A stretch of 64,000 nucleotides of DNA, taken from the NCBI RefSeq assembly GCF_026283965.1, contig NZ_JAPDPD010000009.1, forward strand, positions 124,001-188,000, given 5' to 3'. The notes below the pieces were generated by a model. That model saw only the letters and a program-made list of their open reading frames with translations. It was not told the origin of the DNA and searched no databases. The DNA is from Dyella subtropica (GTDB lineage Bacteria > Pseudomonadota > Gammaproteobacteria > Xanthomonadales > Rhodanobacteraceae). Positions 1 through 64,000 of the stretch are shown here, piece by piece; the first letter of the stretch is position 1; each line of letters begins with the position of its first letter. A program made the position numbers and the translations under genes.

Positions 1-489
1 AAGCCAGACGTGGTTGTGTTGAGCACGACCTCTACTCCAGAGTTTACACAAAGGCAATGGGTTGACGGCACGTCAAGGGTGCTAGGAAAGATCAGCGGGG
101 CATCCACGCATATATACGTGTTACGTGATACGCCACAGCTTCCGTTCGACGGCCCAAATTGCCTTGAAACGCATAAAGTGGTCATCGCGGACTCCAATGC
201 TTTGCTGTCCTGTACGGCGTCGTCAAAGAATGAGCACGAAGATCTTGTTTTTCATTGGTTGCAGCAGGCCGCCAGTCGCTTCACCAATGTCACGGTCATT
301 GATCTGAATGACCTGGTTTGTCCGAATGGTGTGTGCAGTGCCGAGCGACAGGGTAAGGCGGTGTATCGCGATACACATCATCTGACCGGAAGTTTTGCCG
401 CGTCACTCGGAAAGGCGCTGGGTGAGCGGTTGGCTGCTAGACCGCCCACGGGCCAGGACGACTCTGGGGTGAAACAGGGCTTCAATTGA
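1..489 (+). CDS. SGNH-domain acyltransferase, C-terminal fragment
   Basis: The frame is open from the first base, so only the C-terminal end of the gene is present. The visible part reads like the periplasmic SGNH hydrolase-like domain that follows the membrane acyltransferase-3 domain in OafA/YrhL-type proteins. It starts with a hydrophobic strand (PDVVVLS) and ends with a D-x-x-H-type block (residues DTHHLTGSFA) that would supply the catalytic Asp and His. Such proteins O-acetylate surface polysaccharides. The membrane domain lies outside the window, so the family call rests on the C-terminal block alone. The stop is the TGA at 487-489. Confidence 0.6.
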   Translation, partial: KPDVVVLSTTSTPEFTQRQWVDGTSRVLGKISGASTHIYVLRDTPQLPFDGPNCLETHKVVIADSNALLSCTASSKNEHEDLVFHWLQQAASRFTNVTVIDLNDLVCPNGVCSAERQGKAVYRDTHHLTGSFAASLGKALGERLAARPPTGQDDSGVKQGFN

Positions 490-508
490 TTATTGTGTGC
501 CCTGTCTT

Positions 509-518
509 GGGGGGGGGG
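509..518. repeat. Poly-G tract of ten
   Basis: Ten consecutive G residues lie about 20 nt after the stop of the acyltransferase fragment, in the 149-bp gap before the convergent DUF4105 gene. Nothing else was recognised in that gap. Homopolymers this long are prone to slippage, but this one lies outside both reading frames. Confidence 0.8.
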
Positions 519-638
519 CTATAGCTGCCACAGCCTATCGGCAAGAGCCAACAAGCAAGGCGAAGCGAATGGCCGTCAGAGGAGTTCTGATGCCTAAGGC
601 TCTGTGGTGGTGGAGTGCGCATCTTTGCGGATTCAGTT

Positions 639-1859
639 TCAACCCAGACGACGCAGCCCGCGCCGCAAGATCCAGGAGAGAGCCAGCCAACCCGGCAGGG
701 CGAACAAAAGCCACGGCTGATTCTGCTGCACCACGCCGGGCAGCAGATGTAGCGACACAGCCACCACAAGAGCCAGCAGCTGGAGCAGGATGACGCGGTC
801 GGCCCAATGCGAGGCGGCCATGCCTTTGCGGATGCGCCATAGCGTGGGCAGTAGAACGAAGGCCAGCGGGTTGAACAGCAGCAGATTGGCATTGGCCCAG
901 GCTGAGTGGTGGGCGGTGAGTGTCCATAGCACGAGCTGCAGTACGCCAACGATGCCGGCCGACACGAGATACAAGGTGCCCAGCAGCGTCAGGCCGGTGG
1001 GCCAGTAGCGCGCTGCGATCACTAATAGTGCTGCGAACAGCAGGCCGGCGATGGCCAGGGGCATGCGTAAGTCGGGCGCCTGGTCGGGCGGTGTGTCCAG
1101 ACGATTCGGCGATAGCAATTGTCCGTCTTGCGTTAGCGGCCGGGTGCCGCCCTGGCCGTCGCTCACCTGGACATGGGCGAGTTCGCGTTGCAGCACCATG
1201 GGCAGGAAGCTTTCCTGCCAGGCGTTGAGCGGCTGGTCGGCGTAGGGGCCGAGGCCGAGATCGAGGATCAGCATCAGCCAGGTCTGCGCACTCATCAGGC
1301 GCGCGGTTTGCTGGCGATAGGTCATGCCGCCGGTGCGTGCTTCGAGCTGTTTCTGCAGCACGCCACCCAGTGCGCGGTTCAATGCATCGCGTACGCGTGT
1401 GGTGCAGTTGTCGACATAGTAGTCGTAGTTGTAGCGGACGTTTTCGGGGCGCAGATTCCACATCAGGAAATCGCGCAGTGCCGAAGTCTGCTCTGGCGTG
1501 AGGGCCAGTGGCTGGCGCGTTACCGAGCGACCGGACTCGATGTAGTAGCGCTGGTCCGTCTCGGTGGTGGATGCATCCATCAGGTAGTGCATACGGCCGC
1601 GCGCAAAGTTCAGCAGGAAGCCGCTCTCGTCGAAATCGAATACGCCATAGTTGAAGTCGATCGATTCGCCGCTGACGGTATCTCGCAGCTCGATGGCGTC
1701 GTGGCCGAAGCGTTCCCAATAGGTTTCGCCCGGTCCATAGCTGATCAGCGCGACCTCGAGGTTCGCGCCTGGTGCGTTCGCCACGCCGGCATGCGCGCTG
1801 GGCGGGATGCCCGCCAGGAGCAAGGCGCATAGCAGGAGGATGCGAGCAGTCAGGCTCAT
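639..1859 (-). CDS. DUF4105 (Lnb N-terminal periplasmic-like) membrane protein
   Basis: About 406 residues. A signal peptide (MSLTARILLLCALLLAGIPP) is followed by a DUF4105 domain. Its recognisable blocks are a Gly-Pro-Gly-Glu-x-x-Tyr segment, an invariant-looking GHDAIELRD and a Cys-containing NYDYYVDNCTTR block. The last 130 residues carry four hydrophobic segments and a basic, arginine-rich tail. The start is placed at the Met directly before the signal peptide; an upstream in-frame Met would add 24 hydrophilic residues. DUF4105 domains are linked to cell-envelope proteins, but no reaction is established here. The gene follows corC on the same strand, a place often held by lnt (apolipoprotein N-acyltransferase) in related operons. 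Confidence 0.75.
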   Translation of the reverse strand: MSLTARILLLCALLLAGIPPSAHAGVANAPGANLEVALISYGPGETYWERFGHDAIELRDTVSGESIDFNYGVFDFDESGFLLNFARGRMHYLMDASTTETDQRYYIESGRSVTRQPLALTPEQTSALRDFLMWNLRPENVRYNYDYYVDNCTTRVRDALNRALGGVLQKQLEARTGGMTYRQQTARLMSAQTWLMLILDLGLGPYADQPLNAWQESFLPMVLQRELAHVQVSDGQGGTRPLTQDGQLLSPNRLDTPPDQAPDLRMPLAIAGLLFAALLVIAARYWPTGLTLLGTLYLVSAGIVGVLQLVLWTLTAHHSAWANANLLLFNPLAFVLLPTLWRIRKGMAASHWADRVILLQLLALVVAVSLHLLPGVVQQNQPWLLFALPGWLALSWILRRGLRRLG

Positions 1860-1941
1860 GGGCGGGCGTTCCGGTTTTGGGGCGAGAGGCGATTCTGCCG
1901 GAGCGTCTTCAGTCGCGACAGCTCCGGCCATGGGGGCGGAG

Positions 1942-2790
1942 TCAGTCTTCCGCCTGGCGGGTCACCCGGAACTGCTGCACGCGACGGTCGTCCGCCTCGG
2001 TGACGTGGAACAGATAGTCGCCGATGGCGATTTCCTCGCCGACTTCAGGCAGATGGCCGAACTCGGAGGTGGTCATGCCACCCACGGTGTCGAACTCCTC
2101 GTCGGAGAACGACGCGCCGGCCTGTTCGTTGAAATCGGCGATCGGTGTGAGTGCGCTGACCAGCCAGCCGCCGCCGGCCTGTTCGTGCATCAGCTGCGGC
2201 TCTTCCTCGTCATCATGCTCGTCGTCGATCTCGCCGACGATCTGCTCGAGCACGTCCTCGATGGTGATGAGGCCGGCGACGCCGCCGTACTCGTCCACCA
2301 CCAGGGCCATGTGATTGCGGGTGTGGCGGAACTCGGCCAAGAGCACGTTGAGGCGCATGGCCTCGGGAATCAGCACGGCGGGGCGCAGGATGGTGCCGAT
2401 GCTGAATTGCTCGTCGTTACCCACGAACTTCAGCAGGTCTTTCGCCAGCAGGATGCCGAGAATCTCGTCTTTGTCTTCACCGTGGACGGGGAAACGGGAA
2501 TGGCCGGATTCGACCACGATGTCGAGAATGTCGCGCAGGGGCGCGTCGGCGGAGATCATCACGATCTGGGCGCGCGGGACCATGACATCATCCACGCTCA
2601 GCTCGGTGACCTTGATGGCGCCCTCGACCATGGTGAGGGTGTCGTTGGACATCAGGCCGTTGGCCTGAGCGGAGCGCAGCTCTTCAATCAGCTCTTGGCG
2701 ATTGCGCGGCTCGCCGGAAAACAAATGGCCCAGTCGATCCCACCATTTGCGGTGGGCCGGGCCGCTGGTACTGCCGGGGTCCTCGTTCAT
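1942..2790 (-). CDS. corC: CorC/YbeX-type CBS-domain protein
   Basis: 282 residues, the usual size of soluble CorC (YbeX), which lacks the DUF21 membrane domain of larger HlyC/CorC proteins. Two CBS motifs occupy roughly residues 65-190 (VMVPRAQIVMI and VVDEYGGVAGLITIEDVLEQIVGEI blocks), followed by an acidic linker (DDEHDDEEE) and a C-terminal CorC_HlyC domain (about 200-280). CBS domains bind adenosine nucleotides. The family is tied to magnesium/cobalt efflux. In gammaproteobacteria it sits in the ybeZ-ybeY-ybeX group, as here, 93 nt downstream of ybeY. The start is the first Met; the upstream AAGAG is a weak ribosome site. Confidence 0.9.
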   Translation of the reverse strand: MNEDPGSTSGPAHRKWWDRLGHLFSGEPRNRQELIEELRSAQANGLMSNDTLTMVEGAIKVTELSVDDVMVPRAQIVMISADAPLRDILDIVVESGHSRFPVHGEDKDEILGILLAKDLLKFVGNDEQFSIGTILRPAVLIPEAMRLNVLLAEFRHTRNHMALVVDEYGGVAGLITIEDVLEQIVGEIDDEHDDEEEPQLMHEQAGGGWLVSALTPIADFNEQAGASFSDEEFDTVGGMTTSEFGHLPEVGEEIAIGDYLFHVTEADDRRVQQFRVTRQAED

Positions 2791-2883
2791 TACTCTTGCG
2801 GATGCTGCCCGAATGCGGGCGGAAACCCCAGTCTAGCGGAAATTTCGTGACAATTCAGGGCTCAAGCTAAGTGCTATTCCAAC

Positions 2884-3405
2884 TCAGGCATACGGGTCGG
2901 CGATGCCGAGCCCAGCCAGGATGCGGGTTTCCAGGGCTTCCATGGCCTCGGCTTCGGCATCTTCGATGTGGTCGTAGCCGAGCAGGTGGAGTACTCCGTG
3001 CACGGTCATATGGGCCCAATGGTCGCGGGGACGCTTGCCTTGCTCGGCGGCTTCGCGGGTCACCACGGGGGCACAGATGGCGAGGTCGCCGATCAGCGGA
3101 AGGGCTATGCCGGGTGGCAGTTCGGCCGGAAAGGACAACACATTGGTGGCGTAGTCCTTACCACGGTAATCGCGGTTGAGGGCGCGGCCTTCGTCGGTGT
3201 CGACAATACGGATGGAGAGTTCCGTGGCTTTGCGCCGACGCGCACCACGCAGTGCGGCTTCCGCCCAGAGACGGAAGCTGGCGGAGGACGGGACGCCCGT
3301 ACGTGGCGCGGCGTAGCCCACCGACAGTTGCAAAGTCGGTGCTGTTTTGGCTGTGGCAGAAGTGCGCATGCCGCCAGTCTTCACCGCCTTGCTGGCGCGG
3401 CTCAC
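2884..3405 (-). CDS. ybeY: Endoribonuclease YbeY
   Basis: 173 residues. This is the zinc-dependent endoribonuclease for 16S rRNA 3'-end maturation and ribosome quality control. The zinc motif is complete near residue 130 ([11 protein letters not shown], three His ligands), and the NVLSFP block of the family precedes it. The start is taken as the GTG at 3403-3405, whose last two bases and the next base form the TGA stop of ybeZ (a GTGA overlap), implying translational coupling. An ATG 12 codons inside (3367-3369) is the alternative and would remove a basic N-terminal extension. Confidence 0.93.
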
Positions 3406-4379
3406 TTCGGTTCCTCCGTCTGCTCGAAGGCCTCGTAGGCGCGCACGATCTTCGCCACCAGCGGATGGCGCACCACGTCGCGCGAGGTGAAGAAGGTGAA
3501 GCTGATGCCGTCGACGCCGCGCAGCACTTCGACCGCGTGGCGAAGACCTGAGCGCACGTTGCGCGGCAGGTCGATCTGGCTGACATCGCCGTTGACCACC
3601 GCCACCGAGCCGAAGCCGATGCGGGTCAGGAACATCTTCATCTGTTCGACCGTGGTGTTCTGCGCTTCGTCGAGGATCACGTAGGAGTCGTTGAGCGTGC
3701 GTCCGCGCATATAGGCGAGCGGGGCGATCTCGATCACGTTGCGCTCGAGCAGCTTGGCCACTTTTTCGAAGCCGAGCATTTCGTACAGCGCGTCGTACAG
3801 CGGGCGCAGGTAGGGGTCGACCTTCTGCGTCAGGTCGCCAGGCAGGAAGCCGAGTTTTTCGCCGGCCTCTACCGCCGGGCGCACCAGTAGCAGGCGTTGC
3901 ACGCGGTTGGCCTCCAGCGCCTCCACCGCGCTGGCGACGGCGAGGTAGGTTTTGCCGGTGCCGGCGGGACCTACGCCGAAGTTGATGTCATGCGTGGTGA
4001 TGGCGTGCAGGTAGCGCGACTGGTTGGCGCCGCGGGCTTTGATCACGCCGCGTTTGACCTTGATCACCACCTCTTGTGCGCTTTCCGCGGCCTCGGCGGT
4101 GATTGCGTCGATGCCGGATTCGGCCAGGTGCAGGTTGATCTTGGCACCGGTGAGCGATTCGTTTTCGGCGCCGGCGTAGAGCACGCGCAGCACTTTTTCC
4201 GCGGCCTTGGTGGCGGCTTCCTCGCCGATCACCTGGAACAGATTGCCGCGGTGGTCGATCTCCACGCCCAGGCGCAGTTCGATCTGGCGCAGGTGTTCGT
4301 CGAATGGGCCGCACAGGTTGGCGAGGCGGGCGTTGTCTTCGGGGTCGAGCGCGAAGTCGCGCTGATTGAGTTCGGTCAT
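3402..4379 (-). CDS. ybeZ: PhoH-family ATPase YbeZ
   Basis: 325 residues. A PhoH-like P-loop ATPase of the group that partners YbeY in RNA metabolism. An N-terminal KH-like region (about 1-90) precedes the ATPase core, with Walker A GPAGTGKT (about residue 140) and Walker B VILDEAQN. The start is placed at the Met of [12 protein letters not shown], where homology begins; an in-frame upstream extension of 39 arginine- and proline-rich residues looks non-coding. It is first in the ybeZ-ybeY-corC-DUF4105 series and diverges from the tetR gene at 4520. Confidence 0.93.
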
Positions 4380-4498
4380 AGGCGCGCGAGAGTAGCGCGC
4401 GGCGCCTCTCGGGGCCACTGGCGAGCGGGTCCGAGGGCTTGGGCGCCGCGAAAGGCTGGGGGCCTGCAAACGGTTTTGCTGGGTCGCCACTTGCAAAT

Positions 4499-4518
4499 AA
4501 TTAATCGCTTAATTAATT
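4499..4518. promoter_or_regulatory. Candidate TetR operator palindrome
   Basis: The inverted repeat AATTAAT - 6 nt - ATTAATT lies immediately before the tetR-family start codon, in the 140-bp divergent region between ybeZ and tetR. It is strikingly AT-rich in a GC-rich genome. TetR proteins bind such palindromes and usually repress their own operon, so this is the natural operator candidate. Function is inferred from position and symmetry only. Confidence 0.5.
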
Positions 4519-4519
4519 T

Positions 4520-5206
4520 ATGGACATGACCAAACCCAAGCCCCCTTCCACCGCACCCCGGCGACGTAGCGCCGGCCGCCCGAGCGGTGATGAACGCGAT
4601 CTGCGCGCACACCTGCTGGACGTTGCCATCGCGCGGTTCGCCCGCGACGGCATCGGCGGCACCTCCCTGCGTGCGATTGCGACGGATGCCGCCGTTACGC
4701 CGGCGATGCTGCACTACTACTTTGGCGACAAGGCGCAGCTGAAGCAGGCGCTGATCGATGAGCGTCTGTTGCCGGCCTTGATTCCCATGCGTGAGCGTCT
4801 GGCACAGGCGAGCGACGACCCGGCGGTGTTGGTCGCCGGCTTTGTGCAAGGCATCGGCGAAGTGGTCGCGAAACATCCGTGGCTGCCATCGCTATGGGTG
4901 CGCGAGGTGCTGTGCGAGGGCGGCGAACTGCGCGAAGTGTTGTTCAACCAACTCATCCCCAGTCTGCCGCAGATGCTGGCGCAGCGCTTCGCCGCGGCCC
5001 AGAGCGCAGGCCGTCTGAATCCGAATCTCGATCCGCGCTTGCTGGTGGTGTCGCTGGTGGGGCTGACGCTGTTTCCCGCGGCGGGTGCGCCGATCTGGAA
5101 ACGCGTTTTTCGCGCCGACGATCTGGATCCGCAGACCTTGCTTACCCATACGCTGGCCCTGCTCAAGGATGGCGTGGGTGCGAACACCTTTGGAGCATCA
5201 CCATGA
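4520..5206 (+). CDS. TetR-family repressor (CecR-like)
   Basis: 228 residues. The N-terminal TetR helix-turn-helix spans roughly residues 30-75 (GGTSLRAIATDAAVTPAMLHYYFGDKAQLKQALI). The remainder is an all-helical ligand domain resembling those of CecR-type regulators that control YbhGFSR exporters. It heads a cassette whose genes overlap by ATGA (its TGA overlaps the ATG of the HlyD gene), so the cassette should be co-transcribed and auto-regulated. The first ATG has no clear ribosome site; a second ATG lies two codons later. The inducer is unknown. Confidence 0.85.
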   Translation: MDMTKPKPPSTAPRRRSAGRPSGDERDLRAHLLDVAIARFARDGIGGTSLRAIATDAAVTPAMLHYYFGDKAQLKQALIDERLLPALIPMRERLAQASDDPAVLVAGFVQGIGEVVAKHPWLPSLWVREVLCEGGELREVLFNQLIPSLPQMLAQRFAAAQSAGRLNPNLDPRLLVVSLVGLTLFPAAGAPIWKRVFRADDLDPQTLLTHTLALLKDGVGANTFGASP

Positions 5207-6180
5207 TCATCAACACACATGCAGCATGCCGACTCGCCTTGCTGGCACTGGGCTGCACGGTGTTTCTCGCTGGATGCGGCAAGTCGCCGCCACAGGCGCT
5301 GGGTACGCTGGAATACGACCGCATCACCATGCCCGCACCCGCAGCAGAGCGTGTGGTGGCGGTCAGCGTGCGCGAGGGCGAGCAGGTCACCGCCGGACAG
5401 CCGTTGCTGAAGCTGGACCCGGCCCACACCCAGTCGGATCTCGCCGCCGCCCAGGCCCAGGCGCAACAACAGCAGGCAGCCTTGCTGGAATTGCGCGTGG
5501 GCCCGCGGCAGGAAGACATTGCCAAAGCGCGTGCGGATCTGGCCGCCGCGCAGGCCCAGGCGCGCGATGCGCGTGCTTACTACGAGCGCCTGCTGCCGTT
5601 GCGCAAGGACAACTACGTGGCGGCATCCGATCTCGATCGCGCTCGCGCCGCCGCTGGTAACGCGGATGGACAGGCGGCGGCGGCTCGCGCAGCGCTTGAT
5701 CTGCTGCTGCATGGCACGCGTCCGGAGCAGATCGCCCAGGGCGAAGCCACCCTCGCTGCCGCGATCGCGCAAGCCGAGGCGCAGAAGGTGCTGCTCGCCA
5801 AGCTGGATGTTGTCGCGCCGCGCGCGGGCCGCGTAGACAGCATCCCCTACAAGCTCGGCGACCAAGCGCCCGTGGGTGCGCCGCTAGTTGTTCTGCTTGC
5901 CGGCGACGCGCCCTATGCGCGCATCTACGTACAGGAGCCGATGCGCGCGAGCGTGCATGTGGGTGACACCTTGCGCGTGCATGTGGATGGGCGAGACAAG
6001 GCGTATCTCGGCAAGGTGCGCTTGATCCGCAGCGAGCCCGAGTTCACGCCGTATTACGCCTTGATCGGCGAAGACGCGGCGCGCCTCAGCTACGTGGCCG
6101 AACTGACGCTGGGGCCGGATGCGGCGGACCTCCCGGTGGGGTTGCCTGTGCGGGTGGACTACGCTGGGGCGGGCCCATGA
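5203..6180 (+). CDS. HlyD-type membrane fusion lipoprotein (YbhG-like)
   Basis: 325 residues. The signal peptide ends in a lipobox (FLAGC), so this is probably a lipid-anchored periplasmic adaptor. The order is: a first half-lipoyl segment (VSVREGEQVTAGQPLLKLD), a long alanine/glutamine-rich coiled coil (about 75-200) typical of efflux adaptors, a second lipoyl half (LDVVAPRAGRVDSIPYKLGDQ), and a beta-barrel. It would link the inner-membrane ABC pump to an outer-membrane channel encoded elsewhere. The start is the ATG at 5203 overlapping the tetR stop; longer in-frame openings upstream lie inside tetR. Confidence 0.88.
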   Translation: MIINTHAACRLALLALGCTVFLAGCGKSPPQALGTLEYDRITMPAPAAERVVAVSVREGEQVTAGQPLLKLDPAHTQSDLAAAQAQAQQQQAALLELRVGPRQEDIAKARADLAAAQAQARDARAYYERLLPLRKDNYVAASDLDRARAAAGNADGQAAAARAALDLLLHGTRPEQIAQGEATLAAAIAQAEAQKVLLAKLDVVAPRAGRVDSIPYKLGDQAPVGAPLVVLLAGDAPYARIYVQEPMRASVHVGDTLRVHVDGRDKAYLGKVRLIRSEPEFTPYYALIGEDAARLSYVAELTLGPDAADLPVGLPVRVDYAGAGP

Positions 6181-7139
6181 GCGTCAACGGCAACGGCAAC
6201 GGCATCGCCATTCGGGCGCACGGATTGACCAAGCGCTTTGGCAGCTTGGTGGCGGTGGATCATGTCGACCTCGAAGTGCCCAGCCGCCACGTCTACGGTT
6301 TTCTTGGTCCGAACGGCTCCGGCAAGTCGACTACCATACGCATGCTATGCGGCCTGCTGACGCCGAGTGATGGTGAGATCGATGTGCTTGGACTGAGCAT
6401 CCCGAAGCAGGCCGAAGCGCTGCGCAGCCGCATTGGCTACATGACCCAAAAATTCTCATTGTTCGAAGACCTCAGCGTGCGCGAGAACCTGGAGTTCATG
6501 GCCGCGGTGCAAGGTGTGCCAAAAGCGCGTGCGCCGAAACGCGTGGATGAACTGATCGAGCAATACCATTTCGGCGATCGTCAGAAGCAACTGGCCGGCA
6601 CCATGAGCGGCGGTCAGAAGCAGCGCCTGGCGCTGGCTTGCGCAGTGATCCACGACCCCGAGCTGTTGTTTCTCGATGAGCCGACCAGTGCCGTCGACCC
6701 GGAGTCGCGTCGGGATTTCTGGGAAAAGCTGTTCGAGCTGGCCGATGCCGGCACCACACTGCTGGTCTCCACGCATCTGATGGATGAAGCGGAGCGCTGC
6801 CATCGCCTTGCCGTTCTCAATCGCGGCGTGCTGGTGGCGGATGGCACGCCGATCGAGCTGACGGGGGCGTTGGAAGGGCATACCTTTGTGGTCGAGTCGG
6901 CTGATCCGCGACGCGCGCAGCGCGTACTGGTTGCCCTGCCCGATGTGCTCGGCGTGGCGCAGGTAGGTAACGCTCTACGCGTGTTAATCCACGGCGAGGG
7001 CGATGCGCTGTCGCATCTTAAGGAAGCGCTTGCCGGATCGGGTCAGGAGGCGGACGTCCATCCCGCTCCGCCGAATCTCGAGGACGTGTTCGTCGCCGTC
7101 ACGCGCGAGAAGCGCGAGCCCCAGGAGCGTGCGGCATGA
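6177..7139 (+). CDS. ABC transporter ATP-binding protein (YbhF-like)
   Basis: 320 residues with one nucleotide-binding domain: Walker A GPNGSGKST (about residue 46), Q-loop YMTQK, signature MSGGQKQRLALACAV, Walker B LLFLDEP and the switch His in STHLMDE. E. coli YbhF is a double ATPase; this protein has one ATPase domain plus a C-terminal regulatory extension. The ATG overlaps the adaptor stop by ATGA and its own stop overlaps the permease start, so expression is coupled. It energises the drug or lipid exporter formed with its neighbours. Confidence 0.93.
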   Translation: MSVNGNGNGIAIRAHGLTKRFGSLVAVDHVDLEVPSRHVYGFLGPNGSGKSTTIRMLCGLLTPSDGEIDVLGLSIPKQAEALRSRIGYMTQKFSLFEDLSVRENLEFMAAVQGVPKARAPKRVDELIEQYHFGDRQKQLAGTMSGGQKQRLALACAVIHDPELLFLDEPTSAVDPESRRDFWEKLFELADAGTTLLVSTHLMDEAERCHRLAVLNRGVLVADGTPIELTGALEGHTFVVESADPRRAQRVLVALPDVLGVAQVGNALRVLIHGEGDALSHLKEALAGSGQEADVHPAPPNLEDVFVAVTREKREPQERAA

Positions 7140-8245
7140 GCTGGCGGCGACTTTGGGCCATCGTGTTGAAGGAGTTGCGGCAGCTGAGTCGCGACCGCGT
7201 CACGCTGGCGATGATCGTCGGCATTCCGGTGATCCAGCTGGTGCTGTTTGGCTATGCCATCAACACCAACCTGCGCGGGCTCGACGCAGGGATTGTGGAT
7301 CAGGCGAATACAGCGGGTTCGCGCGCCTTGGTGATGGACATGTTGGCGACCGGTGTGATCTCGCCTGTGGCGAGAGCCGACACGCCGGAGCAGCTGATCG
7401 CCATGCTGCGTCGGGGCGAGGTCAGTATCGGTGTGGCGGTGCCGCCGGATTTCGAGCGCCGTCGAATCGACGGCCGGCAGGTGGCGCAGATCATGGTCGA
7501 CGGCAGCGACAATGTGGTGCAGAGCGCGGCGGTGCAGCTGGCGCAGGTGCCTATCGACAGTGCTACGCCGGATAGGCGTGCACCGCTGGTCAGCACGCCG
7601 GCCGGTGGGCCGATCAGCATCGTCAGCTTCTACAACCCGCAGCGACGCTCGGCGATCAACATCGTGCCGGGCCTGATTGGTGTGATCCCGACTATGACCA
7701 TGGTGTTGTTCACCGGTATCGCCATCGTGCGCGAACGCGAGCGCGGCAATATGGAGTTGCTGATCGCTACGCCGCTGAGTAGCGCGGAATTGATGATCGG
7801 CAAGGTGTTGCCCTACATCGCCATTGGCCTGGTGCAGACCAGCGTGATTCTCGCGCTCGGGCGCTGGCTGTTCACCGTGCCGATCAACGGTAGCCTGCTC
7901 GAGGTCTATCTGGCGGCGGGTTTGTTGATCCTGGCCAATCTCACCCTTGGCTTGCTGATTTCGACGCGCGCGCAGTCGCAGTTCCAGGCGATGCAAATGA
8001 CGTTCTTCGTATTCCTGCCGTCGATTCTGCTATCGGGTTTCATGTTCCCGTTCGCCGGTATGCCGAAGGTGGCGCAGTGGCTGGCGGAGATACTGCCGCT
8101 GACGCATTTTTTGAGGCTTATCCGCGGCATCATGCTGCGCGGTGCCAGCCTGTGGGAGTTGTGGGTGGATGTGCTTGCGCTGGCTGCATTCACCCTGGTG
8201 ATGATGACGGCCGCGATCTTGCGTTTCCGCAAGCGCCTGGATTGA
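7136..8245 (+). CDS. ABC-2 type permease (YbhS/YbhR-like)
   Basis: 369 residues. An ABC2_membrane_3 permease with one N-terminal membrane helix (about 20-42), a large periplasmic domain (about 45-170) and five or six C-terminal helices (from about 180). The conserved RERERGNMELLIATPLS coupling segment follows the second helix. E. coli has two permeases (YbhS and YbhR) for this system; only one is present here, so it should act as a homodimer. It overlaps the ATPase gene by 4 nt and is the last gene of the cassette. Confidence 0.9.
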   Translation: MSWRRLWAIVLKELRQLSRDRVTLAMIVGIPVIQLVLFGYAINTNLRGLDAGIVDQANTAGSRALVMDMLATGVISPVARADTPEQLIAMLRRGEVSIGVAVPPDFERRRIDGRQVAQIMVDGSDNVVQSAAVQLAQVPIDSATPDRRAPLVSTPAGGPISIVSFYNPQRRSAINIVPGLIGVIPTMTMVLFTGIAIVRERERGNMELLIATPLSSAELMIGKVLPYIAIGLVQTSVILALGRWLFTVPINGSLLEVYLAAGLLILANLTLGLLISTRAQSQFQAMQMTFFVFLPSILLSGFMFPFAGMPKVAQWLAEILPLTHFLRLIRGIMLRGASLWELWVDVLALAAFTLVMMTAAILRFRKRLD

Positions 8246-8259
8246 GGCGATTGCTCATG

Positions 8260-8400
8260 GTAGGAGCGCACCCTGTGCGCGATCCGGGCGAAGCGAGGCG
8301 CTTGGTCACTCGGGCCATCCCTGGCCCTCGCCCTACGGGCGGCGCACGCCGTGCAAACCGGCAATCCTGCCGGTTTGCCGCCCACAGGGTGGGCTCCTAC
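8260..8400. repeat. REP-like extragenic palindrome
   Basis: Two 18-nt arms (8260-8277 and 8383-8400) are inverted copies differing at one position (GTAGGAGCGCACCCTGTG type). A second, inner hairpin with perfect 11-bp arms (8353-8363 and 8368-8378) and a 4-nt loop lies between them. The element fills the gap between the convergent permease and miaB genes and could act as a transcript stabiliser or bidirectional terminator. Similar GTAGGAGC palindromes are common between genes in Xanthomonadales and Pseudomonas. Confidence 0.75.
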
Positions 8401-8417
8401 GGTGCGATAGGTTGGAC

Positions 8418-9764
8418 TTACGCTGCTTGCTGGTCGTCTGCCGTCGCTACGCGGCCACGCAATGAATTGCTCATCGCCTCGGTGATCACTACATCCACGA
8501 ATTGGCCGATCAGGCGAGTTGGGCCGGCGAAGTTCACGTAGCGCATGTTCTCGGTGCGGCCGGTGAGTTCGTTGGGGTTCTTCCGGCTTGGCTTTTCCAC
8601 CAGCACGCGCTGCACGGTGCCTACCATCGCTTCGTTGATTTTCTTGGCGTTGGCGTTGATGGTCGCCTGCAGGCGTTCCAGGCGCTGGTGCTTCGTCGCC
8701 ATCGGCGTGTCGTCGGCGAGGTTGGCTGCCGGCGTGCCGGGGCGCGAGGAGAAGATGAAGGAGAAGCTTTGGTCGAAGCCGATGTCGTCGATCAGCTTCA
8801 TGGTCTTTTCGAAATCCTCGTCGGTCTCGCCGGGGAAGCCGACGATGAAGTCCGAGGAGACGCAGATGTCCGGGCGCACCGCGCGCAGCTTGCGGATCTT
8901 CTGCTTGAACTCAAGCGCCGTGTAGCCACGCTTCATGGCACTCAGGATGCGATCGGAGCCGGCCTGCACCGGCAGGTGCAGATAGTTGGCCAGCTGCGGC
9001 ACGTTGGCGTAGGCCTCGACCAGCGAGTCGGAGAACTCCAGCGGGTGCGAGGTGGTGAAGCGAATGCGGCCGATGCCGTCGATCTGCGCGATGGCGTGGA
9101 TCAGCACGGCCAGGTCGGCGATGCCGCCGTCGTGCGTGGCGCCGCGGTAGGCGTTGACGTTCTGGCCGAGCAGGTTCACTTCGCGCACGCCTTGTGCGGC
9201 AAGTTGCGCGACTTCGACGATCACGTCGTCGAACGGGCGGCTGATTTCCTCACCGCGGGTGTAGGGCACCACGCAGTAGGAGCAGTACTTGGAGCAGCCT
9301 TCCATGATCGAGACGAAGGCGGTCGGGCCTTCGGCGCGCGGTTCGGGCAGACGGTCGAACTTCTCGATCTCGGGGAAGCTGATGTCCACCTGGGCTTTGC
9401 CGGTGGCGCGCTTGGCTTCGATCAGCTCAGGCAGGCGGTGCAGGGTCTGGGGGCCGAATACCAGATCCACGTACGGGGCACGCTTGAGGATGGCGTCACC
9501 TTCCTGCGAGGCTACGCAGCCACCGACGCCGATCAGCACCGGCTTGCCGCCCTGCTTGTGCTCCTTCCAGCGGCCGAGTTGGCTGAACACCTTCTCTTGC
9601 GCCTTCTCGCGGATGGAGCAGGTGTTGATCAGGATCACGTCCGCTTCGGACTCGTCCTGGGTCAACTCCAGGCCGTGCGATGCCTTGAGCACGTCGGCCA
9701 TCTTGGCCGAGTCGTACTCGTTCATCTGGCAGCCGTGGGTCTTGATGAAAAGCTTGCCGCTCAT
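8418..9764 (-). CDS. miaB: tRNA-2-methylthio-N6-dimethylallyladenosine synthase
   Basis: 448 residues, the normal MiaB length. It methylthiolates i6A37 in tRNAs reading U-starting codons, using two 4Fe-4S clusters and SAM. The N-terminal UPF0004 domain carries three cluster Cys (HGCQMNE, NTCSIRE, GVGGCVA). The radical SAM motif is CSKYCSYC (CX3CX2C, about residue 157), and a C-terminal TRAM domain follows (about 380-445). In relatives it directly precedes ybeZ; here a 4-kb export cassette on the other strand separates them. Confidence 0.97.
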
Positions 9765-9976
9765 GGCGCAGGTACCGGGTTTCGAAACAAGAGGGCGTCA
9801 GTCGCCGAACCGCGTAGTTTACGCGCCTCCAGGGTGGGCTGCCACCGAAGCGGCGAGTGGGATCAGGGACTTGCGCCTCTCGACGGTTCAACGAGGGCAG
9901 GGACAAGTTTGCCGTTGCGCACGAAACGGCAGTCTCGCGCTTGGCTTGCCCCACGGCTAGTTGCACACTGCGCGCC

Positions 9977-11083
9977 ATGTCTGACGCCGTGCGACAAGGG
10001 GAAAGCATCGGCTCGTTCTTACGGGCTTTCCGTTTTGGCCCAGTCCTTGGCAGGCTGGCGATGGCGTGTGGATTGCTGGTTGGCGCGCTCCATGTCGCTC
10101 CAGCGCATGCCGGTGGCCTGTATCGCTGCACGGGCGGGGCAGGCGAGACGGTGTACAGCAACAGTACGCAGGGTTATCAGGGATGCCAGAAGATCGCCAC
10201 CGTGGCCGACCCGACGCCACGACCTAAACCCAAGCCCGTAGCTCCCGTGGCAGCGCTGACCGGTGTGCAGGGTGTGGCGCGGACTACGGGCGGGGTAGTT
10301 TCAGCTGAGGCAACGGTTTCGTTGAGCGGCGTGCAGGGTTCGGTGGAAACCAGCGCTCACCCCCCTTCAGTTCCGCCACCTTCCGGCAAGCCCGGGCAGT
10401 GGATTTATAGCGAATCGAAGCAGGCGCCGGATGCGACAGCCCAAGCCGGTGATGCGTCGTCGTCCTCAGGCGACAAGGTATTGCGTGGAGCGGTCTATCG
10501 AGTGACGCGCGCCGATGGCAGTGTTGAATACACCAATCTGCGGCCGGCCGGACAAAGCGGGCACGCGGTCACCATGCTGTTTACTTATATCTCCACCTGT
10601 GTGGCCTGCAATCTGCACTCGCCGATTCATTGGGACAGCGTGCAACTCAACCTCACCGCGTACGCCGACACCATTCGTACAGCCAGTGTGGAGTTCGGTC
10701 TGGACGAAGCCTTCCTGCGCGCGATCATTCATGCCGAGAGCGCCTACAACCCGCGGGCGTTGTCGCTCAAGGGTGCGCAGGGGCTGATGCAGTTGATGCC
10801 GGCGACTGCGGGCAACATGGGCGTACGCGATGCCTTCGATGCGGATCAGAACATACGTGGTGGTGCGCGTTACCTGGCCCTGCTGCTCAAGAGCTTCAAA
10901 GGCGATGAGCGGTTGGCGGCTGCGGCCTACAACGCAGGCGCCGGCGCGGTGCAGCGTTACAGCGGAGTTCCGCCGTATGCAGAGACGCAGGTGTACGTAG
11001 AGCGCGTAGGCACGTTGCGCAAGCGCTATGGCCTGGCGATCAGGCCGCCGGTGGCGTCGTCGCAGGGGCCGGGGAGGGGCTGA
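9977..11083 (+). CDS. Lytic transglycosylase with DUF4124-like segments
   Basis: About 368 residues. The C-terminal SLT domain (about 225-350) has the catalytic Glu in HAESAYNPRALS, then GLMQLMPATAGNMGV and the AAYNAGAGAVQRY motif, the layout of MltC/Slt-type enzymes that cut murein with 1,6-anhydro product formation. The N-terminal part has a hydrophobic export signal ending AHA and two DUF4124-like strands (GLYRCTGGAGETVYSN and AVYRVTRADGSVEYTN). The start at 9977 is uncertain; a Met at 10061 lies just before the signal sequence and neither has a strong ribosome site. It acts in the periplasm. Confidence 0.85.
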   Translation: MSDAVRQGESIGSFLRAFRFGPVLGRLAMACGLLVGALHVAPAHAGGLYRCTGGAGETVYSNSTQGYQGCQKIATVADPTPRPKPKPVAPVAALTGVQGVARTTGGVVSAEATVSLSGVQGSVETSAHPPSVPPPSGKPGQWIYSESKQAPDATAQAGDASSSSGDKVLRGAVYRVTRADGSVEYTNLRPAGQSGHAVTMLFTYISTCVACNLHSPIHWDSVQLNLTAYADTIRTASVEFGLDEAFLRAIIHAESAYNPRALSLKGAQGLMQLMPATAGNMGVRDAFDADQNIRGGARYLALLLKSFKGDERLAAAAYNAGAGAVQRYSGVPPYAETQVYVERVGTLRKRYGLAIRPPVASSQGPGRG

Positions 11084-11089
11084 TTCCAT

Positions 11090-11176
11090 ATAGGAGTGAG
11101 TGGAGAGGAATGAGTTAGTGAGAGAGTGCGGCTCTTCGCCTTTACTCACTCCTCATTCCTCTCCACTCACTTCTAT
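11090..11176. terminator. Very long hairpin between convergent genes
   Basis: Arms of about 32 nt (11090-11122 and 11145-11176) are near-perfect inverted repeats, with only a few differences, around a 22-nt loop. The arms are built of GAGTGAG/GAGAGGAATGAG units. It lies between the convergent transglycosylase and protease genes and could terminate both transcripts, although it lacks a clean T-run. Confidence 0.6.
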
Positions 11177-11182
11177 TTAGTA

Positions 11183-12367
11183 TCAGCTATCAAGTGATGC
11201 CGTCGGCGTCATCGGTGGACGCTGGGCCAGGATCACATCCGCGTGGAAGGGGCTGCCGTTGCGCAAGCCGGAGACTTCCACTTTGCTCCCGGGCTTGAGG
11301 GCTGCCTCGCGGCGGCGCAGATCAGCAGGGTCGACGATGTCGTCGGTGCCGATGCGCAAAAGAATGTCGTGTTGCTGGATGCCGGCTTGCGCGGCCGGGC
11401 CGCCAGGATAGACGTCGGTCACCTGCGCGCCGCGCGCGGCGGCGGGCAGGCCGCTGTCGGCGGAGACCGGCACGAAGGCGTAGTCGGCACCCATCCAACC
11501 GCGCACGACGTGGCCGCTGTCAATGATCTGATCCAGCACTTTTTTCGCGCTGCTCACCGGAATGGCGAAGCTGATGCCTTCGGCATTGGCTGCCTTGCCG
11601 ATCAGCAAGGTATTGATGCCTACCAGTTCGCCGTCGGTATTGACCAGGGCGCCGCCGGAGTTGCCGAGATTGATCGCGGCGTCGGTCTGGATGAAGTCTT
11701 CCGGATTCGCGCTGCTGAGCTGGCGCCCGATCGCGCTGATGATGCCCATGGTCACGGTCTGGTTGAGGCCGAGTGGATTGCCGATGGCGAGCACCACGTC
11801 ACCGGTGCGTGCGGGGTGCTGGTCGGCGATGCGGATGACTGGCGGGCTGGATACGTCGATCTTCAGCACGGCAAGGTCGGTTTCGACGTCGGCGCCAATC
11901 AACTGGGCCTTGGCCACGCGACCGTCGTAGAGCAGGACCTGGATGTCGTCGGCCTTCGCGATCACGTGGTTGTTGGTGAGCACGTAGCCCCGGTCGCTGA
12001 CGATCACGCCCGAGCCGAGGCTCTGCTCGCGACGCTTATAGATAGCCGGCCGGCCGCCGAACAGGCGCTGCATTACCGGGTCGGAATACATCTGCACGCC
12101 TTGCTCGGTGACCATCTTGTTGGCGTAGATGTTGACCACGGAGGGTGCTGCCTTGGCCACCGCGTCGGCGTACGATGCCGGGCCGCTTGAGTGACCGAGG
12201 TTGGTGGATGGGGCCGCAGTGGTAGTGGGTTGTCCGCTGTGCAACCCGACCCCGGCGCGTAACCGATCGCTCACGCCAGGCCAAAGCAGGCTGACCACGA
12301 AGGCCACCGCCAGCCCGAGAATGACGAAGCGGGCGATGAAGGCGAGCGTGCCGGCGGCATGTTTCAT
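11183..12367 (-). CDS. DegS/DegQ-like trypsin-type serine protease
   Basis: 394 residues. One N-terminal membrane anchor (about 10-32) leads to a periplasmic S1C protease domain. The catalytic triad is visible as His in LTNNHVIA, Asp in ETDLAVLKI and Ser in NLGNSGGAL. A single PDZ domain (about 285-385) follows. One anchor, one PDZ and a short protease loop match DegS more than the two-PDZ DegP/DegQ. DegS starts the sigma-E envelope-stress cascade; whether this one does is not shown. The start is set at MKHAAGTLAF, just before the anchor. Confidence 0.87.
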   Translation of the reverse strand: MKHAAGTLAFIARFVILGLAVAFVVSLLWPGVSDRLRAGVGLHSGQPTTTAAPSTNLGHSSGPASYADAVAKAAPSVVNIYANKMVTEQGVQMYSDPVMQRLFGGRPAIYKRREQSLGSGVIVSDRGYVLTNNHVIAKADDIQVLLYDGRVAKAQLIGADVETDLAVLKIDVSSPPVIRIADQHPARTGDVVLAIGNPLGLNQTVTMGIISAIGRQLSSANPEDFIQTDAAINLGNSGGALVNTDGELVGINTLLIGKAANAEGISFAIPVSSAKKVLDQIIDSGHVVRGWMGADYAFVPVSADSGLPAAARGAQVTDVYPGGPAAQAGIQQHDILLRIGTDDIVDPADLRRREAALKPGSKVEVSGLRNGSPFHADVILAQRPPMTPTASLDS

Positions 12368-12525
12368 GTCGTGGGATAGCCGTTGGATAAGCGCATGGGT
12401 AGCGAAGGTGGGTGACGCAAGCGCCTCTCCGATTTTATTGTACGGGGCAGGGGCTGACGCTACACTAACGCGATTTTTGCGGCCCCTAAAGTCGCATCTC
12501 AATGGCGTAAGTACCGGAGAGCCTG

Positions 12526-13131
12526 ATGGCGAACGAAGTCGTCGATCACGGCCGCCGCCGCTTCCTCACAGCGACCACGGCAGTGGTCGGTGGTGTGGGA
12601 GTCGTCGCGGCAGTCGTGCCCTTCATCAAATCGTGGGAACCCAGTGCCCGAGCCAAGTCGGCTGGCGCACCGGTGACGGTCGACATCGGCAAGATCGAGG
12701 CGGGTCAGAAGGTGACCTTCCCGTGGCGAGGCCTTCCGGTGTTTGTGGTCAACCGCACCAAGGAGCAGCTGGACGCTCTGCCAGGTCAGGACGCCCGTCT
12801 GGTCGACCCCAAGTCGAACGGCAGCTCCGCCGAGCAGCAGCCGGCCTATGTGGAGAAAGAGACCCGTTCGATCAAGCCCGAGTGGTTGGTCATGGTCGCG
12901 CTGTGCACCCATCTCGGCTGCGTGCCGGACTTCGTGCCGGTGATGAAGCCGGAGCCGTTCGATCCGGAATGGAAGGGCGGCTTCTACTGCCCCTGCCACA
13001 AGTCGCGCTATGACATGTCGGGTCGCGTCTACCAGGGCGTGCCTGCTCCGAAGAACATGTTGATCCCGCCGTACCATTTTGTGGACGACACGCACATCGA
13101 AATTGGCGTGGATCCGAAGGAGGCCGGCTAA
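12526..13131 (+). CDS. petA: Ubiquinol-cytochrome c reductase Rieske iron-sulfur subunit
   Basis: 201 residues. It carries the 2Fe-2S cluster of the bc1 complex that takes an electron from ubiquinol. The N-terminus has a twin-arginine-like signal anchor (GRRRFLTATTAVVGGVG) that stays as the membrane helix. The cluster motifs are CTHLGC (about residue 125) and CPCHKS (about 152), with both Cys-His pairs intact. First gene of petABC; its TAA overlaps the petB ATG by one base (TAATG). Confidence 0.97.
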   Translation: MANEVVDHGRRRFLTATTAVVGGVGVVAAVVPFIKSWEPSARAKSAGAPVTVDIGKIEAGQKVTFPWRGLPVFVVNRTKEQLDALPGQDARLVDPKSNGSSAEQQPAYVEKETRSIKPEWLVMVALCTHLGCVPDFVPVMKPEPFDPEWKGGFYCPCHKSRYDMSGRVYQGVPAPKNMLIPPYHFVDDTHIEIGVDPKEAG

Positions 13132-14438
13132 TGGCCAGCGTATTCACGCGTATCGGCGATTGGGTCAATGAGCGTGCGCCGAACATGGCGCCGGCCTATC
13201 GCAAGCACATGACCGAGTACTACGCGCCGAAGAACTTCAATCTTTGGTACTACTTCGGCTCGCTGGCGATCCTGGTGCTCGTCAACCAGATCGTCACCGG
13301 CATCTTCCTCACCATGAACTACAAGACCAGCGCGGCGGAAGCGTTCGCCTCGGTCGAGTACATCATGCGCGATGTGGAATGGGGTTGGCTGATCCGCTAC
13401 ATGCACTCCACCGGCGCCTCGCTGTTCTTCGTGGTGGTGTTCCTGCACATGTTCCGCGGCCTGATGTACGGCTCGTACCACAAGCCACGCGAACTGGTGT
13501 GGCTGCTGGGCATGCTGATCTTCCTGGTGCTGATGGCCGAGGCCTTCATGGGCTACGTGCTGCCGTGGGGCAACATGTCGTTCTGGGGCGCCAAGGTGAT
13601 CATCTCGCTGTTCGGCACCATCCCGGTGATCGGCGGCACCCTGGTCGAATGGATCATGGGCGACTACCTGCCGGCGGACGCAACGCTCAACCGCTTCTTC
13701 GCGCTGCACGTGATCGCACTGCCGCTGGTGCTGCTGTTGCTGGTGGTGTTGCACATCGCAGCGCTGCACGAGGTGGGTTCGAACAACCCGGACGGCGTGG
13801 AGATCAAGAAGGGTCCCAAGGGCAATCGCTGGGACGCCAACAAGCCGGCCGACGGCATTCCTTTCCATCCGTACTACACGGTGAAGGATCTGTTCGGTGT
13901 GGGCTGCTTCCTGATCATCGCTGCCTTCATCATCTTTTTTGTGCCGACCTTCGGCGGCTGGTTTCTCGAGCATGACAACTTCCTGCCGGCGAACAACCTG
14001 GTGACGCCGACGCACATCAAGCCGGTGTGGTACTTCACCCCGTTCTACGCGATCTTGCGCATGATCCCGTCGTTCTTCAGCACGGCGATCTGGGGTGTGC
14101 TCGGCATGTTCGGTGCGATCGCGCTGCTGTTCTTGTTGCCCTGGATCGATGCCGGCAAGGTACGTTCCATCCGCTACCGTGGTGTGGGCTACAAGGTGAG
14201 CCTGGGCCTGTTCGTGGTCTCCTTCTTCGCCCTGGGTGCCGTGGGCGCCGGTGTGGTGGCTGAAGTCATCCCGGCCTGGTTCGGCAGCCACATCGACGTG
14301 ACGTTCTGGGAGAACCTGTTCGGTCGCGTGATGACGGCAATCTACTTCGGTTACTTCGTGTTCCTGTGGGTCTACACGCATCGCGGTCTCGAGACGACCA
14401 AGCCGGTTCCGGCGCGGGTGGTGTATGACCATGACTAA
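13131..14438 (+). CDS. petB: Cytochrome b of the bc1 complex
   Basis: 435 residues, a full-length proteobacterial cytochrome b with both the b6-like and subunit-IV-like halves. Eight or so membrane helices are visible. The paired heme His residues lie in the second and fourth helices (MHSTGASLFFVVVFLHMFRG and FFALHVIALPLVLLLLVVLH), and the Qo-site motif appears as a PxWY-type block (KPVWYFTPFYAILR). It oxidises ubiquinol and forms the dimer core. It overlaps petA by 1 nt and petC by 14 nt. Confidence 0.97.
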   Translation: MASVFTRIGDWVNERAPNMAPAYRKHMTEYYAPKNFNLWYYFGSLAILVLVNQIVTGIFLTMNYKTSAAEAFASVEYIMRDVEWGWLIRYMHSTGASLFFVVVFLHMFRGLMYGSYHKPRELVWLLGMLIFLVLMAEAFMGYVLPWGNMSFWGAKVIISLFGTIPVIGGTLVEWIMGDYLPADATLNRFFALHVIALPLVLLLLVVLHIAALHEVGSNNPDGVEIKKGPKGNRWDANKPADGIPFHPYYTVKDLFGVGCFLIIAAFIIFFVPTFGGWFLEHDNFLPANNLVTPTHIKPVWYFTPFYAILRMIPSFFSTAIWGVLGMFGAIALLFLLPWIDAGKVRSIRYRGVGYKVSLGLFVVSFFALGAVGAGVVAEVIPAWFGSHIDVTFWENLFGRVMTAIYFGYFVFLWVYTHRGLETTKPVPARVVYDHD

Positions 14439-15186
14439 GCGGCAGTCCCTGATGAAGCGAACTCTCTCCTCGATCGCGCTTGCGGTCGGTCTGCTGGTCG
14501 GCAGCGCCACAGCCATGGCTTCGGAAGAGGGCGGGTTGCCCTCCGCCGCTACCAATGTGAACGACAAGGCTTCCCTGCAGCGCGGTGCCAAGTTGTTCTT
14601 CAACTACTGCGTGGGTTGCCACTCGCTGAAGTACGCCCGCTATTCGCGCATTGCCGAAGATCTGGGGTTGTCCGAGAAAGAAGTCATGGACAACCTCAAC
14701 TTCACGGGTGCCAAGTTCGGCGAGCCGGTGATCTCGCACATGCCGGAGGACTCGGCCGCGACGTTCTTCGGCAAGGCTCCGCCGGACCTGTCGCTGGAAG
14801 TGCGCGCCAAGGGTGCGGACTGGGTTTACGGTTACCTCAATGCCTTCTACCTTGACCCGACCCGCCCGGTGGGCTGGAACAACACGGTGTTCCCGAACGC
14901 CTCCATGCCGAACCCGCTGTGGGAACTGCAGGGGCTGCAGACCGCCGAGATGAAGAAGGTCGATGGTGAAGAGGTGGTCGAGAAGCTCGAACTGGCTCAG
15001 CCGGGCAAGCTCTCGCCGGCCCAGTTCAAGCAGGCGACGCGCGACCTCACCAGCTTCCTGGAGTATGTTGCCGAACCGGCAGCTCTGCAGCGCCAGCGCT
15101 ACGGCATCTGGGTGTTGCTGTTCCTGGTCGGCTTCACGCTCCTGGCGTACGCGCTCAAGAAGGAATACTGGAAGGACGTCCACTAA
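14425..15186 (+). CDS. petC: Cytochrome c1
   Basis: About 253 residues. The signal peptide ends near ATAMA. The heme c attachment motif is CVGCH (about residue 61). A Met in the later MPNPLWEL region is the likely axial ligand. One C-terminal membrane helix (about 225-245) ends in a basic tail. It passes electrons from the Rieske protein to soluble cytochrome c. Three possible starts exist (14425, 14431, 14452); the last begins directly at the signal peptide. All but the third overlap petB. Confidence 0.95.
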   Translation: MTMTKRQSLMKRTLSSIALAVGLLVGSATAMASEEGGLPSAATNVNDKASLQRGAKLFFNYCVGCHSLKYARYSRIAEDLGLSEKEVMDNLNFTGAKFGEPVISHMPEDSAATFFGKAPPDLSLEVRAKGADWVYGYLNAFYLDPTRPVGWNNTVFPNASMPNPLWELQGLQTAEMKKVDGEEVVEKLELAQPGKLSPAQFKQATRDLTSFLEYVAEPAALQRQRYGIWVLLFLVGFTLLAYALKKEYWKDVH

Positions 15187-15209
15187 GACGTCGCTCCGTG
15201 GCCAGCAAG

Positions 15210-15231
15210 CGGCGGCTTCACGCCGCCGTTT
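15210..15231 (+). terminator. Terminator-like hairpin after petC
   Basis: A perfect 7-bp GC stem (15210-15216 and 15222-15228) with a 5-nt loop is followed by only three T residues. It sits between petC and sspA and would end or attenuate the petABC transcript. Confidence 0.5.
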
Positions 15232-15257
15232 GCACATAGTCGATGGGGAGACCGCGC

Positions 15258-15881
15258 ATGGTTCAAAGCGCACGTTCGCGATCCGTACTCACCCTGTACT
15301 CCACGGCGGATGACGTCCAGTGTCACCGTGCGCGGCTGGTGCTGGCGGCCAAGGGTGTCAGCTATGAGCGAGTGCTGATCGATCCGAACAAGCCACCGGA
15401 AGACTTGATCGATCTCAACCCCTACAGCACCACGCCCACGTTGATTGACCGCGAGCTCACGCTCTACGGAACGTCGGTAGTCTGCGAGTACCTCGACGAG
15501 CGATATCCTCATCCGCCGCTGATGCCGATCGATCCGCTGTCGCGCGCCCGCTTGCGTTTGGCATCCTTGCGCATCGAGCTGGATTGGCTACCCGAGATCG
15601 ATACCATCCGCGCCGGCGGTCGTTTGGTGGATGCGGCACGCAAGCGATTGCGCGAACATCTGCTCGCCACGTTGCCTTTGTTCAAGGCATCCAAGTTTTT
15701 TTTGAATCCGGAAATGAGCCTGGCTGACTGCCTGGTGGCACCGGTGGTATGGCGCCTGCCCTGGCTGGGCGTGGAGCTGGGGCGTGAAGGCAAGCCCATC
15801 CTCGATTACGGTGAGCGGCTGTTCCACAGCCAGGGTTTTGCGCGCAGTATGACGGCGGAAGAAAAGGCCATGCGGCCTTAA
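15258..15881 (+). CDS. sspA: Stringent starvation protein A
   Basis: 207 residues with a glutathione-transferase fold: an N-terminal thioredoxin-like domain (about 8-85) and a helical C-domain (about 90-195). SspA binds RNA polymerase and alters sigma-70 transcription in stationary phase and acid stress; it lacks transferase activity. The start at 15258 is chosen over the ATG at 15243 because GGGGAG ends 7 nt before it. It follows petABC and precedes sspB, the standard order in this group. Confidence 0.93.
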   Translation: MVQSARSRSVLTLYSTADDVQCHRARLVLAAKGVSYERVLIDPNKPPEDLIDLNPYSTTPTLIDRELTLYGTSVVCEYLDERYPHPPLMPIDPLSRARLRLASLRIELDWLPEIDTIRAGGRLVDAARKRLREHLLATLPLFKASKFFLNPEMSLADCLVAPVVWRLPWLGVELGREGKPILDYGERLFHSQGFARSMTAEEKAMRP

Positions 15882-15898
15882 AGAATTGTCCCGAGAGC

Positions 15899-16351
15899 AT
15901 GAGCAATAACGATCAACACGTTCCGATGAGTTCCAATCGCCCGTATCTGCTGCGGGCGATCTATGACTGGATCACCGATAACAACCTGACTCCTTACGTG
16001 CTGGTGGATGCCGCGCGCGAAGGCGTGCGTGTGCCGCCGCAAGTGGTGAAAAACGGTCAGGTGGTGCTCAACCTGGCGATGCGCGCGGTGGCCAATCTCG
16101 ATCTCGGCAACGAGTGGATCAGTTTCCAGGCGCGTTTCTCCGGCGTAAGCCAGTCCATCCTGATTCCGGTGCAGGCCGTGCTGGCCCTGTATGCGCAGGA
16201 AAACGGGCAGGGCATGATGTTTCCGGCCGACGAAGGCGGCGACACGCCGCCGCCTTCGCCCGAGCCGCCCAATGACATGCCGCCGTCCGACGGCGAGGAT
16301 GCTGGCGACAAGCCGCGCCGCGGCGCACCGTTCCTGCGCGTGGTGAAGTAA
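15899..16351 (+). CDS. sspB: ClpXP specificity-enhancing factor SspB
   Basis: 150 residues. The SspB fold (about 10-110) is recognised by RPYLLRAIYDWITDNNLTPYVLVDA. It binds ssrA-tagged proteins. A flexible acidic, proline-rich linker ends in RRGAPFLRVVK, the conserved ClpX-docking tail. It hands tagged proteins from stalled ribosomes to ClpXP. It lies 17 nt after sspA, probably co-transcribed. An internal Met nine codons on (MSSNRPYLL) is an equally plausible start. Confidence 0.95.
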   Translation: MSNNDQHVPMSSNRPYLLRAIYDWITDNNLTPYVLVDAAREGVRVPPQVVKNGQVVLNLAMRAVANLDLGNEWISFQARFSGVSQSILIPVQAVLALYAQENGQGMMFPADEGGDTPPPSPEPPNDMPPSDGEDAGDKPRRGAPFLRVVK

Positions 16352-16375
16352 CTCACCCAAGGATTGCAGCCGTCT

Positions 16376-16786
16376 TCAGTGAAGGCGGCGGTTGCTTCCG
16401 CTTTCGTCGTTCAGGCCGGGGCGGAGGGGGATGACATTGCTTCCGTTACGAGTCGTGGCGGCGTCGCCGGGTATGCGTGTCTCGATCGTTGGCAGGCTCA
16501 GCCCGGTGAGGCGCCCTTCGACCACCCAGAGACGACCCGGTTCGCGGTCATTTCCGTCGATGCTTACCTCGAAGCTGTAGCTGCGTTCCCATACGCGGCG
16601 TCCATCGAGACGACGCAGGCGCAGCGTGCGCAGCCCTACGGTTTCGTCAAGCAGCTGTAGGCCATGCCGCTCGCATTGGCGACGGGCTTCCACCATGGCC
16701 AGTTCGCGTGCGCGGCTGAGCTTCAACCACAGGCCGATCACGCCAAGCAGCGCCAGCAACAGCATCAGGTCGGAGAGCTTGCTCAT
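16376..16786 (-). CDS. DUF3301 small membrane-anchored protein
   Basis: 136 residues. One N-terminal membrane helix (about 6-24) is followed by a soluble region starting with an ARELAMVEARRQCERHGLQLLDETV block typical of DUF3301 proteins, then beta-rich sequence. Function is unknown. The start is the Met of MSKLSDLM; an upstream Met would add 11 unlikely residues. It is convergent with sspB and lies 43 nt after nadC. Confidence 0.75.
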   Translation of the reverse strand: MSKLSDLMLLLALLGVIGLWLKLSRARELAMVEARRQCERHGLQLLDETVGLRTLRLRRLDGRRVWERSYSFEVSIDGNDREPGRLWVVEGRLTGLSLPTIETRIPGDAATTRNGSNVIPLRPGLNDESGSNRRLH

Positions 16787-16829
16787 GGTCGCAGTGTGTG
16801 GGCGCAGGCCGGCGCCCACAAGTATGGAG

Positions 16830-17687
16830 TTAGTCCAGTTGCAGCCGTAGCGACAGGTCGATGGCCTGTACGTGTTTGGTCAGTGCCCCCACGGAGATGA
16901 AGTCCACGCCAGTACGGGCGTATTCGCTGATCGTCGTGAGGTCGACGTTGCCGGAGACTTCCAGTGGAACGCGGCCGGCGGTGATGTGTACGGCTTCGCG
17001 CATCAGTGGCGGGTTGAAATTGTCGAGCATGATGCGGTCGACACGAGCGCTCAGCGCCTGCTGCAGTTCGTCGAGGTTTTCCACCTCGACCTCCAGCAGC
17101 AAGGATGGATGCAGCCGACGTGCTGCTTCCACGGCTGCGGCGATGCCGCCTGCCGCGATGATGTGGTTTTCCTTGACCAGGATGGCGTCGTACAGACCAA
17201 CGCGATGGTTATGTCCACCACCGCAGCGCACGGCGTACTTCTGTGCGATGCGCAGGCCGGGGACGGTCTTGCGCGTGTCGAGTACTTTGACCGGCGTGCC
17301 GGCGACGGCCTCCACATAAGCCGCTGTGGCTGTGGCTGTGCCGGACAGCAGTTGCAGGAAGTTGAGGGCAGAGCGTTCCGCGCTAACCATGGCCCGCGCC
17401 ATGCCTTCGAGCTTGCAGATCACCGAGCCCGCGGTTACCCGCATGCCGTCGCCCAGTTGCCAGTTGATGCGGACGTTGGGATCGAGCCGTTTGAAGCAGG
17501 CGTCGAACCAGGCGATACCTGCGATGACTGCATCTTCGCGGCAGGTCAGTGTGGCACTGGCGCGTGCATCGGCAGGAAGCAGTTCCGCCGTGGCATCACC
17601 GTGCCCGATGTCTTCGGCGAAGGTGCGTTCGATATCCGCCTGGACTTGTTCGGCCGGCGGCGGGGCAAGCGTTTGCTGGAAGGTCAT
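16830..17687 (-). CDS. nadC: Nicotinate-nucleotide pyrophosphorylase (carboxylating)
   Basis: 285 residues, typical NadC length. It converts quinolinate and PRPP to nicotinate mononucleotide in de novo NAD synthesis. Visible motifs are DIGHGDAT near the N-terminus, LDTRKTVPGLR (about residue 140) with the substrate-binding Arg/Lys, RCGGGHNHR, and the EVEVEN and LDN blocks of the barrel. Its ATG overlaps the stop of the preceding DUF1631 gene, so the two are translated together. Confidence 0.96.
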   Translation of the reverse strand: MTFQQTLAPPPAEQVQADIERTFAEDIGHGDATAELLPADARASATLTCREDAVIAGIAWFDACFKRLDPNVRINWQLGDGMRVTAGSVICKLEGMARAMVSAERSALNFLQLLSGTATATAAYVEAVAGTPVKVLDTRKTVPGLRIAQKYAVRCGGGHNHRVGLYDAILVKENHIIAAGGIAAAVEAARRLHPSLLLEVEVENLDELQQALSARVDRIMLDNFNPPLMREAVHITAGRVPLEVSGNVDLTTISEYARTGVDFISVGALTKHVQAIDLSLRLQLD

Positions 17688-19969
17688 TCGGTGTCGGTGA
17701 TGTTGGCTGTTGCGGGTTGGCTCAGGCGGCCGACAATGGCATCCAGCGCGCGATCGAACAGGGCGGTGGATTCCAGCACGCGTGCCTGGCCTGCGGCAAG
17801 GGCTGTGGCCAATTCATGCGGCGAATGGTCGGCGACCTTCAGGCCGCGCCGGTTGACGAACAGATAGCGGCCGCTCATCGGGCTGATCCAGGAGAGCTTG
17901 GCACGCTCACTGGTTTCGTCTTCGGTGATGAATTCGAGCCAGGTGCCGGGCTTCAGTGCCGCCACCACGCGCTGCTCTGGCGTGTCCTCCATCGGCTCGG
18001 GCGCGGGCTCGCTGGCTTCCAGCTCGGCCTCACTTTCAGCGATGGGCTGGATGCTCTCGGGGATGGGAAGAGTGGCGGCTTCTTCGACCGCCTGCACCTC
18101 CGCCGCGGGCACGGATTCGCCGAGCTGGTGGCGGTAGTAGGTGTGCAGTTGCGCCAGCAAGCGCTCGATGTCGTGTTCCTGGAAGGCCACGTTGGCCAAG
18201 CCTCGGCGCAGGGAGCGCTCGATGCCGGGCAGCATCTGTCTCAAGGTGCGGCGCTCTTCGATACTGCGCGCTGCGCGTGTGCTGGCGATGAAGTCGTTGA
18301 CGAACCGCAGCGCGTCGCGGAAATCGGAAGACTCCTCACCTTGCCGCAGGATGGTCAGCACCAAGTAATTGGCCCACGCACGCGTCAGGATGCCGTGAAT
18401 CAGCGGCGGCAGCGAATAGTCGCCGATGCGCGAAAGGATCTCGCGCGCCGCGCGACGGCGGGCCTGCTCTAACTTCTCGCGGCCACGGGTGGACTCGGCC
18501 ACGCGCTGTTCGGCCACTTCGGCGCGACGGCGAGTCTGATCCTGGAACTCCTGCAACTCGAGGTTGAGCCGCTCGAAGATGCTCAGATCGTCGTCGAACT
18601 CCTGCAACAGACTGTCGACGATGGCTTTCACCTTGTCGTGCAGGCGGTGGTCGCGGTCGGACTCGGCCGACCAGCCCTTGGCGGCATCGGCGAGGCTGTC
18701 CAGTAGCCGGCGGGCCGGATGCTGGCGATGGGCGAACAGGCGGCGGTCGAGGATCGCCGCTTTGAGGTAAGGGATTTGCAGGCGCGCGAGCATGACCTGC
18801 ATTTCGGTCGGCAGGTTGCGGTCTTCGAGGATGAACTCGAACAGCATGCCGACCAGGTCGATGGTGTCTTCGTCCATCGTGGCCACCTGGCCGGGGCGCT
18901 CGCCGCGCAGCGAACCGATCTGCGCGAGCAGTTGCTCCTTGAGGTGGGCCACTTCCCGTAAAACGCTGGCGTTCGACTGGCTGCCGCGCAGGGGAAGCGG
19001 GCTGCCCAGGGTAGACGCTTGGCTTTGCAGCACGCTCAGCGCACCGATCAGCTCGTTGACCGTGGGGACCTGCAGCGGTCCGCCCATCGGCAGGTTCTCG
19101 GGCAGGCCACCACGGCGAGCGCTGAACAGCGTACGCAGGGTTTGCAGCAATTCGTTCGATGCGCCGCCGTCGTCCGGCAATGCCTGGGTGCTACCCGTTT
19201 GGACCTGGGCGACGGCTTCGCTGGGGGCGCCTGCACTATCCGCCGCCGCACCAGCCTGGCGTGGCGCCTCCTGGCGCAGCTGCGGAAGCACGCCGGCGCG
19301 GACCAACTCGGCATTGATTTCCTGGTAGAGCTCGTCCAGCGAAGCCAGCACGTAACGGTCGAACAGCTTGTAGATGATCAGCTTGACGCGCATCTCTGCG
19401 GAGAGTTCGCGCATGGCCTGGCGAAAAGCTTGGGTAAGCGCGGCAGGCGCGACGGGATTGCTCGCGTCTTCCACGCGCATACCGCCATAGATGACCGACA
19501 GCCGCTGATTGACCGCGAACAGGTCGCGGGTGAGGCGGGTCTCGTTCTTGCCGATCATGCTGGTGATGGCGAGCGACTCTTCCAGCTCGTTGTCGGCCAC
19601 CAGGGTCAGCTCCACCGAGCCGATCGGCAGCGGCACGCCGCCGAGGGTTTGGCGCTGCTGCGAGGCAAAGTCGGCGATGCCGCGCGACACAATGTTCAGG
19701 AAGCTTCGTTCCACCGCCGGCCGACGCTTGCGCACCTCGCGCATGCCGTCGAAGTAATGCATCTGAGCGGCGTTGTTTTCGGCTTTCTCGGCAAGGTCGA
19801 ACAGTGCGTCGTCGACGTGCTCGAACAAGCCGTTGATCAGCAGCTGCAGGCGCCGCGAGGCAATATCGCGCACCGTATTCAAAAGCGCCCCTCCGCGTTC
19901 GCTGGATGGGTCCAGACGCTGGCTCAGGCTGACGATATTGGAAGGCTCACTGGCGTCTTTCATCGCCAC
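17684..19969 (-). CDS. DUF1631 family protein
   Basis: 761 residues. A large, mostly helical protein with no signal or membrane segment and the residues typical of DUF1631 proteins, which are common in beta- and gammaproteobacteria and have no assigned reaction. The last 100 residues (PGTWLEFITEDETSERAKLSWISPMSGRY...) look like a small beta-barrel reminiscent of PilZ-type folds, though the RxxxR c-di-GMP motif was not seen. It overlaps nadC by 4 nt. The first two Met (19969, 19963) are both possible starts. Confidence 0.8.
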   Translation of the reverse strand: MAMKDASEPSNIVSLSQRLDPSSERGGALLNTVRDIASRRLQLLINGLFEHVDDALFDLAEKAENNAAQMHYFDGMREVRKRRPAVERSFLNIVSRGIADFASQQRQTLGGVPLPIGSVELTLVADNELEESLAITSMIGKNETRLTRDLFAVNQRLSVIYGGMRVEDASNPVAPAALTQAFRQAMRELSAEMRVKLIIYKLFDRYVLASLDELYQEINAELVRAGVLPQLRQEAPRQAGAAADSAGAPSEAVAQVQTGSTQALPDDGGASNELLQTLRTLFSARRGGLPENLPMGGPLQVPTVNELIGALSVLQSQASTLGSPLPLRGSQSNASVLREVAHLKEQLLAQIGSLRGERPGQVATMDEDTIDLVGMLFEFILEDRNLPTEMQVMLARLQIPYLKAAILDRRLFAHRQHPARRLLDSLADAAKGWSAESDRDHRLHDKVKAIVDSLLQEFDDDLSIFERLNLELQEFQDQTRRRAEVAEQRVAESTRGREKLEQARRRAAREILSRIGDYSLPPLIHGILTRAWANYLVLTILRQGEESSDFRDALRFVNDFIASTRAARSIEERRTLRQMLPGIERSLRRGLANVAFQEHDIERLLAQLHTYYRHQLGESVPAAEVQAVEEAATLPIPESIQPIAESEAELEASEPAPEPMEDTPEQRVVAALKPGTWLEFITEDETSERAKLSWISPMSGRYLFVNRRGLKVADHSPHELATALAAGQARVLESTALFDRALDAIVGRLSQPATANITDTE

Positions 19970-20121
19970 ACCCCTGAAGTGCTGCCATCGCGATGGCGGC
20001 CGATCTGGCCGCTTGGCAGCAACGATACGTGAAAATTTGTGACCATGTTATGCGCCGGTTGGCATCCCCAGCATCCCGTGGATCGCATTCTTTGGGGTGC
20101 TGGCGGCAGGGCGGGCCGGAC

Positions 20122-20394
20122 TCAGGCAGCCGTTGGGAAGTCGCGCAACTGGGTGGTGCCGATGCCTTCTTCGGGCAGCATCACCGGAATGCCGTCGTCG
20201 ATGCGGTAGATCACCTTACGGTCGGTGGTGATCAGGCCCTCGTCGAGCGGGCTGCGCACCGGAGTGCCAGCGACGGTGTCGACCTGGCCTTGGCCGATGG
20301 CCGTATTCAGTGCCTCAAGTTCACTCTTGCCGAGCAGTCGAACCGGAGTCTTGCTGACGGGGCAGCAGAGGATGTCGAGCAGACGCTTGTCCAT
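20122..20394 (-). CDS. Trm112/UPF0434 family protein
   Basis: 90 residues. The MDKRLLDILCCPVSKTPV start and the DGIPVMLPEEG end are the hallmarks of the YcaR/Trm112 family. Eukaryotic Trm112 activates methyltransferases; the bacterial role is unclear. Compared with YcaR, the region between the two motifs is longer and the second Cys of the usual CPxC pair is Ser (CPVS). The start is set at the family's MD-R-LL; upstream in-frame sequence overlaps the divergent purE promoter region. Confidence 0.85.
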   Translation of the reverse strand: MDKRLLDILCCPVSKTPVRLLGKSELEALNTAIGQGQVDTVAGTPVRSPLDEGLITTDRKVIYRIDDGIPVMLPEEGIGTTQLRDFPTAA

Positions 20395-20458
20395 GGAGTG
20401 CCGGATCGTGTGATAACGCGGAAAGACCGTACAATAACCCCTTTTGGATGGCCGGAAC

Positions 20459-20962
20459 ATGACTTCGACAGCCAAGCCGCCACGTGTCGGCATCGTGATG
20501 GGATCCCGCTCCGACTGGGAAACCATGGAGCATGCGGCCAGCGTGCTGACCGAACTGGGTGTGCCGCACGAAGTGCAAGTGGTGTCCGCTCACCGTACCC
20601 CTGATCTGCTGTTCCGCTACGCCGAAGAAGCGGTGGCTCGTGGCATCCAGGTCATCATTGCTGGTGCCGGTGGCGCGGCGCACCTGCCGGGTATGTTGGC
20701 GGCCAAGACCCGTTTGCCGATATTCGGCGTGCCGGTGCAGTCCAAGGCGCTCAATGGCATGGACTCCCTGCTGTCGATCGCGCAGATGCCGGCCGGCATC
20801 CCGGTGGGCACCCTGGCCATTGGCCGTGCCGGTGCGGTGAATGCCGGTTTGTTGGCCACGGCCGTGCTGGCGTTGAACGAGCCGGCCCTGGCTACGGCGC
20901 TCGAGGCCTACCGCGCCCGCCAAACCCAGACTGTTCTCGATCATCCGGATCCGCGCTCGTGA
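20459..20962 (+). CDS. purE: N5-carboxyaminoimidazole ribonucleotide mutase
   Basis: About 167 residues, class I PurE. It isomerises N5-CAIR to CAIR in purine synthesis. The motifs are [13 protein letters not shown] (substrate phosphate binding), SAHRTPD with the catalytic His, and [12 protein letters not shown] Met five codons earlier (20444) is an alternative start. Its TGA overlaps the GTG of purK. Confidence 0.96.
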
Positions 20963-22113
20963 CCGTACGCCGTCAACCTGTGTTGGGCATTCTCGGTGGC
21001 GGCCAGTTGGCACGCATGCTGGCTTTGGCTGCGGCGCCGCTCGGCGTAAAAACGCTGGTGGTCGACAGTGCCACCGACGCCTGTGCCGGGCAGGTCGCTA
21101 CGCTGGTGGTAGCGGACTGGACCGACTATGCCGCGTTGGAGGCGTTTGCGCGGCAGGTCGATGTGGTCACTTTCGATTTCGAGAACGTGCCGGCTGAAAC
21201 CGCGCACTGGCTGGCGCAACGCGTGGCTGTGTTCCCCGCGCCGCGTGCCCTGGCCGTGGCGCAGGATCGTCTGGCCGAGAAAACCCTGTTTCGCGAGTGC
21301 GGCCTGGGTACGCCGGACTTCATGGCGATCGACACGCGTGCCGATCTGGATCGGGCTCTCTCGACCATCGGTGCGCCGGCCATTCTCAAAACGCGCCGGC
21401 TTGGCTATGACGGCAAAGGGCAATTCCGCCTTCGCTCGTTGGCGGACGCCGACGCCGCCTGGGTCGCGCTGGGGCCGCAGGCCTCCGCCCATGGACTGAT
21501 CCTGGAAGCCTTCGTGCCGTTCGAGCGCGAGCTGTCTGTGATCGCTGTGCGCGGGCGCGATGGCGACTTCCGCACCTGGCCGCTGACGCAGAACTGGCAT
21601 ACCGACGGCGTGCTCTCGCTGAGCCTGGCTCCGGCACCGGATGTCGGCTCCTTGCAGGAGCGCGCCACGCACCTGGCCCGCACCTTGGCCGAGCAACTGG
21701 ACTATGTCGGCGTGTTCGCCTTGGAGTTGTTCGTGAAAGGCGGCGAACTGCTTGGCAACGAGATGGCGCCGCGCGTACACAACTCCGGGCATTGGACGAT
21801 CGAGGGTGCGCTCACCAGCCAGTTCGAAAACCATGTGCGTGCCGTACTTGGTCTGCCGCTGGGCGATACCGCAGCGCGCGGCCTGTCGGCCATGTTCAAC
21901 TGGATCGGCGAGCTACCCGATGCTGCGCCCGTGCTGTCGGCCGTCGATGCGCATTGGCACGACTACGGCAAGCAACCGCGCCTGGGGCGCAAGGTTGGCC
22001 ACGCGACGGTGTGTGCTGCGAATGCGGAGCAGATGGTGGAGCGATTGGGCGGCATTGCCCATGCGCTGGGTCGGGATCAGCAGGTGGGCCCGGCGGTTCG
22101 CGAGCTGGGTTGA
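20959..22113 (+). CDS. purK: N5-carboxyaminoimidazole ribonucleotide synthase
   Basis: 384 residues, ATP-grasp fold. It makes N5-CAIR from AIR, bicarbonate and ATP, supplying PurE. The N-terminal [16 protein letters not shown] loop, the [15 protein letters not shown]-grasp loop and the [18 protein letters not shown] active-site block are all present. The start is a GTG overlapping the purE stop (GTGA), so the two steps are translationally coupled. Confidence 0.96.
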
Positions 22114-22140
22114 ATGCGGCTTTTCCTCCACTGCGACCAT

Positions 22141-22173
22141 AAAAAAACGGAGCCGTCATCGGCTCCGTTTTTG
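22141..22173. terminator. Bidirectional terminator between purK and sodB
   Basis: A perfect 9-bp stem (22147-22155 and 22160-22168) with a 4-nt loop is flanked by seven A on the left and five T on the right. It can therefore terminate both purEK (plus strand) and sodB (minus strand). Confidence 0.9.
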
Positions 22174-22204
22174 TTTGCCCGGTTCTATTTGCCCGGGGTG
22201 GGGA

Positions 22205-22783
22205 TCAGGCCAGGTTCTTGGCCGCAAAGTCCCAGTTCACCAGTGCCCAGAACGCCTCGAGGTACTTCGGACGGGCGTTGCGGTAGTCGATGTAGTAGGC
22301 GTGCTCCCACACATCGCAGGTCAGCAGGGGCTTGTCGCTACCGGTGATCGGGGTGGCGGCGTTGGAGGTATTGACGATGCCCAGCGAACCGTCGGTACGC
22401 TGCACCAGCCAGGTCCAGCCTGAGCCGAAGTTGCCGACGGCCGACTTGGTGAACTCTTCCTTGAACTTTTCGAACGAGCCGAAGGCTTTGATGATGGCAT
22501 CGGCCAGCTTGCCGCTGGGCTCGTTGCCGCCCTTCGGGCTCAGCGAGTGCCAATAGAAGGTGTGGTTCCAGATCTGTGCGGCATTGTTGAACACGCCGCC
22601 GGAGGACTTCTTGATGATGTCTTCCAGCGCGGCGTTCTCGAACTCCGTGCCCTTGATCAGGTTATTGAGGTTGGTCACATAGGCCTGATGGTGCTTGCCA
22701 TAGTGAAACTCCAGCGTCTCCTCGGAGATGTGCGGCGCGAGCGCGCTCTTTTCATAGGGCAGGGCGGGGAGTTCGATCGCCAT
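22205..22783 (-). CDS. sodB: Superoxide dismutase, iron type
   Basis: 192 residues, FeSOD length. Metal ligands are visible: His in HYGKHHQAY, His in NHTFYWHSL, and Asp/His in [11 protein letters not shown]. The [13 protein letters not shown] context with Gln before the WNH block points to iron. The start is the Met of [10 protein letters not shown], with AGGAG ending seven nt upstream. It is divergent from grxD; both relate to oxidative stress and iron. Confidence 0.95.
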
Positions 22784-22902
22784 GTTGGGGCTCCTGGGCG
22801 GTTTGGCTAAGGGGAGTCGAATCGGCAAGCCCGCGAACGGTGGCCGATGTACGACTGATACACTATCGATCTGCATGCATTGTAATGATGAAACCCCGAG
22901 CT

Positions 22903-23229
22903 ATGGACGTTAACGAGCGAATCAAGGCCGTGCTGGCCGAGCACCCCATCGTGCTTTTCATGAAAGGCACGCCGCAGTTCCCGATGTGTGGCTTTTCCAG
23001 CCGCGCTGCACAGGCATTGAAGAAGGCCGGTGCCGACTTCCATGCGGTGAACGTGCTGGCCGATCCGGAAGTACGTGCGGCACTACCGCATTACGCGAAT
23101 TGGCCCACCTTCCCGCAGCTCTTCATCCAGGGCGAGCTGATCGGCGGTTGCGACATCGTGGAGGACCTGATGGCCTCGGGCGAGTTGGCGCGCATGGTCG
23201 TTGATGTGGGTGGAGCGGCACAGGCATGA
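22903..23229 (+). CDS. grxD: Monothiol glutaredoxin Grx4
   Basis: 108 residues. Carries the monothiol CGFS motif (about residue 30, PMCGFSSRA) and the later GGCDI glutathione-binding turn. Such proteins carry or transfer 2Fe-2S clusters, often with BolA. Two Met five and six codons upstream (MMKPRAMD) are alternative starts. Its TGA overlaps the ATG of the following SDR gene. Confidence 0.94.
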   Translation: MDVNERIKAVLAEHPIVLFMKGTPQFPMCGFSSRAAQALKKAGADFHAVNVLADPEVRAALPHYANWPTFPQLFIQGELIGGCDIVEDLMASGELARMVVDVGGAAQA

Positions 23230-23993
23230 CGCTGGCCCAGACGTTTCTTCCAGACGGCTGGACGCCGGCCGCCGATTCGCTGGCTGGCCGCGTAGTGCTG
23301 GTAACCGGCGCTTATGGCGGCCTCGGTGCCGCGGTGGCACGCGCGGCTTCGCGCGCCGGAGCGACGGTAGTGATCACCGGCAAACGCAAGCGTCAGCTGG
23401 AACAGCTCTACGATGCGATGGTGGCTGAGCAGCTTGCTGAGCCGGTGATCCATCCGCTCGATATGGAAGCGGCTACGCCGAACGACTACCGCGCACTGGC
23501 CGAAGGGCTCGAGCGCGATTTCGGCCGTCTCGATGGCATCGTGCACGCTGCCGTGAGTTTCAACGGCCTGATCCCGATAGCCATGCACAAGCCCGACGAC
23601 TGGCTGCGCGCCCTGCACATCAATGTGTCTGCCCCCTTTGCATTGACCCAGGCGTGCATGCCGCTGTTGACGCGGGCACCCGACAGCTCGGTGGTGTTCG
23701 TGCTCGATGATCCGTCGCTGGTGCGTAAGGCGCACTGGGGTGCCTATGGCGTATCCAAGGCCGCCCTGGAGCGTTTTGCGGAAATCCTGCATCAGGAGAC
23801 TGAGAGCAGCCCGCTGCGTGTGCATACGTTATTGCCAGCGCCCATGCGCACGGCGTTGCGCCGCGAGGCGTATTTCGGCGAGGACACTACTAAGCAGCCG
23901 TCGCCAGACGCCACCGCGGAAGCCGCTGTATACCTGCTGGGTCCGCAGGCCGTCGCGTCGCGCGGCGCCCTGCTTGATCTGCGAAAGGCCTAA
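23226..23993 (+). CDS. Short-chain dehydrogenase, YciK-like
   Basis: 255 residues, classical SDR. The cofactor-binding TGAYGGLGAAVARA (about 27-40) and the catalytic YGVSK (about residue 177) are present. The usual Ser before the Tyr-x-x-x-Lys appears as the DDPS region. The overall layout (PDGW start, VSFNG after the catalytic strand) matches the YciK group, whose substrate is not known. It is coupled to grxD by an ATGA overlap. Confidence 0.82.
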   Translation: MTLAQTFLPDGWTPAADSLAGRVVLVTGAYGGLGAAVARAASRAGATVVITGKRKRQLEQLYDAMVAEQLAEPVIHPLDMEAATPNDYRALAEGLERDFGRLDGIVHAAVSFNGLIPIAMHKPDDWLRALHINVSAPFALTQACMPLLTRAPDSSVVFVLDDPSLVRKAHWGAYGVSKAALERFAEILHQETESSPLRVHTLLPAPMRTALRREAYFGEDTTKQPSPDATAEAAVYLLGPQAVASRGALLDLRKA

Positions 23994-24037
23994 GCGCACC
24001 GTGCACGTCATTCACCGCGCGGCCACCGGGGGCTGAG

Positions 24038-24649
24038 ATGGAAACGCAGATGACCACGCTATCGGCGGCGATCCTGCTGTTCCTGATCATGGATCCGCTG
24101 GGCAACATCCCGATCTTCCTCAGCCTGCTCAAGGATGTGGCTCCAAAGCGCCGTCGATACGTGTTGGTGCGCGAGTTGCTGATTGCGCTCGGTGTGCTGC
24201 TCGGTTTTCTGATGGGCGGCCAGCTCATTCTCAAGCTGCTGCAGCTGCGGCAGGAATCGATCAGCATCGCCGGTGGCATCGTGTTGTTTCTGATTGGCAT
24301 CCGGATGGTGTTCCCGCCGGCAGATGGCGGCGGCATTTTCGGCAAGCCCGGCGAAGGCGAACCCTTTATCGTGCCGATGGCGATTCCTGGTGTGGCAGGA
24401 CCTTCGGCCATGGCGGCGCTGTTGCTGTTGACCAATACTCAGCCGGGCCGTACGGCCGACTGGGCGATCGCACTGCTCGGTGCCTGGCTCGCTACGGCGG
24501 TGATTCTGCTGTGCTCCACCTACTTGTTTCGCTGGTTGGGTGAAAGCGTTCTCACTGCACTTGAGCGGGTGATGGGTATGCTGCTGATCGCCTTGTCCGT
24601 GCAGATGTTCCTCGGTGGCATAGCGGCTTATTTACACCTGGCTGTTTGA
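24038..24649 (+). CDS. MarC-family membrane protein (YhgN-like)
   Basis: 203 residues with six hydrophobic helices. The family signature MDPLGNIPIFLSLLK lies in the first helix and a PMAIPGVAGPSAM loop lies between helices 3 and 4. MarC/YhgN proteins are inner-membrane proteins of unsettled transport function. It begins 44 nt after the SDR gene on the same strand and may share its transcript. Confidence 0.88.
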   Translation: METQMTTLSAAILLFLIMDPLGNIPIFLSLLKDVAPKRRRYVLVRELLIALGVLLGFLMGGQLILKLLQLRQESISIAGGIVLFLIGIRMVFPPADGGGIFGKPGEGEPFIVPMAIPGVAGPSAMAALLLLTNTQPGRTADWAIALLGAWLATAVILLCSTYLFRWLGESVLTALERVMGMLLIALSVQMFLGGIAAYLHLAV

Positions 24650-24748
24650 AACAGCGCCGTACGGAAAGCGGGCGATAGCTTGCCCTTTAGCAATCACCTT
24701 GCTGTCATAATCCGCAGCGAGCATGGGCGAAAGTACAAGGAGACGATC

Positions 24749-26461
24749 ATGCTAAGCGTCGAACAGACTCTCAATGAACGTCTGCCATGGTTGGCCCAGC
24801 ATCCCGGCATCTTGCGTCCGGTTGCTGGCATGCTGGGGCGGCTCGCCGATGAGGATGGCTTCAATCGCGTCCTCACGGCGGTAGGCGACGTTGAAGGTTT
24901 CGACTTCGTCGAGCGGGCGCTCGACGTGTTGGGGGCTAGTTACTACGTCAATCCTCGCGAGCGCGAGAACATTCCGGTTGAGGGTGGCGTGCTGATCGTG
25001 GCCAATCACCCGCTGGGTATGGTCGACGCGCTGGCGTTGCTCCAACTGGTGGGCTCGGTGCGCAGCGATGTGCGCTTGCTGGCTAATGACTGGTTGGCAT
25101 CGATTCCGCAGTTGAATCGCGTGTTGCTGCATGTGGATGTGTTCGGGAAGGGCGCTGCCTCGCGCATGCGCGCGATCTATCGCGCACTCGATCGCGGCGA
25201 AGCGCTGATCGTGTTCCCGGCCGGCGAAGTGTCGCGCGTGCGCGCCGACGGCGTGCGCGATGGTCGCTGGTCCGATGGGTTCGCCCGCCTGGCCATGCGT
25301 AGCAAAACGCCCGTGCTGCCGATTCATGTCGCCGCGCGCAATTCCGCCATGTTCTACGGCCTGTCGATGTTGGCCAAGCCACTCAGCACGGCCATGTTGC
25401 CGCGCGAGGCGGTGGCGCCGATCAAGCGTCGTATCGGTTTCAGTGTCGGCGCGCTGATCAGCGCCGAGGAAGTGGAACAGCGCAGCGGTGGTTCGACCGA
25501 ACAGGCCGCCAAGTTGATGCGTCGGCATGTCTATCGAGTGGGGCGCCGCCGCGGGTTGATCTTTGGCGGTCAGGCGCCGCTGGCTCATCCAGAGCCAGCG
25601 GATCGTGTCATGGCCGAGTTGACGGCGCAGGCCGAGAAGCTGGCTGATCTCAATGATGGCAAGCAGGCTCTGCTGTTTAAAGGGGCGGTCGATAGCGTGG
25701 TGCTGCGCGAAATCGGTCGGCTCCGTGAGTTGACCTTCCGCAAGGTCGGCGAAGGCACCGGTGCGCGCCGTGATCTCGATGCCTACGACCCGCATTACGA
25801 ACATCTCGTGTTGTGGGACCCCAAGGCGCTGCGCATCGTCGGTTCCTACCGGTTCGGTCACGGCGGTCGCCTGATCGCCGAGCGCGGCATGGCCGGCCTC
25901 TATACCTCCAGCTTGTTCAACTACTCGCCAGCGCTGGAATCGCGCCTGGCGCAGGGGCTTGAGTTGGGGCGCAGCTTTATCGCGCCGGCTTACTGGCGCT
26001 CGCGTGCGCTCGACCAGCTATGGCAGGGCATTGGCCTGTATCTGCAACGTCATCCGGAGCTGCGCTATCTGTTTGGCCCGGTCAGCATGTCGGTGAGCCT
26101 GCCACGTGAGGCGCGTGAATGGATTGCCGCAGCGCATAAGCACTATTTCGGTGCGCCAGGCCTGGCTGAGGCACGCCAGCCGTTCGTGATCTCCCCAGCG
26201 GTGATTGATTTGGTGCGCCATGCACTGGAGGGGCTGGATCCCGCAGCCGGCCTGGGCAAGCTCAAGCATCACCTGGATGCGCTGGGCGTCAGCCTGCCGG
26301 TGCTGTATCGCCAGTACGTCGACCTGGTGGAGTCGGAGGGCGTGCAGTTCCTCGACTTTGGTGAAGACCCCGGTTTCTCCGGCTGCGTCGACGGCTTGGT
26401 GATGCTCGATCTGGCCACGCTCAAGCCGGCCAAGCGCGCGCGCTACCTCGGCAAGGCGTAG
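24749..26461 (+). CDS. Bifunctional acyltransferase, PlsC-like + OlsB-like (OlsF candidate)
   Basis: 570 residues with two joined domains. Residues about 60-270 form a lysophospholipid-acyltransferase fold (NHPLGMVDAL active-site block, FPAGEVSR substrate block). Residues about 300-560 resemble the GNAT-like N-acyltransferase domain (OlsB/hemolysin type) with VLREIGRLRELTFRKVGEGTG and YRFGHG blocks. This order, O-acyltransferase then N-acyltransferase, is that of OlsF, which makes ornithine lipids from ornithine in one protein. The start at 24749 is fixed by AAGGAGA 6 nt upstream. Monogenic transcription is likely. Function is inferred from domain order. Confidence 0.72.
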   Translation: MLSVEQTLNERLPWLAQHPGILRPVAGMLGRLADEDGFNRVLTAVGDVEGFDFVERALDVLGASYYVNPRERENIPVEGGVLIVANHPLGMVDALALLQLVGSVRSDVRLLANDWLASIPQLNRVLLHVDVFGKGAASRMRAIYRALDRGEALIVFPAGEVSRVRADGVRDGRWSDGFARLAMRSKTPVLPIHVAARNSAMFYGLSMLAKPLSTAMLPREAVAPIKRRIGFSVGALISAEEVEQRSGGSTEQAAKLMRRHVYRVGRRRGLIFGGQAPLAHPEPADRVMAELTAQAEKLADLNDGKQALLFKGAVDSVVLREIGRLRELTFRKVGEGTGARRDLDAYDPHYEHLVLWDPKALRIVGSYRFGHGGRLIAERGMAGLYTSSLFNYSPALESRLAQGLELGRSFIAPAYWRSRALDQLWQGIGLYLQRHPELRYLFGPVSMSVSLPREAREWIAAAHKHYFGAPGLAEARQPFVISPAVIDLVRHALEGLDPAAGLGKLKHHLDALGVSLPVLYRQYVDLVESEGVQFLDFGEDPGFSGCVDGLVMLDLATLKPAKRARYLGKA

Positions 26462-26871
26462 AGAATTCCCATCCATCCGCGTGAGCCGGGGCTGTTAGCT
26501 TGAGTTAACACCCAAGCCCCGTCTCAGCGGTTGCGTGGTTGAAGAGTTGAGGTGGAGGGAGAGTCTACCTCTGGCTTTAAGTGGTTGTTTTTGTATCACT
26601 TGCTCGACAAGCCACCTCGATGGTGTGGGTCGGGTGGGGGATAAAAGCGACGTGAAATCGTCACAGAATTGTCTTACACTGCCGTTAAAGTCCGCTTAAC
26701 ATTTTGTTGGCAGGCGGGGCGGTCTCGCCGCTTAGTAGCTCGGATCAAGTAAGAACTTTCCGGGGAAATCAATCAGCGTTTTCGATGCGTGCCTGGCATG
26801 AGCCGGGCATCGCTATGTTTGATTTCCGATTCGTAATTTTTTTCGTTGCGCGCCCAAGGGACTAAATAACC
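26462..26871. promoter_or_regulatory. Long intergenic leader of the TonB receptor gene
   Basis: 410 bp without a gene. It starts with an imperfect hairpin (GGGGCT ... AGCCCC, about 26487-26516) that may end the acyltransferase transcript. Around 26655-26700 the sequence becomes AT-richer (TCACAGAATTGTCTTACACT, then TTAACATTTTG) and is the likely promoter of the receptor gene, leaving a 5' leader of more than 150 nt. No exact -35/-10 pair is claimed. Confidence 0.4.
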
Positions 26872-29800
26872 GTGAACAGTCGAATTCGTGCCAGAGTCTT
26901 GCCGTTTGCCATCGCATCGTTGCTTGCCATGTCGGTGCCCGCCATCGCTCAGGACACCTCGTCCTCGATCAGCGGTCGCGTGCTGGATGCCAGCGGCCAG
27001 CCGCTCGCCGGCGCCACCGTGGAGATCGTGCATGCGCCGACCGGCACCACCAAGACCACCATCACCGACGCCAACGGTCGCTACGCTGCGCAGGGTCTGC
27101 GCGTGGGCGGTCCGTTCGATGTGAAGGTGGCGAAGGGCGGTCAGCAGACGGAGCAGGACAATGTTTATCTGCAGCTCGCGCAGGACACGGCGGTCAATTT
27201 GACCGTGGGTGCCGCCGTGGCCGCGAAGAACCTGACGGGCGTGACGGTATCGGCGAACGCGTTGTCGCAGACGTTCACTCCGGAGAACAAGGGCATCAGC
27301 ACCAATATTTCGCGTCGTGAGCTGGAGGCAGCGCCGACGCCGGGCCGTTCGATCCAGAACATCGTGCGCATGGATCCCCGCGTGGTGATCAGCGATCGCG
27401 CCCGCGGCGAGATCTCTGCCATCGGCCAGAACAGCCGCTACAACAACATCACCGTGGACTCGGTCAGCGCGAACGACCCGTTCGGCCTGAATGCGAACGG
27501 CCTGCCGACCCTGGGCACGCCGATCTCGCAGGACACGATCGAGGAATACAACATCTCGACCGCGAACTACGACGTGGGTACCCGCCGCGGCGTGGGTGCG
27601 AACATCAATGCGGTCACCAAGAGCGGTACCAACGATTTCCACGGCTCGGTGTACTACGCCTTCCAGAACCGTGACGACATGATCGGCGATAACCCGGCCG
27701 GTGCTCGATACGCCGGTTTTGCGCGCCAGTGGACGGCTGGCGGTACGGTCGGCGGCCCGATCATCAAGGACAAATTGTTCTTCTTCGCGTCGGCCGAAAA
27801 GAGCACCCAGATCGGCTCCGGCAGTCCTTACGGCCCGGCCGACTCCAGCGCGGCCACGCCGATCGCGAATCTGACTTCCGCGCAAGTGCAGGCGGTCCGC
27901 GACGCGGCCGCACAGAAGTGGGGCATGAACAACCTGGGTTCCGTCGGTGGCGGTAACTCGAACCTGCTCGACAAGCGCTACCTGGCCAAGATCGACTGGA
28001 ATATCACCAACAACCATCGCGCCAGCTTCACCTACAGCGAGACCAAGGAAGAAAAGCCGGTCATCAGCGGCAGCACCACCAAGCTGGTGCTCTCCAGCGG
28101 TTGGTACAAAACCAAGGTTGACAACAAGAGCTACGCGCTGCACTTCTACGACGACTGGTCGGACATTTTCTCTTCCGATACCACCCTGTCGTATGCGGAC
28201 TTCGACCAGAAGCGCGGCCCCAACGGCGTGGCCATGCCCGACGTGACGGTCTATCCGGCCACGTTCAACGGTCCGGCGGTCGAATTTGGCACCGAATCTT
28301 CCAGTCAGGCCAACGTGCTGAAGGTGAAAACCCTCAACGCCGCCTGGGCAGGCACGCTTTACCTCGGCGATCACACCGTCAAGGGTGGCTTCGACTACGA
28401 GCACGATAAGTACTACGACCTGTTCCTGCAGAACCTGTTCGGCAGCTACACCTTCGAAGATCTGAGGGGCAGCCCGAACACCGGCCTGCAGAACTTCCTC
28501 GCTGGCAACTATTACCAGTACCGCTATTACCGTCCGGCCGATGGCCTGTCGCTGGCTGACACCGCAGCCGCCTACAGGCTCAACCAGTGGGGCATCTTCC
28601 TGCAGGACACCTGGCAGGTGAACAGCAACCTGTCGGTGCAATACGGCTTCCGCGTCGACATCCCGTTGATGAGCGACAAGCCACTCTACAACGGGAAGTT
28701 CGCGGCTGCCTTCAAGGAGCCGGACGGCACTCCGCGCAACAACCAGGTGACCATCAACGGCAACCGTGTCATCCAGCCACGCGTGTCGTTCAACTACACC
28801 TTCGACACCGAGCACATGACCCAGCTGCGCGGCGGCGCGGGCCTGTTCGTGACGAATCCGCCGGGCGTCTGGATCGGCAACATCTTCTCCAACTCCGGCA
28901 TGACCCAGGTGCAGTACAACTGCGGTCCGACCCAGCCCAAGCCGTGCAATACCAATCTGCCGGCGTTCAGCCCGAATCCGAGTGCCCAGAACAACGGCGC
29001 GGCCGGCGGCCAGATGACAGTGAACACCGTCGAGCCGGGCTTCCGCATCCCCAGCGCTTGGAAGATGAGCCTGGGTTTCGACAAGGAGCTGCCGTGGTAC
29101 GGCTTGATCGCTACCGCCGATTACGAACACATCAAGCAGCGTGACGCGATCTGGTATCAGAACCTGAACCTGGGCGCGCCGACCGCCGTTCTGCCGGATG
29201 GTCGCCTCAGCTATTACGCCAAGCCGACGATGGACCCGAAGGCCGCTGGCCAGTCGTCCCGCGCCAACGCGAACCCGGCGTTCTCCGACGGTGTCATTAA
29301 CTTGGCCAACACCAGCCGCGGCAAGGCCGACAGCCTGACCCTCGCGCTGAAGAAGCCGTTTGCGGACGACTGGCAGGCGATGGTCGGCTTCGCCTGGAGC
29401 CGCTCCACCGAGGTCAATCCGGGTACCTCCAGCGTGGCCCGCTCGAACTACATCAACAACTACGTCCGTAACCCGAACGAGAACGTGGCGAGCGTCTCCA
29501 ACTACTCGATTCCGCGTCGCGTGATCGCGTCGCTGACCTGGCAGCATCGCTTCTTCGGCGATTACGTCACCAGCGCCAGTGCGTTCTACGACGGTCATTC
29601 GGCGGCGCCGTACAGCTGGGTGTTCGGCAACGACGCCAATGGCGACGGCGTGGCCAACGACCTGGTCTACATCCCGCGTCCGGGTGACGTGGAGTTCGGC
29701 TACCGGGATCCGAAAGGCAATGTCGTGCCGATCGATCCCCAGCTGGTGCAGCAGTTCTATAGCTACGTCCAGAAGAACGATTACCTGAAGGAGCACCAGG

Positions 29801-30189
29801 GCCAGATCGCCCGTCGCAATGGCGATCGCGCCGGCTGGCTCAACCAGATCGACCTGAGCTTCAGCCAGGAAATCCCGGGCATCTTCAAGGGCAACAAGGG
29901 CGAGATTCGCTTCGACATCTACAACTTCACTAACATGCTGAACAAGAAGTGGGGTATTGAGAAGCGCGTCAACTTCCCGGGCGGCCGCAATTTGGCTGAC
30001 TTCGCGGGTGTCGACCCGACCACCGGCAAGTACATCTACGACATCACCTGTGGCGGCAAGGTCGCGACCTGTACGAGCTACATCCAGAACGGCGGCTACA
30101 GCCCGCAGGCGGTTCCGACCTATATCAACAACAACGACGACCTGGCCCAGCGCTGGTCGGTTCAGCTGACCCTGAAGTACAAGTTCTAA
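26872..30189 (+). CDS. TonB-dependent receptor, Oar-like
   Basis: 1105 residues. The signal peptide ends AIAQ. A carboxypeptidase-regulatory-like domain (about 30-110, ISGRVLDASGQPLAGATVEI) precedes the plug (about 120-240, with GRSIQNIVRMDPRV) and a large 22-strand barrel ending in a C-terminal aromatic (LTLKYKF). This is the Oar layout, common in Xanthomonadales and Myxococcus; ligands are generally unknown. The start is GTG, with AAGGG upstream at a long spacing. Codon bias is strong (clean GC3), suggesting high expression. No TonB/ExbBD or regulator gene is adjacent. Confidence 0.92.
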   Translation: MNSRIRARVLPFAIASLLAMSVPAIAQDTSSSISGRVLDASGQPLAGATVEIVHAPTGTTKTTITDANGRYAAQGLRVGGPFDVKVAKGGQQTEQDNVYLQLAQDTAVNLTVGAAVAAKNLTGVTVSANALSQTFTPENKGISTNISRRELEAAPTPGRSIQNIVRMDPRVVISDRARGEISAIGQNSRYNNITVDSVSANDPFGLNANGLPTLGTPISQDTIEEYNISTANYDVGTRRGVGANINAVTKSGTNDFHGSVYYAFQNRDDMIGDNPAGARYAGFARQWTAGGTVGGPIIKDKLFFFASAEKSTQIGSGSPYGPADSSAATPIANLTSAQVQAVRDAAAQKWGMNNLGSVGGGNSNLLDKRYLAKIDWNITNNHRASFTYSETKEEKPVISGSTTKLVLSSGWYKTKVDNKSYALHFYDDWSDIFSSDTTLSYADFDQKRGPNGVAMPDVTVYPATFNGPAVEFGTESSSQANVLKVKTLNAAWAGTLYLGDHTVKGGFDYEHDKYYDLFLQNLFGSYTFEDLRGSPNTGLQNFLAGNYYQYRYYRPADGLSLADTAAAYRLNQWGIFLQDTWQVNSNLSVQYGFRVDIPLMSDKPLYNGKFAAAFKEPDGTPRNNQVTINGNRVIQPRVSFNYTFDTEHMTQLRGGAGLFVTNPPGVWIGNIFSNSGMTQVQYNCGPTQPKPCNTNLPAFSPNPSAQNNGAAGGQMTVNTVEPGFRIPSAWKMSLGFDKELPWYGLIATADYEHIKQRDAIWYQNLNLGAPTAVLPDGRLSYYAKPTMDPKAAGQSSRANANPAFSDGVINLANTSRGKADSLTLALKKPFADDWQAMVGFAWSRSTEVNPGTSSVARSNYINNYVRNPNENVASVSNYSIPRRVIASLTWQHRFFGDYVTSASAFYDGHSAAPYSWVFGNDANGDGVANDLVYIPRPGDVEFGYRDPKGNVVPIDPQLVQQFYSYVQKNDYLKEHQGQIARRNGDRAGWLNQIDLSFSQEIPGIFKGNKGEIRFDIYNFTNMLNKKWGIEKRVNFPGGRNLADFAGVDPTTGKYIYDITCGGKVATCTSYIQNGGYSPQAVPTYINNNDDLAQRWSVQLTLKYKF

Positions 30190-30227
30190 TCGGTCGGCCC
30201 AATCGGTCGGCATTTAGGAAAGGCGAT

Positions 30228-30261
30228 GGCCGGTACTCGTAAGGGTGCCGGCCTTCTTTTT
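30228..30261 (+). terminator. Terminator of the TonB receptor gene
   Basis: A 9-bp GC-rich stem with one G-U pair (30228-30236 and 30245-30253) is followed by TTCTTTTT. It lies 39 nt after the receptor stop. Confidence 0.85.
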
Positions 30262-30360
30262 GGCTTGACCCTGCCACGTCCGGCGCGAGAAGCTAAACGG
30301 TCCGCTGCAGTCCGCGCGGGCCGTAGCCGCCCAAGGAAAGCGGCGAGGAGAACCATACGT

Positions 30361-31761
30361 ATGAACGATATGCAGTCCGGTAAAGCCGGCAAGTCCGCCA
30401 CCGTCAGCGCGCGCATTTCGCCCGCCGGTGGCCTGGACATCCTGTCCCGCAATGAAGTGATTCGCCTGCGCGATGCCAGCGGTTCGGGTCTGCACGCGCT
30501 GCTGCGCCGTTGCGCGCTGGCGGTGCTGACCTCGGGCAATCTCAGTGATGATCCGGGCTCGATGTTTGAGCAGTATCCCAACTTCGATATCCAGGTGCTG
30601 CAGCAGGATCGCGGCATCAAGATCGAACTGACCCACGCGCCGGGCCAAGCTTTTGTGGATGGCCAGATCATCCGGGGTATCAATGAGCTGCTGGTCGCCG
30701 TGGTGCGCGACATCGTCTATGTGTCGACGCAGCTGGAGCAGGGCGGTTTCGATCTGGACGACTCGGTGGGCATCACCCACGCAGTGTTCGAGATTCTGCG
30801 CAATGCACGCATTCTGAAAGCGCAGATCGATCCGAACCTGGTGGTGTGCTGGGGCGGACATTCGATTTCGCGCGAGGAGTACGACTACACCAAGCTGGTG
30901 GGTTATCAGCTCGGTCTGCGCGGGCTGGATATCTGCACGGGCTGTGGCCCTGGGGCGATGAAGGGACCGATGAAGGGGGCCACCATCGCGCATGCCAAGC
31001 AGCGTCGTCGCAACAATCGCTACATCGGCGTCACCGAGCCGGGCATTATCGCGGCGGAATCGCCGAACCCGATCGTGAACCATCTGGTGATCATGCCGGA
31101 CATCGAGAAGCGCCTTGAGGCCTTCGTGCGTATCGGCCACGGCATCATCGTGTTTCCGGGGGGCGTGGGCACGGCGGAGGAGATTCTCTATCTGCTCGGC
31201 ATCTTGCTGCATCCGGACAACGCGGGCATTCCGTTCCCGCTGATCTTCACTGGCCCGAAGCAGTCGGCACCTTATTTCGAGCAGATCGACCGCTTCCTGC
31301 GCCTTACCCTGGGCGACAGCGTGGCGCAGTATTACCAGATCATCATCGACAACCCGGGCTCCGTGGCGCACGCAATGGTGCGCGGTATCGACAAAGTGCG
31401 TAACCACCGCCTGGACAACAAGGATGCGTTCTTCTTCAACTGGGCGTTGAGCATTCCGCTCCCGTTCCAGGTGCCGTTCCGCCCGACTCATGAGGCCATG
31501 CGCGGCCTAGCCATCCATCGCGACCGCCCACGGCACGAGTTGGCGGCGGACCTGCGTCGCGCCTTCTCCGGCATCGTCGCCGGCAACGTGAAGGAGGATG
31601 GCGTGCGCGCCATCGAACAGCATGGTCCGTTCGACATCGACGGCCAGGCCGACATCATGCGTGCGCTGGACGAGCTCCTGCAGGCTTTCGTCATTCAGCA
31701 CCGCATGAAACTGCCCGGCGGCGCCGCTTACGTGCCGTGCTACCGAGTGATCACCGGCTGA
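30361..31761 (+). CDS. ppnN: Nucleotide 5'-monophosphate nucleosidase PpnN
   Basis: 466 residues, the size of E. coli PpnN (YgdH). A LOG-family hydrolase that cleaves purine and pyrimidine NMPs to base and ribose 5-phosphate and is activated by (p)ppGpp. The central LOG domain has the GGHSISREEY, GCGPGAMKGPMKGA and PGGVGTAEE motifs. N- and C-terminal DUF4478/DUF3412-type regions flank it. The start is taken at 30361 because GAGGAG lies about 10 nt upstream; an earlier Met at 30226 falls inside the preceding terminator. Confidence 0.93.
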   Translation: MNDMQSGKAGKSATVSARISPAGGLDILSRNEVIRLRDASGSGLHALLRRCALAVLTSGNLSDDPGSMFEQYPNFDIQVLQQDRGIKIELTHAPGQAFVDGQIIRGINELLVAVVRDIVYVSTQLEQGGFDLDDSVGITHAVFEILRNARILKAQIDPNLVVCWGGHSISREEYDYTKLVGYQLGLRGLDICTGCGPGAMKGPMKGATIAHAKQRRRNNRYIGVTEPGIIAAESPNPIVNHLVIMPDIEKRLEAFVRIGHGIIVFPGGVGTAEEILYLLGILLHPDNAGIPFPLIFTGPKQSAPYFEQIDRFLRLTLGDSVAQYYQIIIDNPGSVAHAMVRGIDKVRNHRLDNKDAFFFNWALSIPLPFQVPFRPTHEAMRGLAIHRDRPRHELAADLRRAFSGIVAGNVKEDGVRAIEQHGPFDIDGQADIMRALDELLQAFVIQHRMKLPGGAAYVPCYRVITG

Positions 31762-31781
31762 GGGGGCGGTCGGTTGAAAAC

Positions 31782-31805
31782 GGGCTGTCAGTGGCTTGAC
31801 AGCCC
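31782..31805. repeat. Palindrome upstream of tRNA-Asn
   Basis: Perfect 9-bp arms (31782-31790 and 31797-31805) with a 6-nt loop lie between ppnN and tRNA-Asn. The right arm contains TTGACA (31796-31801), a consensus -35 box for the tRNA. No T-run follows, so it may be a promoter-associated palindrome as much as a ppnN terminator. Confidence 0.5.
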
Positions 31806-31838
31806 GGCGGCCAATATTCAAACTACGCAGCTCACCCC

Positions 31839-31915
31839 GCCCGAATAGCTCAGCCGGTTAGAGCACTTGACTGTTAATCAGGGGGTCGTTGGTTCGAGTC
31901 CAACTTCGGGCGCCA
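31839..31915 (+). tRNA. tRNA-Asn (GTT)
   Basis: 77 nt including the encoded CCA. The acceptor arms GCCCGAA (31839-31845) and TTCGGGC (31905-31911) pair perfectly. The D arm is TAGCTCAGCCGGTTAGAGCA. The anticodon stem-loop TTGACTGTTAATCAG gives anticodon GTT. The T arm is CGTTGGTTCGAGTCCAACT. Its 3' part is duplicated at 34203-34251. Confidence 0.97.
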
Positions 31916-31921
31916 AATTTC

Positions 31922-31952
31922 AAGGACTTACCTCACGGTAGGTCCTTTTTTA
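31922..31952 (+). terminator. tRNA-Asn terminator
   Basis: An 11-bp stem with one G-U pair (31922-31932 and 31937-31947), a 4-nt loop and a run of seven T. Confidence 0.85.
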
Positions 31953-32130
31953 TTTTCCATTGCGGAAAATTGAGCGGCGCGGAAGCTGCGTTGTTCACGA
32001 GGCACCCTTGCTCGCGCTTTCGATTGGCGAAAGGACTGATTTGTCCGCAGCTGGAAGGTTTGCTATCGGTCGAAATCGGATATCGCGCTTGTTCGCCCTT
32101 GCTTGAAACCGCTCCATTCTGGCCACCCCA

Positions 32131-32154
32131 GGTCTGGCCGTCGAAGGCCAGACC
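32131..32154 (-). terminator. Hairpin downstream of the GST gene
   Basis: Perfect 9-bp arms (32131-32139 and 32146-32154) with a 6-nt loop lie 55 nt beyond the GST stop. No T-run follows on the minus strand. The rest of 31953-32208 holds no recognisable gene. Confidence 0.4.
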
Positions 32155-32202
32155 CAATAAAGCGAACCAAGGCTCTGGCGGTGGTATTGGGCCCTGCGCC
32201 GA

Positions 32203-32860
32203 GCTTGATTAGTCGGCTGGTGGCTTGCCGGTGTTAGCCGCCAATTGCGCGGCAAAAGCGCGCTGGTAGGCTGGCCGCGCTTCGCCGCGGGCGACATACG
32301 CCGCGAGGTTCGGAAATTCGTCCAGGATGCCTGATGGCTTCGTCCTGAGCAGCACCGACACCATCATCAGGTCGCCCGCGCTGAAGGCGCTATCCAGCCA
32401 GTCGGCATCGCCAAGGCGGGTGGAAAGCTGGCCCAGGCGCTGGCGGATGCGGTCCACGACCAGCGGCAGGCGCTCCTTGCTCCACGGCTTGTCGCCCTCC
32501 TGGAACTTGGCGATGACGAGTTCCATGATGCTGGGCTCTACGGAGTTGAGGGCGGCAAACATCCATGTGATTGCACGTGCCCGGGCATTGGCATCCTTCG
32601 GCAACAGGCCTGTATGTTGCTCGGCGATATGGAAGACGATCGCGCCGGTTTCGAACAAGGCCAGATCGCCTTCCTCATACGTTGGAATCTGTCCAAAAGG
32701 ATGAAGCGCCAGATGCGCGGGTTCCTTCATCGCCTGGAACGACACGTATCGAACGTCGTAGGGCTGGCCCACCTCTTCCAGCGCCCAGCGAGCGCGTATC
32801 GCGCGCCAGCCCCTTGCCGCCGTCGGGCGACCGTTCAAAGGCGGTAATGGTGATGCTCAT
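32203..32860 (-). pseudogene. Glutathione S-transferase family gene, frameshifted
   Basis: The ATG at 32858-32860 has a near-perfect ribosome site (AAGGAGGAA, spacer about 7) and encodes MSITITAFERSPDGGKGLARDTR, a convincing GST N-terminus. From about 32790 the coherent GST sequence (RWALEEVGQPYDVRYVSF, then HPFGQIPTYEEGDLALFETGAIVFHIAE and the helical C-domain) continues in another frame, ending with a TAG-side stop near 32209. One or two bases appear lost or gained there. Read across, the protein would be about 215 residues with a normal two-domain GST layout. Without repair the frame started by the good ribosome site ends about 60 codons on. It lies inside the tRNA-Asn-bounded segment. Confidence 0.65.
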
Positions 32861-32878
32861 GGTGATGTTCCTCCTTTA

Positions 32879-32929
32879 GAGCCTGTTCAATATCTTTTCG
32901 TAGCCCGCGAAAAGATATTGAACAGGCTC
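32879..32929. repeat. Perfect 22-nt inverted repeat (hairpin 1)
   Basis: Arms 32879-32900 and 32908-32929 are exact inverted copies beginning GAGCCTGTTCAATATC, with a 7-nt spacer. It lies just upstream of the GST ribosome site. The perfect arms and GAGCCTG-type ends recall fused insertion-sequence ends or a tiny MITE, which is inference. Confidence 0.85.
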
Positions 32930-32945
32930 TCAGATATCTCTCGAT

Positions 32946-32988
32946 CGACCTTCTGCAGCCCTCGCACCGCGATGGCTGCAGAAGGTCG
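32946..32988. repeat. Perfect 15-nt inverted repeat (hairpin 2)
   Basis: Arms 32946-32960 and 32974-32988 are exact inverted copies (CGACCTTCTGCAGCC type) around a 13-nt loop, 16 nt beyond hairpin 1. It lies between the orphan secreted-protein gene (minus strand, ends 33030) and the GST start, so it may serve as that gene's terminator. Confidence 0.8.
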
Positions 32989-33029
32989 CTAACACGCGAG
33001 GATGCTCCCAGCGCCAAACCGCCCCGGCA

Positions 33030-33794
33030 TCAGTGACTATGCATGCCCGCAGGCGTTCCGTCGGACCAATTTCCGATCCCGACCAAGAACACGAGAATGG
33101 GCGGCAAACCTTTCATTTGGGGTTGTTGGTCCGGAGAGAAGAACCAATAGGGACTGGACATAACCGGTGAGCCCTCTGCGCCGGAACCCCAATCCTTACC
33201 GTCTTTGACCAGGGTGTCGAACATGAGATGAGGCATGTTGTGGTCCCCGTCGTCGGTCAGATACGACGATTTCGACAGCATGTAATCCATGGCGCCGCTT
33301 TCGAGGTCCGGCAGTTGTTTATTTTTGTACGCGGCGTGGAGTGCCGACAGCATCTCCGCTTTGGAACGACCCGCCATCGCCATTTTGGCGCGCAGATTGA
33401 AGATGGGGATGATCGAACGTGCGGCTTGGGGGTTCAGACAATCGGCAGCCCTTATTTTCGGGTTCCAGAATTCAGGCCAGTCAAACGGCCCTCCCCAACT
33501 TCTACCCACCACGCAGACAAACCCGTTCTTGCCTTCGACCGCTGTCTCGTAGCCTTTGCGCCCTAGAACCAGGATCGTAGCGTCGCGGGAAATTGACTCC
33601 GGCGCCGCACTGCGCGCCAGGGCTATTTCGGCTTCCCGGTTCGCCATGAGGTATTGGTCGACTGGCGCCATCTTCGGGTAAGGCGGCGCCACACTGGGTT
33701 TCTGCGTATCCTGCGACATCGCTTGCTGCGATGCACCGAACATCGCAAGCAGTACAAAGCTCATGATTTCGATGGCGCGCTTCGCTTTTTGCAT
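33030..33794 (-). CDS. Predicted secreted protein of unknown function
   Basis: 254 residues. A signal peptide (about 1-31, basic start, hydrophobic SFVLLAMFGA, likely cleavage after AMSQ) leads to a soluble domain with two Cys (VCVVGRSW and AADCLNP) that may form a disulfide. The C-terminal part is rich in aromatic and His residues (HNMPHLMFDTLV, SSPYWFFSPD) and ends GMHSH. The start is fixed by AGGAGG shortly before the ATG at 33794. No family was recognised. It lies inside the tRNA-Asn-bounded segment, its base composition is less GC-rich than its neighbours, and it has no operon partner. Confidence 0.7.
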   Translation of the reverse strand: MQKAKRAIEIMSFVLLAMFGASQQAMSQDTQKPSVAPPYPKMAPVDQYLMANREAEIALARSAAPESISRDATILVLGRKGYETAVEGKNGFVCVVGRSWGGPFDWPEFWNPKIRAADCLNPQAARSIIPIFNLRAKMAMAGRSKAEMLSALHAAYKNKQLPDLESGAMDYMLSKSSYLTDDGDHNMPHLMFDTLVKDGKDWGSGAEGSPVMSSPYWFFSPDQQPQMKGLPPILVFLVGIGNWSDGTPAGMHSH

Positions 33795-34202
33795 GGGATT
33801 CCTCCTGACCATGGGTATGTTTCAGTCAGCCCGCAATAGGCGCTGATCGGCTGCCTTCACGATGTCGACGAACGGCCGAACCGAAATTCGACAAGTCGTC
33901 GGGAAAAATCAGCTGTGTCCGCATTGAGCATGGATTGATTCAAGCGGCGATAGCCTAGTGCTTTCGGAGGGGCCGGAACTCGGGTTCGTGCGTGCCGGGA
34001 AATCCCAAACCTCAAGGCCGAATGATCATCTCAGCTAGTACGCGGGCAGTACCACCAAGGGATGTCTGGCAGGGCTCTCGGAAGAAGAGATGGTCTGAGC
34101 GATGTGAAAAAATGAGCCGCAAGCCCGTTGCCAAGCGGGCAAAGCTGGTAGGTTGTGGAAAATTAAGTCGGCTAACTTATTTATCCTCATCTTTAATCGG
34201 GC
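33795..34202. other. Gene-free right part of the island remnant
   Basis: About 400 bp between the secreted-protein gene and the tRNA-Asn fragment. Base composition is mixed and partly AT-rich (34150-34200). No coding sequence, integrase remnant or repeat was recognised here. The upstream promoter of the secreted-protein gene must lie at its left edge. Confidence 0.5.
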
Positions 34203-34251
34203 TGACTGTTAATCAGGGGGGGGCGTTGGTTCGAGTCCAACTTCGGGCGCC
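34203..34251 (+). repeat. tRNA-Asn 3'-end duplicate (putative attachment site)
   Basis: Repeats the anticodon loop, T arm and acceptor 3' strand of the tRNA-Asn gene at 31868-31914. The final 28 nt (34224-34251) are identical. The variable region differs (three G instead of one T), and no 5' half of a tRNA precedes it. It lacks the encoded final A of CCA. It is followed 8 nt later by a normal-looking tRNA terminator. Confidence 0.85.
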
Positions 34252-34258
34252 GAATTCG

Positions 34259-34293
34259 ACAAGGCCTTGCAGCGATGCAAGGCCTTGTTTTTT
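34259..34293 (+). terminator. Terminator after the tRNA-Asn fragment
   Basis: A perfect 13-bp stem (34259-34271 and 34276-34288), a 4-nt loop and six T. This strong terminator now serves no intact upstream gene, which supports the idea that a full tRNA 3' end once stood here. Confidence 0.9.
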
Positions 34294-34345
34294 GCGCGTG
34301 CGGGATGAGCCATGGAAGAAATGAATCCTCTCTTGCCCCGGCGAT

Positions 34346-34906
34346 TCATCTGACACTGGCGCATTGAGACGCCTCGTCGGTGGTGGGTGTATAGCCGCGC
34401 ACACGACCAACGTTGGAGACTTTCACACCCAGTACGTGACTGGCATCGCCGCGGCGACAGATCAGCAGGGTGAGGTTGTTGCCGCCGGCGGAGCCATCGG
34501 GCTGAAATTGTGTGAGGCGGCGGCCCGCGGTGCTTTGGATGGTCAGGTCGGTCGAGCTGTTCGAATGATTGCGTTGAGGTGGGCCGTCCAACTGAGCGGC
34601 CTGCTGGCCCCGAAATCCCACCAGCCAGCCACCATCCCAAAGCACCTCGGCGCTGCAGCGCTGGCCATCGCGAGTGGGGCAGGCGAGGGTGGGCCTGCCG
34701 GTTTGCACGGCCAGGGCGCGTGCGTGCTGCAAGGTGGCGATAAGGTCGGTTTGCGCCACGCGCACTTTATTGCTTCCCAACAGGTGCCATAGCGAGGGCA
34801 CGGCGATGCATGCCAGGACGGACGCGATCACGATGACCATGATCTGTTCGATCAGCGTGACGCCCCGCTGCCCTTCGGGGCTGTATCGTTCATGGGATGA
34901 GTTCAA
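34346..34906 (-). CDS. GspH/FimT-type pseudopilin
   Basis: 186 residues. The type IV prepilin motif is clear: a short leader ending GQRG, then VTLIEQIMVIVIASVLACIAVP, with the +5 Glu that pilins use for assembly. The C-terminal part is a GspH/FimT-like beta domain with Cys residues (LACPTRDGQRCSAE, LLICRRGD, ASQCASV). No ATG is suitably placed. The TTG at 34904-34906 has AGGAG 7 nt upstream and gives a 14-residue leader, so it is the chosen start. Other minor pilin genes, normally adjacent, are absent. It is divergent from uvrB. Confidence 0.75.
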   Translation of the reverse strand: MNSSHERYSPEGQRGVTLIEQIMVIVIASVLACIAVPSLWHLLGSNKVRVAQTDLIATLQHARALAVQTGRPTLACPTRDGQRCSAEVLWDGGWLVGFRGQQAAQLDGPPQRNHSNSSTDLTIQSTAGRRLTQFQPDGSAGGNNLTLLICRRGDASHVLGVKVSNVGRVRGYTPTTDEASQCASVR

Positions 34907-34994
34907 GACCGGGCTCCTGCGTTGCCAGGAAACCGATGCTAGGAACTCTGCATCGCGTTGCCTGCAAGCGGTCGAGGCCAATCGGTGTCGGAAA

Positions 34995-35017
34995 CTGCTG
35001 ACACCCTCTGTCAGCAG
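34995..35017. promoter_or_regulatory. Palindrome upstream of uvrB
   Basis: Perfect 9-nt arms (CTGCTGACA and its complement) with a 5-nt spacer lie 43 nt before the uvrB start, within the divergent pilin-uvrB region. It could be an operator or an RNA hairpin in the uvrB leader. It does not match the LexA boxes I know, so damage control through it is not claimed. Confidence 0.45.
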
Positions 35018-35059
35018 GCCCGATTTAAAATGCTCCAAGGTGACCGCATGTGGACTGCC

Positions 35060-37081
35060 ATGACCGACCGCTTCGAGCTCGTTTCACCCTACAAACCCGC
35101 CGGCGACCAGCCGCAGGCCATTCAGCGTCTGACAGAGGGGTTCGAGGCCGGTTTGGCCTCGCAGACCCTGCTTGGCGTGACCGGTTCCGGCAAGACCTTC
35201 ACCATCGCCAATGTGATCGAGAAGATCCAGCGGCCGACCATCGTGCTGGCGCCCAACAAGACGCTGGCGGCGCAGTTGTACGGCGAGTTCAAGGAGTTCT
35301 TCCCGCACAACGCGGTGGAGTACTTCGTCAGCTACTACGACTACTACCAGCCGGAGGCCTATGTGGTGGCCTCGGATACCTTCATCGAGAAGGATGCTTC
35401 GATCAACGAGCACATCGAGCAGATGCGCCTGGCCGCAACCAAGGCGCTGCTGTCGCGCAAGGATTCGCTGATCGTGGCCACCGTGTCGGCCATCTATGGT
35501 CTGGGCGATCCCGAGGATTATCTCTCGCTGCGTTTGATCCTGGCGCGCGGCGAGCGCATCGATCAACGCGCGCTGATCCGCCAGCTGACCGAGCTGCAGT
35601 ACTCGCGCAACGAGTTGGAATTGAAGCGCGGCACCTACCGCGTGCGCGGCGAGATCATCGACGTGTTCCCGGCCGAGTCCGAGATCGAAGCGCTGCGCAT
35701 CGAACTGTTCGATGGCGAAGTGGAAAACCTCTCGCTGTTCGATCCGCTCACGGGCGAGACCATCCGCAAGGTGCCGCGCTACACCGTCTATCCGCGTACG
35801 CATTACGCCAGCACGCGCGAGAGCGTGCTCAACGCGATCGAGACGATCAAGGTTGAGCTGAAGGATCGGTTGGAGCAGCTGTACAAGGACAACAAGCTGG
35901 TCGAGGCGCAGCGCCTGGATCAGCGCACGCGCTTCGACGTGGAGATGATGGCCGAGGTCGGCTATTGCCAGGGCATCGAAAACTACTCGCGCCATCTGAC
36001 CCGCCGCGGCCCCGGCGAGCCGCCGCCGACGTTGTTCGACTATTTGCCGCCGGACGCGCTGCTGGTGGTCGACGAGTCGCACGTTACCGTGCCGCAGCTG
36101 GGTGCGATGTACAAGGGCGACCGCTCGCGCAAAGAGACGCTGGTGGAGTTCGGTTTCCGCTTGCCTTCGGCGATGGACAACCGGCCGCTGAAGTTTGAGG
36201 AATGGGAGCGTCGCGCCCCGCGCTCCATCTACGTCTCCGCTACGCCGCGCGAGTACGAACTGCATAAATCCGACGATGCCGTGGTCGAGCTGGTGGTTCG
36301 TCCGACTGGCCTGATCGACCCGGAAGTGGAAGTGCGTCCGGTGCGTACGCAGGTCGATGATTTGCTCGGCGAAGTCCACAAGCGCGTAGCGATGGGCGAT
36401 CGCGTCTTAGTGACGACCCTGACCAAGCGCATGGCGGAAAACCTGACCGAGTATCTCGGTGAGCACAACATCAAGGTGCGCTACCTGCACTCGGACATCG
36501 AAACTGTCGAGCGCGTGGAGATCATCCGCGACCTGCGCCTGGGTGAGTTCGATGTGCTGGTCGGTATCAACCTGCTGCGCGAGGGCTTGGATATGCCCGA
36601 AGTGTCGCTGGTGGCCATTCTCGATGCCGACAAGGAAGGCTTCCTGCGCTCCACCGGCTCGTTGATCCAGACCATCGGCCGCGCTGCCCGTAACGTGCGT
36701 GGCAAAGCCATCCTCTACGCCGACAACATCACCCGCTCCATGCAGGCGGCGATGGATGAGACGGCACGTCGTCGCGAGAAGCAGGTGGCCCATAACGAAG
36801 CCCAGGGCATTACGCCACAGTCGGTGGTGCGGCGCATCGCCGACATCATGGAGGGCGCGCGCAGCGAAGGCGGTTCGCGCGGACGTGGCGCCAAGGCGGC
36901 GAGGGGGCGGGCCGTCGCCGAGCAGAGCGCCGACTACGCAGCGCTCAGCACCGACCAGGCCAGCGCCATGATCAAGCGGCTGGAGGCGCAGATGTACAAA
37001 CACGCTGAAAACCTGGAGTTCGAGGATGCCGCCAGGTTGCGCGACCAGATCCACCAGCTGCGCGAAAAGGCTTTGCGCTGA
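35060..37081 (+). CDS. uvrB: Excinuclease ABC subunit B
   Basis: 673 residues, the standard length. UvrB is the damage-verifying helicase of nucleotide excision repair. Walker A is GVTGSGKTF (about residue 40). The beta-hairpin region follows ([11 protein letters not shown]), then DESHVTVPQ, and helicase motifs V and VI ([14 protein letters not shown] and QTIGRAARN). The C-terminal UVR domain ([28 protein letters not shown]) binds UvrC. The start is set at [18 protein letters not shown]; in-frame Met codons upstream give poor extensions. Confidence 0.97.
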
Positions 37082-37167
37082 GCGGGCGGGTCACCTAGCG
37101 GGTAGTTGTCGAGGGGTGGATGCTCACGTATACTGCGCGGCTCGCACGGCATGCCGGCGAGAGCTTC

Positions 37168-37242
37168 GGGCGGTTAGCTCAGCGGTAGAGCACTACCTTG
37201 ACATGGTAGGGGTCACAAGTTCGATCCTTGTACCGCCCACCA
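37168..37242 (+). tRNA. tRNA-Val (GAC)
   Basis: 75 nt with encoded CCA. The acceptor arms GGGCGGT and ACCGCCC pair perfectly. The anticodon stem CTACC/GGTAG holds loop TTGACAT, anticodon GAC. The T arm is CACAAGTTCGATCCTTGTA. It follows uvrB by 86 nt. Confidence 0.97.
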
Positions 37243-37258
37243 ATTTGAACAAGCACTT

Positions 37259-37284
37259 AGGTCACCTTAACGGGTGGCCTTTTT
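37259..37284 (+). terminator. tRNA-Val terminator
   Basis: An 8-bp stem with one G-U pair (37259-37266 and 37273-37280) and TTTTT. Confidence 0.8.
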
Positions 37285-37532
37285 GCGTTCTGGCAGTGCT
37301 GTTGCTTCATGGTCTCGTCGGTGGCGGTGACGGTCCGTCATTGGCCGTTGGGCCGGTACGTTGCATGCTTCTCGGTGTGCCGCTCGCTGCATGCCTTTCC
37401 CCATTCGAGTCACAGGCGCACGGAGCTGGCGATCAGCTTGCCCCCGATGCTTCTGCCTCGTCACTGGGGCAGGCATGGCGTCCGTTGATATTCGTTTGAG
37501 AATCCTCACGACCCGAGATGGCGGCCGGGACA

Positions 37533-37868
37533 ATGCGATCCCGTTACTACGCGCTGAGCCGCGCCGCGCCATTCGGCGCCGGCGTATCGCTGGACAGCTA
37601 TACGATCGATCCTAACGTGCCCACCTAGCTGCAACTGAACATGCTGCCTGTGTACGGGCAATTGAAGCGACAAGGTGTCTCGCCGCTGTTGCTGGTAGTG
37701 CCGCGTCTGCGACCGATCCTTGCCCACTATGCACGCCTCTTCGCGTCAGGTCTTGGCGTTCTGTCGTACAACGAACTCCAGACTTCACGGACGACAACGT
37801 CGTCGGCACGTTGGGATAGTTCCTTGGGGGCGGTGCGAAGTATGTTAGGAAATTGTGCAAACTCTTAA
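37533..37868 (+). pseudogene. FlhA-like C-terminal remnant
   Basis: In one frame, 37533-37868 reads ...SLDSYTIDPNVPT, a TAG (37626-37628), then LQLNMLPVYGQL, SPLLLVVPRLRPILAHYARL and GLGVLSYNELQ. The pattern T-[IL]-DP ... LLV-x-P-x-LRP-x-LA ... VLSYNE is that of the C-terminal end of FlhA/SctV, the export gate of flagellar and type III secretion machines. The preceding 600 residues are missing, an in-frame stop interrupts it, and the sequence after LSYNEL diverges. No other export gene is adjacent. 37285-37532 holds nothing else recognisable. The family call is by motif memory and is moderate. Confidence 0.5.
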
Positions 37869-37913
37869 TTTATAGGAATAGTTCTATATCTCACTAGGAC
37901 GTGCTTTCCTACC

Positions 37914-38732
37914 ATGCTCGCATCCCCGCATGAGGACATTCCATTGCGCATTGCGATTCTGGAAGACACCGTAAAGCAGGCCCATTCCGTGGCTGGCTGG
38001 TTGCACCGGGCTGGCTATGACAGCGTGATCCGTCATGACGGCGACAGTTTTGTGACGCTGATCGAATCCGAGCCGGTGGACATGCTGCTGCTGGACTGGG
38101 ATGTGCCCGGCAAGTGCGGCATCGACGTGCTGAAGTGGGCGCGCGAAACGCAGTCGCAGGTGCTGCCTATCATCATGCTGACCCAGCACGACGACGAGGG
38201 CAGCATCGTGCATGGTCTCGATAGCGGCGCCGATGACTACTTGGTCAAGCCCGCGCGCGAACAGGAGCTGGTGGCGCGGGTCAGGGCGCAGGCACGCAAG
38301 TACTACCCGGAGAAGTTGCGCGAAGAGAAGCTCAAGGTCGGCCGCTACGTGCTGGATACCGCAGCGCACAGCGTACAGGTGGACGGCGTGGACGGGCAAA
38401 AGGTGGTGAGCTTGTCCGCGCGCGAGTTCGAACTGGCCCTGCATCTGTTTCGCAACGTGGGGCGCATCGTGACCAAGGACGTGCTGATCCAGCGCATCTG
38501 GGGTTCCACCGACCGCAAGTACGACGCTACCCTGGCGACCTATATCAGCAAGCTGCGCAGTGCCTTGCAGCTTCGCTCGAAGAACGGCATGTTGATCTCC
38601 ACTGTTTACGGCCATGGTTACAGGCTGGAGCAACTTAGGCCGGCCGGTGGCGTGCTTGCCGGCGGTGGACAGCGTTCGGCGTCTCACTCATCGGCGGCTG
38701 GCGCGACATGGAAGGCCGGTCCCCGTCCTTGA
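37914..38732 (+). CDS. OmpR/PhoB-family response regulator
   Basis: 272 residues. The receiver domain (about 11-130) has the acidic pair (ILED), the phospho-acceptor Asp in LLLDWDVPG, Thr in MLTQ and Lys in LVKPA. A winged-helix DNA-binding domain (about 140-245) follows with the VSLSAREFELALHLFRNVGRIV and TVYGHGYRL blocks. An unconserved Gly/Ser-rich tail ends the protein. It lies 51 nt upstream of the CHASE2 kinase gene on the same strand, so the two form a two-component pair, whose kinase is broken here. Confidence 0.92.
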   Translation: MLASPHEDIPLRIAILEDTVKQAHSVAGWLHRAGYDSVIRHDGDSFVTLIESEPVDMLLLDWDVPGKCGIDVLKWARETQSQVLPIIMLTQHDDEGSIVHGLDSGADDYLVKPAREQELVARVRAQARKYYPEKLREEKLKVGRYVLDTAAHSVQVDGVDGQKVVSLSAREFELALHLFRNVGRIVTKDVLIQRIWGSTDRKYDATLATYISKLRSALQLRSKNGMLISTVYGHGYRLEQLRPAGGVLAGGGQRSASHSSAAGATWKAGPRP

Positions 38733-38783
38733 TCCGCCTGCTCGCCAACGAGGGATAGCGTTCTGTGATGGGGGCCAGTCGTG

Positions 38784-41057
38784 ATGCTGTCTAGAGTCGT
38801 CCTGCGCCGCATGCGGCGAGCAAGCCTTGCTCGGGTCGCTTTTTTGGTGGCCATGCTGGTGCTGGCCGCCCTCAGCTGGCACCCGATGGGGGCCAGCATG
38901 TCGGGCGCGTTCGACAAGGTGCTATTCGATCTCACGGCGCGTTTCATTCGTCACCCCAGTTCCGGGCAGGTGGCCGTGGTCAATATCGACGCAGCGGCCC
39001 TTCGCGAATTCGGCGTCGAGGGCCTGGCACGGCAGAGTGGCCGATTGATCGAACAGCTCGATCAGGCGGCCAGCGTTGCGTTGGAATTCACCATGGTGCC
39101 GAAGACCCATGCCAGCGAGCTCGCCGCCGCCATCGCCCGCAATGGCCGGGTGGTATTGCCACTGTCGATGGGTGCGGTCGACGAACAGGTTGATGTCTTT
39201 CCACCGGAGGTGAGCACGCAAGCGGCAGGACGGGGGCAGCGCCACGTCACCGTGGGCCACTATGGCGTGGTGACCGGCTTCGTGCCTTACCTGGCATCGG
39301 GCCGGAACAGCTATCCCCATCTGGTGATGGAAGCGATTCGCGTCGCCGACGTGCGGACGGCGCATGAATCCATGCACCGTCATCTGCGTTCCGACGCCTT
39401 GTCTCTCGCCGAGGCGAGGAAGGACGCCGTGCTGGTCATGTTGCGACAGCCAGGGCAGATAGCTCAGTACGCCTATGCCGATGTCGTCAGCGGACGCATC
39501 CCCGCGGAGGCATTCGCCAACAAGATCGTATTCGTCGGCCAGTCGATCTGGGAGGACGGCGGGTTCCAGATTTCCTCGTTGAACATGGACGCCGCGTCGC
39601 GCGCGCAACTCGATGCGCTGATCGCCGATGCGGTACTCACCGGCAATATGGCGAGCGAATTGCACGGTACCGCGGCGATTCCGATCTATTTGGCGCTGGC
39701 GCTGGGCATGATGCTGATCTGCATGCTGATTCCCGGTCGCTGGATGCATCTATGCGCACTGGGCTGGTTTGTCCTGATGTTTGCATTGCCTGCGCTACTA
39801 CTGATCGGCATCCGTCAGTGGCTGGGTCTGGGTCTTCTGCCGCTGATCTGTGTGCTGATCTATGCGTTCTTCGCCTGGGAGCATCTGCGCGAAACACTGC
39901 GCTTGATGCGGCGTGAGATAGACAAACTGAGCTCCATTTCATCGGTTATCGGCAATACTCGCGTGGGGCGGCCCCTTCGCCCTCGCGCCGTGGAAGGGGC
40001 CGATCCGGTTGGCGAAATCCGCGTGGCGATGGGCGAAATTCGCGCTTTGCAAAGCATGTTCGTCAACATGCTCAACCAGATGCCTCACTCAGTATTCCTG
40101 GCTATCGACGGGCGCATTTCCGTGTGGAATGCCAAGGCTGCGGAGGTCATGGATGCCTCATCGTCGACTTCCGTGGCACAGATGCAAGAGCTGATTGCGG
40201 AGCATTGCCGTGGCAACGAGGCCGATCATCGCGAGGTCATGTTGGACAGCCGTGCGCACATGCTGTTGTTCGCGCCTTACGCAGGTTTCGACACCTCGCT
40301 GCACCCGGCGGCGGAGAGTCACTCATCGTACTTGGTCTGCCTGATCGATATTGCCAGCCTGAAGGAAGGGGTGGCTTGGGACAAGCTGGCGTTGCGTCAT
40401 ATCGCCCATGATCTGCGCGGTCCGCTGTCCACCATCATGGCGTTGATCGAGGAGCGAGCCGGCGCAGAGCCGCACGAGGCGCTGCACAACGATCAGGTCT
40501 TTCTGGACGACTTGCGCCAGCAAGCAGATTATTCGCTGCGTGTGGCGCAGGATTTCCTACAGCTATCGCGCGCCTAACAGCTCGACCATGGCACCTTCGC
40601 GCCGGTGGTGCTGCAGGACCTGGCGGCCGAGGCCATGGATTGTCTATGGTCCGCCGCAGAGCGTCAGTCCATCGAGCTGGTGGGGCCCGAAGGTACGCTT
40701 GAAGACACTTTGTCGTGTGGCAATTCGGACATGTTGATTCGCGCGCTGGTGAACGTGCTTGGCAACGCGATCAAATATTCACCGCCGCATACCACCATCA
40801 CCTTGCGCCTGGCCGATGCAGGCGCCGAGGGTATTGCCCTGCATGTGGTGGACCAGGGTATCGGCATTGCCGAGAGCGATCTGCCTCGGTTGTTCGATCC
40901 TTTCTTTCAGGCGGCCGAACATGACGGTGCGAAGGCGGGCGTCGGTCTCGGCCTGTCTTTTGTGAAGGCGGTGATCGAACGACACGGCGGTTCCATTCGC
41001 GTGACGAGCGAGGTCGGTCGCGGTACGGATTTCGGGATAGTGTTGCCCCGCGCTTGA
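38784..41057 (+). pseudogene. CHASE2 sensor histidine kinase split by an in-frame stop
   Basis: Read through, this is one kinase of about 757 residues. In order: membrane helix (about 15-35), periplasmic CHASE2 sensor (about 40-295), three helices (about 300-370), a PAS-like region (about 415-525), a HisKA domain with His in RHIAHDLRGPLS (about 542), then a TAA at 40575-40577. The same frame continues with QLDHGTFAPVVLQDLAAEA and a full ATPase domain: N box (NVLGNAIKYS), G1 (DQGIGI), F box (DPFFQ) and G2 (GVGLGLS). One base change (GAA or CAA to TAA) explains it. The first product lacks the ATP-binding domain. It could be a null allele, a sequencing error, or two proteins acting in trans, since a Met-like start exists near 40605. 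Confidence 0.8.
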
Positions 41058-41164
41058 GCCGGTTAACTAGCGTTGGGGCGATGATCGATTACGACTGAGC
41101 GCTGACGTGGGCGCGGCATCCACGTACCATCAGGCGGCTTTTCCTCAGCCTGCCTGGAGTCGCC

Positions 41165-41614
41165 GTGACCTATCTGTGGATCAAGAGCCTGCACGTGTTG
41201 TTCGTGATCGCCTGGATGTCGGCGGTGTTCTATCTGCCGCGCATCCTGGTGAACATCGCCGAAGCCGGTGATGATGCGACGGTGAAGGCGCGCCTGTGCC
41301 TGATGGGGCGGCGGCTGTACGGCTTTGGGCACAACCTGTTCGGTATCGCCTTTCTATTCGGCCTGGCGTTGTGGCAGGGCTGGCGGGTGTTCCCGCGCAT
41401 ATTGCCGAACGTTGCCGCTTCCATGCACTGGATCGATGCCAAGCTTGGCCTGGTGGCGCTGTTGCTGGTCTATTTCATCTGGACGGGGCGCCTGCTCAAG
41501 CGCTGCGAGCAGGGTGGTGCGCTGCCTTCCGCGCGCACATTGCGGCTGTTGAACGAGCTGCCCGTGCTGGTGTTGCTGGGTGTGTTGTTTCTGGTGATCG
41601 CGAAGCCGTTTTGA
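41165..41614 (+). CDS. hemJ: HemJ-type protoporphyrinogen oxidase
   Basis: 149 residues with four membrane helices, the HemJ (UPF0093) size. It oxidises protoporphyrinogen IX to protoporphyrin IX in heme synthesis. The first helix has the signature WIKSLHVLFVIAWMSAVFYLPRILV with the essential His, and the third has the conserved Lys (WIDAKLGLVALL). The start is a GTG with TGGAG just upstream. A CopD-like label is sometimes given to this family; the N-terminal motif favours HemJ. Confidence 0.85.
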   Translation: MTYLWIKSLHVLFVIAWMSAVFYLPRILVNIAEAGDDATVKARLCLMGRRLYGFGHNLFGIAFLFGLALWQGWRVFPRILPNVAASMHWIDAKLGLVALLLVYFIWTGRLLKRCEQGGALPSARTLRLLNELPVLVLLGVLFLVIAKPF

Positions 41615-41639
41615 GCGGCGAGATGTGGCCCCTCATTCC

Positions 41640-42665
41640 TCACTCCGCTTCACTGTTTTCCGCTCCGTAATACCCGCGATACCACGCAACGAATCGCTTC
41701 ACGCCTTCCTCGATCGAGGTGTTTGGCGCGTAACCCACGTCGCGACGCAAGGCGGAGACATCCGCCCAGGTGTCCGGTACATCACCAGGCTGCATCGGCA
41801 GCAGGCGTTTTTCGACGGTGCGGCCGAGGTTCTGTTCCATCAGCTCGATGAAACGAAGCAGTTGCACGGGCTGGTCGTTGCCGATGTTGTAGACGCGATA
41901 CGGTGCGCTTGAGGTGCCGAGGTGGGGTTGCTCGGCGTTGTAGTCCGGATCGGGTTGGGCGGGATGGTCCAGCGTGCAGATCACGCCTTCGACGATGTCG
42001 TCGATGTAGGTGAAGTCGCGGCTGTGATTGCCGAAGTTGAATACGTCGATGGGCTCGCCGCGGCTGATGCGGTCGGCGAACAGCATCGGTGACATATCCG
42101 GCCGGCCCCACGGGCCGTACACGGTAAAGAAACGCAACCCGGTCGTCGGCAGGCCATAGAGGTGGCTATACGTGTGTGCCATCAGCTCGTTGGCCTTCTT
42201 GCTGGCGGCGTACAGGCTCACGGGATGGTCGACGGCGTCCTTCACGGAGAACGGCAACTTGCGGTTGGCGCCATAGACCGAGCTGGATGAGGCGTAGACC
42301 AGGTGCTCGACTGGGTGATGCCGACAGGCCTCCAGCATGTTGATGAAGCCCACCAGATTGCTCTGCACATAGGCCTGCGGGTTCTGCAGCGAATAGCGCA
42401 CGCCGGCCTGGGCCGCCAGGTTGACGACGCGTTGCGGCTTGAATGTCTCGAATGCACGGTTCACCGCCACGGCGTCGGCCAGATCGGCACGCAGATGGGT
42501 GTAGCCTGGATGCTTGCTGAAACGCGCCAATCGCGCTTCCTTCAGCGACGGATCGTAGTAGTCGTTGTGATTGTCGATGCCGTAGACCTCGTCGCCGCGG
42601 GCGAGCAGGCGTTCGGTGAGGGCGGCGCCGACGAAGCCGGCCGTTCCGGTGACAAGGATGCGCAT
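41640..42665 (-). CDS. NAD-dependent UDP-sugar epimerase (UDP-glucuronate 4-epimerase type)
   Basis: 341 residues, extended SDR. It has the TGTAGFVGAAL nucleotide-binding loop, the acceptor region GIDNHNDYYDPSLKEARL typical of UDP-glucuronate/galacturonate 4-epimerases, the catalytic Ser/Tyr/Lys (SSSSVYG and YAASKKANE), and FFTVYGPWGRPDM. It interconverts UDP-glucuronate and UDP-galacturonate for capsule, exopolysaccharide or LPS. It is a single gene with no polysaccharide cluster in the window. A CCTCATTCCTCACTCC-type stretch downstream resembles the unit of the 11090 hairpin. Confidence 0.88.
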   Translation of the reverse strand: MRILVTGTAGFVGAALTERLLARGDEVYGIDNHNDYYDPSLKEARLARFSKHPGYTHLRADLADAVAVNRAFETFKPQRVVNLAAQAGVRYSLQNPQAYVQSNLVGFINMLEACRHHPVEHLVYASSSSVYGANRKLPFSVKDAVDHPVSLYAASKKANELMAHTYSHLYGLPTTGLRFFTVYGPWGRPDMSPMLFADRISRGEPIDVFNFGNHSRDFTYIDDIVEGVICTLDHPAQPDPDYNAEQPHLGTSSAPYRVYNIGNDQPVQLLRFIELMEQNLGRTVEKRLLPMQPGDVPDTWADVSALRRDVGYAPNTSIEEGVKRFVAWYRGYYGAENSEAE

Positions 42666-42822
42666 CAGGGTGTCCTGGAAGATCAGCGGATCATTCTATC
42701 GGTTGCGGCTGGGACATTCGAAATGTTCTCAATTGACATCGAGCCTTGCGCTAAACTAGCTTTCTGTGACCCATCCTAAGAGGCAAGGTGGCCCGCGCCC
42801 AAGCGCCGGCCGAGTGTGCGAC

Positions 42823-42849
42823 ATGGCAACTACCCGCTTCCAACGCTGA
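42823..42849 (+). CDS. Possible eight-codon leader peptide of thrS
   Basis: ATG GCA ACT ACC CGC TTC CAA CGC TGA encodes MATTRFQR with two adjacent Thr codons, 25 nt before a terminator-like hairpin in the thrS leader. That is the layout of an attenuation leader peptide. Only two Thr codons and a weak upstream GAG make it speculative. Confidence 0.25.
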
Positions 42850-42874
42850 TCCCGCCACGCCTTGTGCTTCCACA

Positions 42875-42979
42875 AAAGGGCGCGCGGCGCCTTTATTTTT
42901 GCCCGTCATCCAGACGGGCAAAGCAAAACCGGCCATCCATGGCCGGACTCTTCAGAAAAGGCACCCATCACCAGGGTGC
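42875..42979 (+). promoter_or_regulatory. Structured thrS leader (four hairpins)
   Basis: Four hairpins follow in series before the thrS ATG. (1) 42875-42900: a bulged 8-bp stem followed by ATTTTT, terminator-like. (2) 42898-42922: a perfect 10-bp stem. (3) 42929-42946: a perfect 8-bp stem with a 2-nt loop. (4) 42961-42979: a 6-bp stem ending 15 nt before the ATG. Hairpins 1 and 2 share the T-run, so they may be mutually exclusive. E. coli thrS is autoregulated through tRNA-like leader structures; a comparable role is inferred. Confidence 0.6.
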
Positions 42980-42994
42980 GTATCAGGTACCGAC

Positions 42995-44896
42995 ATGATT
43001 GAAATTACGCTACCCGACGGCAGCAAGCGCCCCTTTGACCATCCCGTCACCGTGCAGGACGTGGCTGCCTCCATTGGCGCCGGCCTGGCCAAGGCCACGT
43101 TGGCCGGCAAGGTGGACGGCAAATTGGTGGATGCCGGCTTTCCGATTGACCACAACGCCAGCCTTGAGATCGTCACCGAGAAGAGTCCGGAGGCGCTGGA
43201 AATCCTGCGCCATTCGACGGCGCACTTGCTGGCGCAGGCTGTGCAGCGCCTGTATCCGGGTGCGCAGGTCACCATCGGTCCGGTGATCGATAACGGCTTC
43301 TATTACGACTTCGCCTATGAGCGCCCCTTCACGCCGGATGACCTGGTGAAGATCGAGGCGGAGATGGAGAAGATCGTCAAGGAACAATTGCCGGTATCGC
43401 GGAGCGTGAAGTCGCGTGACGACGCGGTGAATTTCTTCCGCGGCATCGGCGAGGAGTACAAGGCCGAGATCATCGAGAGCATTCCTTCGAATGAAGAGCT
43501 TTCGCTGTACACGCAGGGCGAGTTCACCGACCTGTGCCGCGGCCCGCACGTGCCCAACACCGGCAAGCTACGCGCGTTCAAGCTGATGAAGGTGGCCGGC
43601 GCCTATTGGCGTGGCGATTCCAATAACGCGATGCTGACGCGCGTGTACGGCACCGCGTGGCTCAATGACAAGGATCTCAAGGCTTACCTGCATCAGCTGG
43701 AAGAGGCCGAGAAGCGCGACCATCGCAAGATCGGCAAGGCGCTGGACCTGTTTCATCAGCAGGAAGAAGCGCCGGGCATGGTGTTCTGGCACCCGAACGG
43801 CTGGGCCATCTGGCAGGTCGTGGAGCAGTACGTGCGCGGTGTATATCGCAGTAGCGGTTACCAGGAAGTGCGCGGTCCGCAGATCATGGATGTGAGCTTG
43901 TGGAAGAAGTCCGGCCATTGGGACAACTACCAGGAAAACATGTTCTTTACCGAATCGGAGAAGCGCACGTATGCGCTGAAGCCGATGAACTGCCCGGGCC
44001 ATGTGCAGATCTACAACACCCATCTGCACAGCTACCGCGATCTACCGATTCGCTATGGCGAGTTCGGTGGCTGCCATCGCAATGAGCCGTCCGGCGCACT
44101 GCACGGCATCATGCGCGTGCGAGCCTTCACGCAGGATGATGGCCACATCTTCTGCACCGAGGCGCAGATCGAACCCGAGGTGACCGCGTTCCATCAGCAG
44201 GCCATGAAGGTTTATGGCGATTTCGGTTTCGACGATATCGCACTGAAGATTGCCCTGCGCCCGGACAAGCGTATCGGTAGCGATGAAGTGTGGGATCGCG
44301 CAGAAGACGCGCTGCGCGCCGCGCTGCGTTCGGCGGGTGTCGAGTGGGAGGAGCTCCCGGGTGAGGGGGCTTTCTATGGCCCCAAGATCGAGTACCACAT
44401 GAAGGACTCGATCGGCCGTGCCTGGCAGGTCGGCACCATGCAGGTGGATTTCATGATGCCCGAGCGCCTGGGCGCCGAATACGTGGACGAACACAGCCAG
44501 CGCAAGCATCCGGTAATGCTGCACCGGGCCATCGTGGGCTCCATGGAGCGCTTTATCGGCATCCTGATCGAGCACCACGCAGGCAACCTGCCGGCCTGGC
44601 TGGCGCCAGTGCAGGCCTCAGTGTTCAGCATTACCGACGCCCAGTCCGAGTATGTCCGTCAGGTCACGCAAGCCCTTGTCGATAAAGGCTTCCGAGTACA
44701 GGCCGATTTGCGCAATGAGAAGGTCGGCTATAAAATCAGGGAGCATACGTTGCAGAAAGTCCCTTACCTGCTGGTGGTCGGTGATCGCGAGAAGGAGTCA
44801 GGGGGTGTATCCGTACGTACCCGTTCCGGTGAAGACCTGGGCAGCATGCCGCTGGCCGAGTTCATCGAACGCCTGGAAACCGAGACCCGGCGCTAA
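42995..44896 (+). CDS. thrS: Threonyl-tRNA synthetase
   Basis: 633 residues, class II synthetase. The TGS domain (about 1-60, [18 protein letters not shown]) is followed by the zinc-containing editing domain ([10 protein letters not shown] and the C/H residues of [10 protein letters not shown]), the catalytic core ([67 protein letters not shown]), and a C-terminal anticodon-binding domain. The start is the TGS Met; a longer in-frame extension would translate the structured leader. It heads the thrS-infC unit. Confidence 0.98.
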
Positions 44897-44941
44897 GCGC
44901 CAGGCCGGTCATTAACAAGAACTCTTCTGGAGGATAGTGGT

Positions 44942-45469
44942 ATCGCTACCACCGACAACAAGGGCAATCGCCGTAACCTCGAAATCCGCGTTCCACGCGT
45001 TCGCGTGATCGGCGCTGATGCGGAACAGCTCGGCATCCTTACCCGCGACGAGGCGCTGGCACTGGCGCAAGAGGCGGGCATGGACCTGGTCGAGATCCAG
45101 CCGAACGGCGACCCGCCGGTCTGCCGCATCATGGATTACGGCAAGTTCAAGTTCGAGGCCCAGAAGAAGGCCCAGGCGGCCAAGAAGAAGCAGAAGCAGG
45201 TCGAGATCAAGGAAGTGAAGTTCCGTCCGGTGACGGACGTGGGCGACTACCAGATCAAGCTGCGCAACATGCTCCGCTTCCTGGAAGAGGGCGACAAGGT
45301 CAAAGTCACCATCCGCTTCCGCGGTCGAGAGATGTCCCACCAGGACCTGGGCCAGAACCTGGCCAAGAAGATCCAGGAGGACGTCGGCGAGAACGGTCAG
45401 GTCGAGTCGTTCCCGCGCCTGGAAGGCCGCCAGATGGTCATGATGATCGGGCCGAAGAAGAAGCAGTAG
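44942..45469 (+). CDS. infC: Translation initiation factor IF-3 (ATC start)
   Basis: 175 residues. The start is a non-canonical ATC at 44942-44944, preceded by GGAGGA with a 7-nt spacer, giving (M)[30 protein letters not shown]. The next common start (GTG at 45005) would delete the conserved N-terminus. Rare AUU/AUC starts are a family hallmark: IF-3 rejects them, so the protein limits its own synthesis. The N-domain (about 1-75), a Lys-rich linker ([14 protein letters not shown]) and a C-domain with [12 protein letters not shown] are complete. It begins 45 nt after thrS. Confidence 0.96.
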
Positions 45470-45475
45470 GCCCTC

Positions 45476-45505
45476 AAAACGGCGGCCTAGGGCCGCCGTT
45501 TTGCT
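45476..45505 (+). terminator. Terminator after infC
   Basis: A perfect 12-bp stem (45476-45487 and 45491-45502), a 3-nt loop, and a short T-run (TTTTGCTTT). It separates thrS-infC from rpmI-rplT. Confidence 0.85.
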
Positions 45506-45600
45506 TTATGGGGGTAGCCCTTGCACCGCCTTTTGGCGCTGTCATCCGCTCCGCTCCGGGAGCGCGGCATTTAGAGCTGGTATTGCCCCCCATCCCTCCG

Positions 45601-45606
45601 TATAAT
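45601..45606 (+). promoter_or_regulatory. -10 box of the rpmI-rplT promoter
   Basis: A perfect TATAAT lies 122 nt before rpmI, downstream of the infC terminator. No good -35 box is seen at 17 nt, so the call rests on the -10 match and position. Confidence 0.55.
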
Positions 45607-45609
45607 CAC

Positions 45610-45641
45610 CGGTTCGACCCGCCAGGAAGGGTCGTGAACCG
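45610..45641 (+). promoter_or_regulatory. Hairpin in the rpmI-rplT leader
   Basis: CGGTTC-GACCC (45610-45620) pairs with GGGTC-GT-GAACCG (45629-45641), giving an 11-bp stem with a 2-nt bulge just after the -10 box. The remaining leader has further complementary segments (for example GGGGTCTCAACCCC near 45698). r-protein L20 represses this operon through leader RNA in other bacteria, and this leader is a candidate site. Confidence 0.5.
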
Positions 45642-45728
45642 ATCGTGGCAGGACGGAAAGCGTGGCTTCGGGCTACCGCCAGATCAGTCAGAAACCGGGG
45701 TCTCAACCCCCATCAAGGAGCATTACCC

Positions 45729-45926
45729 ATGCCCAAGATCAAGACCAACCGGGCGGCGGCGAAGCGTTTTCGCAAGACCGCGTCCGGTAAGTTCAAGGCC
45801 GGTCACGCCTTCAAGTCGCACATCCTGACCAAGAAGTCGACCAAGCGTAAGCGCGGTCTCCGTGCCACCAACCACGTCAAAGCTTGCGACACCAAGGGTG
45901 TAGCACGCATGTTGCCGTACTTGTAA
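45729..45926 (+). CDS. rpmI: 50S ribosomal protein L35
   Basis: 65 residues, very basic. The [14 protein letters not shown] start and KRKRGLR block are typical of L35. AAGGAG lies about 9 nt before the ATG. Followed by rplT after 16 nt. Confidence 0.97.
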
Positions 45927-45942
45927 GGCGAGGAGATAAACC

Positions 45943-46302
45943 ATGGCTCGTGTAAAGCGTGGCGTTACCGCCCGTCGTCGTCACAAGAAAATCATCGGCC
46001 GCGCGAAGGGTTACTACAACGCCCGTCGCAAGGTCTTCCGCGTTGCCAACCAGGCCGTCATCAAGGCCGGTCAGTACGCCTATATCGGCCGTAAGCAGAA
46101 GAAGCGCCAGTTCCGCGCTCTGTGGATCGTGCGTATCAACGCTGCTGCCCGTCAGTTCGGCTTGTCCTACAGCCGCCTGATCAATGGCCTGGCGAAGGCA
46201 GGCATCACGGTCGACCGCAAGGTGCTGGCCGACATCGCCGTGCACGACATCAAGGCGTTTGGGGCCATCGCAGAAAAGGCGAAGGCCAGCCTAGCCGCTT
46301 GA
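45943..46302 (+). CDS. rplT: 50S ribosomal protein L20
   Basis: 119 residues, basic. [17 protein letters not shown] at the N-terminus and the [24 protein letters not shown]-domain are typical. L20 is an early assembly protein and usually the translational repressor of rpmI-rplT. Ribosome site GAGGAG precedes it. Confidence 0.97.
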
Positions 46303-46324
46303 TCGTCAACCACTGACGATATGA

Positions 46325-47398
<1,074 letters not shown>

Positions 47399-47508
47399 GA
47401 GCCAGGGACGGGGACTGAGAAGTAGGGGCGTGGCCCCATCGTTGCGCAAGATTCGGTTTTCGCGCCCTCGCTACTCATCCCTCACCCCTCGAACAAAGTG
47501 AGCCAAGC

Positions 47509-49887
47509 ATGAAATTCTCCGAGAACTGGCTGCGCGAGTTGGTCGAGATCAAGGCCGACCGTGCCGCACTGGCCCATGCGCTGACCATGGCGGGGCTGGA
47601 AGTAGAAGAACTCACGCCGCTGGGCGAAGGCCTGGCCGGTGTGGTGGTGGTCGAAATCGTCGGCGCCGAAAAGCACCCGGAAGCTGATCGCCTGCAGGTG
47701 TGCAAGGTGAGCATGGGGCAGGGTGAGCCGCTGCAGATCGTCTGCGGCGCGCCGAATGCGCGCGTGGGCATCAAGGTGCCGCTGGCGACGGTGGGCGCCA
47801 ACCTGCCGGGCGGCATCGCTATCAAGGCAGCCAAGCTTCGCGGCGTGGAATCGTTCGGCATGCTGTGTTCGGCCAAGGAGCTGGGTATCGACGCCGATGC
47901 GTCCGGTCTGTTGGAGCTTCCGCTGGACGCCCCGGTGGGCAAACCGCTAGCCGACTACCTCGGTCTGCCCGATGCGAGCATCGAACTGAAGCTCACCCCG
48001 AATCGCCCGGACTGCCTCGGCCTCGTCGGCCTTGCGCATGACGTCGCGGCCTTGTTCGGCAGCGCGGTGAAGGTGCCTGCACAAGCCAGCACGCCGGTGA
48101 GCAGCGAAGCCGGTCGTGGCATTCGGCTCGAAGCCGGCGCCGATGCGCCGCGCTACCTCGGTCGCGTCGTCGAAGGCATCGATCCGCAGGCGCGTACGCC
48201 ATTGTGGTTGGCCGAGCGCCTGCGCCGTTCCGGTCTGCGCCCGATCAGTGCCGTCGTCGATGTCACCAACTACGTCATGCTCGAGCTGGGTCAGCCGTTG
48301 CACGCGTTCGACAATGACACGCTCGAAGGCGACGTCGTGGTGCGTCACGCGCGCCATGGGGAAACCGTGAAGCTGCTCGACGGATCGGAAGCCAAGCTCG
48401 ATAGCGGCTTCGTGCTGATCGCGGACGAACGCAAGGCGTTGGCCGTCGCCGGCGTGATGGGCGGTTACAACTCGCGTGTCACCGACACCACGCACAACAT
48501 TTTCCTGGAATCGGCGCACTTCGCCCCGGCGGCGATCATGGGACGCGCGCGCAAGCTGGGCATGCATACGGATGCTTCGCACCGCTTCGAGCGTGGCGTC
48601 GATCCCGAGCTGCCGCGCCGTGCGCTCGAGCGCGCCACCGAGCTGCTGCTCTCCATCGCCGGCGGCAAGGCGGGTCCGGTGTTGATTGCTGAAAATCTTG
48701 CCGACTTGCCGACGCCGGCAACAGTGACGTTGCGTCGCGTGCGCCTCAAGCGCGTGCTGGGCGTGGATGTGGCCGATGCCGAAGTCGTGCGTATCTTCAC
48801 CGCGCTGGGCATGCACATTGAAACCGTCGCCGATGGCTGGCGCGTCACGGCGCCCAGCAGCCGTTTCGATATCGAGCGCGAAGAGGATCTGGTCGAAGAG
48901 GTCGCACGCATCTTTGGCTACGACAATATCCCCACTCACACCCCCGCTGGCGCGTTGACCTTGGTTGTCGAGCCGGAGGCGCGCATCAATGAACTTGCCT
49001 TGCGCGAACAGTTGGCGGCGCGCGGCTATTACGAAGCGGTGAACCTCTCCTTCCTGTCGGCCGACCTGCTGGCCCGCTGGGGCTTCACCGAGTACCTGGT
49101 GCCGCTGGCCAACCCGTTGTCGGCCGACCTGGCGGTGATGCGCCCAGCGCTGCTGCCGGGCCTGATAGAGGCTCTTCGCCACAACCGCGCCCGTCAGCAG
49201 GAGCGTGTGCGCCTGTTCGAAGTGGCGCGGGTGTTTGCTGCGGGCGACCCGCCGCTGGAAACCCCGAGCCTGGCTATCGTCGCCTGCGGCTCGGCGCACG
49301 CCGAGCAGTGGGGCGAAGCCGTCCGTCCGCTGGATTTCCACGACCTCAAGGGCGACCTGGATGCTCTGATCGCTTGGGGCGGCGAGCCGCAGCGCTGGTC
49401 GGTGCACGCCGACGGCCTGCCGGGCTGGCTGCATCCGGGGCGCGGTGCTCGTGTTGCGCGCGATGGTGAAACCGTGGGTTACCTCGGTGCCCTACACCCT
49501 CTGCTGGCCAAGACATTGGACCTGGGGCCGGACGTCCACGTGCTGGAGTTGGCTCTGGAGCCCCTGCTGGCCCGCCGCCTACCCAAGGCCCAACCGGTAC
49601 CCCGGTTCCCCTCGGTACGTCGCGATATCGCTGTCGACCTGCCAGAAGAGGTGCAATGGGCACAGGTCGAGCAGTGCGTCCGCGGCGCCCTGGGCTCGCA
49701 GCTCAAGGCGCTGGATCTGTTCGATCGTTACAGCGGAAAAGGGGTCGAGATTGGCCGAAAGAGTCTCGCTATGGGCTTGATTTTGCAGGACGCTTCACGC
49801 ACGCTTACCGATGACGACGCGGATCGCTGCGTACGTGAAGCAGTAGGCGCGTTGGAGACAGCATGCAAGGCAAGATTGCGAGGATGA
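47509..49887 (+). CDS. pheT: Phenylalanyl-tRNA synthetase beta subunit
   Basis: 792 residues, normal length. In order: an EMAP/OB tRNA-binding domain (about 40-150), B3/B4 editing domain (about 210-380), B5 domains (about 400-480), a catalytic-like core, and a C-terminal ferredoxin-fold anticodon-binding domain (about 695-790, [17 protein letters not shown]). It pairs with PheS as an alpha2-beta2 enzyme. The 110-bp pheS-pheT gap contains GAGAAGTAGGGGCG and CTACTCATCCCTCACCCCTC stretches like other short repeats in this genome. Confidence 0.97.
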
Positions 49888-49888
49888 C

Positions 49889-50188
49889 ATGGCGCTGACC
49901 AAGGCGGAGATGGCCGAGCGCCTCTTTCTCGAGGTGGGTCTCAACAAGCGTGAGGCAAAGGAATTCGTGGACGCCTATTTCGAGGTGGTCCGCGAAGCAT
50001 TGGAAAAGGGCGAGCAGGTGAAGCTGTCGGGTTTCGGCAATTTCGACCTGCGTCAGAAGAACCAGCGCCCGGGACGCAACCCGAAAACCGGCGAAGAGAT
50101 CCCGATCTCGGCCCGCCGCGTGGTCACGTTCCGCCCGGGGCAGAAACTCAAGGTGAGAGTCGAGAGCTATGCTGGACCAAGGGAATAA
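49889..50188 (+). CDS. ihfA: Integration host factor alpha
   Basis: 99 residues. An HU-family DNA-bending subunit. The [26 protein letters not shown] arm with the intercalating Pro and the [13 protein letters not shown] block are typical of IhfA. It follows pheT by 1 nt and overlaps the next gene by 20 nt, as in E. coli-like pheT-ihfA order. Confidence 0.97.
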
Positions 50189-50525
50189 CACCGAACTCCC
50201 GGCCATTCCGGCCAAGCGTTACTTCACCATCGGTGAGGTAAGCGATTTGTGTGGTGTGAAGCCACACGTGTTGCGCTACTGGGAGCAGGAATTTCCCGCG
50301 CTCAATCCAGTCAAGCGTCGCGGTAACCGCCGTTACTACCAGCGCCACGATGTTCTGATGATTCGTCAGATCCGTGGCCTGCTGTACGACGAAGGCTTCA
50401 CTATCACCGGCGCACGTGCGCGTCTTGAAGGCCCGCAGGCGCGTATGGAAGCCAGCATCTCCCACCAGATCGTGCGCCAGGTGCGCATGGAGTTGGAGGA
50501 AGTGCTGAGCTTGTTGCGTCGCTGA
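50169..50525 (+). CDS. MerR-family regulator downstream of ihfA
   Basis: 118 residues. A MerR winged helix (about 16-85, [47 protein letters not shown]) and a C-terminal dimer helix. No metal- or drug-binding domain follows, and there are no conserved Cys. This short form regularly follows ihfA in gammaproteobacteria and its targets are unknown. It overlaps ihfA by 20 nt. Confidence 0.9.
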
Positions 50526-50591
50526 AACGCGCTCCAAATAACTTTCATCAAGGTCTGGCGAACTGCTAGACTTGCAAGCTTGCCGTATCGT

Positions 50592-50668
50592 CGGGGCGTA
50601 GCGCAGCCTGGTAGCGCATTTGCCTGGGGGGCAAAGGGTCGTGGGTTCGAATCCCGCCGCCCCGACCA
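50592..50668 (+). tRNA. tRNA-Pro (GGG)
   Basis: 77 nt with encoded CCA. The acceptor arms CGGGGCG and CGCCCCG pair perfectly. The anticodon stem-loop TTTGC-CTGGGGG-GCAAA gives anticodon GGG. It lies 64 nt from the 3' end of the lanM gene, with a shared hairpin between. Confidence 0.97.
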
Positions 50669-50685
50669 ATTCGGTGAAATAGACA

Positions 50686-50708
50686 AACGGCGCCTCGGCG
50701 CCGTTTTT
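50686..50708. terminator. Terminator between tRNA-Pro and lanM
   Basis: Complementary 9-nt arms (50686-50694 and 50697-50705) with TTTTT on the right and AAA on the left, so it can end both the tRNA and the convergent lanM transcript. Confidence 0.85.
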
Positions 50709-50732
50709 CGTTTAGCCCGAGAGATCGGCGAA

Positions 50733-53615
50733 TCAGGCCGCCATGGCGCCCAACGTCAGCACCGAGGGCAGACGACTGTCCGGATGCATCCGCAGCAGCT
50801 GATAGGCGACGCCGCCTACGCCCGGCAGCAGGCCTGGCACGAACACCTCCCGCGTCACGCCGCAGTTGGGGTTGTAATCCTCGAGGCTCGTCAGCATCTG
50901 CGCCAGCAGTCCGTCGCGCGTCATGCCTTCCGGCGCTTCGTCGTGAGCGATGGCGCGATCCAGAAGTTCCCAGGCACCCATGTCGCCATGGCATAGGCAG
51001 TGATTCCAACCCAGGCCCATCCGCGTGGTGGCTTTGGCCGCACGCTGTAGCAGCACGCGCGTCTGCGGATTTTCCAGATGCGGGTCGATATCGAGGTGCG
51101 CCAGGCCGATGCCGACCGCGCCATGGCACCATACGGCGGTGGTCTTGGGGCCGCCGAGTTTGCGCAAATCCAGCCAGTTCTGTTCCTCGGCATCGAACAG
51201 CGAATCTTCGAAGTCGAAAGCCGCGCGGGCGGTGCGTTCGAACTGCGCGTCGCCGGTGGCGCGCGCCAGCTTGAGCAGGGCCCAGCCGATACCCGTTACA
51301 CCGTGTGAGTAGCCGCCGAGACCTTCCGGCCATCGCTGTGGATGTACCCAGTACGCGCGGTCATCCGTATAGCGCGCGTCGTTGCACAGCTGCTGCCCCA
51401 GCTCCCTGGCCATGTCGAGAAAGCGTTGCTGCCCGGTATGCTCGGCTAGCGCCAGCAGCGCGGAAATTGCGCCGGCCTTTCCGGTAAGCACGTCATTCAT
51501 TTCGTCGGCTGCGGCTGCCTCGAAGATGCCTTCAGCCAGCGCGCAGGCTCGCTGCACTTCACCATGGCGGTCGCCGTTCCAGTGAGACAAGGTCAACAAC
51601 GTCCATATCTGCGAACCGAGACCGATATAGGCGCCGGGTGTCGGTGGACGTGCCTTGACGTTGTCTTGCTTGATTTGCGCCAGCCGCTCTTCCGCCACGC
51701 GCAAGGTGTGCTGTAGGTCGTCGGACAAGGTTTCGATACCTTCCACCATGTCGGCGCGGCCTGCATGCATCTCGCGCACGTAGGCGGCGGTGAGCAGCGC
51801 CACGCCCGACAGGCCCGCATACAGATCCGTGGACAAGGGCTGCACCGACCAGCCGGTGGGATTGAGCACGGGCGCGACCCAGGCCACGCTGCGGTCCTGG
51901 CCGCGGATCGCATGGCTCAGCAGACCCTGCATGATGCGAGCCGCCATGGCGCGGCGTCGCCTATCCAGCTCGCCATGGCGGATGGATGCCGGCGCGAGTC
52001 CCGCCAAGTGCGATGCCCAGCCGTCATTGAGATAGGCGCTGACCATCGTGGCTCGGATCACATTGCGTTGGAATTCGAAATCCGAGGCATGCCAATGCCG
52101 CAATGCCGCCGCCGCGAGATCGTTGGATGGTAGCCAGCGATCACCGCGCGAACCTTCCAGCTGGCCGTCGCGGACCAGCGTGTGGAAGAAGGGGATATCG
52201 CCGACCAGCAGGTCTTCGACTTCGTTACGGATGACGACCGGGTCGCTCGGCGCGGTAGCCACATTGGCCGCCATCTTGGCCAGCAGATCTTCGGCGCGCT
52301 GCCGCGCTTGCGGTTCATCGTGCAAGGACACGGGATGCCAAAGCATGCGGGCGATTTCCGCATACGCCTCGGTAGACCTCACCACCACGCGCACACGGCA
52401 GTCCGCAAATACGTCGAGGCGCGGCGCCAGTTCGCCGGAGGCATCGAGTCGCCGCAGCGTAGCGGTCAATTGATCGAACGCTTCCAGTGCTTGCGGCCAA
52501 TGCATGGCCAACGCGGGTTGCTTGCTGGGATGGTTCTGCGCCGTGGGTGCGGGAACCATGGCCGAGCCCAGATGCGCCTCGTCGGTTCCCGCCTTGATGA
52601 TGGTGGGTATGGACATCATCGGCTGCTGATCCGGGAGCGACCCGACCCCGGAATGATCGATGCCGCGCCAGCCAAGTGCCTGTGCCCGTCCGGGCAGCAG
52701 GCCAATGCTGAGCACCGCACCCGCGATCAGTTGCGCTGCTCGGTCCAGGGCTTGGCCAAAACCCGAGGGCGGCATGGCGATCCTGGGTGTGAACAAGGTT
52801 TCGCAATCCACCACCACCGGCCTGTCGCCGTTCGCGATCAGGTTTTCCGCATGAAGATCGCTGGCGCCGAGCAGGTGCATGATGGCCAGCCAGTGCCCGA
52901 TGCCGCGATAGAAACTACGCAGTTCGTCCTCGTCCGCCGCGTAGCGGTGTTCCATGAATTCGGTCCAGCCATACTCTTGCCGATCCATGGCGCGAGGCAC
53001 GCCGATGTGCAGGGGATGGTCATGATCGGCTGCCAGCTTGTCGATGAAATCATGCAAGCTGATGTCGACAGCCACCGAGCGCGGCTTGTAGACGATACGG
53101 CCGCCTTGGCAGCGCATCAACGCAACGGTGAAGCCGCCGCGGTGACTGTCGCCCGCGCCAAAGCTCAAGGCTTCCAATTCGCCGGGCGGCGCGCCACACA
53201 GCATCTCCAGGCTGGCGCGATCCGCGGCCCAGCGTTGAGCGAACAACAGCGAAGTGCGGCAGCGGTTGCGTATCACGCATTCGACACGCTGCAACAACGT
53301 TGGATAGTGTTCCTTGAGTCCGTCCCAAAAGGCAGGTTGGGACGACTGCTGTAGAAAATCAGCCCATCTCGCAGCGGGGTCTTCGCCATTGAGGCGCTTG
53401 TAGACGCGCGCCGCATTGAGTTCCACCAGCAATGTGCGCGTGAGCTTGGCATGAAGAATGCCGAGCAGCGAGTCGCGCGTTTGCTCCGTGATGAGTTCGC
53501 GTTCGCCGGGATGAAGATTGGGAACGACGAGAAGCTGGGCTGTCAGCTCGGCCATGAAAGGCGCGAGCAGACAGCCCAGCGGCGGTGCGAAACTATCGGA
53601 GATAGCGTCGGACAC
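50733..53615 (-). CDS. lanM: Class II lanthipeptide synthetase LanM
   Basis: 960 residues from the chosen start. LanM enzymes phosphorylate and dehydrate Ser/Thr in a precursor, then join Cys to form (methyl)lanthionine rings. The N-terminal DUF4135 dehydratase (about 65-435) shows RIVYKPRSV (Lys ~177), [12 protein letters not shown] (Asp ~253, His ~255, Asn ~258) and VVVDCETLF (Asp ~270). The C-terminal LanC-like cyclase has [14 protein letters not shown], the zinc ligands in WCHGAVGIG (Cys ~830) and CLCHGDMG (Cys ~875, His ~876). The start is the GTG at 53613-53615, 10 nt after the lanA stop; in-frame sequence further upstream overlaps lanA and begins with TTG. No LanT, protease or immunity gene adjoins it. 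Confidence 0.92.
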
Positions 53616-53625
53616 CTTGCGTGCT

Positions 53626-53829
53626 TTAACAGCAGTAGGCGATAGCGGAGCCCGTGCAGATAGAGCCGCAATAGCCCGAACCACAAAATAGATCTTCGGA
53701 AAAAATCTGCGTAGCGCCGGTGATATCGGCTTCTGCGAATTGACCGCTGACAAAAAGCGGACCGGCCGGGTTATCCGAATTAGCGCTGCTGCGCCACTGG
53801 TCGGCTACTTCTTGAGTTGCATCGAGCAT
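53626..53829 (-). CDS. lanA: Class II lanthipeptide precursor LanA (mersacidin-like leader)
   Basis: 67 residues. AGGAGG 5 nt before the ATG fixes the start. The acidic leader contains NPAGPLFVSGQFAEADITGA, close to the NPAG...GA leader of mersacidin-type precursors, so cleavage after Gly-Ala (residue 39) is expected. The remaining 28 residues start TQIFSEDLF and end CGSGYCGSICTGSAIAYCC: five Cys (49, 54, 58, 66, 67) and Ser/Thr at 40, 44, 51, 56, 59 and 61 available for ring formation. In mersacidin a second protease trims extra residues after Gly-Ala; TQIFSEDLF could be such a segment or part of the product. Directly followed by lanM on the same strand. Confidence 0.88.
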   Translation of the reverse strand: MLDATQEVADQWRSSANSDNPAGPLFVSGQFAEADITGATQIFSEDLFCGSGYCGSICTGSAIAYCC

Positions 53830-53911
53830 GACTTCCTCCTCACATGGTATGTGCAAGACGACAAGTACGATTGCCCCTGTGCGAGCTACCTGAGCTGGTA
53901 GTCGCCTTGAC

Positions 53912-53941
53912 CGTATAAACCATCGATAAGGGTTGCGTCAA
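53912..53941 (-). promoter_or_regulatory. lanAM promoter
   Basis: On the minus strand, TTGACG (53936-53941) and TATACG (53912-53917) are separated by 18 nt. This gives a 5' leader of about 75 nt before lanA. The surrounding 53830-54178 region is AT-rich relative to its neighbours and holds no gene I can support. Confidence 0.55.
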
Positions 53942-54178
53942 CGACGCAGCGGTCGCCGTGAGTTACGCATGTGGCGATAAGGTGATCTGCTTTGCAACTC
54001 GGTCAATGGCTTATCGGGCGGCTTTATTGCGGTATGCGTCAATGCTGCCGTAAATGCAGCAGCGTCACTACCGCATATACCCATGACGTATTGATGATGC
54101 GCTAATCGTATCGCCCGTTTTGGCCGGCTATGCGCGAATGATTGCGAACAAGTTGTCGATGACCGGTTCGAACGTCTA

Positions 54179-55186
54179 TCAAGGCACTTGCAGCACAATC
54201 TTCCCGACATGTTCGCCGGTCTCCATCAGGCGATGGGCGTCCGCCGCCTGCGCGAGTGGGAAGACCCGGTAAATCATGGGCAGGCATCGTCCGGCCTCGA
54301 GCACCGGCCATACGCGGGCCAGCAGGTCATTCGCGATCTCCGCCTTCTCGGCGGTGCTGCGTGCCCGCATGGTCGAGCCGGTTACGATGGCGCGCTTCAG
54401 CGCAAGCATCTGCAGGTCGATCTGTTCCGCAATCGTTCCACCTAGAAAGCCGATCACCACTAGGCGGCCATCGCGTGCCAGTGCCGCCAGATTCCGCTCG
54501 AAGTAGGCGCCGCCCATGATGTCGAGGATCACATCGACGCCGTGGCCATCCGTCTTGTTGAGTACGGCGAGGGCGAAGTGTTCCTCCCGATAGTTGATCG
54601 CCTCCGCACCCAGTTCGCGGATTGCCGCGCATTTACGCTCGTTGCCGGCCGTGGCGAAGGCGTTGATGCCGAATTCGCGGCACAGCATCAGCGCTGTGGT
54701 GCCAATGCCGCTGGTGCCGCCGTGGACCAGCACGTGTTGTCCCTTGGCCGCCTTGCCGATGCGAAACAGGTTCGCCCAGACGGTGAAAAAGGTTTCCGGT
54801 ATCGCGGCCGCCTGCACAGCATTCAGCCCGTGTGGCCGTGGCAGGGTTTGTCCGGCGGGAAGCACACAATATTCGGCATAGCCGCCGCCGTTGGTGAGGC
54901 CGCACACTTTGTCACCCAGTGAGAAACCTGTGGCGCCTTTGCCGATGGCGACGATCTCGCCGGCCACTTCCAGTCCGGGTGTTGGATGCGCGCCGGGCGG
55001 CATGGGGTAGTTGCCCAGCCGCTGGATGACATCAGGCCGGTTGACGCCGGCGGCCTCGACCCGCACCAGCAGCTCACCTTGTCCGGGCGAGGGAACTGGT
55101 ACGGTACGTGGTTGCAGAACGTCGGGACCACCGGGCGTGGTGATCTCGATCTCGGTCATCAGCTCCGGCAGTGCGGTTCGGGTCAT
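54179..55186 (-). CDS. NAD(P)H quinone oxidoreductase, PIG3/zeta-crystallin type
   Basis: 335 residues, medium-chain zinc-independent dehydrogenase. GroES-like N-domain (VRVEAAGVNRPDVIQRLGNYPMPPGA) and a Rossmann domain with VLVHGGTSGIGTTALML. The RPDVIQRxGxYP pattern is typical of the TP53I3-like quinone reductases. It reduces quinones by one electron with NADPH. It lies upstream of lanA on the same strand, separated by 349 bp containing a promoter; a link to lanthipeptide maturation is not supported. Confidence 0.9.
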   Translation of the reverse strand: MTRTALPELMTEIEITTPGGPDVLQPRTVPVPSPGQGELLVRVEAAGVNRPDVIQRLGNYPMPPGAHPTPGLEVAGEIVAIGKGATGFSLGDKVCGLTNGGGYAEYCVLPAGQTLPRPHGLNAVQAAAIPETFFTVWANLFRIGKAAKGQHVLVHGGTSGIGTTALMLCREFGINAFATAGNERKCAAIRELGAEAINYREEHFALAVLNKTDGHGVDVILDIMGGAYFERNLAALARDGRLVVIGFLGGTIAEQIDLQMLALKRAIVTGSTMRARSTAEKAEIANDLLARVWPVLEAGRCLPMIYRVFPLAQAADAHRLMETGEHVGKIVLQVP

Positions 55187-55317
55187 GACACGGGCGTTGC
55201 AGTGGCCAACGACTTCGTTGGACGGGCCGCTACGTTACCCCTTGCAGCAGTGAAGGATGCGTGTGTGCGGACGGCGGCTTCGTCCAAACGAAGCGCGCCA
55301 CGGAAGCTTGCGACCGA

Positions 55318-56550
55318 TCAATACAACACACGGCTCCGCAGTGTGCCGGGAATGGCGGCCAGCTTGTCCTTGAGGATCGCCGCCTGCGCCTGGTCGGCGG
55401 AAACGTCGATCACCACGTAGCCGACCTGTGAATCGGTCTGAAGAAACTGGGCATCAATGTTGATGTTGCCGGCCGAGAACAGTTCGTTGATGCGCGAAAG
55501 CACGCCGGGCACGTTACGGTGGATGTGCAGCAGACGCCGGCTGTTCGGATGCTCGGGCAGGGTCACTTCGGGGAAGTTGACGGCCGACAAGGTGGAGCCG
55601 TTGTCGCTGTAGCGCACCAGCTTGCTCGCCACCTCGATGCCGATGTTGTCCTGCGCCTCCAGCGTGCTGCCGCCGATGTGCGGGGTGAGGATGACGTTGT
55701 CCATGCCGATCAGCGGCGAAACGAAGGCATCGTCGTTGCCCTTGGGCTCCACCGGGAACACGTCCACCGCGGCGCCCGCGAGATGCCCGCTGCGCAGCGA
55801 TGCGGCCAATGCGTCGATATCCACCACGGTGCCGCGCGACGCGTTGATGAGCAGGGAGCCTGCGCGCATCTTGGCCAACTCGGTAGCTCCGATCATCAAC
55901 TTGGTGGCCGGCGTCTCGGGCACATGCAGCGTCACCACGTCGGCGCGCTCCAGCAGGTCGTTCAGGCTGCTCGCGGCCCGTGCATTACCCAGCGACAGCT
56001 TGGTTTCGACGTCGTGGAAAATCACCCGCATGCCGAGTGCTTCGGCCAGCACGCCGATCTGCGTACCGATATGGCCGTAGCCGACGATGCCCAGCACCTT
56101 GTCGCGCGTTTCAAAACTGCCCGCTGCCGACTTGGTCCAGCCGCCACGATGGCACAGCGCATTTTTCTGCGGGATACCGCGCAGAAGCATGATCGCCTCG
56201 GCGATCACCAACTCGGCGACGCTGCGCGTATTGGAGTAGGGCGCATTGAATACGGGGACGCCGAGCACTCGCGCCGCTTCCAGGTCGACCTGGTTGGTGC
56301 CGATGCAGAAGCAACCGACCGCGATCAGGCGGCGGGCATGGTTCAGCACGTCGGCGGTGAGGTGGCTGCGCGAGCGGATGCCCACGATGTGCGCCTCGGC
56401 GATGCGTGCTTTCAGCTCGGCCTCCGGCAGCGACTTCTCATGGAACTCGATCTGGCTGTAGCCGGCGTGGCGGAAACTCTCCACGGCGCTCTGGCTGACG
56501 CCTTCCAACAGCAGGACCTTGATGTCTTCTTTCGGGAACGAGGTTTTCAT
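55318..56550 (-). CDS. serA: D-3-phosphoglycerate dehydrogenase
   Basis: 410 residues, the E. coli-type length. It oxidises 3-phosphoglycerate in serine synthesis and can reduce 2-oxoglutarate to D-2-hydroxyglutarate. The substrate domain is followed by the NAD loop GIVGYGHIGTQIGVLAEALGM (about 155), the catalytic Arg in NASRGTVVDIDALA, the Glu in FPVEPKG and the His in LTPHIGGSTLEAQ. A C-terminal ACT domain (about 340-410) gives serine feedback. The start is the Met of MKTSFPKEDIKVLLLEG; no good ribosome site is seen. Divergent from the FAD oxidase gene. Confidence 0.96.
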   Translation of the reverse strand: MKTSFPKEDIKVLLLEGVSQSAVESFRHAGYSQIEFHEKSLPEAELKARIAEAHIVGIRSRSHLTADVLNHARRLIAVGCFCIGTNQVDLEAARVLGVPVFNAPYSNTRSVAELVIAEAIMLLRGIPQKNALCHRGGWTKSAAGSFETRDKVLGIVGYGHIGTQIGVLAEALGMRVIFHDVETKLSLGNARAASSLNDLLERADVVTLHVPETPATKLMIGATELAKMRAGSLLINASRGTVVDIDALAASLRSGHLAGAAVDVFPVEPKGNDDAFVSPLIGMDNVILTPHIGGSTLEAQDNIGIEVASKLVRYSDNGSTLSAVNFPEVTLPEHPNSRRLLHIHRNVPGVLSRINELFSAGNINIDAQFLQTDSQVGYVVIDVSADQAQAAILKDKLAAIPGTLRSRVLY

Positions 56551-56668
56551 GGAGAAGTTTTCATGGAGGGGCGGGGCCGATGATCGCAAAGCGGCACTAT
56601 GCGGCACCGCAGCACTGGACCGCAACGGCTTCGGCTGGCAGGCTTCGTGGATATCCCACGGAGCCATC

Positions 56669-58039
56669 ATGACCGCCTCCCTTCTGGCCGACCTCGCTGC
56701 GCGCCTGCCAGCCTTGCGCCTGCTCACCGAGCCCTCCGACCTGGAGCATTACGGGCGCGACTGGACCCGCCGCTGGACGCCGGCCCCACTGGGTATCGCG
56801 CTGCCAGCTAGCGTCGAAGAAGTGCAGGGCATCGTGCGCTGGGCCAATGAGAAGGGCGTGGCCCTGGTGCCCTCCGGCGGCCGCACCGGGTTGTCCGGCG
56901 GCGCTGTGGCGGCCAACGGGGAACTGGTGCTGAGCCTGGAGCGCATGAACCGCGTGCTCGGTTTCGATGCCGTCGACCGCACGCTCACGGTGCAGGCAGG
57001 CATCAGCCTGCAGGCCGTCCACGACGCAGCGCGCACGCATGACTTGATCTATCCGGTGGATTTCGCGGCGCGCGGCTCTTGCTCCATCGGCGGCAATATC
57101 GCTACCAATGCCGGCGGTATACGGGTCATCCGCTATGGCAATACGCGCGAGTGGATCGCCGGCCTGACCGTGGTGGCGGGTAATGGCGAGTTGCTCGAAC
57201 TCAATCGCGGCTTGATCAAGAACTCCAGCGGTTACGACCTTCGCCAACTCATGATCGGCTCGGAAGGCACCCTGGGCATGGTGGTGGAGGCGACGCTGAA
57301 GCTGACCGATCCGCCGCCGCCTTCGCAGGTGATGCTGCTGGCGTTGCCGGACATGGCGGCGCTGATGCAAGTGTTTGCGCTATTTCGCGCAACGCTTCAA
57401 TTGCAGGCTTTCGAGTTCTTCACCGACGTAGCGCTGCGGCACGTGCTGGCGCATGGCGCGCAGCGAGCCATCGATGGCGACTATCCGTACTACGTGGTCA
57501 CCGAGTTCGATGCCAATGAAGAGGCAGCGCTGGCCGCGTTCGAACATGGCGCGGAGCATGGCTGGATCAGCGATGGTGTGATCGCCCAGAGCGAGGCCCA
57601 GGCCGCCGCTTTGTGGCGCTTGCGTGAAGGCATCACCGAAAGTCTGGCGCCGCATCGCCCCTACAAGAACGACATCTCGCTGCGCATCAGCGTACTGCCG
57701 GCGTTCCTGCAGGAAATCCAGGCGCTGCTGGCGCAGGAATATCCGCAGGCCGAGGTGGTGTGGTTCGGCCATATCGGCGACGGCAACCTGCATATCAACG
57801 TGCTCAAGCCCGAAGGGCTCAGCGATGCGGACTTTATCGCCCAGTGCGAGCACGTGACCAAGCTGCTGGCCGCGACGCTGCAGCGCCATGGCGGCAGCAT
57901 CTCGGCGGAACATGGGATCGGGCTGGTGAAGAAGCCTTACCTCGGCAGTACGCGGAGCGAAGCGGAGATTGCGCTGATGCGTGGGGTGAAGGGAGTGTTC
58001 GATCCGAAGGGGTTGATGAATCCGGGGAAGGTGTTTTAG
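56669..58039 (+). CDS. FAD-linked oxidase, D-2-hydroxyglutarate dehydrogenase/GlcD type
   Basis: 456 residues. A PCMH-type FAD domain (about 35-215: PSGGRTGLSGGAVA, GGNIATNAGGIRVIRYGNTREWI) and an FAD-oxidase C-domain ending in the HGGSISAEHGIGLVKKPYL and GVFDPKGLMNPGKVF blocks, with the WFGHIGDGNLHIN metal/substrate region. The start is the ATG at 56669 with GGAG 5 nt upstream. Divergent pairing with serA fits D-2-hydroxyglutarate dehydrogenase, which recycles the SerA by-product. D-lactate or glycolate oxidation remains possible. Confidence 0.85.
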   Translation: MTASLLADLAARLPALRLLTEPSDLEHYGRDWTRRWTPAPLGIALPASVEEVQGIVRWANEKGVALVPSGGRTGLSGGAVAANGELVLSLERMNRVLGFDAVDRTLTVQAGISLQAVHDAARTHDLIYPVDFAARGSCSIGGNIATNAGGIRVIRYGNTREWIAGLTVVAGNGELLELNRGLIKNSSGYDLRQLMIGSEGTLGMVVEATLKLTDPPPPSQVMLLALPDMAALMQVFALFRATLQLQAFEFFTDVALRHVLAHGAQRAIDGDYPYYVVTEFDANEEAALAAFEHGAEHGWISDGVIAQSEAQAAALWRLREGITESLAPHRPYKNDISLRISVLPAFLQEIQALLAQEYPQAEVVWFGHIGDGNLHINVLKPEGLSDADFIAQCEHVTKLLAATLQRHGGSISAEHGIGLVKKPYLGSTRSEAEIALMRGVKGVFDPKGLMNPGKVF

Positions 58040-58065
58040 CTGCTTCTTTCATGATGCGGTATCGC

Positions 58066-58202
58066 AAGGGCTTACCCCCTCCCAGCCTCGCTCTGTCCCA
58101 CGGGACTAGCTTCGCGTCGCAAGCAAGGGGAGGAGCTAAAAGCTTGCGACACCCTGCTCCCTCCCTTGCTCGCAGGGGAGGGTTGGGGAGGGGTAAGCCC
58201 TT
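58066..58202. repeat. REP-like inverted element
   Basis: Outer arms (AAGGGCTTACCCC at 58066 and its complement ending at 58202, each about 22 nt with small differences) enclose an inner inverted pair around GTCGCAAGC / GCTTGCGAC and several GGGGAGG tracts. It fills the gap between the FAD oxidase and prolyl aminopeptidase genes and resembles dispersed extragenic repeats. Confidence 0.7.
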
Positions 58203-58256
58203 GAGACAGCCCCCACCACACCCATGCTAGCCTTCGCGATTTCCACCGCCGCTTGA

Positions 58257-59225
<969 letters not shown>

Positions 59226-59272
59226 GTAGACCCTTAGCCATCCACGCTGGAATACCGACGTGGATGGCTTGC

Positions 59273-61081
59273 CTACGAACTGATGGTTTTCGGTAGCGAC
59301 GCCACGGCACGCGAAAGTACGTGCAGGCCGAGATGGTCGCGTTTGGCGTGGCGTTTCGCACGAGCGGCAAGGGCAGCAATCGACTCGGCGCGTTGTGGCA
59401 GGGGCGGCGCGACTTGCACGGCGCCGATCACCACGGTCGTCAATGGAAATAACTGAGGCTCCCCGCGCCGATCCTTGCCGCGCAAACCGCCTCGCGCACG
59501 GTCGGCCGGATCGAACAAACCGGACGAGCGCAGCTTGAACGCCTCGACGATGTGCTGGCAGCGCGTGACCCAATCGCGGCTCTGAAACAGCACCACGAAA
59601 TCGTCGCCACCGATGTGCCCGATGAAATCCAGCGTGGCATCGATCTGCTCGCTCAAGATGCAGGACAGCAATCGGATCATCTCGTCGCCACGGAAATAAC
59701 CATAGCGGTCGTTGAAGGGTTTGAAGTCCGTTAGGTCCACGTGAGCGACGGCGAAGGCTTCGCTGCCGCAGAGCAGTCGCTCCAGATGTTCGGTGGTGGG
59801 AATGTTGCCGGGCAGAAAGGTAAGTGGATTGGCGTGTCGTGCCGCGTCGATACGCAGTTCGCTGACGCGGCGCACCAGCGACTCGCCGGTGCCCAGGCCG
59901 CGATACTGGCCGCCGCTGGTCACGATGAAGCCATCGCTGAGATAACGCTGGTCTTCGCCACGCAATACCTCGGCGAGGCTTTCCAGACTACGTTGTTCGT
60001 CGCACACCAGCGGGGAGTGGTGCATCAGCGCCGTGCAGGATTTGCGCGCCAGCAGCTCCCGCGCGAAAGGCTGTGCCATGCGTTCGTTGACGAGCCGCCG
60101 GTTGATGAGTCCGATCGGCCGGCCGTTCTGCACCACGGCAACGGCATGCAGCTCGGGACGGCTGACGAAGAGCGCCATCACGTCGTCGTTCGACTGCCGC
60201 GGGTGGACCGAGGGTGCTTCCATCATCAAATGCCCCACCTGGGTCGGTCGCTGGGTCACTGGACCGCGTGGGCGGGGCGGCACGGGCACGGCCGGTGCAT
60301 ACAGGGCTTGCCGCGCTTCGTCGCGCGGCTCCATCACGGGCTGGCTGGCGGGTCGTCCGATCAGAAAGCCCTGCGCATACGGAATACCCAGCTCGTGCAT
60401 GATGCGCAGGTCGGCGGGATCTTCTACGCCTTCGCCGACAAGATCGGTGCCCAGTGTCTCGGCAACCTGGCACAGCGCACGAACGATGGCCAAGCGCTCG
60501 GCGCTGCGCGAAAGACCGTTGATGAGATAGCGGTCGATCTTGACCACGTCAGGGTGGATCTCATTCCACATCTCGAAGTTGGAGTGGCCGTTGCCGAAAT
60601 CATCGAGTGCGATGCGCACGCCATGCGCCCGCAGGTAGCCAAGCGCGTGGGCGAGTTGCACGGGGCTATCGACCACGTCGCGCTCGGTCACTTCGATGGT
60701 GACGCGCGCCGGGTCCAAGCCCGAGACGGTCAAGGCGAAGAGCACATCGTCTGGTCGCATGCCGTCCTGCAAGATGGCCTGCGCGCTTAAGTTCACCAAT
60801 AGCCGCCCCGAGCCTCCGTACGCGGCGAACGCGCCACAGAGCATGCGCGCGGCATGCAGTTCCACTTCAGCCAGCCGGCCCTCGGCACGTGCAATGTCGA
60901 GCAGGTCCAGTATCGAGAAAGGCGCTGGGGCGAAGGTGCAGCGGCTCAAGCCTTCATGCGCGACGATTTCGAAAGTATCCAATCGCACCAGCGGTTGGAA
61001 TACCGGCACAAGACTGCCAGGCGCCAGTGCGCGACCAAGCAAATGGCGTCGTGAATCGTCACGGGGTGTCGGCAGGGACAT
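59273..61081 (-). CDS. EAL-CBS-GGDEF c-di-GMP signalling protein
   Basis: 602 residues, no membrane segment. The EAL domain (about 20-245) keeps the key blocks: EGLSR in place of EALxR, VNLSAQ, EVTE, DDFGNGHSN, KIDRYLI and GEGVED. A CBS-pair-like region (about 275-400) follows, then a GGDEF domain (about 430-590) with GGDDF at the active-site turn. The usual catalytic Glu is replaced by Asp, so cyclase activity may be weak or lost while hydrolysis is plausible. This EAL-CBS-GGDEF order is a known composite architecture. Start at MSLPTPRDDSRRH; upstream Met codons give Arg/Pro-rich extensions. Convergent with pip. Confidence 0.9.
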   Translation of the reverse strand: MSLPTPRDDSRRHLLGRALAPGSLVPVFQPLVRLDTFEIVAHEGLSRCTFAPAPFSILDLLDIARAEGRLAEVELHAARMLCGAFAAYGGSGRLLVNLSAQAILQDGMRPDDVLFALTVSGLDPARVTIEVTERDVVDSPVQLAHALGYLRAHGVRIALDDFGNGHSNFEMWNEIHPDVVKIDRYLINGLSRSAERLAIVRALCQVAETLGTDLVGEGVEDPADLRIMHELGIPYAQGFLIGRPASQPVMEPRDEARQALYAPAVPVPPRPRGPVTQRPTQVGHLMMEAPSVHPRQSNDDVMALFVSRPELHAVAVVQNGRPIGLINRRLVNERMAQPFARELLARKSCTALMHHSPLVCDEQRSLESLAEVLRGEDQRYLSDGFIVTSGGQYRGLGTGESLVRRVSELRIDAARHANPLTFLPGNIPTTEHLERLLCGSEAFAVAHVDLTDFKPFNDRYGYFRGDEMIRLLSCILSEQIDATLDFIGHIGGDDFVVLFQSRDWVTRCQHIVEAFKLRSSGLFDPADRARGGLRGKDRRGEPQLFPLTTVVIGAVQVAPPLPQRAESIAALAARAKRHAKRDHLGLHVLSRAVASLPKTISS

Positions 61082-61399
61082 GTGAGGCTGGATCTTGTCA
61101 GGCCGGGGCGGTGGTCGCCGGCCATTCGTCCCTGAGCGGGCTCGGCGAGATGGAGTTAGCTTCGAGTACATGGGGGGTCGACGGGTCGCCAGAGCAGCGC
61201 GGGAAGGCAGTTCGTTGCGCCAACGTGAGGCCTTCGAAGTAGGTGCGTGTCCGTTGAGATGAAGGTGCTTGGTCGGAATTCGTTTCTGCTTCAGCCATTT
61301 GATGGTTCTAAAGCGAGCATCGGCAAAATCGCACTGAATTGTGTCGCGCAGATGACTCTTGTGCTTTGGTCCACACAAAATCGCAGACCCCAAAAGCGA

Positions 61400-61433
61400 A
61401 AGCCCCGCCTGTTGCGAGGAGGGGCTTCCTTGG
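61400..61433 (-). terminator. upp terminator
   Basis: Read on the minus strand, AAGCCCC and GGGGCTT arms flank a 14-nt loop, followed by TCGCTTTT. It lies 38 nt past the upp stop. Confidence 0.7.
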
Positions 61434-61470
61434 TGGATGCGTTGGATCGGTGTTGCGCAGAGGCGCCAAC

Positions 61471-62112
61471 TCAGCCTGCGTGCAACTGCTTTGTGCCAAA
61501 GATCTTGTCGCCCGCATCGCCCAGGCCCGGCAGGATGTAGCCGTGCTCGTTGAGACGCTCGTCGATGGCCGCGGTGTAGATCTCGATATCCGGGTGCATC
61601 GCTTCGATGCGCTTGAGGCCTTCCGGTGCGGCGACCAGGAACAGTCCCTTGATGCGCTTGCAGCCGGCGGCCTTGAGCATGTCGACGGTGGCGACGAGCG
61701 TGCCGGCCGTGGCCAGCATCGGGTCGACGATCAGCGCGATGCGCTCGTCCATGCGGCCGGTGAGCTTCTCGTAGTAGGTGATTGGCTTGAGCGTTTCCTC
61801 GTCGCGCTGCAAACCGACCACGCTGACCTTGGCCGCCGGGATCAGGTCCAGCACGCCCGGCAGCATGCCAAGGCCTGCACGCAGGATCGGCACGATAGTG
61901 ATCTTCTTGCCCTTGATCTGCCGCACCGTCAGCGGGCCAGCCCAGCCGTCGATGGGCTGTTCGATCGTTTCCAGATCCTTGGTGGCTTCGTAGGTGAGCA
62001 GGGCCGCCACTTCGGAAGCGAGCTCGCGAAATTCCTTGGTGCTGATGCCGGCGCGGCGCATCAGGCCGAGTTTGTGCTGGATCAGGGGGTGGCGGACTTC
62101 GACGATCTTCAT
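61471..62112 (-). CDS. upp: Uracil phosphoribosyltransferase
   Basis: 213 residues, normal size. It salvages uracil to UMP with PRPP. The PRPP loop is [17 protein letters not shown] (about 130), the uracil-binding region is [17 protein letters not shown] near the C-terminus, and the basic substrate block is ILRAGLGM. Monocistronic, with its own terminator. Start at the first Met, [15 protein letters not shown], where homology begins. Confidence 0.97.
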
Positions 62113-62187
62113 GGGGGTTCCTGCGGGGCTGGATTTTCTGATTGTGGCGCAGGACAGGGGGCGGATGCTCGCGACACCGCCCCTACT

Positions 62188-62400
62188 TCGTCATTCCGGC
62201 GCAGGCCGGAATCCAGGGCGTTATCGCTTGGTTGTCGCATCTGCGTGCGCTGGCTCGCCTGCCGCGGGCTTCCGAACCGCTGCCGCGGTCCGGGTCACTT
62301 TCTCTTTGCTGGCCCACGCACCCGCAGGAGCGGGTGCGAACAGCGCAGCTGGCCCGAAGGGCGGAGGGCATGGATGCCCGGAGTAAAGAGAAAGTAACCA
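62188..62400. repeat. Composite extragenic repeat region
   Basis: Three repeat signatures are packed upstream of upp: a CATTCCGGCGCAGGCCGGAATCC palindrome (62188-62216), a GCACCCGCAGGAGCGGGTGC palindrome (about 62318-62337), and outer inverted arms ACTTTCTCTTT / AAAGAGAAAGT (about 62296 and 62385). The first and last are common between genes in Xanthomonadales and Burkholderia. No gene was recognised from 62113 to 62575. Confidence 0.65.
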
Positions 62401-62575
62401 AAGAGAAATGGCCTGAGAGCAGGCGGTGTGCTCTGTAATTGCGCCTTTTCCAGTGTCAGGCGTTGGGATGACGTTCTCTTGCGTCGTTGTGCTTTCGCTT
62501 TTTCTCCCGCCCCAAACGCGCGAGGCGTCGTTCCCAGGAACGACGCCTCGCGGCAGCTTGAAGCTGATAAAGCGA

Positions 62576-62932
62576 TTACGGATGGTTGCTCAAGCAGTCC
62601 TTCATAAAGGTCTTGCGAGCGTCGCCCTTCAACGCCTTGGTCTTGGCGTCAGCGTTACAGCTCTTCATCTTCTCCTGCTGCGTCTGCTTGGCGGTCGGCG
62701 CAGCAGCGGCGGGTTCGCCCTTCATGCAGGCGCTGACGGCGGCCTTGAACTCGGCCCCTTTCTTGCCCGCAGCCTGCTTGCTGCAATCGGACATGTGCTG
62801 CTGCGACGAGGTGAGTTCCTTCTTGGCCGGAGCGGCAGCCGTGGTGCTGGCAGCCTGCGGTGAGGCGAAGGCGGTAGTGGCAGCGAAAGCCAGGGCAGCG
62901 CTGGCGGCGATCAGGCTGAAACGCAAGGACAT
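62576..62932 (-). CDS. PsiF-repeat periplasmic protein
   Basis: 118 residues. Signal peptide (about 1-23, cleavage after AFA), an Ala-rich linker, then two PsiF repeats: QQHMSDCSKQAAGKKGAEFKAAVSACM and QQEKMKSCNADAKTKALKGDARKTFMKDCLS. Each has a Cys pair likely to form a disulfide. PsiF is induced by phosphate starvation in E. coli; function is unknown. Confidence 0.88.
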   Translation of the reverse strand: MSLRFSLIAASAALAFAATTAFASPQAASTTAAAPAKKELTSSQQHMSDCSKQAAGKKGAEFKAAVSACMKGEPAAAAPTAKQTQQEKMKSCNADAKTKALKGDARKTFMKDCLSNHP

Positions 62933-63077
62933 GGCGAAAACCCTCCTGAGATGACCGGCGAGTGCCGGCGTCGCAAGTCTATGCTGCCTTGCGACTTTAG
63001 CTAGAGGGGGAGGGCGTGTTCTGTGTATGCCCGATTCATCCTGCGACGGTCAGAGCCGTCGCAGGATGAGGTTGGCG

Positions 63078-64000
63078 TCAGGCTGCTTCGGCCTTGAGCT
63101 TGCGCGGCCCCTGCAACAGGGCCTGGCGCACGTTTGCCACCACCAGGTCGACCTCGGCGCTGGTGACGTTGAAGTGCGGGGTGAAGCGCAGCGAGTTGAC
63201 GCCGCCATGGATCACGCCGACGCCGCGCTCGCGCATGTACTCCTCGGTGGAGCCCGCGCCGTAGCACTTGAACTCCGGCGACAGCTCGCAGGAGAACAGC
63301 AGGCCGGTGCCCTGCACTTTGGTGATCAGGCCGCCCAGCTCACTCTTCAGCGCGTTGAGCTTGTCGACGAATTCCTTGCCGCGCTCACGGATGTTGGTGC
63401 GCACCGCATCGGTAAGCTGATTCAACGTCGCCAGCGCCACGTCGAGCGCACGCGGGTTGGCCGTCATGGTGTTGCCGTAGATGCCCTTGCGATACAGCCC
63501 GGCGGCGCGCTCGCTGACGGCCAGCACCGACAGCGGATACTGGCCGGCGTTGAGCGCCTTGGAGAAGGTTTCCATGTCCGGCGCCGGCAGGTTCTCGAAG
63601 CCTGGGTAGTCGGTGATCGAGAGCACGCCGTGCGCACGCAGGCCAGCCTGGATCGAATCGACCAGCAGCATCGAACCGTGCGATTCGGTGAGCGCGCGCG
63701 CCGCCTTGTAGAACTCCGGCGTTACCGCGCGACCCGGGTCGCCTTCGCCCATCACCGGCTCCAGGAACATCGCCTCGATGAACCAGCCGTGCTTGTCGGC
63801 ATCGGCGAAAGCCGCTTCCAGCTGCGCCACGTCGTAAGGCGCAACCGTAATCAGCGTGTCTTCGTGGCGATAGCTGGCCAGATGCTGCTGATAGGTCTTG
63901 CGGGTGGAGTCCGAATACAGCGCCGGTTTCTCGGTACGGCCGTGGAACGCACCCTTCACCGCAAGACGCTTGATGGTGCGGCCGGCATAGCGTGCGCCCG
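63078..64000 (-). CDS. Class III PLP-dependent aminotransferase (partial)
   Basis: The frame remains open to the window edge (ARYAGRTIKRLAVKGAFHGRT), so the N-terminal part is missing. About 307 residues are present. Fold-type I features are the FHGRT block, an Asp in LLVDSIQAGLRAHG in place of the usual DEVQTG, and the PLP-binding Lys in FSKALNAGQYPLSVLAV, then GNTMTANPRALDVA. The SIQAGL and KALNAGQYP variants mark a distinct subgroup seen in Xanthomonadales; the substrate is unknown (lysine or another omega-amino donor is a guess). Confidence 0.85.
   Translation of the reverse strand, partial: GARYAGRTIKRLAVKGAFHGRTEKPALYSDSTRKTYQQHLASYRHEDTLITVAPYDVAQLEAAFADADKHGWFIEAMFLEPVMGEGDPGRAVTPEFYKAARALTESHGSMLLVDSIQAGLRAHGVLSITDYPGFENLPAPDMETFSKALNAGQYPLSVLAVSERAAGLYRKGIYGNTMTANPRALDVALATLNQLTDAVRTNIRERGKEFVDKLNALKSELGGLITKVQGTGLLFSCELSPEFKCYGAGSTEEYMRERGVGVIHGGVNSLRFTPHFNVTSAEVDLVVANVRQALLQGPRKLKAEAA

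What the first reader, a model, noticed from the sequence alone, without database searches (positions are those of the whole stretch)
50733..53945. Compact class II lanthipeptide locus (lanA-lanM) beside tRNA-Pro
A Cys-rich 67-residue precursor with a strong ribosome site is followed 10 nt later by a complete LanM with intact dehydratase and zinc-cyclase motifs. Class II lanthipeptides are far better known in Firmicutes, Actinobacteria and Cyanobacteria than in this group. The core (five Cys, ending CGSGYCGSICTGSAIAYCC) is not one I recognise, so the product may be a new ring topology.
Basis: partly seen in the sequence, partly recalled or inferred. Interest (0 to 1): 0.88.

Follow-up and report, generated by a model that had tools for sequence, protein, structure and literature searches.

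The report
Two-gene DUF6229 class II lanthipeptide locus
This bacterium carries a compact two-gene kit for a ring-bearing (lanthionine) peptide of an already described family, in a five-cysteine version whose ring pattern has not been worked out; it is a sound but mostly ordinary find.

Summary
On the minus strand lie a 67-residue, five-Cys precursor (53829-53626, AGGAGG ribosome site) and, 10 nt later, an intact 960-residue LanM (53615-50733) with DUF4135 and LANC_like domains; tRNA-Pro follows.

The kind is known. The precursor is Pfam DUF6229 (E 1.9e-16), reported in PMC9576775 as class II lanthipeptide precursors (rhodanocins) and in PMC11451712 as common in Lysobacter (passages read). DUF6229 rings in 43 of 398 genomes of this order; 64 of 65 fetched DUF6229 loci, window not counted, have a LanM beside it.

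The core differs from the published rhodanocin pattern. It belongs to a five-Cys subtype seen in 5 of 16 held genomes of another genus; the six LanMs form one clade (SH-aLRT 100), and five Cys and six Ser/Thr positions are kept. In 5 of 5 congeners the tRNA-Pro site lacks the cassette and shows a zf-UBP gene; the window's genome has no zf-UBP. I found no LanT, protease or immunity gene beside it. Ring pattern, export and activity remain open.

The parts
53835..53840 (-). AGGAGG ribosome site of lanA
   Evidence: read from the sequence, 5 nt before the ATG
53626..53829 (-). lanA: 67-aa DUF6229 precursor; residues 1-36 leader-like (conserved PAGPL..SG.FAE.DI), about 40-67 core with five Cys (49, 54, 58, 66, 67) and Ser/Thr at 40, 44, 51, 56, 59, 61
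   Evidence: translation; PF19740, 60.1 bits, cut-off 25; alignment of six; leader/core boundary is inference
50733..53615 (-). lanM: 960-aa class II lanthipeptide synthetase, GTG start, dehydratase (DUF4135, residues 104-479) and cyclase (LANC_like, 593-953)
   Evidence: alignment to CylM and LicM2
50592..50668 (+). tRNA-Pro (ggg), neighbour; not part of the lanthipeptide locus
50709..54181 (.). stretch absent at this site in five congeners, holding lanA-lanM; approximate limits
   Evidence: BLASTN of window 49000-57000 against five congener loci L119-L123

Best explanation
A two-gene class II lanthipeptide locus of the DUF6229 (rhodanocin-related) family. LanM binds the conserved leader of LanA, phosphorylates and eliminates Ser/Thr in the C-terminal core, and its zinc cyclase adds the Cys thiols to form up to five (methyl)lanthionine rings. 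The leader is then removed and the peptide exported by proteins encoded elsewhere, and the product most likely acts on competing bacteria. Shown: genes, domains, catalytic motifs, conservation of the pair. Inferred from the published relative: dehydration and cyclisation. Guessed: export, activity, ring pattern. The core is a five-Cys subtype, not the rhodanocin core itself.
For: Domains and family models. CylM alignment keeps the motifs G-D-S-H, VYKP, SDLHAEN, VDCE, R-V-V-V-R-S-T and the cyclase WCHG / CLCHG (roles of these residues recalled). Precursor hits DUF6229 over its whole length; the family is lanthipeptide by experiment for one member (PMC9576775). LanM beside 64 of 65 fetched DUF6229 loci. 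Five Cys and six Ser/Thr positions kept in six of six subtype members, in two genera. The six LanMs are one clade, and the core label changes once on the LanM tree. Where it could be computed dN/dS is low: lanA 0.08-0.27 (6 of 15 pairs), lanM 0.09-0.17 (12 of 15 pairs).
Against: No transporter, protease or immunity gene recognised beside the pair (not every neighbour was annotated). The genome's two C39 hits do not look like a LanT: one ABC exporter has no Cys in its C39 part and sits beside HlyD, the other is a stand-alone domain. No sigma-70-like site was found upstream of lanA. No expression or mass data. dS above 1 in many pairs, so dN/dS is rough; 12 of 30 pairs gave no value.
Confidence: 0.9

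Rival explanations
1. It is a true rhodanocin, with the published ring layout (Thr6-Cys11, Cys8-Ser14, Thr12-Cys23, one Dhb).
For: Same leader family and the same large LanM clade (24 rows); both cores hold C..C[ST]GS, and in both the last ring could close on the C-terminal Cys.
Against: The spacing TxCxxCTxSxxxTxxxxC derived from the paper is absent from the window core; it matched 4 of 73 precursors, all in one other genus. The window core has five Cys, not three, and its LanM lies outside the four-row clade with that core.
Confidence: 0.08
2. Intact but silent or decaying locus: the pair was acquired and no longer makes a product.
For: No dedicated export or immunity genes recognised; no promoter-like site found. 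Decay does occur in the family: one fetched relative has a DUF6229 fragment without LanM (L115) and another a LanM split into two frames (L116).
Against: Both window frames are whole, the ribosome site is strong, the core Cys/Ser/Thr are all kept, and dN/dS is low where computed.
Confidence: 0.12
3. The modified peptide is not an antibiotic but a signal or other own-use molecule.
For: No immunity gene recognised beside it; the published relative had only weak activity (126 uM against K. pneumoniae, probably not the native end, PMC9576775).
Against: No direct evidence either way; core types differ among congeners, as expected of antagonistic peptides.
Confidence: 0.25

Closest known systems
Rhodanocin (LanII product of Dyella sp. 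333MFSha; DUF6229, PMC9576775)
   Same: DUF6229 precursor, class II LanM, compact locus, related LanM clade; C..C[ST]GS motif in the core
   Different: published core has three rings and spacing TxCxxCTxSxxxTxxxxC; window core has five Cys and does not match
DUF6229 class II precursors of Lysobacter, six core families (PMC11451712)
   Same: same precursor family with varied cores (passages)
   Different: their sequences are in a figure and supplement I could not read, so whether one of the six equals the window's subtype is unknown
   Same: same core layout, LanM directly downstream, LanM 67-70% identical
   Different: other genomic neighbourhoods
LicM2 (6st5) and CylM (5dzt)
   Same: same enzyme class; LicM2 247 bits over residues 55-956, CylM 116 bits
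   Different: from two-component lantibiotic/cytolysin systems of other phyla (recalled), with dedicated transport genes

Membership tests
Class II lanthipeptide locus (LanA-LanM) | bifunctional LanM with DUF4135 dehydratase and LanC-like cyclase | tested here: met
Class II lanthipeptide locus (LanA-LanM) | leader-core precursor with Cys and Ser/Thr in the core, beside lanM | tested here: met
Class II lanthipeptide locus (LanA-LanM) | (methyl)lanthionine in the product | not testable with these tools
   needs expression and mass spectrometry
Class II lanthipeptide locus (LanA-LanM) | LanT-type peptidase-transporter (common, not obligatory) | tested here: not met
   no LanT-like ABC frame of 250 aa or more in window 45001-58000; the genome's ABC-C39 protein has no Cys in that domain
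DUF6229 (PF19740) precursors | profile match over the curated cut-off | tested here: met
   60.1 bits, cut-off 25, residues 3-67
Rhodanocin proper | core spacing TxCxxCTxSxxxTxxxxC from the NMR ring assignment | tested here: not met
   absent from the window core; in 4 of 73 precursors
Double-glycine (C39-cleaved) leader | GG/GA/GS before the core, cleaved by a C39 protease | tested here: inconclusive
   window has G38-A39, but residues 38-39 are SK, SQ or SS in the five relatives; the published relative was not cut by LahT150

The most novel reading that the evidence does not exclude
The five-Cys core is a distinct lanthipeptide topology: the C-terminal part keeps a rhodanocin-like reversed ring (Cys54 adding to a dehydroalanine at Ser61, on its C-terminal side) crossed by rings to Thr59 and the terminal Cys-Cys pair, with extra N-terminal rings (Ser44 to Cys49 and one on Ser51), five rings in 24 residues, matured and exported without a dedicated LanT.
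Probability: 0.25. Interest if true: 0.5.

Novelty: new member of a known kind. Interest (0 to 1): 0.3.

Why it matters
It adds a conserved five-Cys core subtype, in two genera, to a family with one ring structure known to me in print. The LanM tree and the cores change together, so the family is a good set for asking how LanM enzymes and ring patterns change together. The two-gene layout without LanT or protease also poses a plain question: who cuts the leader and exports the peptide in these bacteria. It does not change the view that class II lanthipeptides are common in this order.

Tried and rejected
Rarity of class II loci in this group: rejected. True rhodanocin core: rejected on spacing. 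tRNA-linked integrative element: tRNA-Pro is whole, the cassette starts after a terminator-like hairpin, no repeat of the tRNA 3' end was listed at the far side (min length 14), and I recognised no integrase among the frames listed for the flanks (frames not all annotated); so I do not claim an integrating element. The terminator-like hairpin (50685-50706) is one of 2 sites found against a shuffle mean of 2.8, so no evidence by itself. Anti-phage defence: no PADLOC match. Scan of genome contigs with LanM: 12 candidate stretches, 1 distant relative at 27% identity (L002), not useful. dN/dS failed for 12 of 30 pairs. The LanM tree is a 'quick' tree with SH-aLRT only; L116 (LanM split in two frames) was left out and L115 has none, so 64 rows include the window. 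No fold was run, as sequence similarity was enough. In print: searches; supplements could not be read, and I did not search the core's letters in print.

Full report
What is there. On the minus strand, lanA runs from ATG 53829 to 53626 (67 aa) with AGGAGG 5 nt upstream. lanM starts at GTG 53615, 10 nt after the lanA stop, and runs to 50733 (960 aa). LanM matches DUF4135 and LANC_like nearly end to end and the type 2 LanM model at 610.6 bits. Aligned to CylM it keeps the dehydratase motifs and the cyclase cysteines and histidine; the roles of those residues are recalled, not tested. It is the only DUF4135 match in this genome.

What the precursor is. It matches Pfam DUF6229 (PF19740) at 60.1 bits, cut-off 25. 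I read passages and two whole sections (9 and 15) of PMC9576775: a DUF6229 peptide of Dyella sp. 333MFSha, co-expressed with its LanM in E. coli, received four dehydrations and three rings, was solved by NMR, and was named rhodanocin, with orthologs in several genera of Rhodanobacteraceae. Passages of PMC11451712 say 21 of 27 unique class II precursors in Lysobacter are DUF6229, and that the precursors form six families. Passages of PMC11165876 list class II lanthipeptide clusters for Luteibacter mycovicinus strains including 333MFSha. So the kind of locus is known.

How common it is. DUF6229 matches 24 of 147 relatives, 43 of 398 genomes of the order, own genome included, and over the cut-off 2 of 369 genomes of the class, both of this order, plus one weak match below the cut-off in another family. 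I fetched 65 stretches around the matches. They hold 72 precursors, 73 with the window. A LanM frame lies on the same strand in 64 of 65; 63 pass the adjacency rule used, and the other (L078) fails only because its open frame starts further upstream. The exceptions are L115, a fragment without LanM, and L116, whose LanM is in two frames.

The core. From the published ring assignment I derived the spacing TxCxxCTxSxxxTxxxxC. It occurs in 4 of 73 precursors, in one genus (g11), and not in the window. The window core instead fits C-x(0,1)-S-G-x-C-G-[ST]-x-C-[ST]-G-S-x4-C-C, found in 6 of 73: the window and five genomes of genus g18. In that genus 6 of 16 held genomes match the window precursor, five with this core and one (G381) with another. 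Across the six, Cys 49, 54, 58, 66, 67 and Ser 51, 61 are invariant, and 40, 44, 56 and 59 are always Ser or Thr (positions read by eye). A four-Cys relative (CGTxC[ST]xS...CC, 10 of 73) looks like this core without its N-terminal part. These patterns were drawn from the same sequences they sort.

LanM and core change together. In a quick tree of 64 LanMs the six five-Cys LanMs form a clade with SH-aLRT 100; the window's nearest row is L099 at 70% identity. The five-Cys label needs one change on the tree, and four core labels need three, the fewest possible (rows with other cores not counted in the second figure). dN/dS, where it could be computed, was 0.08-0.27 for lanA (6 of 15 pairs) and 0.09-0.17 for lanM (12 of 15); the rest failed, and dS is often above 1.

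The site. Window 49001-50708 and 54186-57000 align with G001, and similarly with the other four congeners, with no aligned piece between about 50709 and 54181. All five keep tRNA-Pro there, and in all five a small zf-UBP-like frame is visible beside it (family checked on one typed copy). The window's genome has no zf-UBP match. Three of the five also carry a membrane-protein-like frame there, and G004 has a longer insert. So lanA-lanM stands where congeners keep zf-UBP. Gain with replacement, or loss in the others, cannot be told apart. Four of the five congeners carry DUF6229 loci elsewhere with other cores (G001 two; G002, G003 and G005 one each), G004 none.

Export and processing. A LanT-like or other ABC frame was sought with two query proteins: 20 of 65 stretches have one, many as weak matches (31-66 bits), including 5 of 10 four-Cys loci and 13 loci of the CSxC[ST]AS type; 0 of 5 five-Cys relatives and none in window 45001-58000. 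Two of the five relatives (L099, L101) end about 0.5 kb after lanM, so their far side is unseen. The genome has two C39 matches: an ABC-C39 protein beside an HlyD-type protein with no Cys in the C39 part (sequence), and a stand-alone domain. Neither looks like a LanT. The published relative was not cut by LahT150, in line with the poorly kept G-A here.

Most likely mechanism. LanM modifies the core of LanA; a general protease and exporter finish the job; the product acts on neighbours. The first step rests on the solved relative, the rest is inference. Possible rings, unproven: Ser44-Cys49, Ser51 or Ser56 with Cys54 or Cys58, Thr59 and Ser61 with Cys66 and Cys67; or, by analogy with rhodanocin, a reversed ring from Cys54 to residue 61.

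Verdict. A real, intact locus and a new member of a known kind, with an uncharacterised core subtype. The claim of rarity in this group does not hold; the claim of a new ring topology is open.

Noticed in passing
window 50709-54181 versus L119-L123: The tRNA-Pro to quinone-oxidoreductase gap is a variable site in the genus: zf-UBP in five congeners, two copies of it around a longer insert in G004, an extra membrane-protein-like frame in three, and lanA-lanM here.
   Followed up: partly
L116 8013-10969: A DUF6229 relative whose LanM lies in two overlapping open pieces in different frames, so probably broken or a sequencing error.
   Followed up: no
L054, L097, L106, L108, L109, L110, L113: Seven of 65 fetched loci carry two DUF6229 precursors in tandem before one LanM, four of the genera concerned with differing cores.
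   Followed up: no
L078, L086, L087, L088, L112: Half of the ten four-Cys DUF6229 loci have an ABC transporter frame right after lanM, a candidate exporter for the family.
   Followed up: partly
L117 5736-9364: Own-genome ABC exporter with a C39-like domain lacking Cys, beside an HlyD protein; probably a type I secretion system (recalled pattern), not a LanT.
   Followed up: partly
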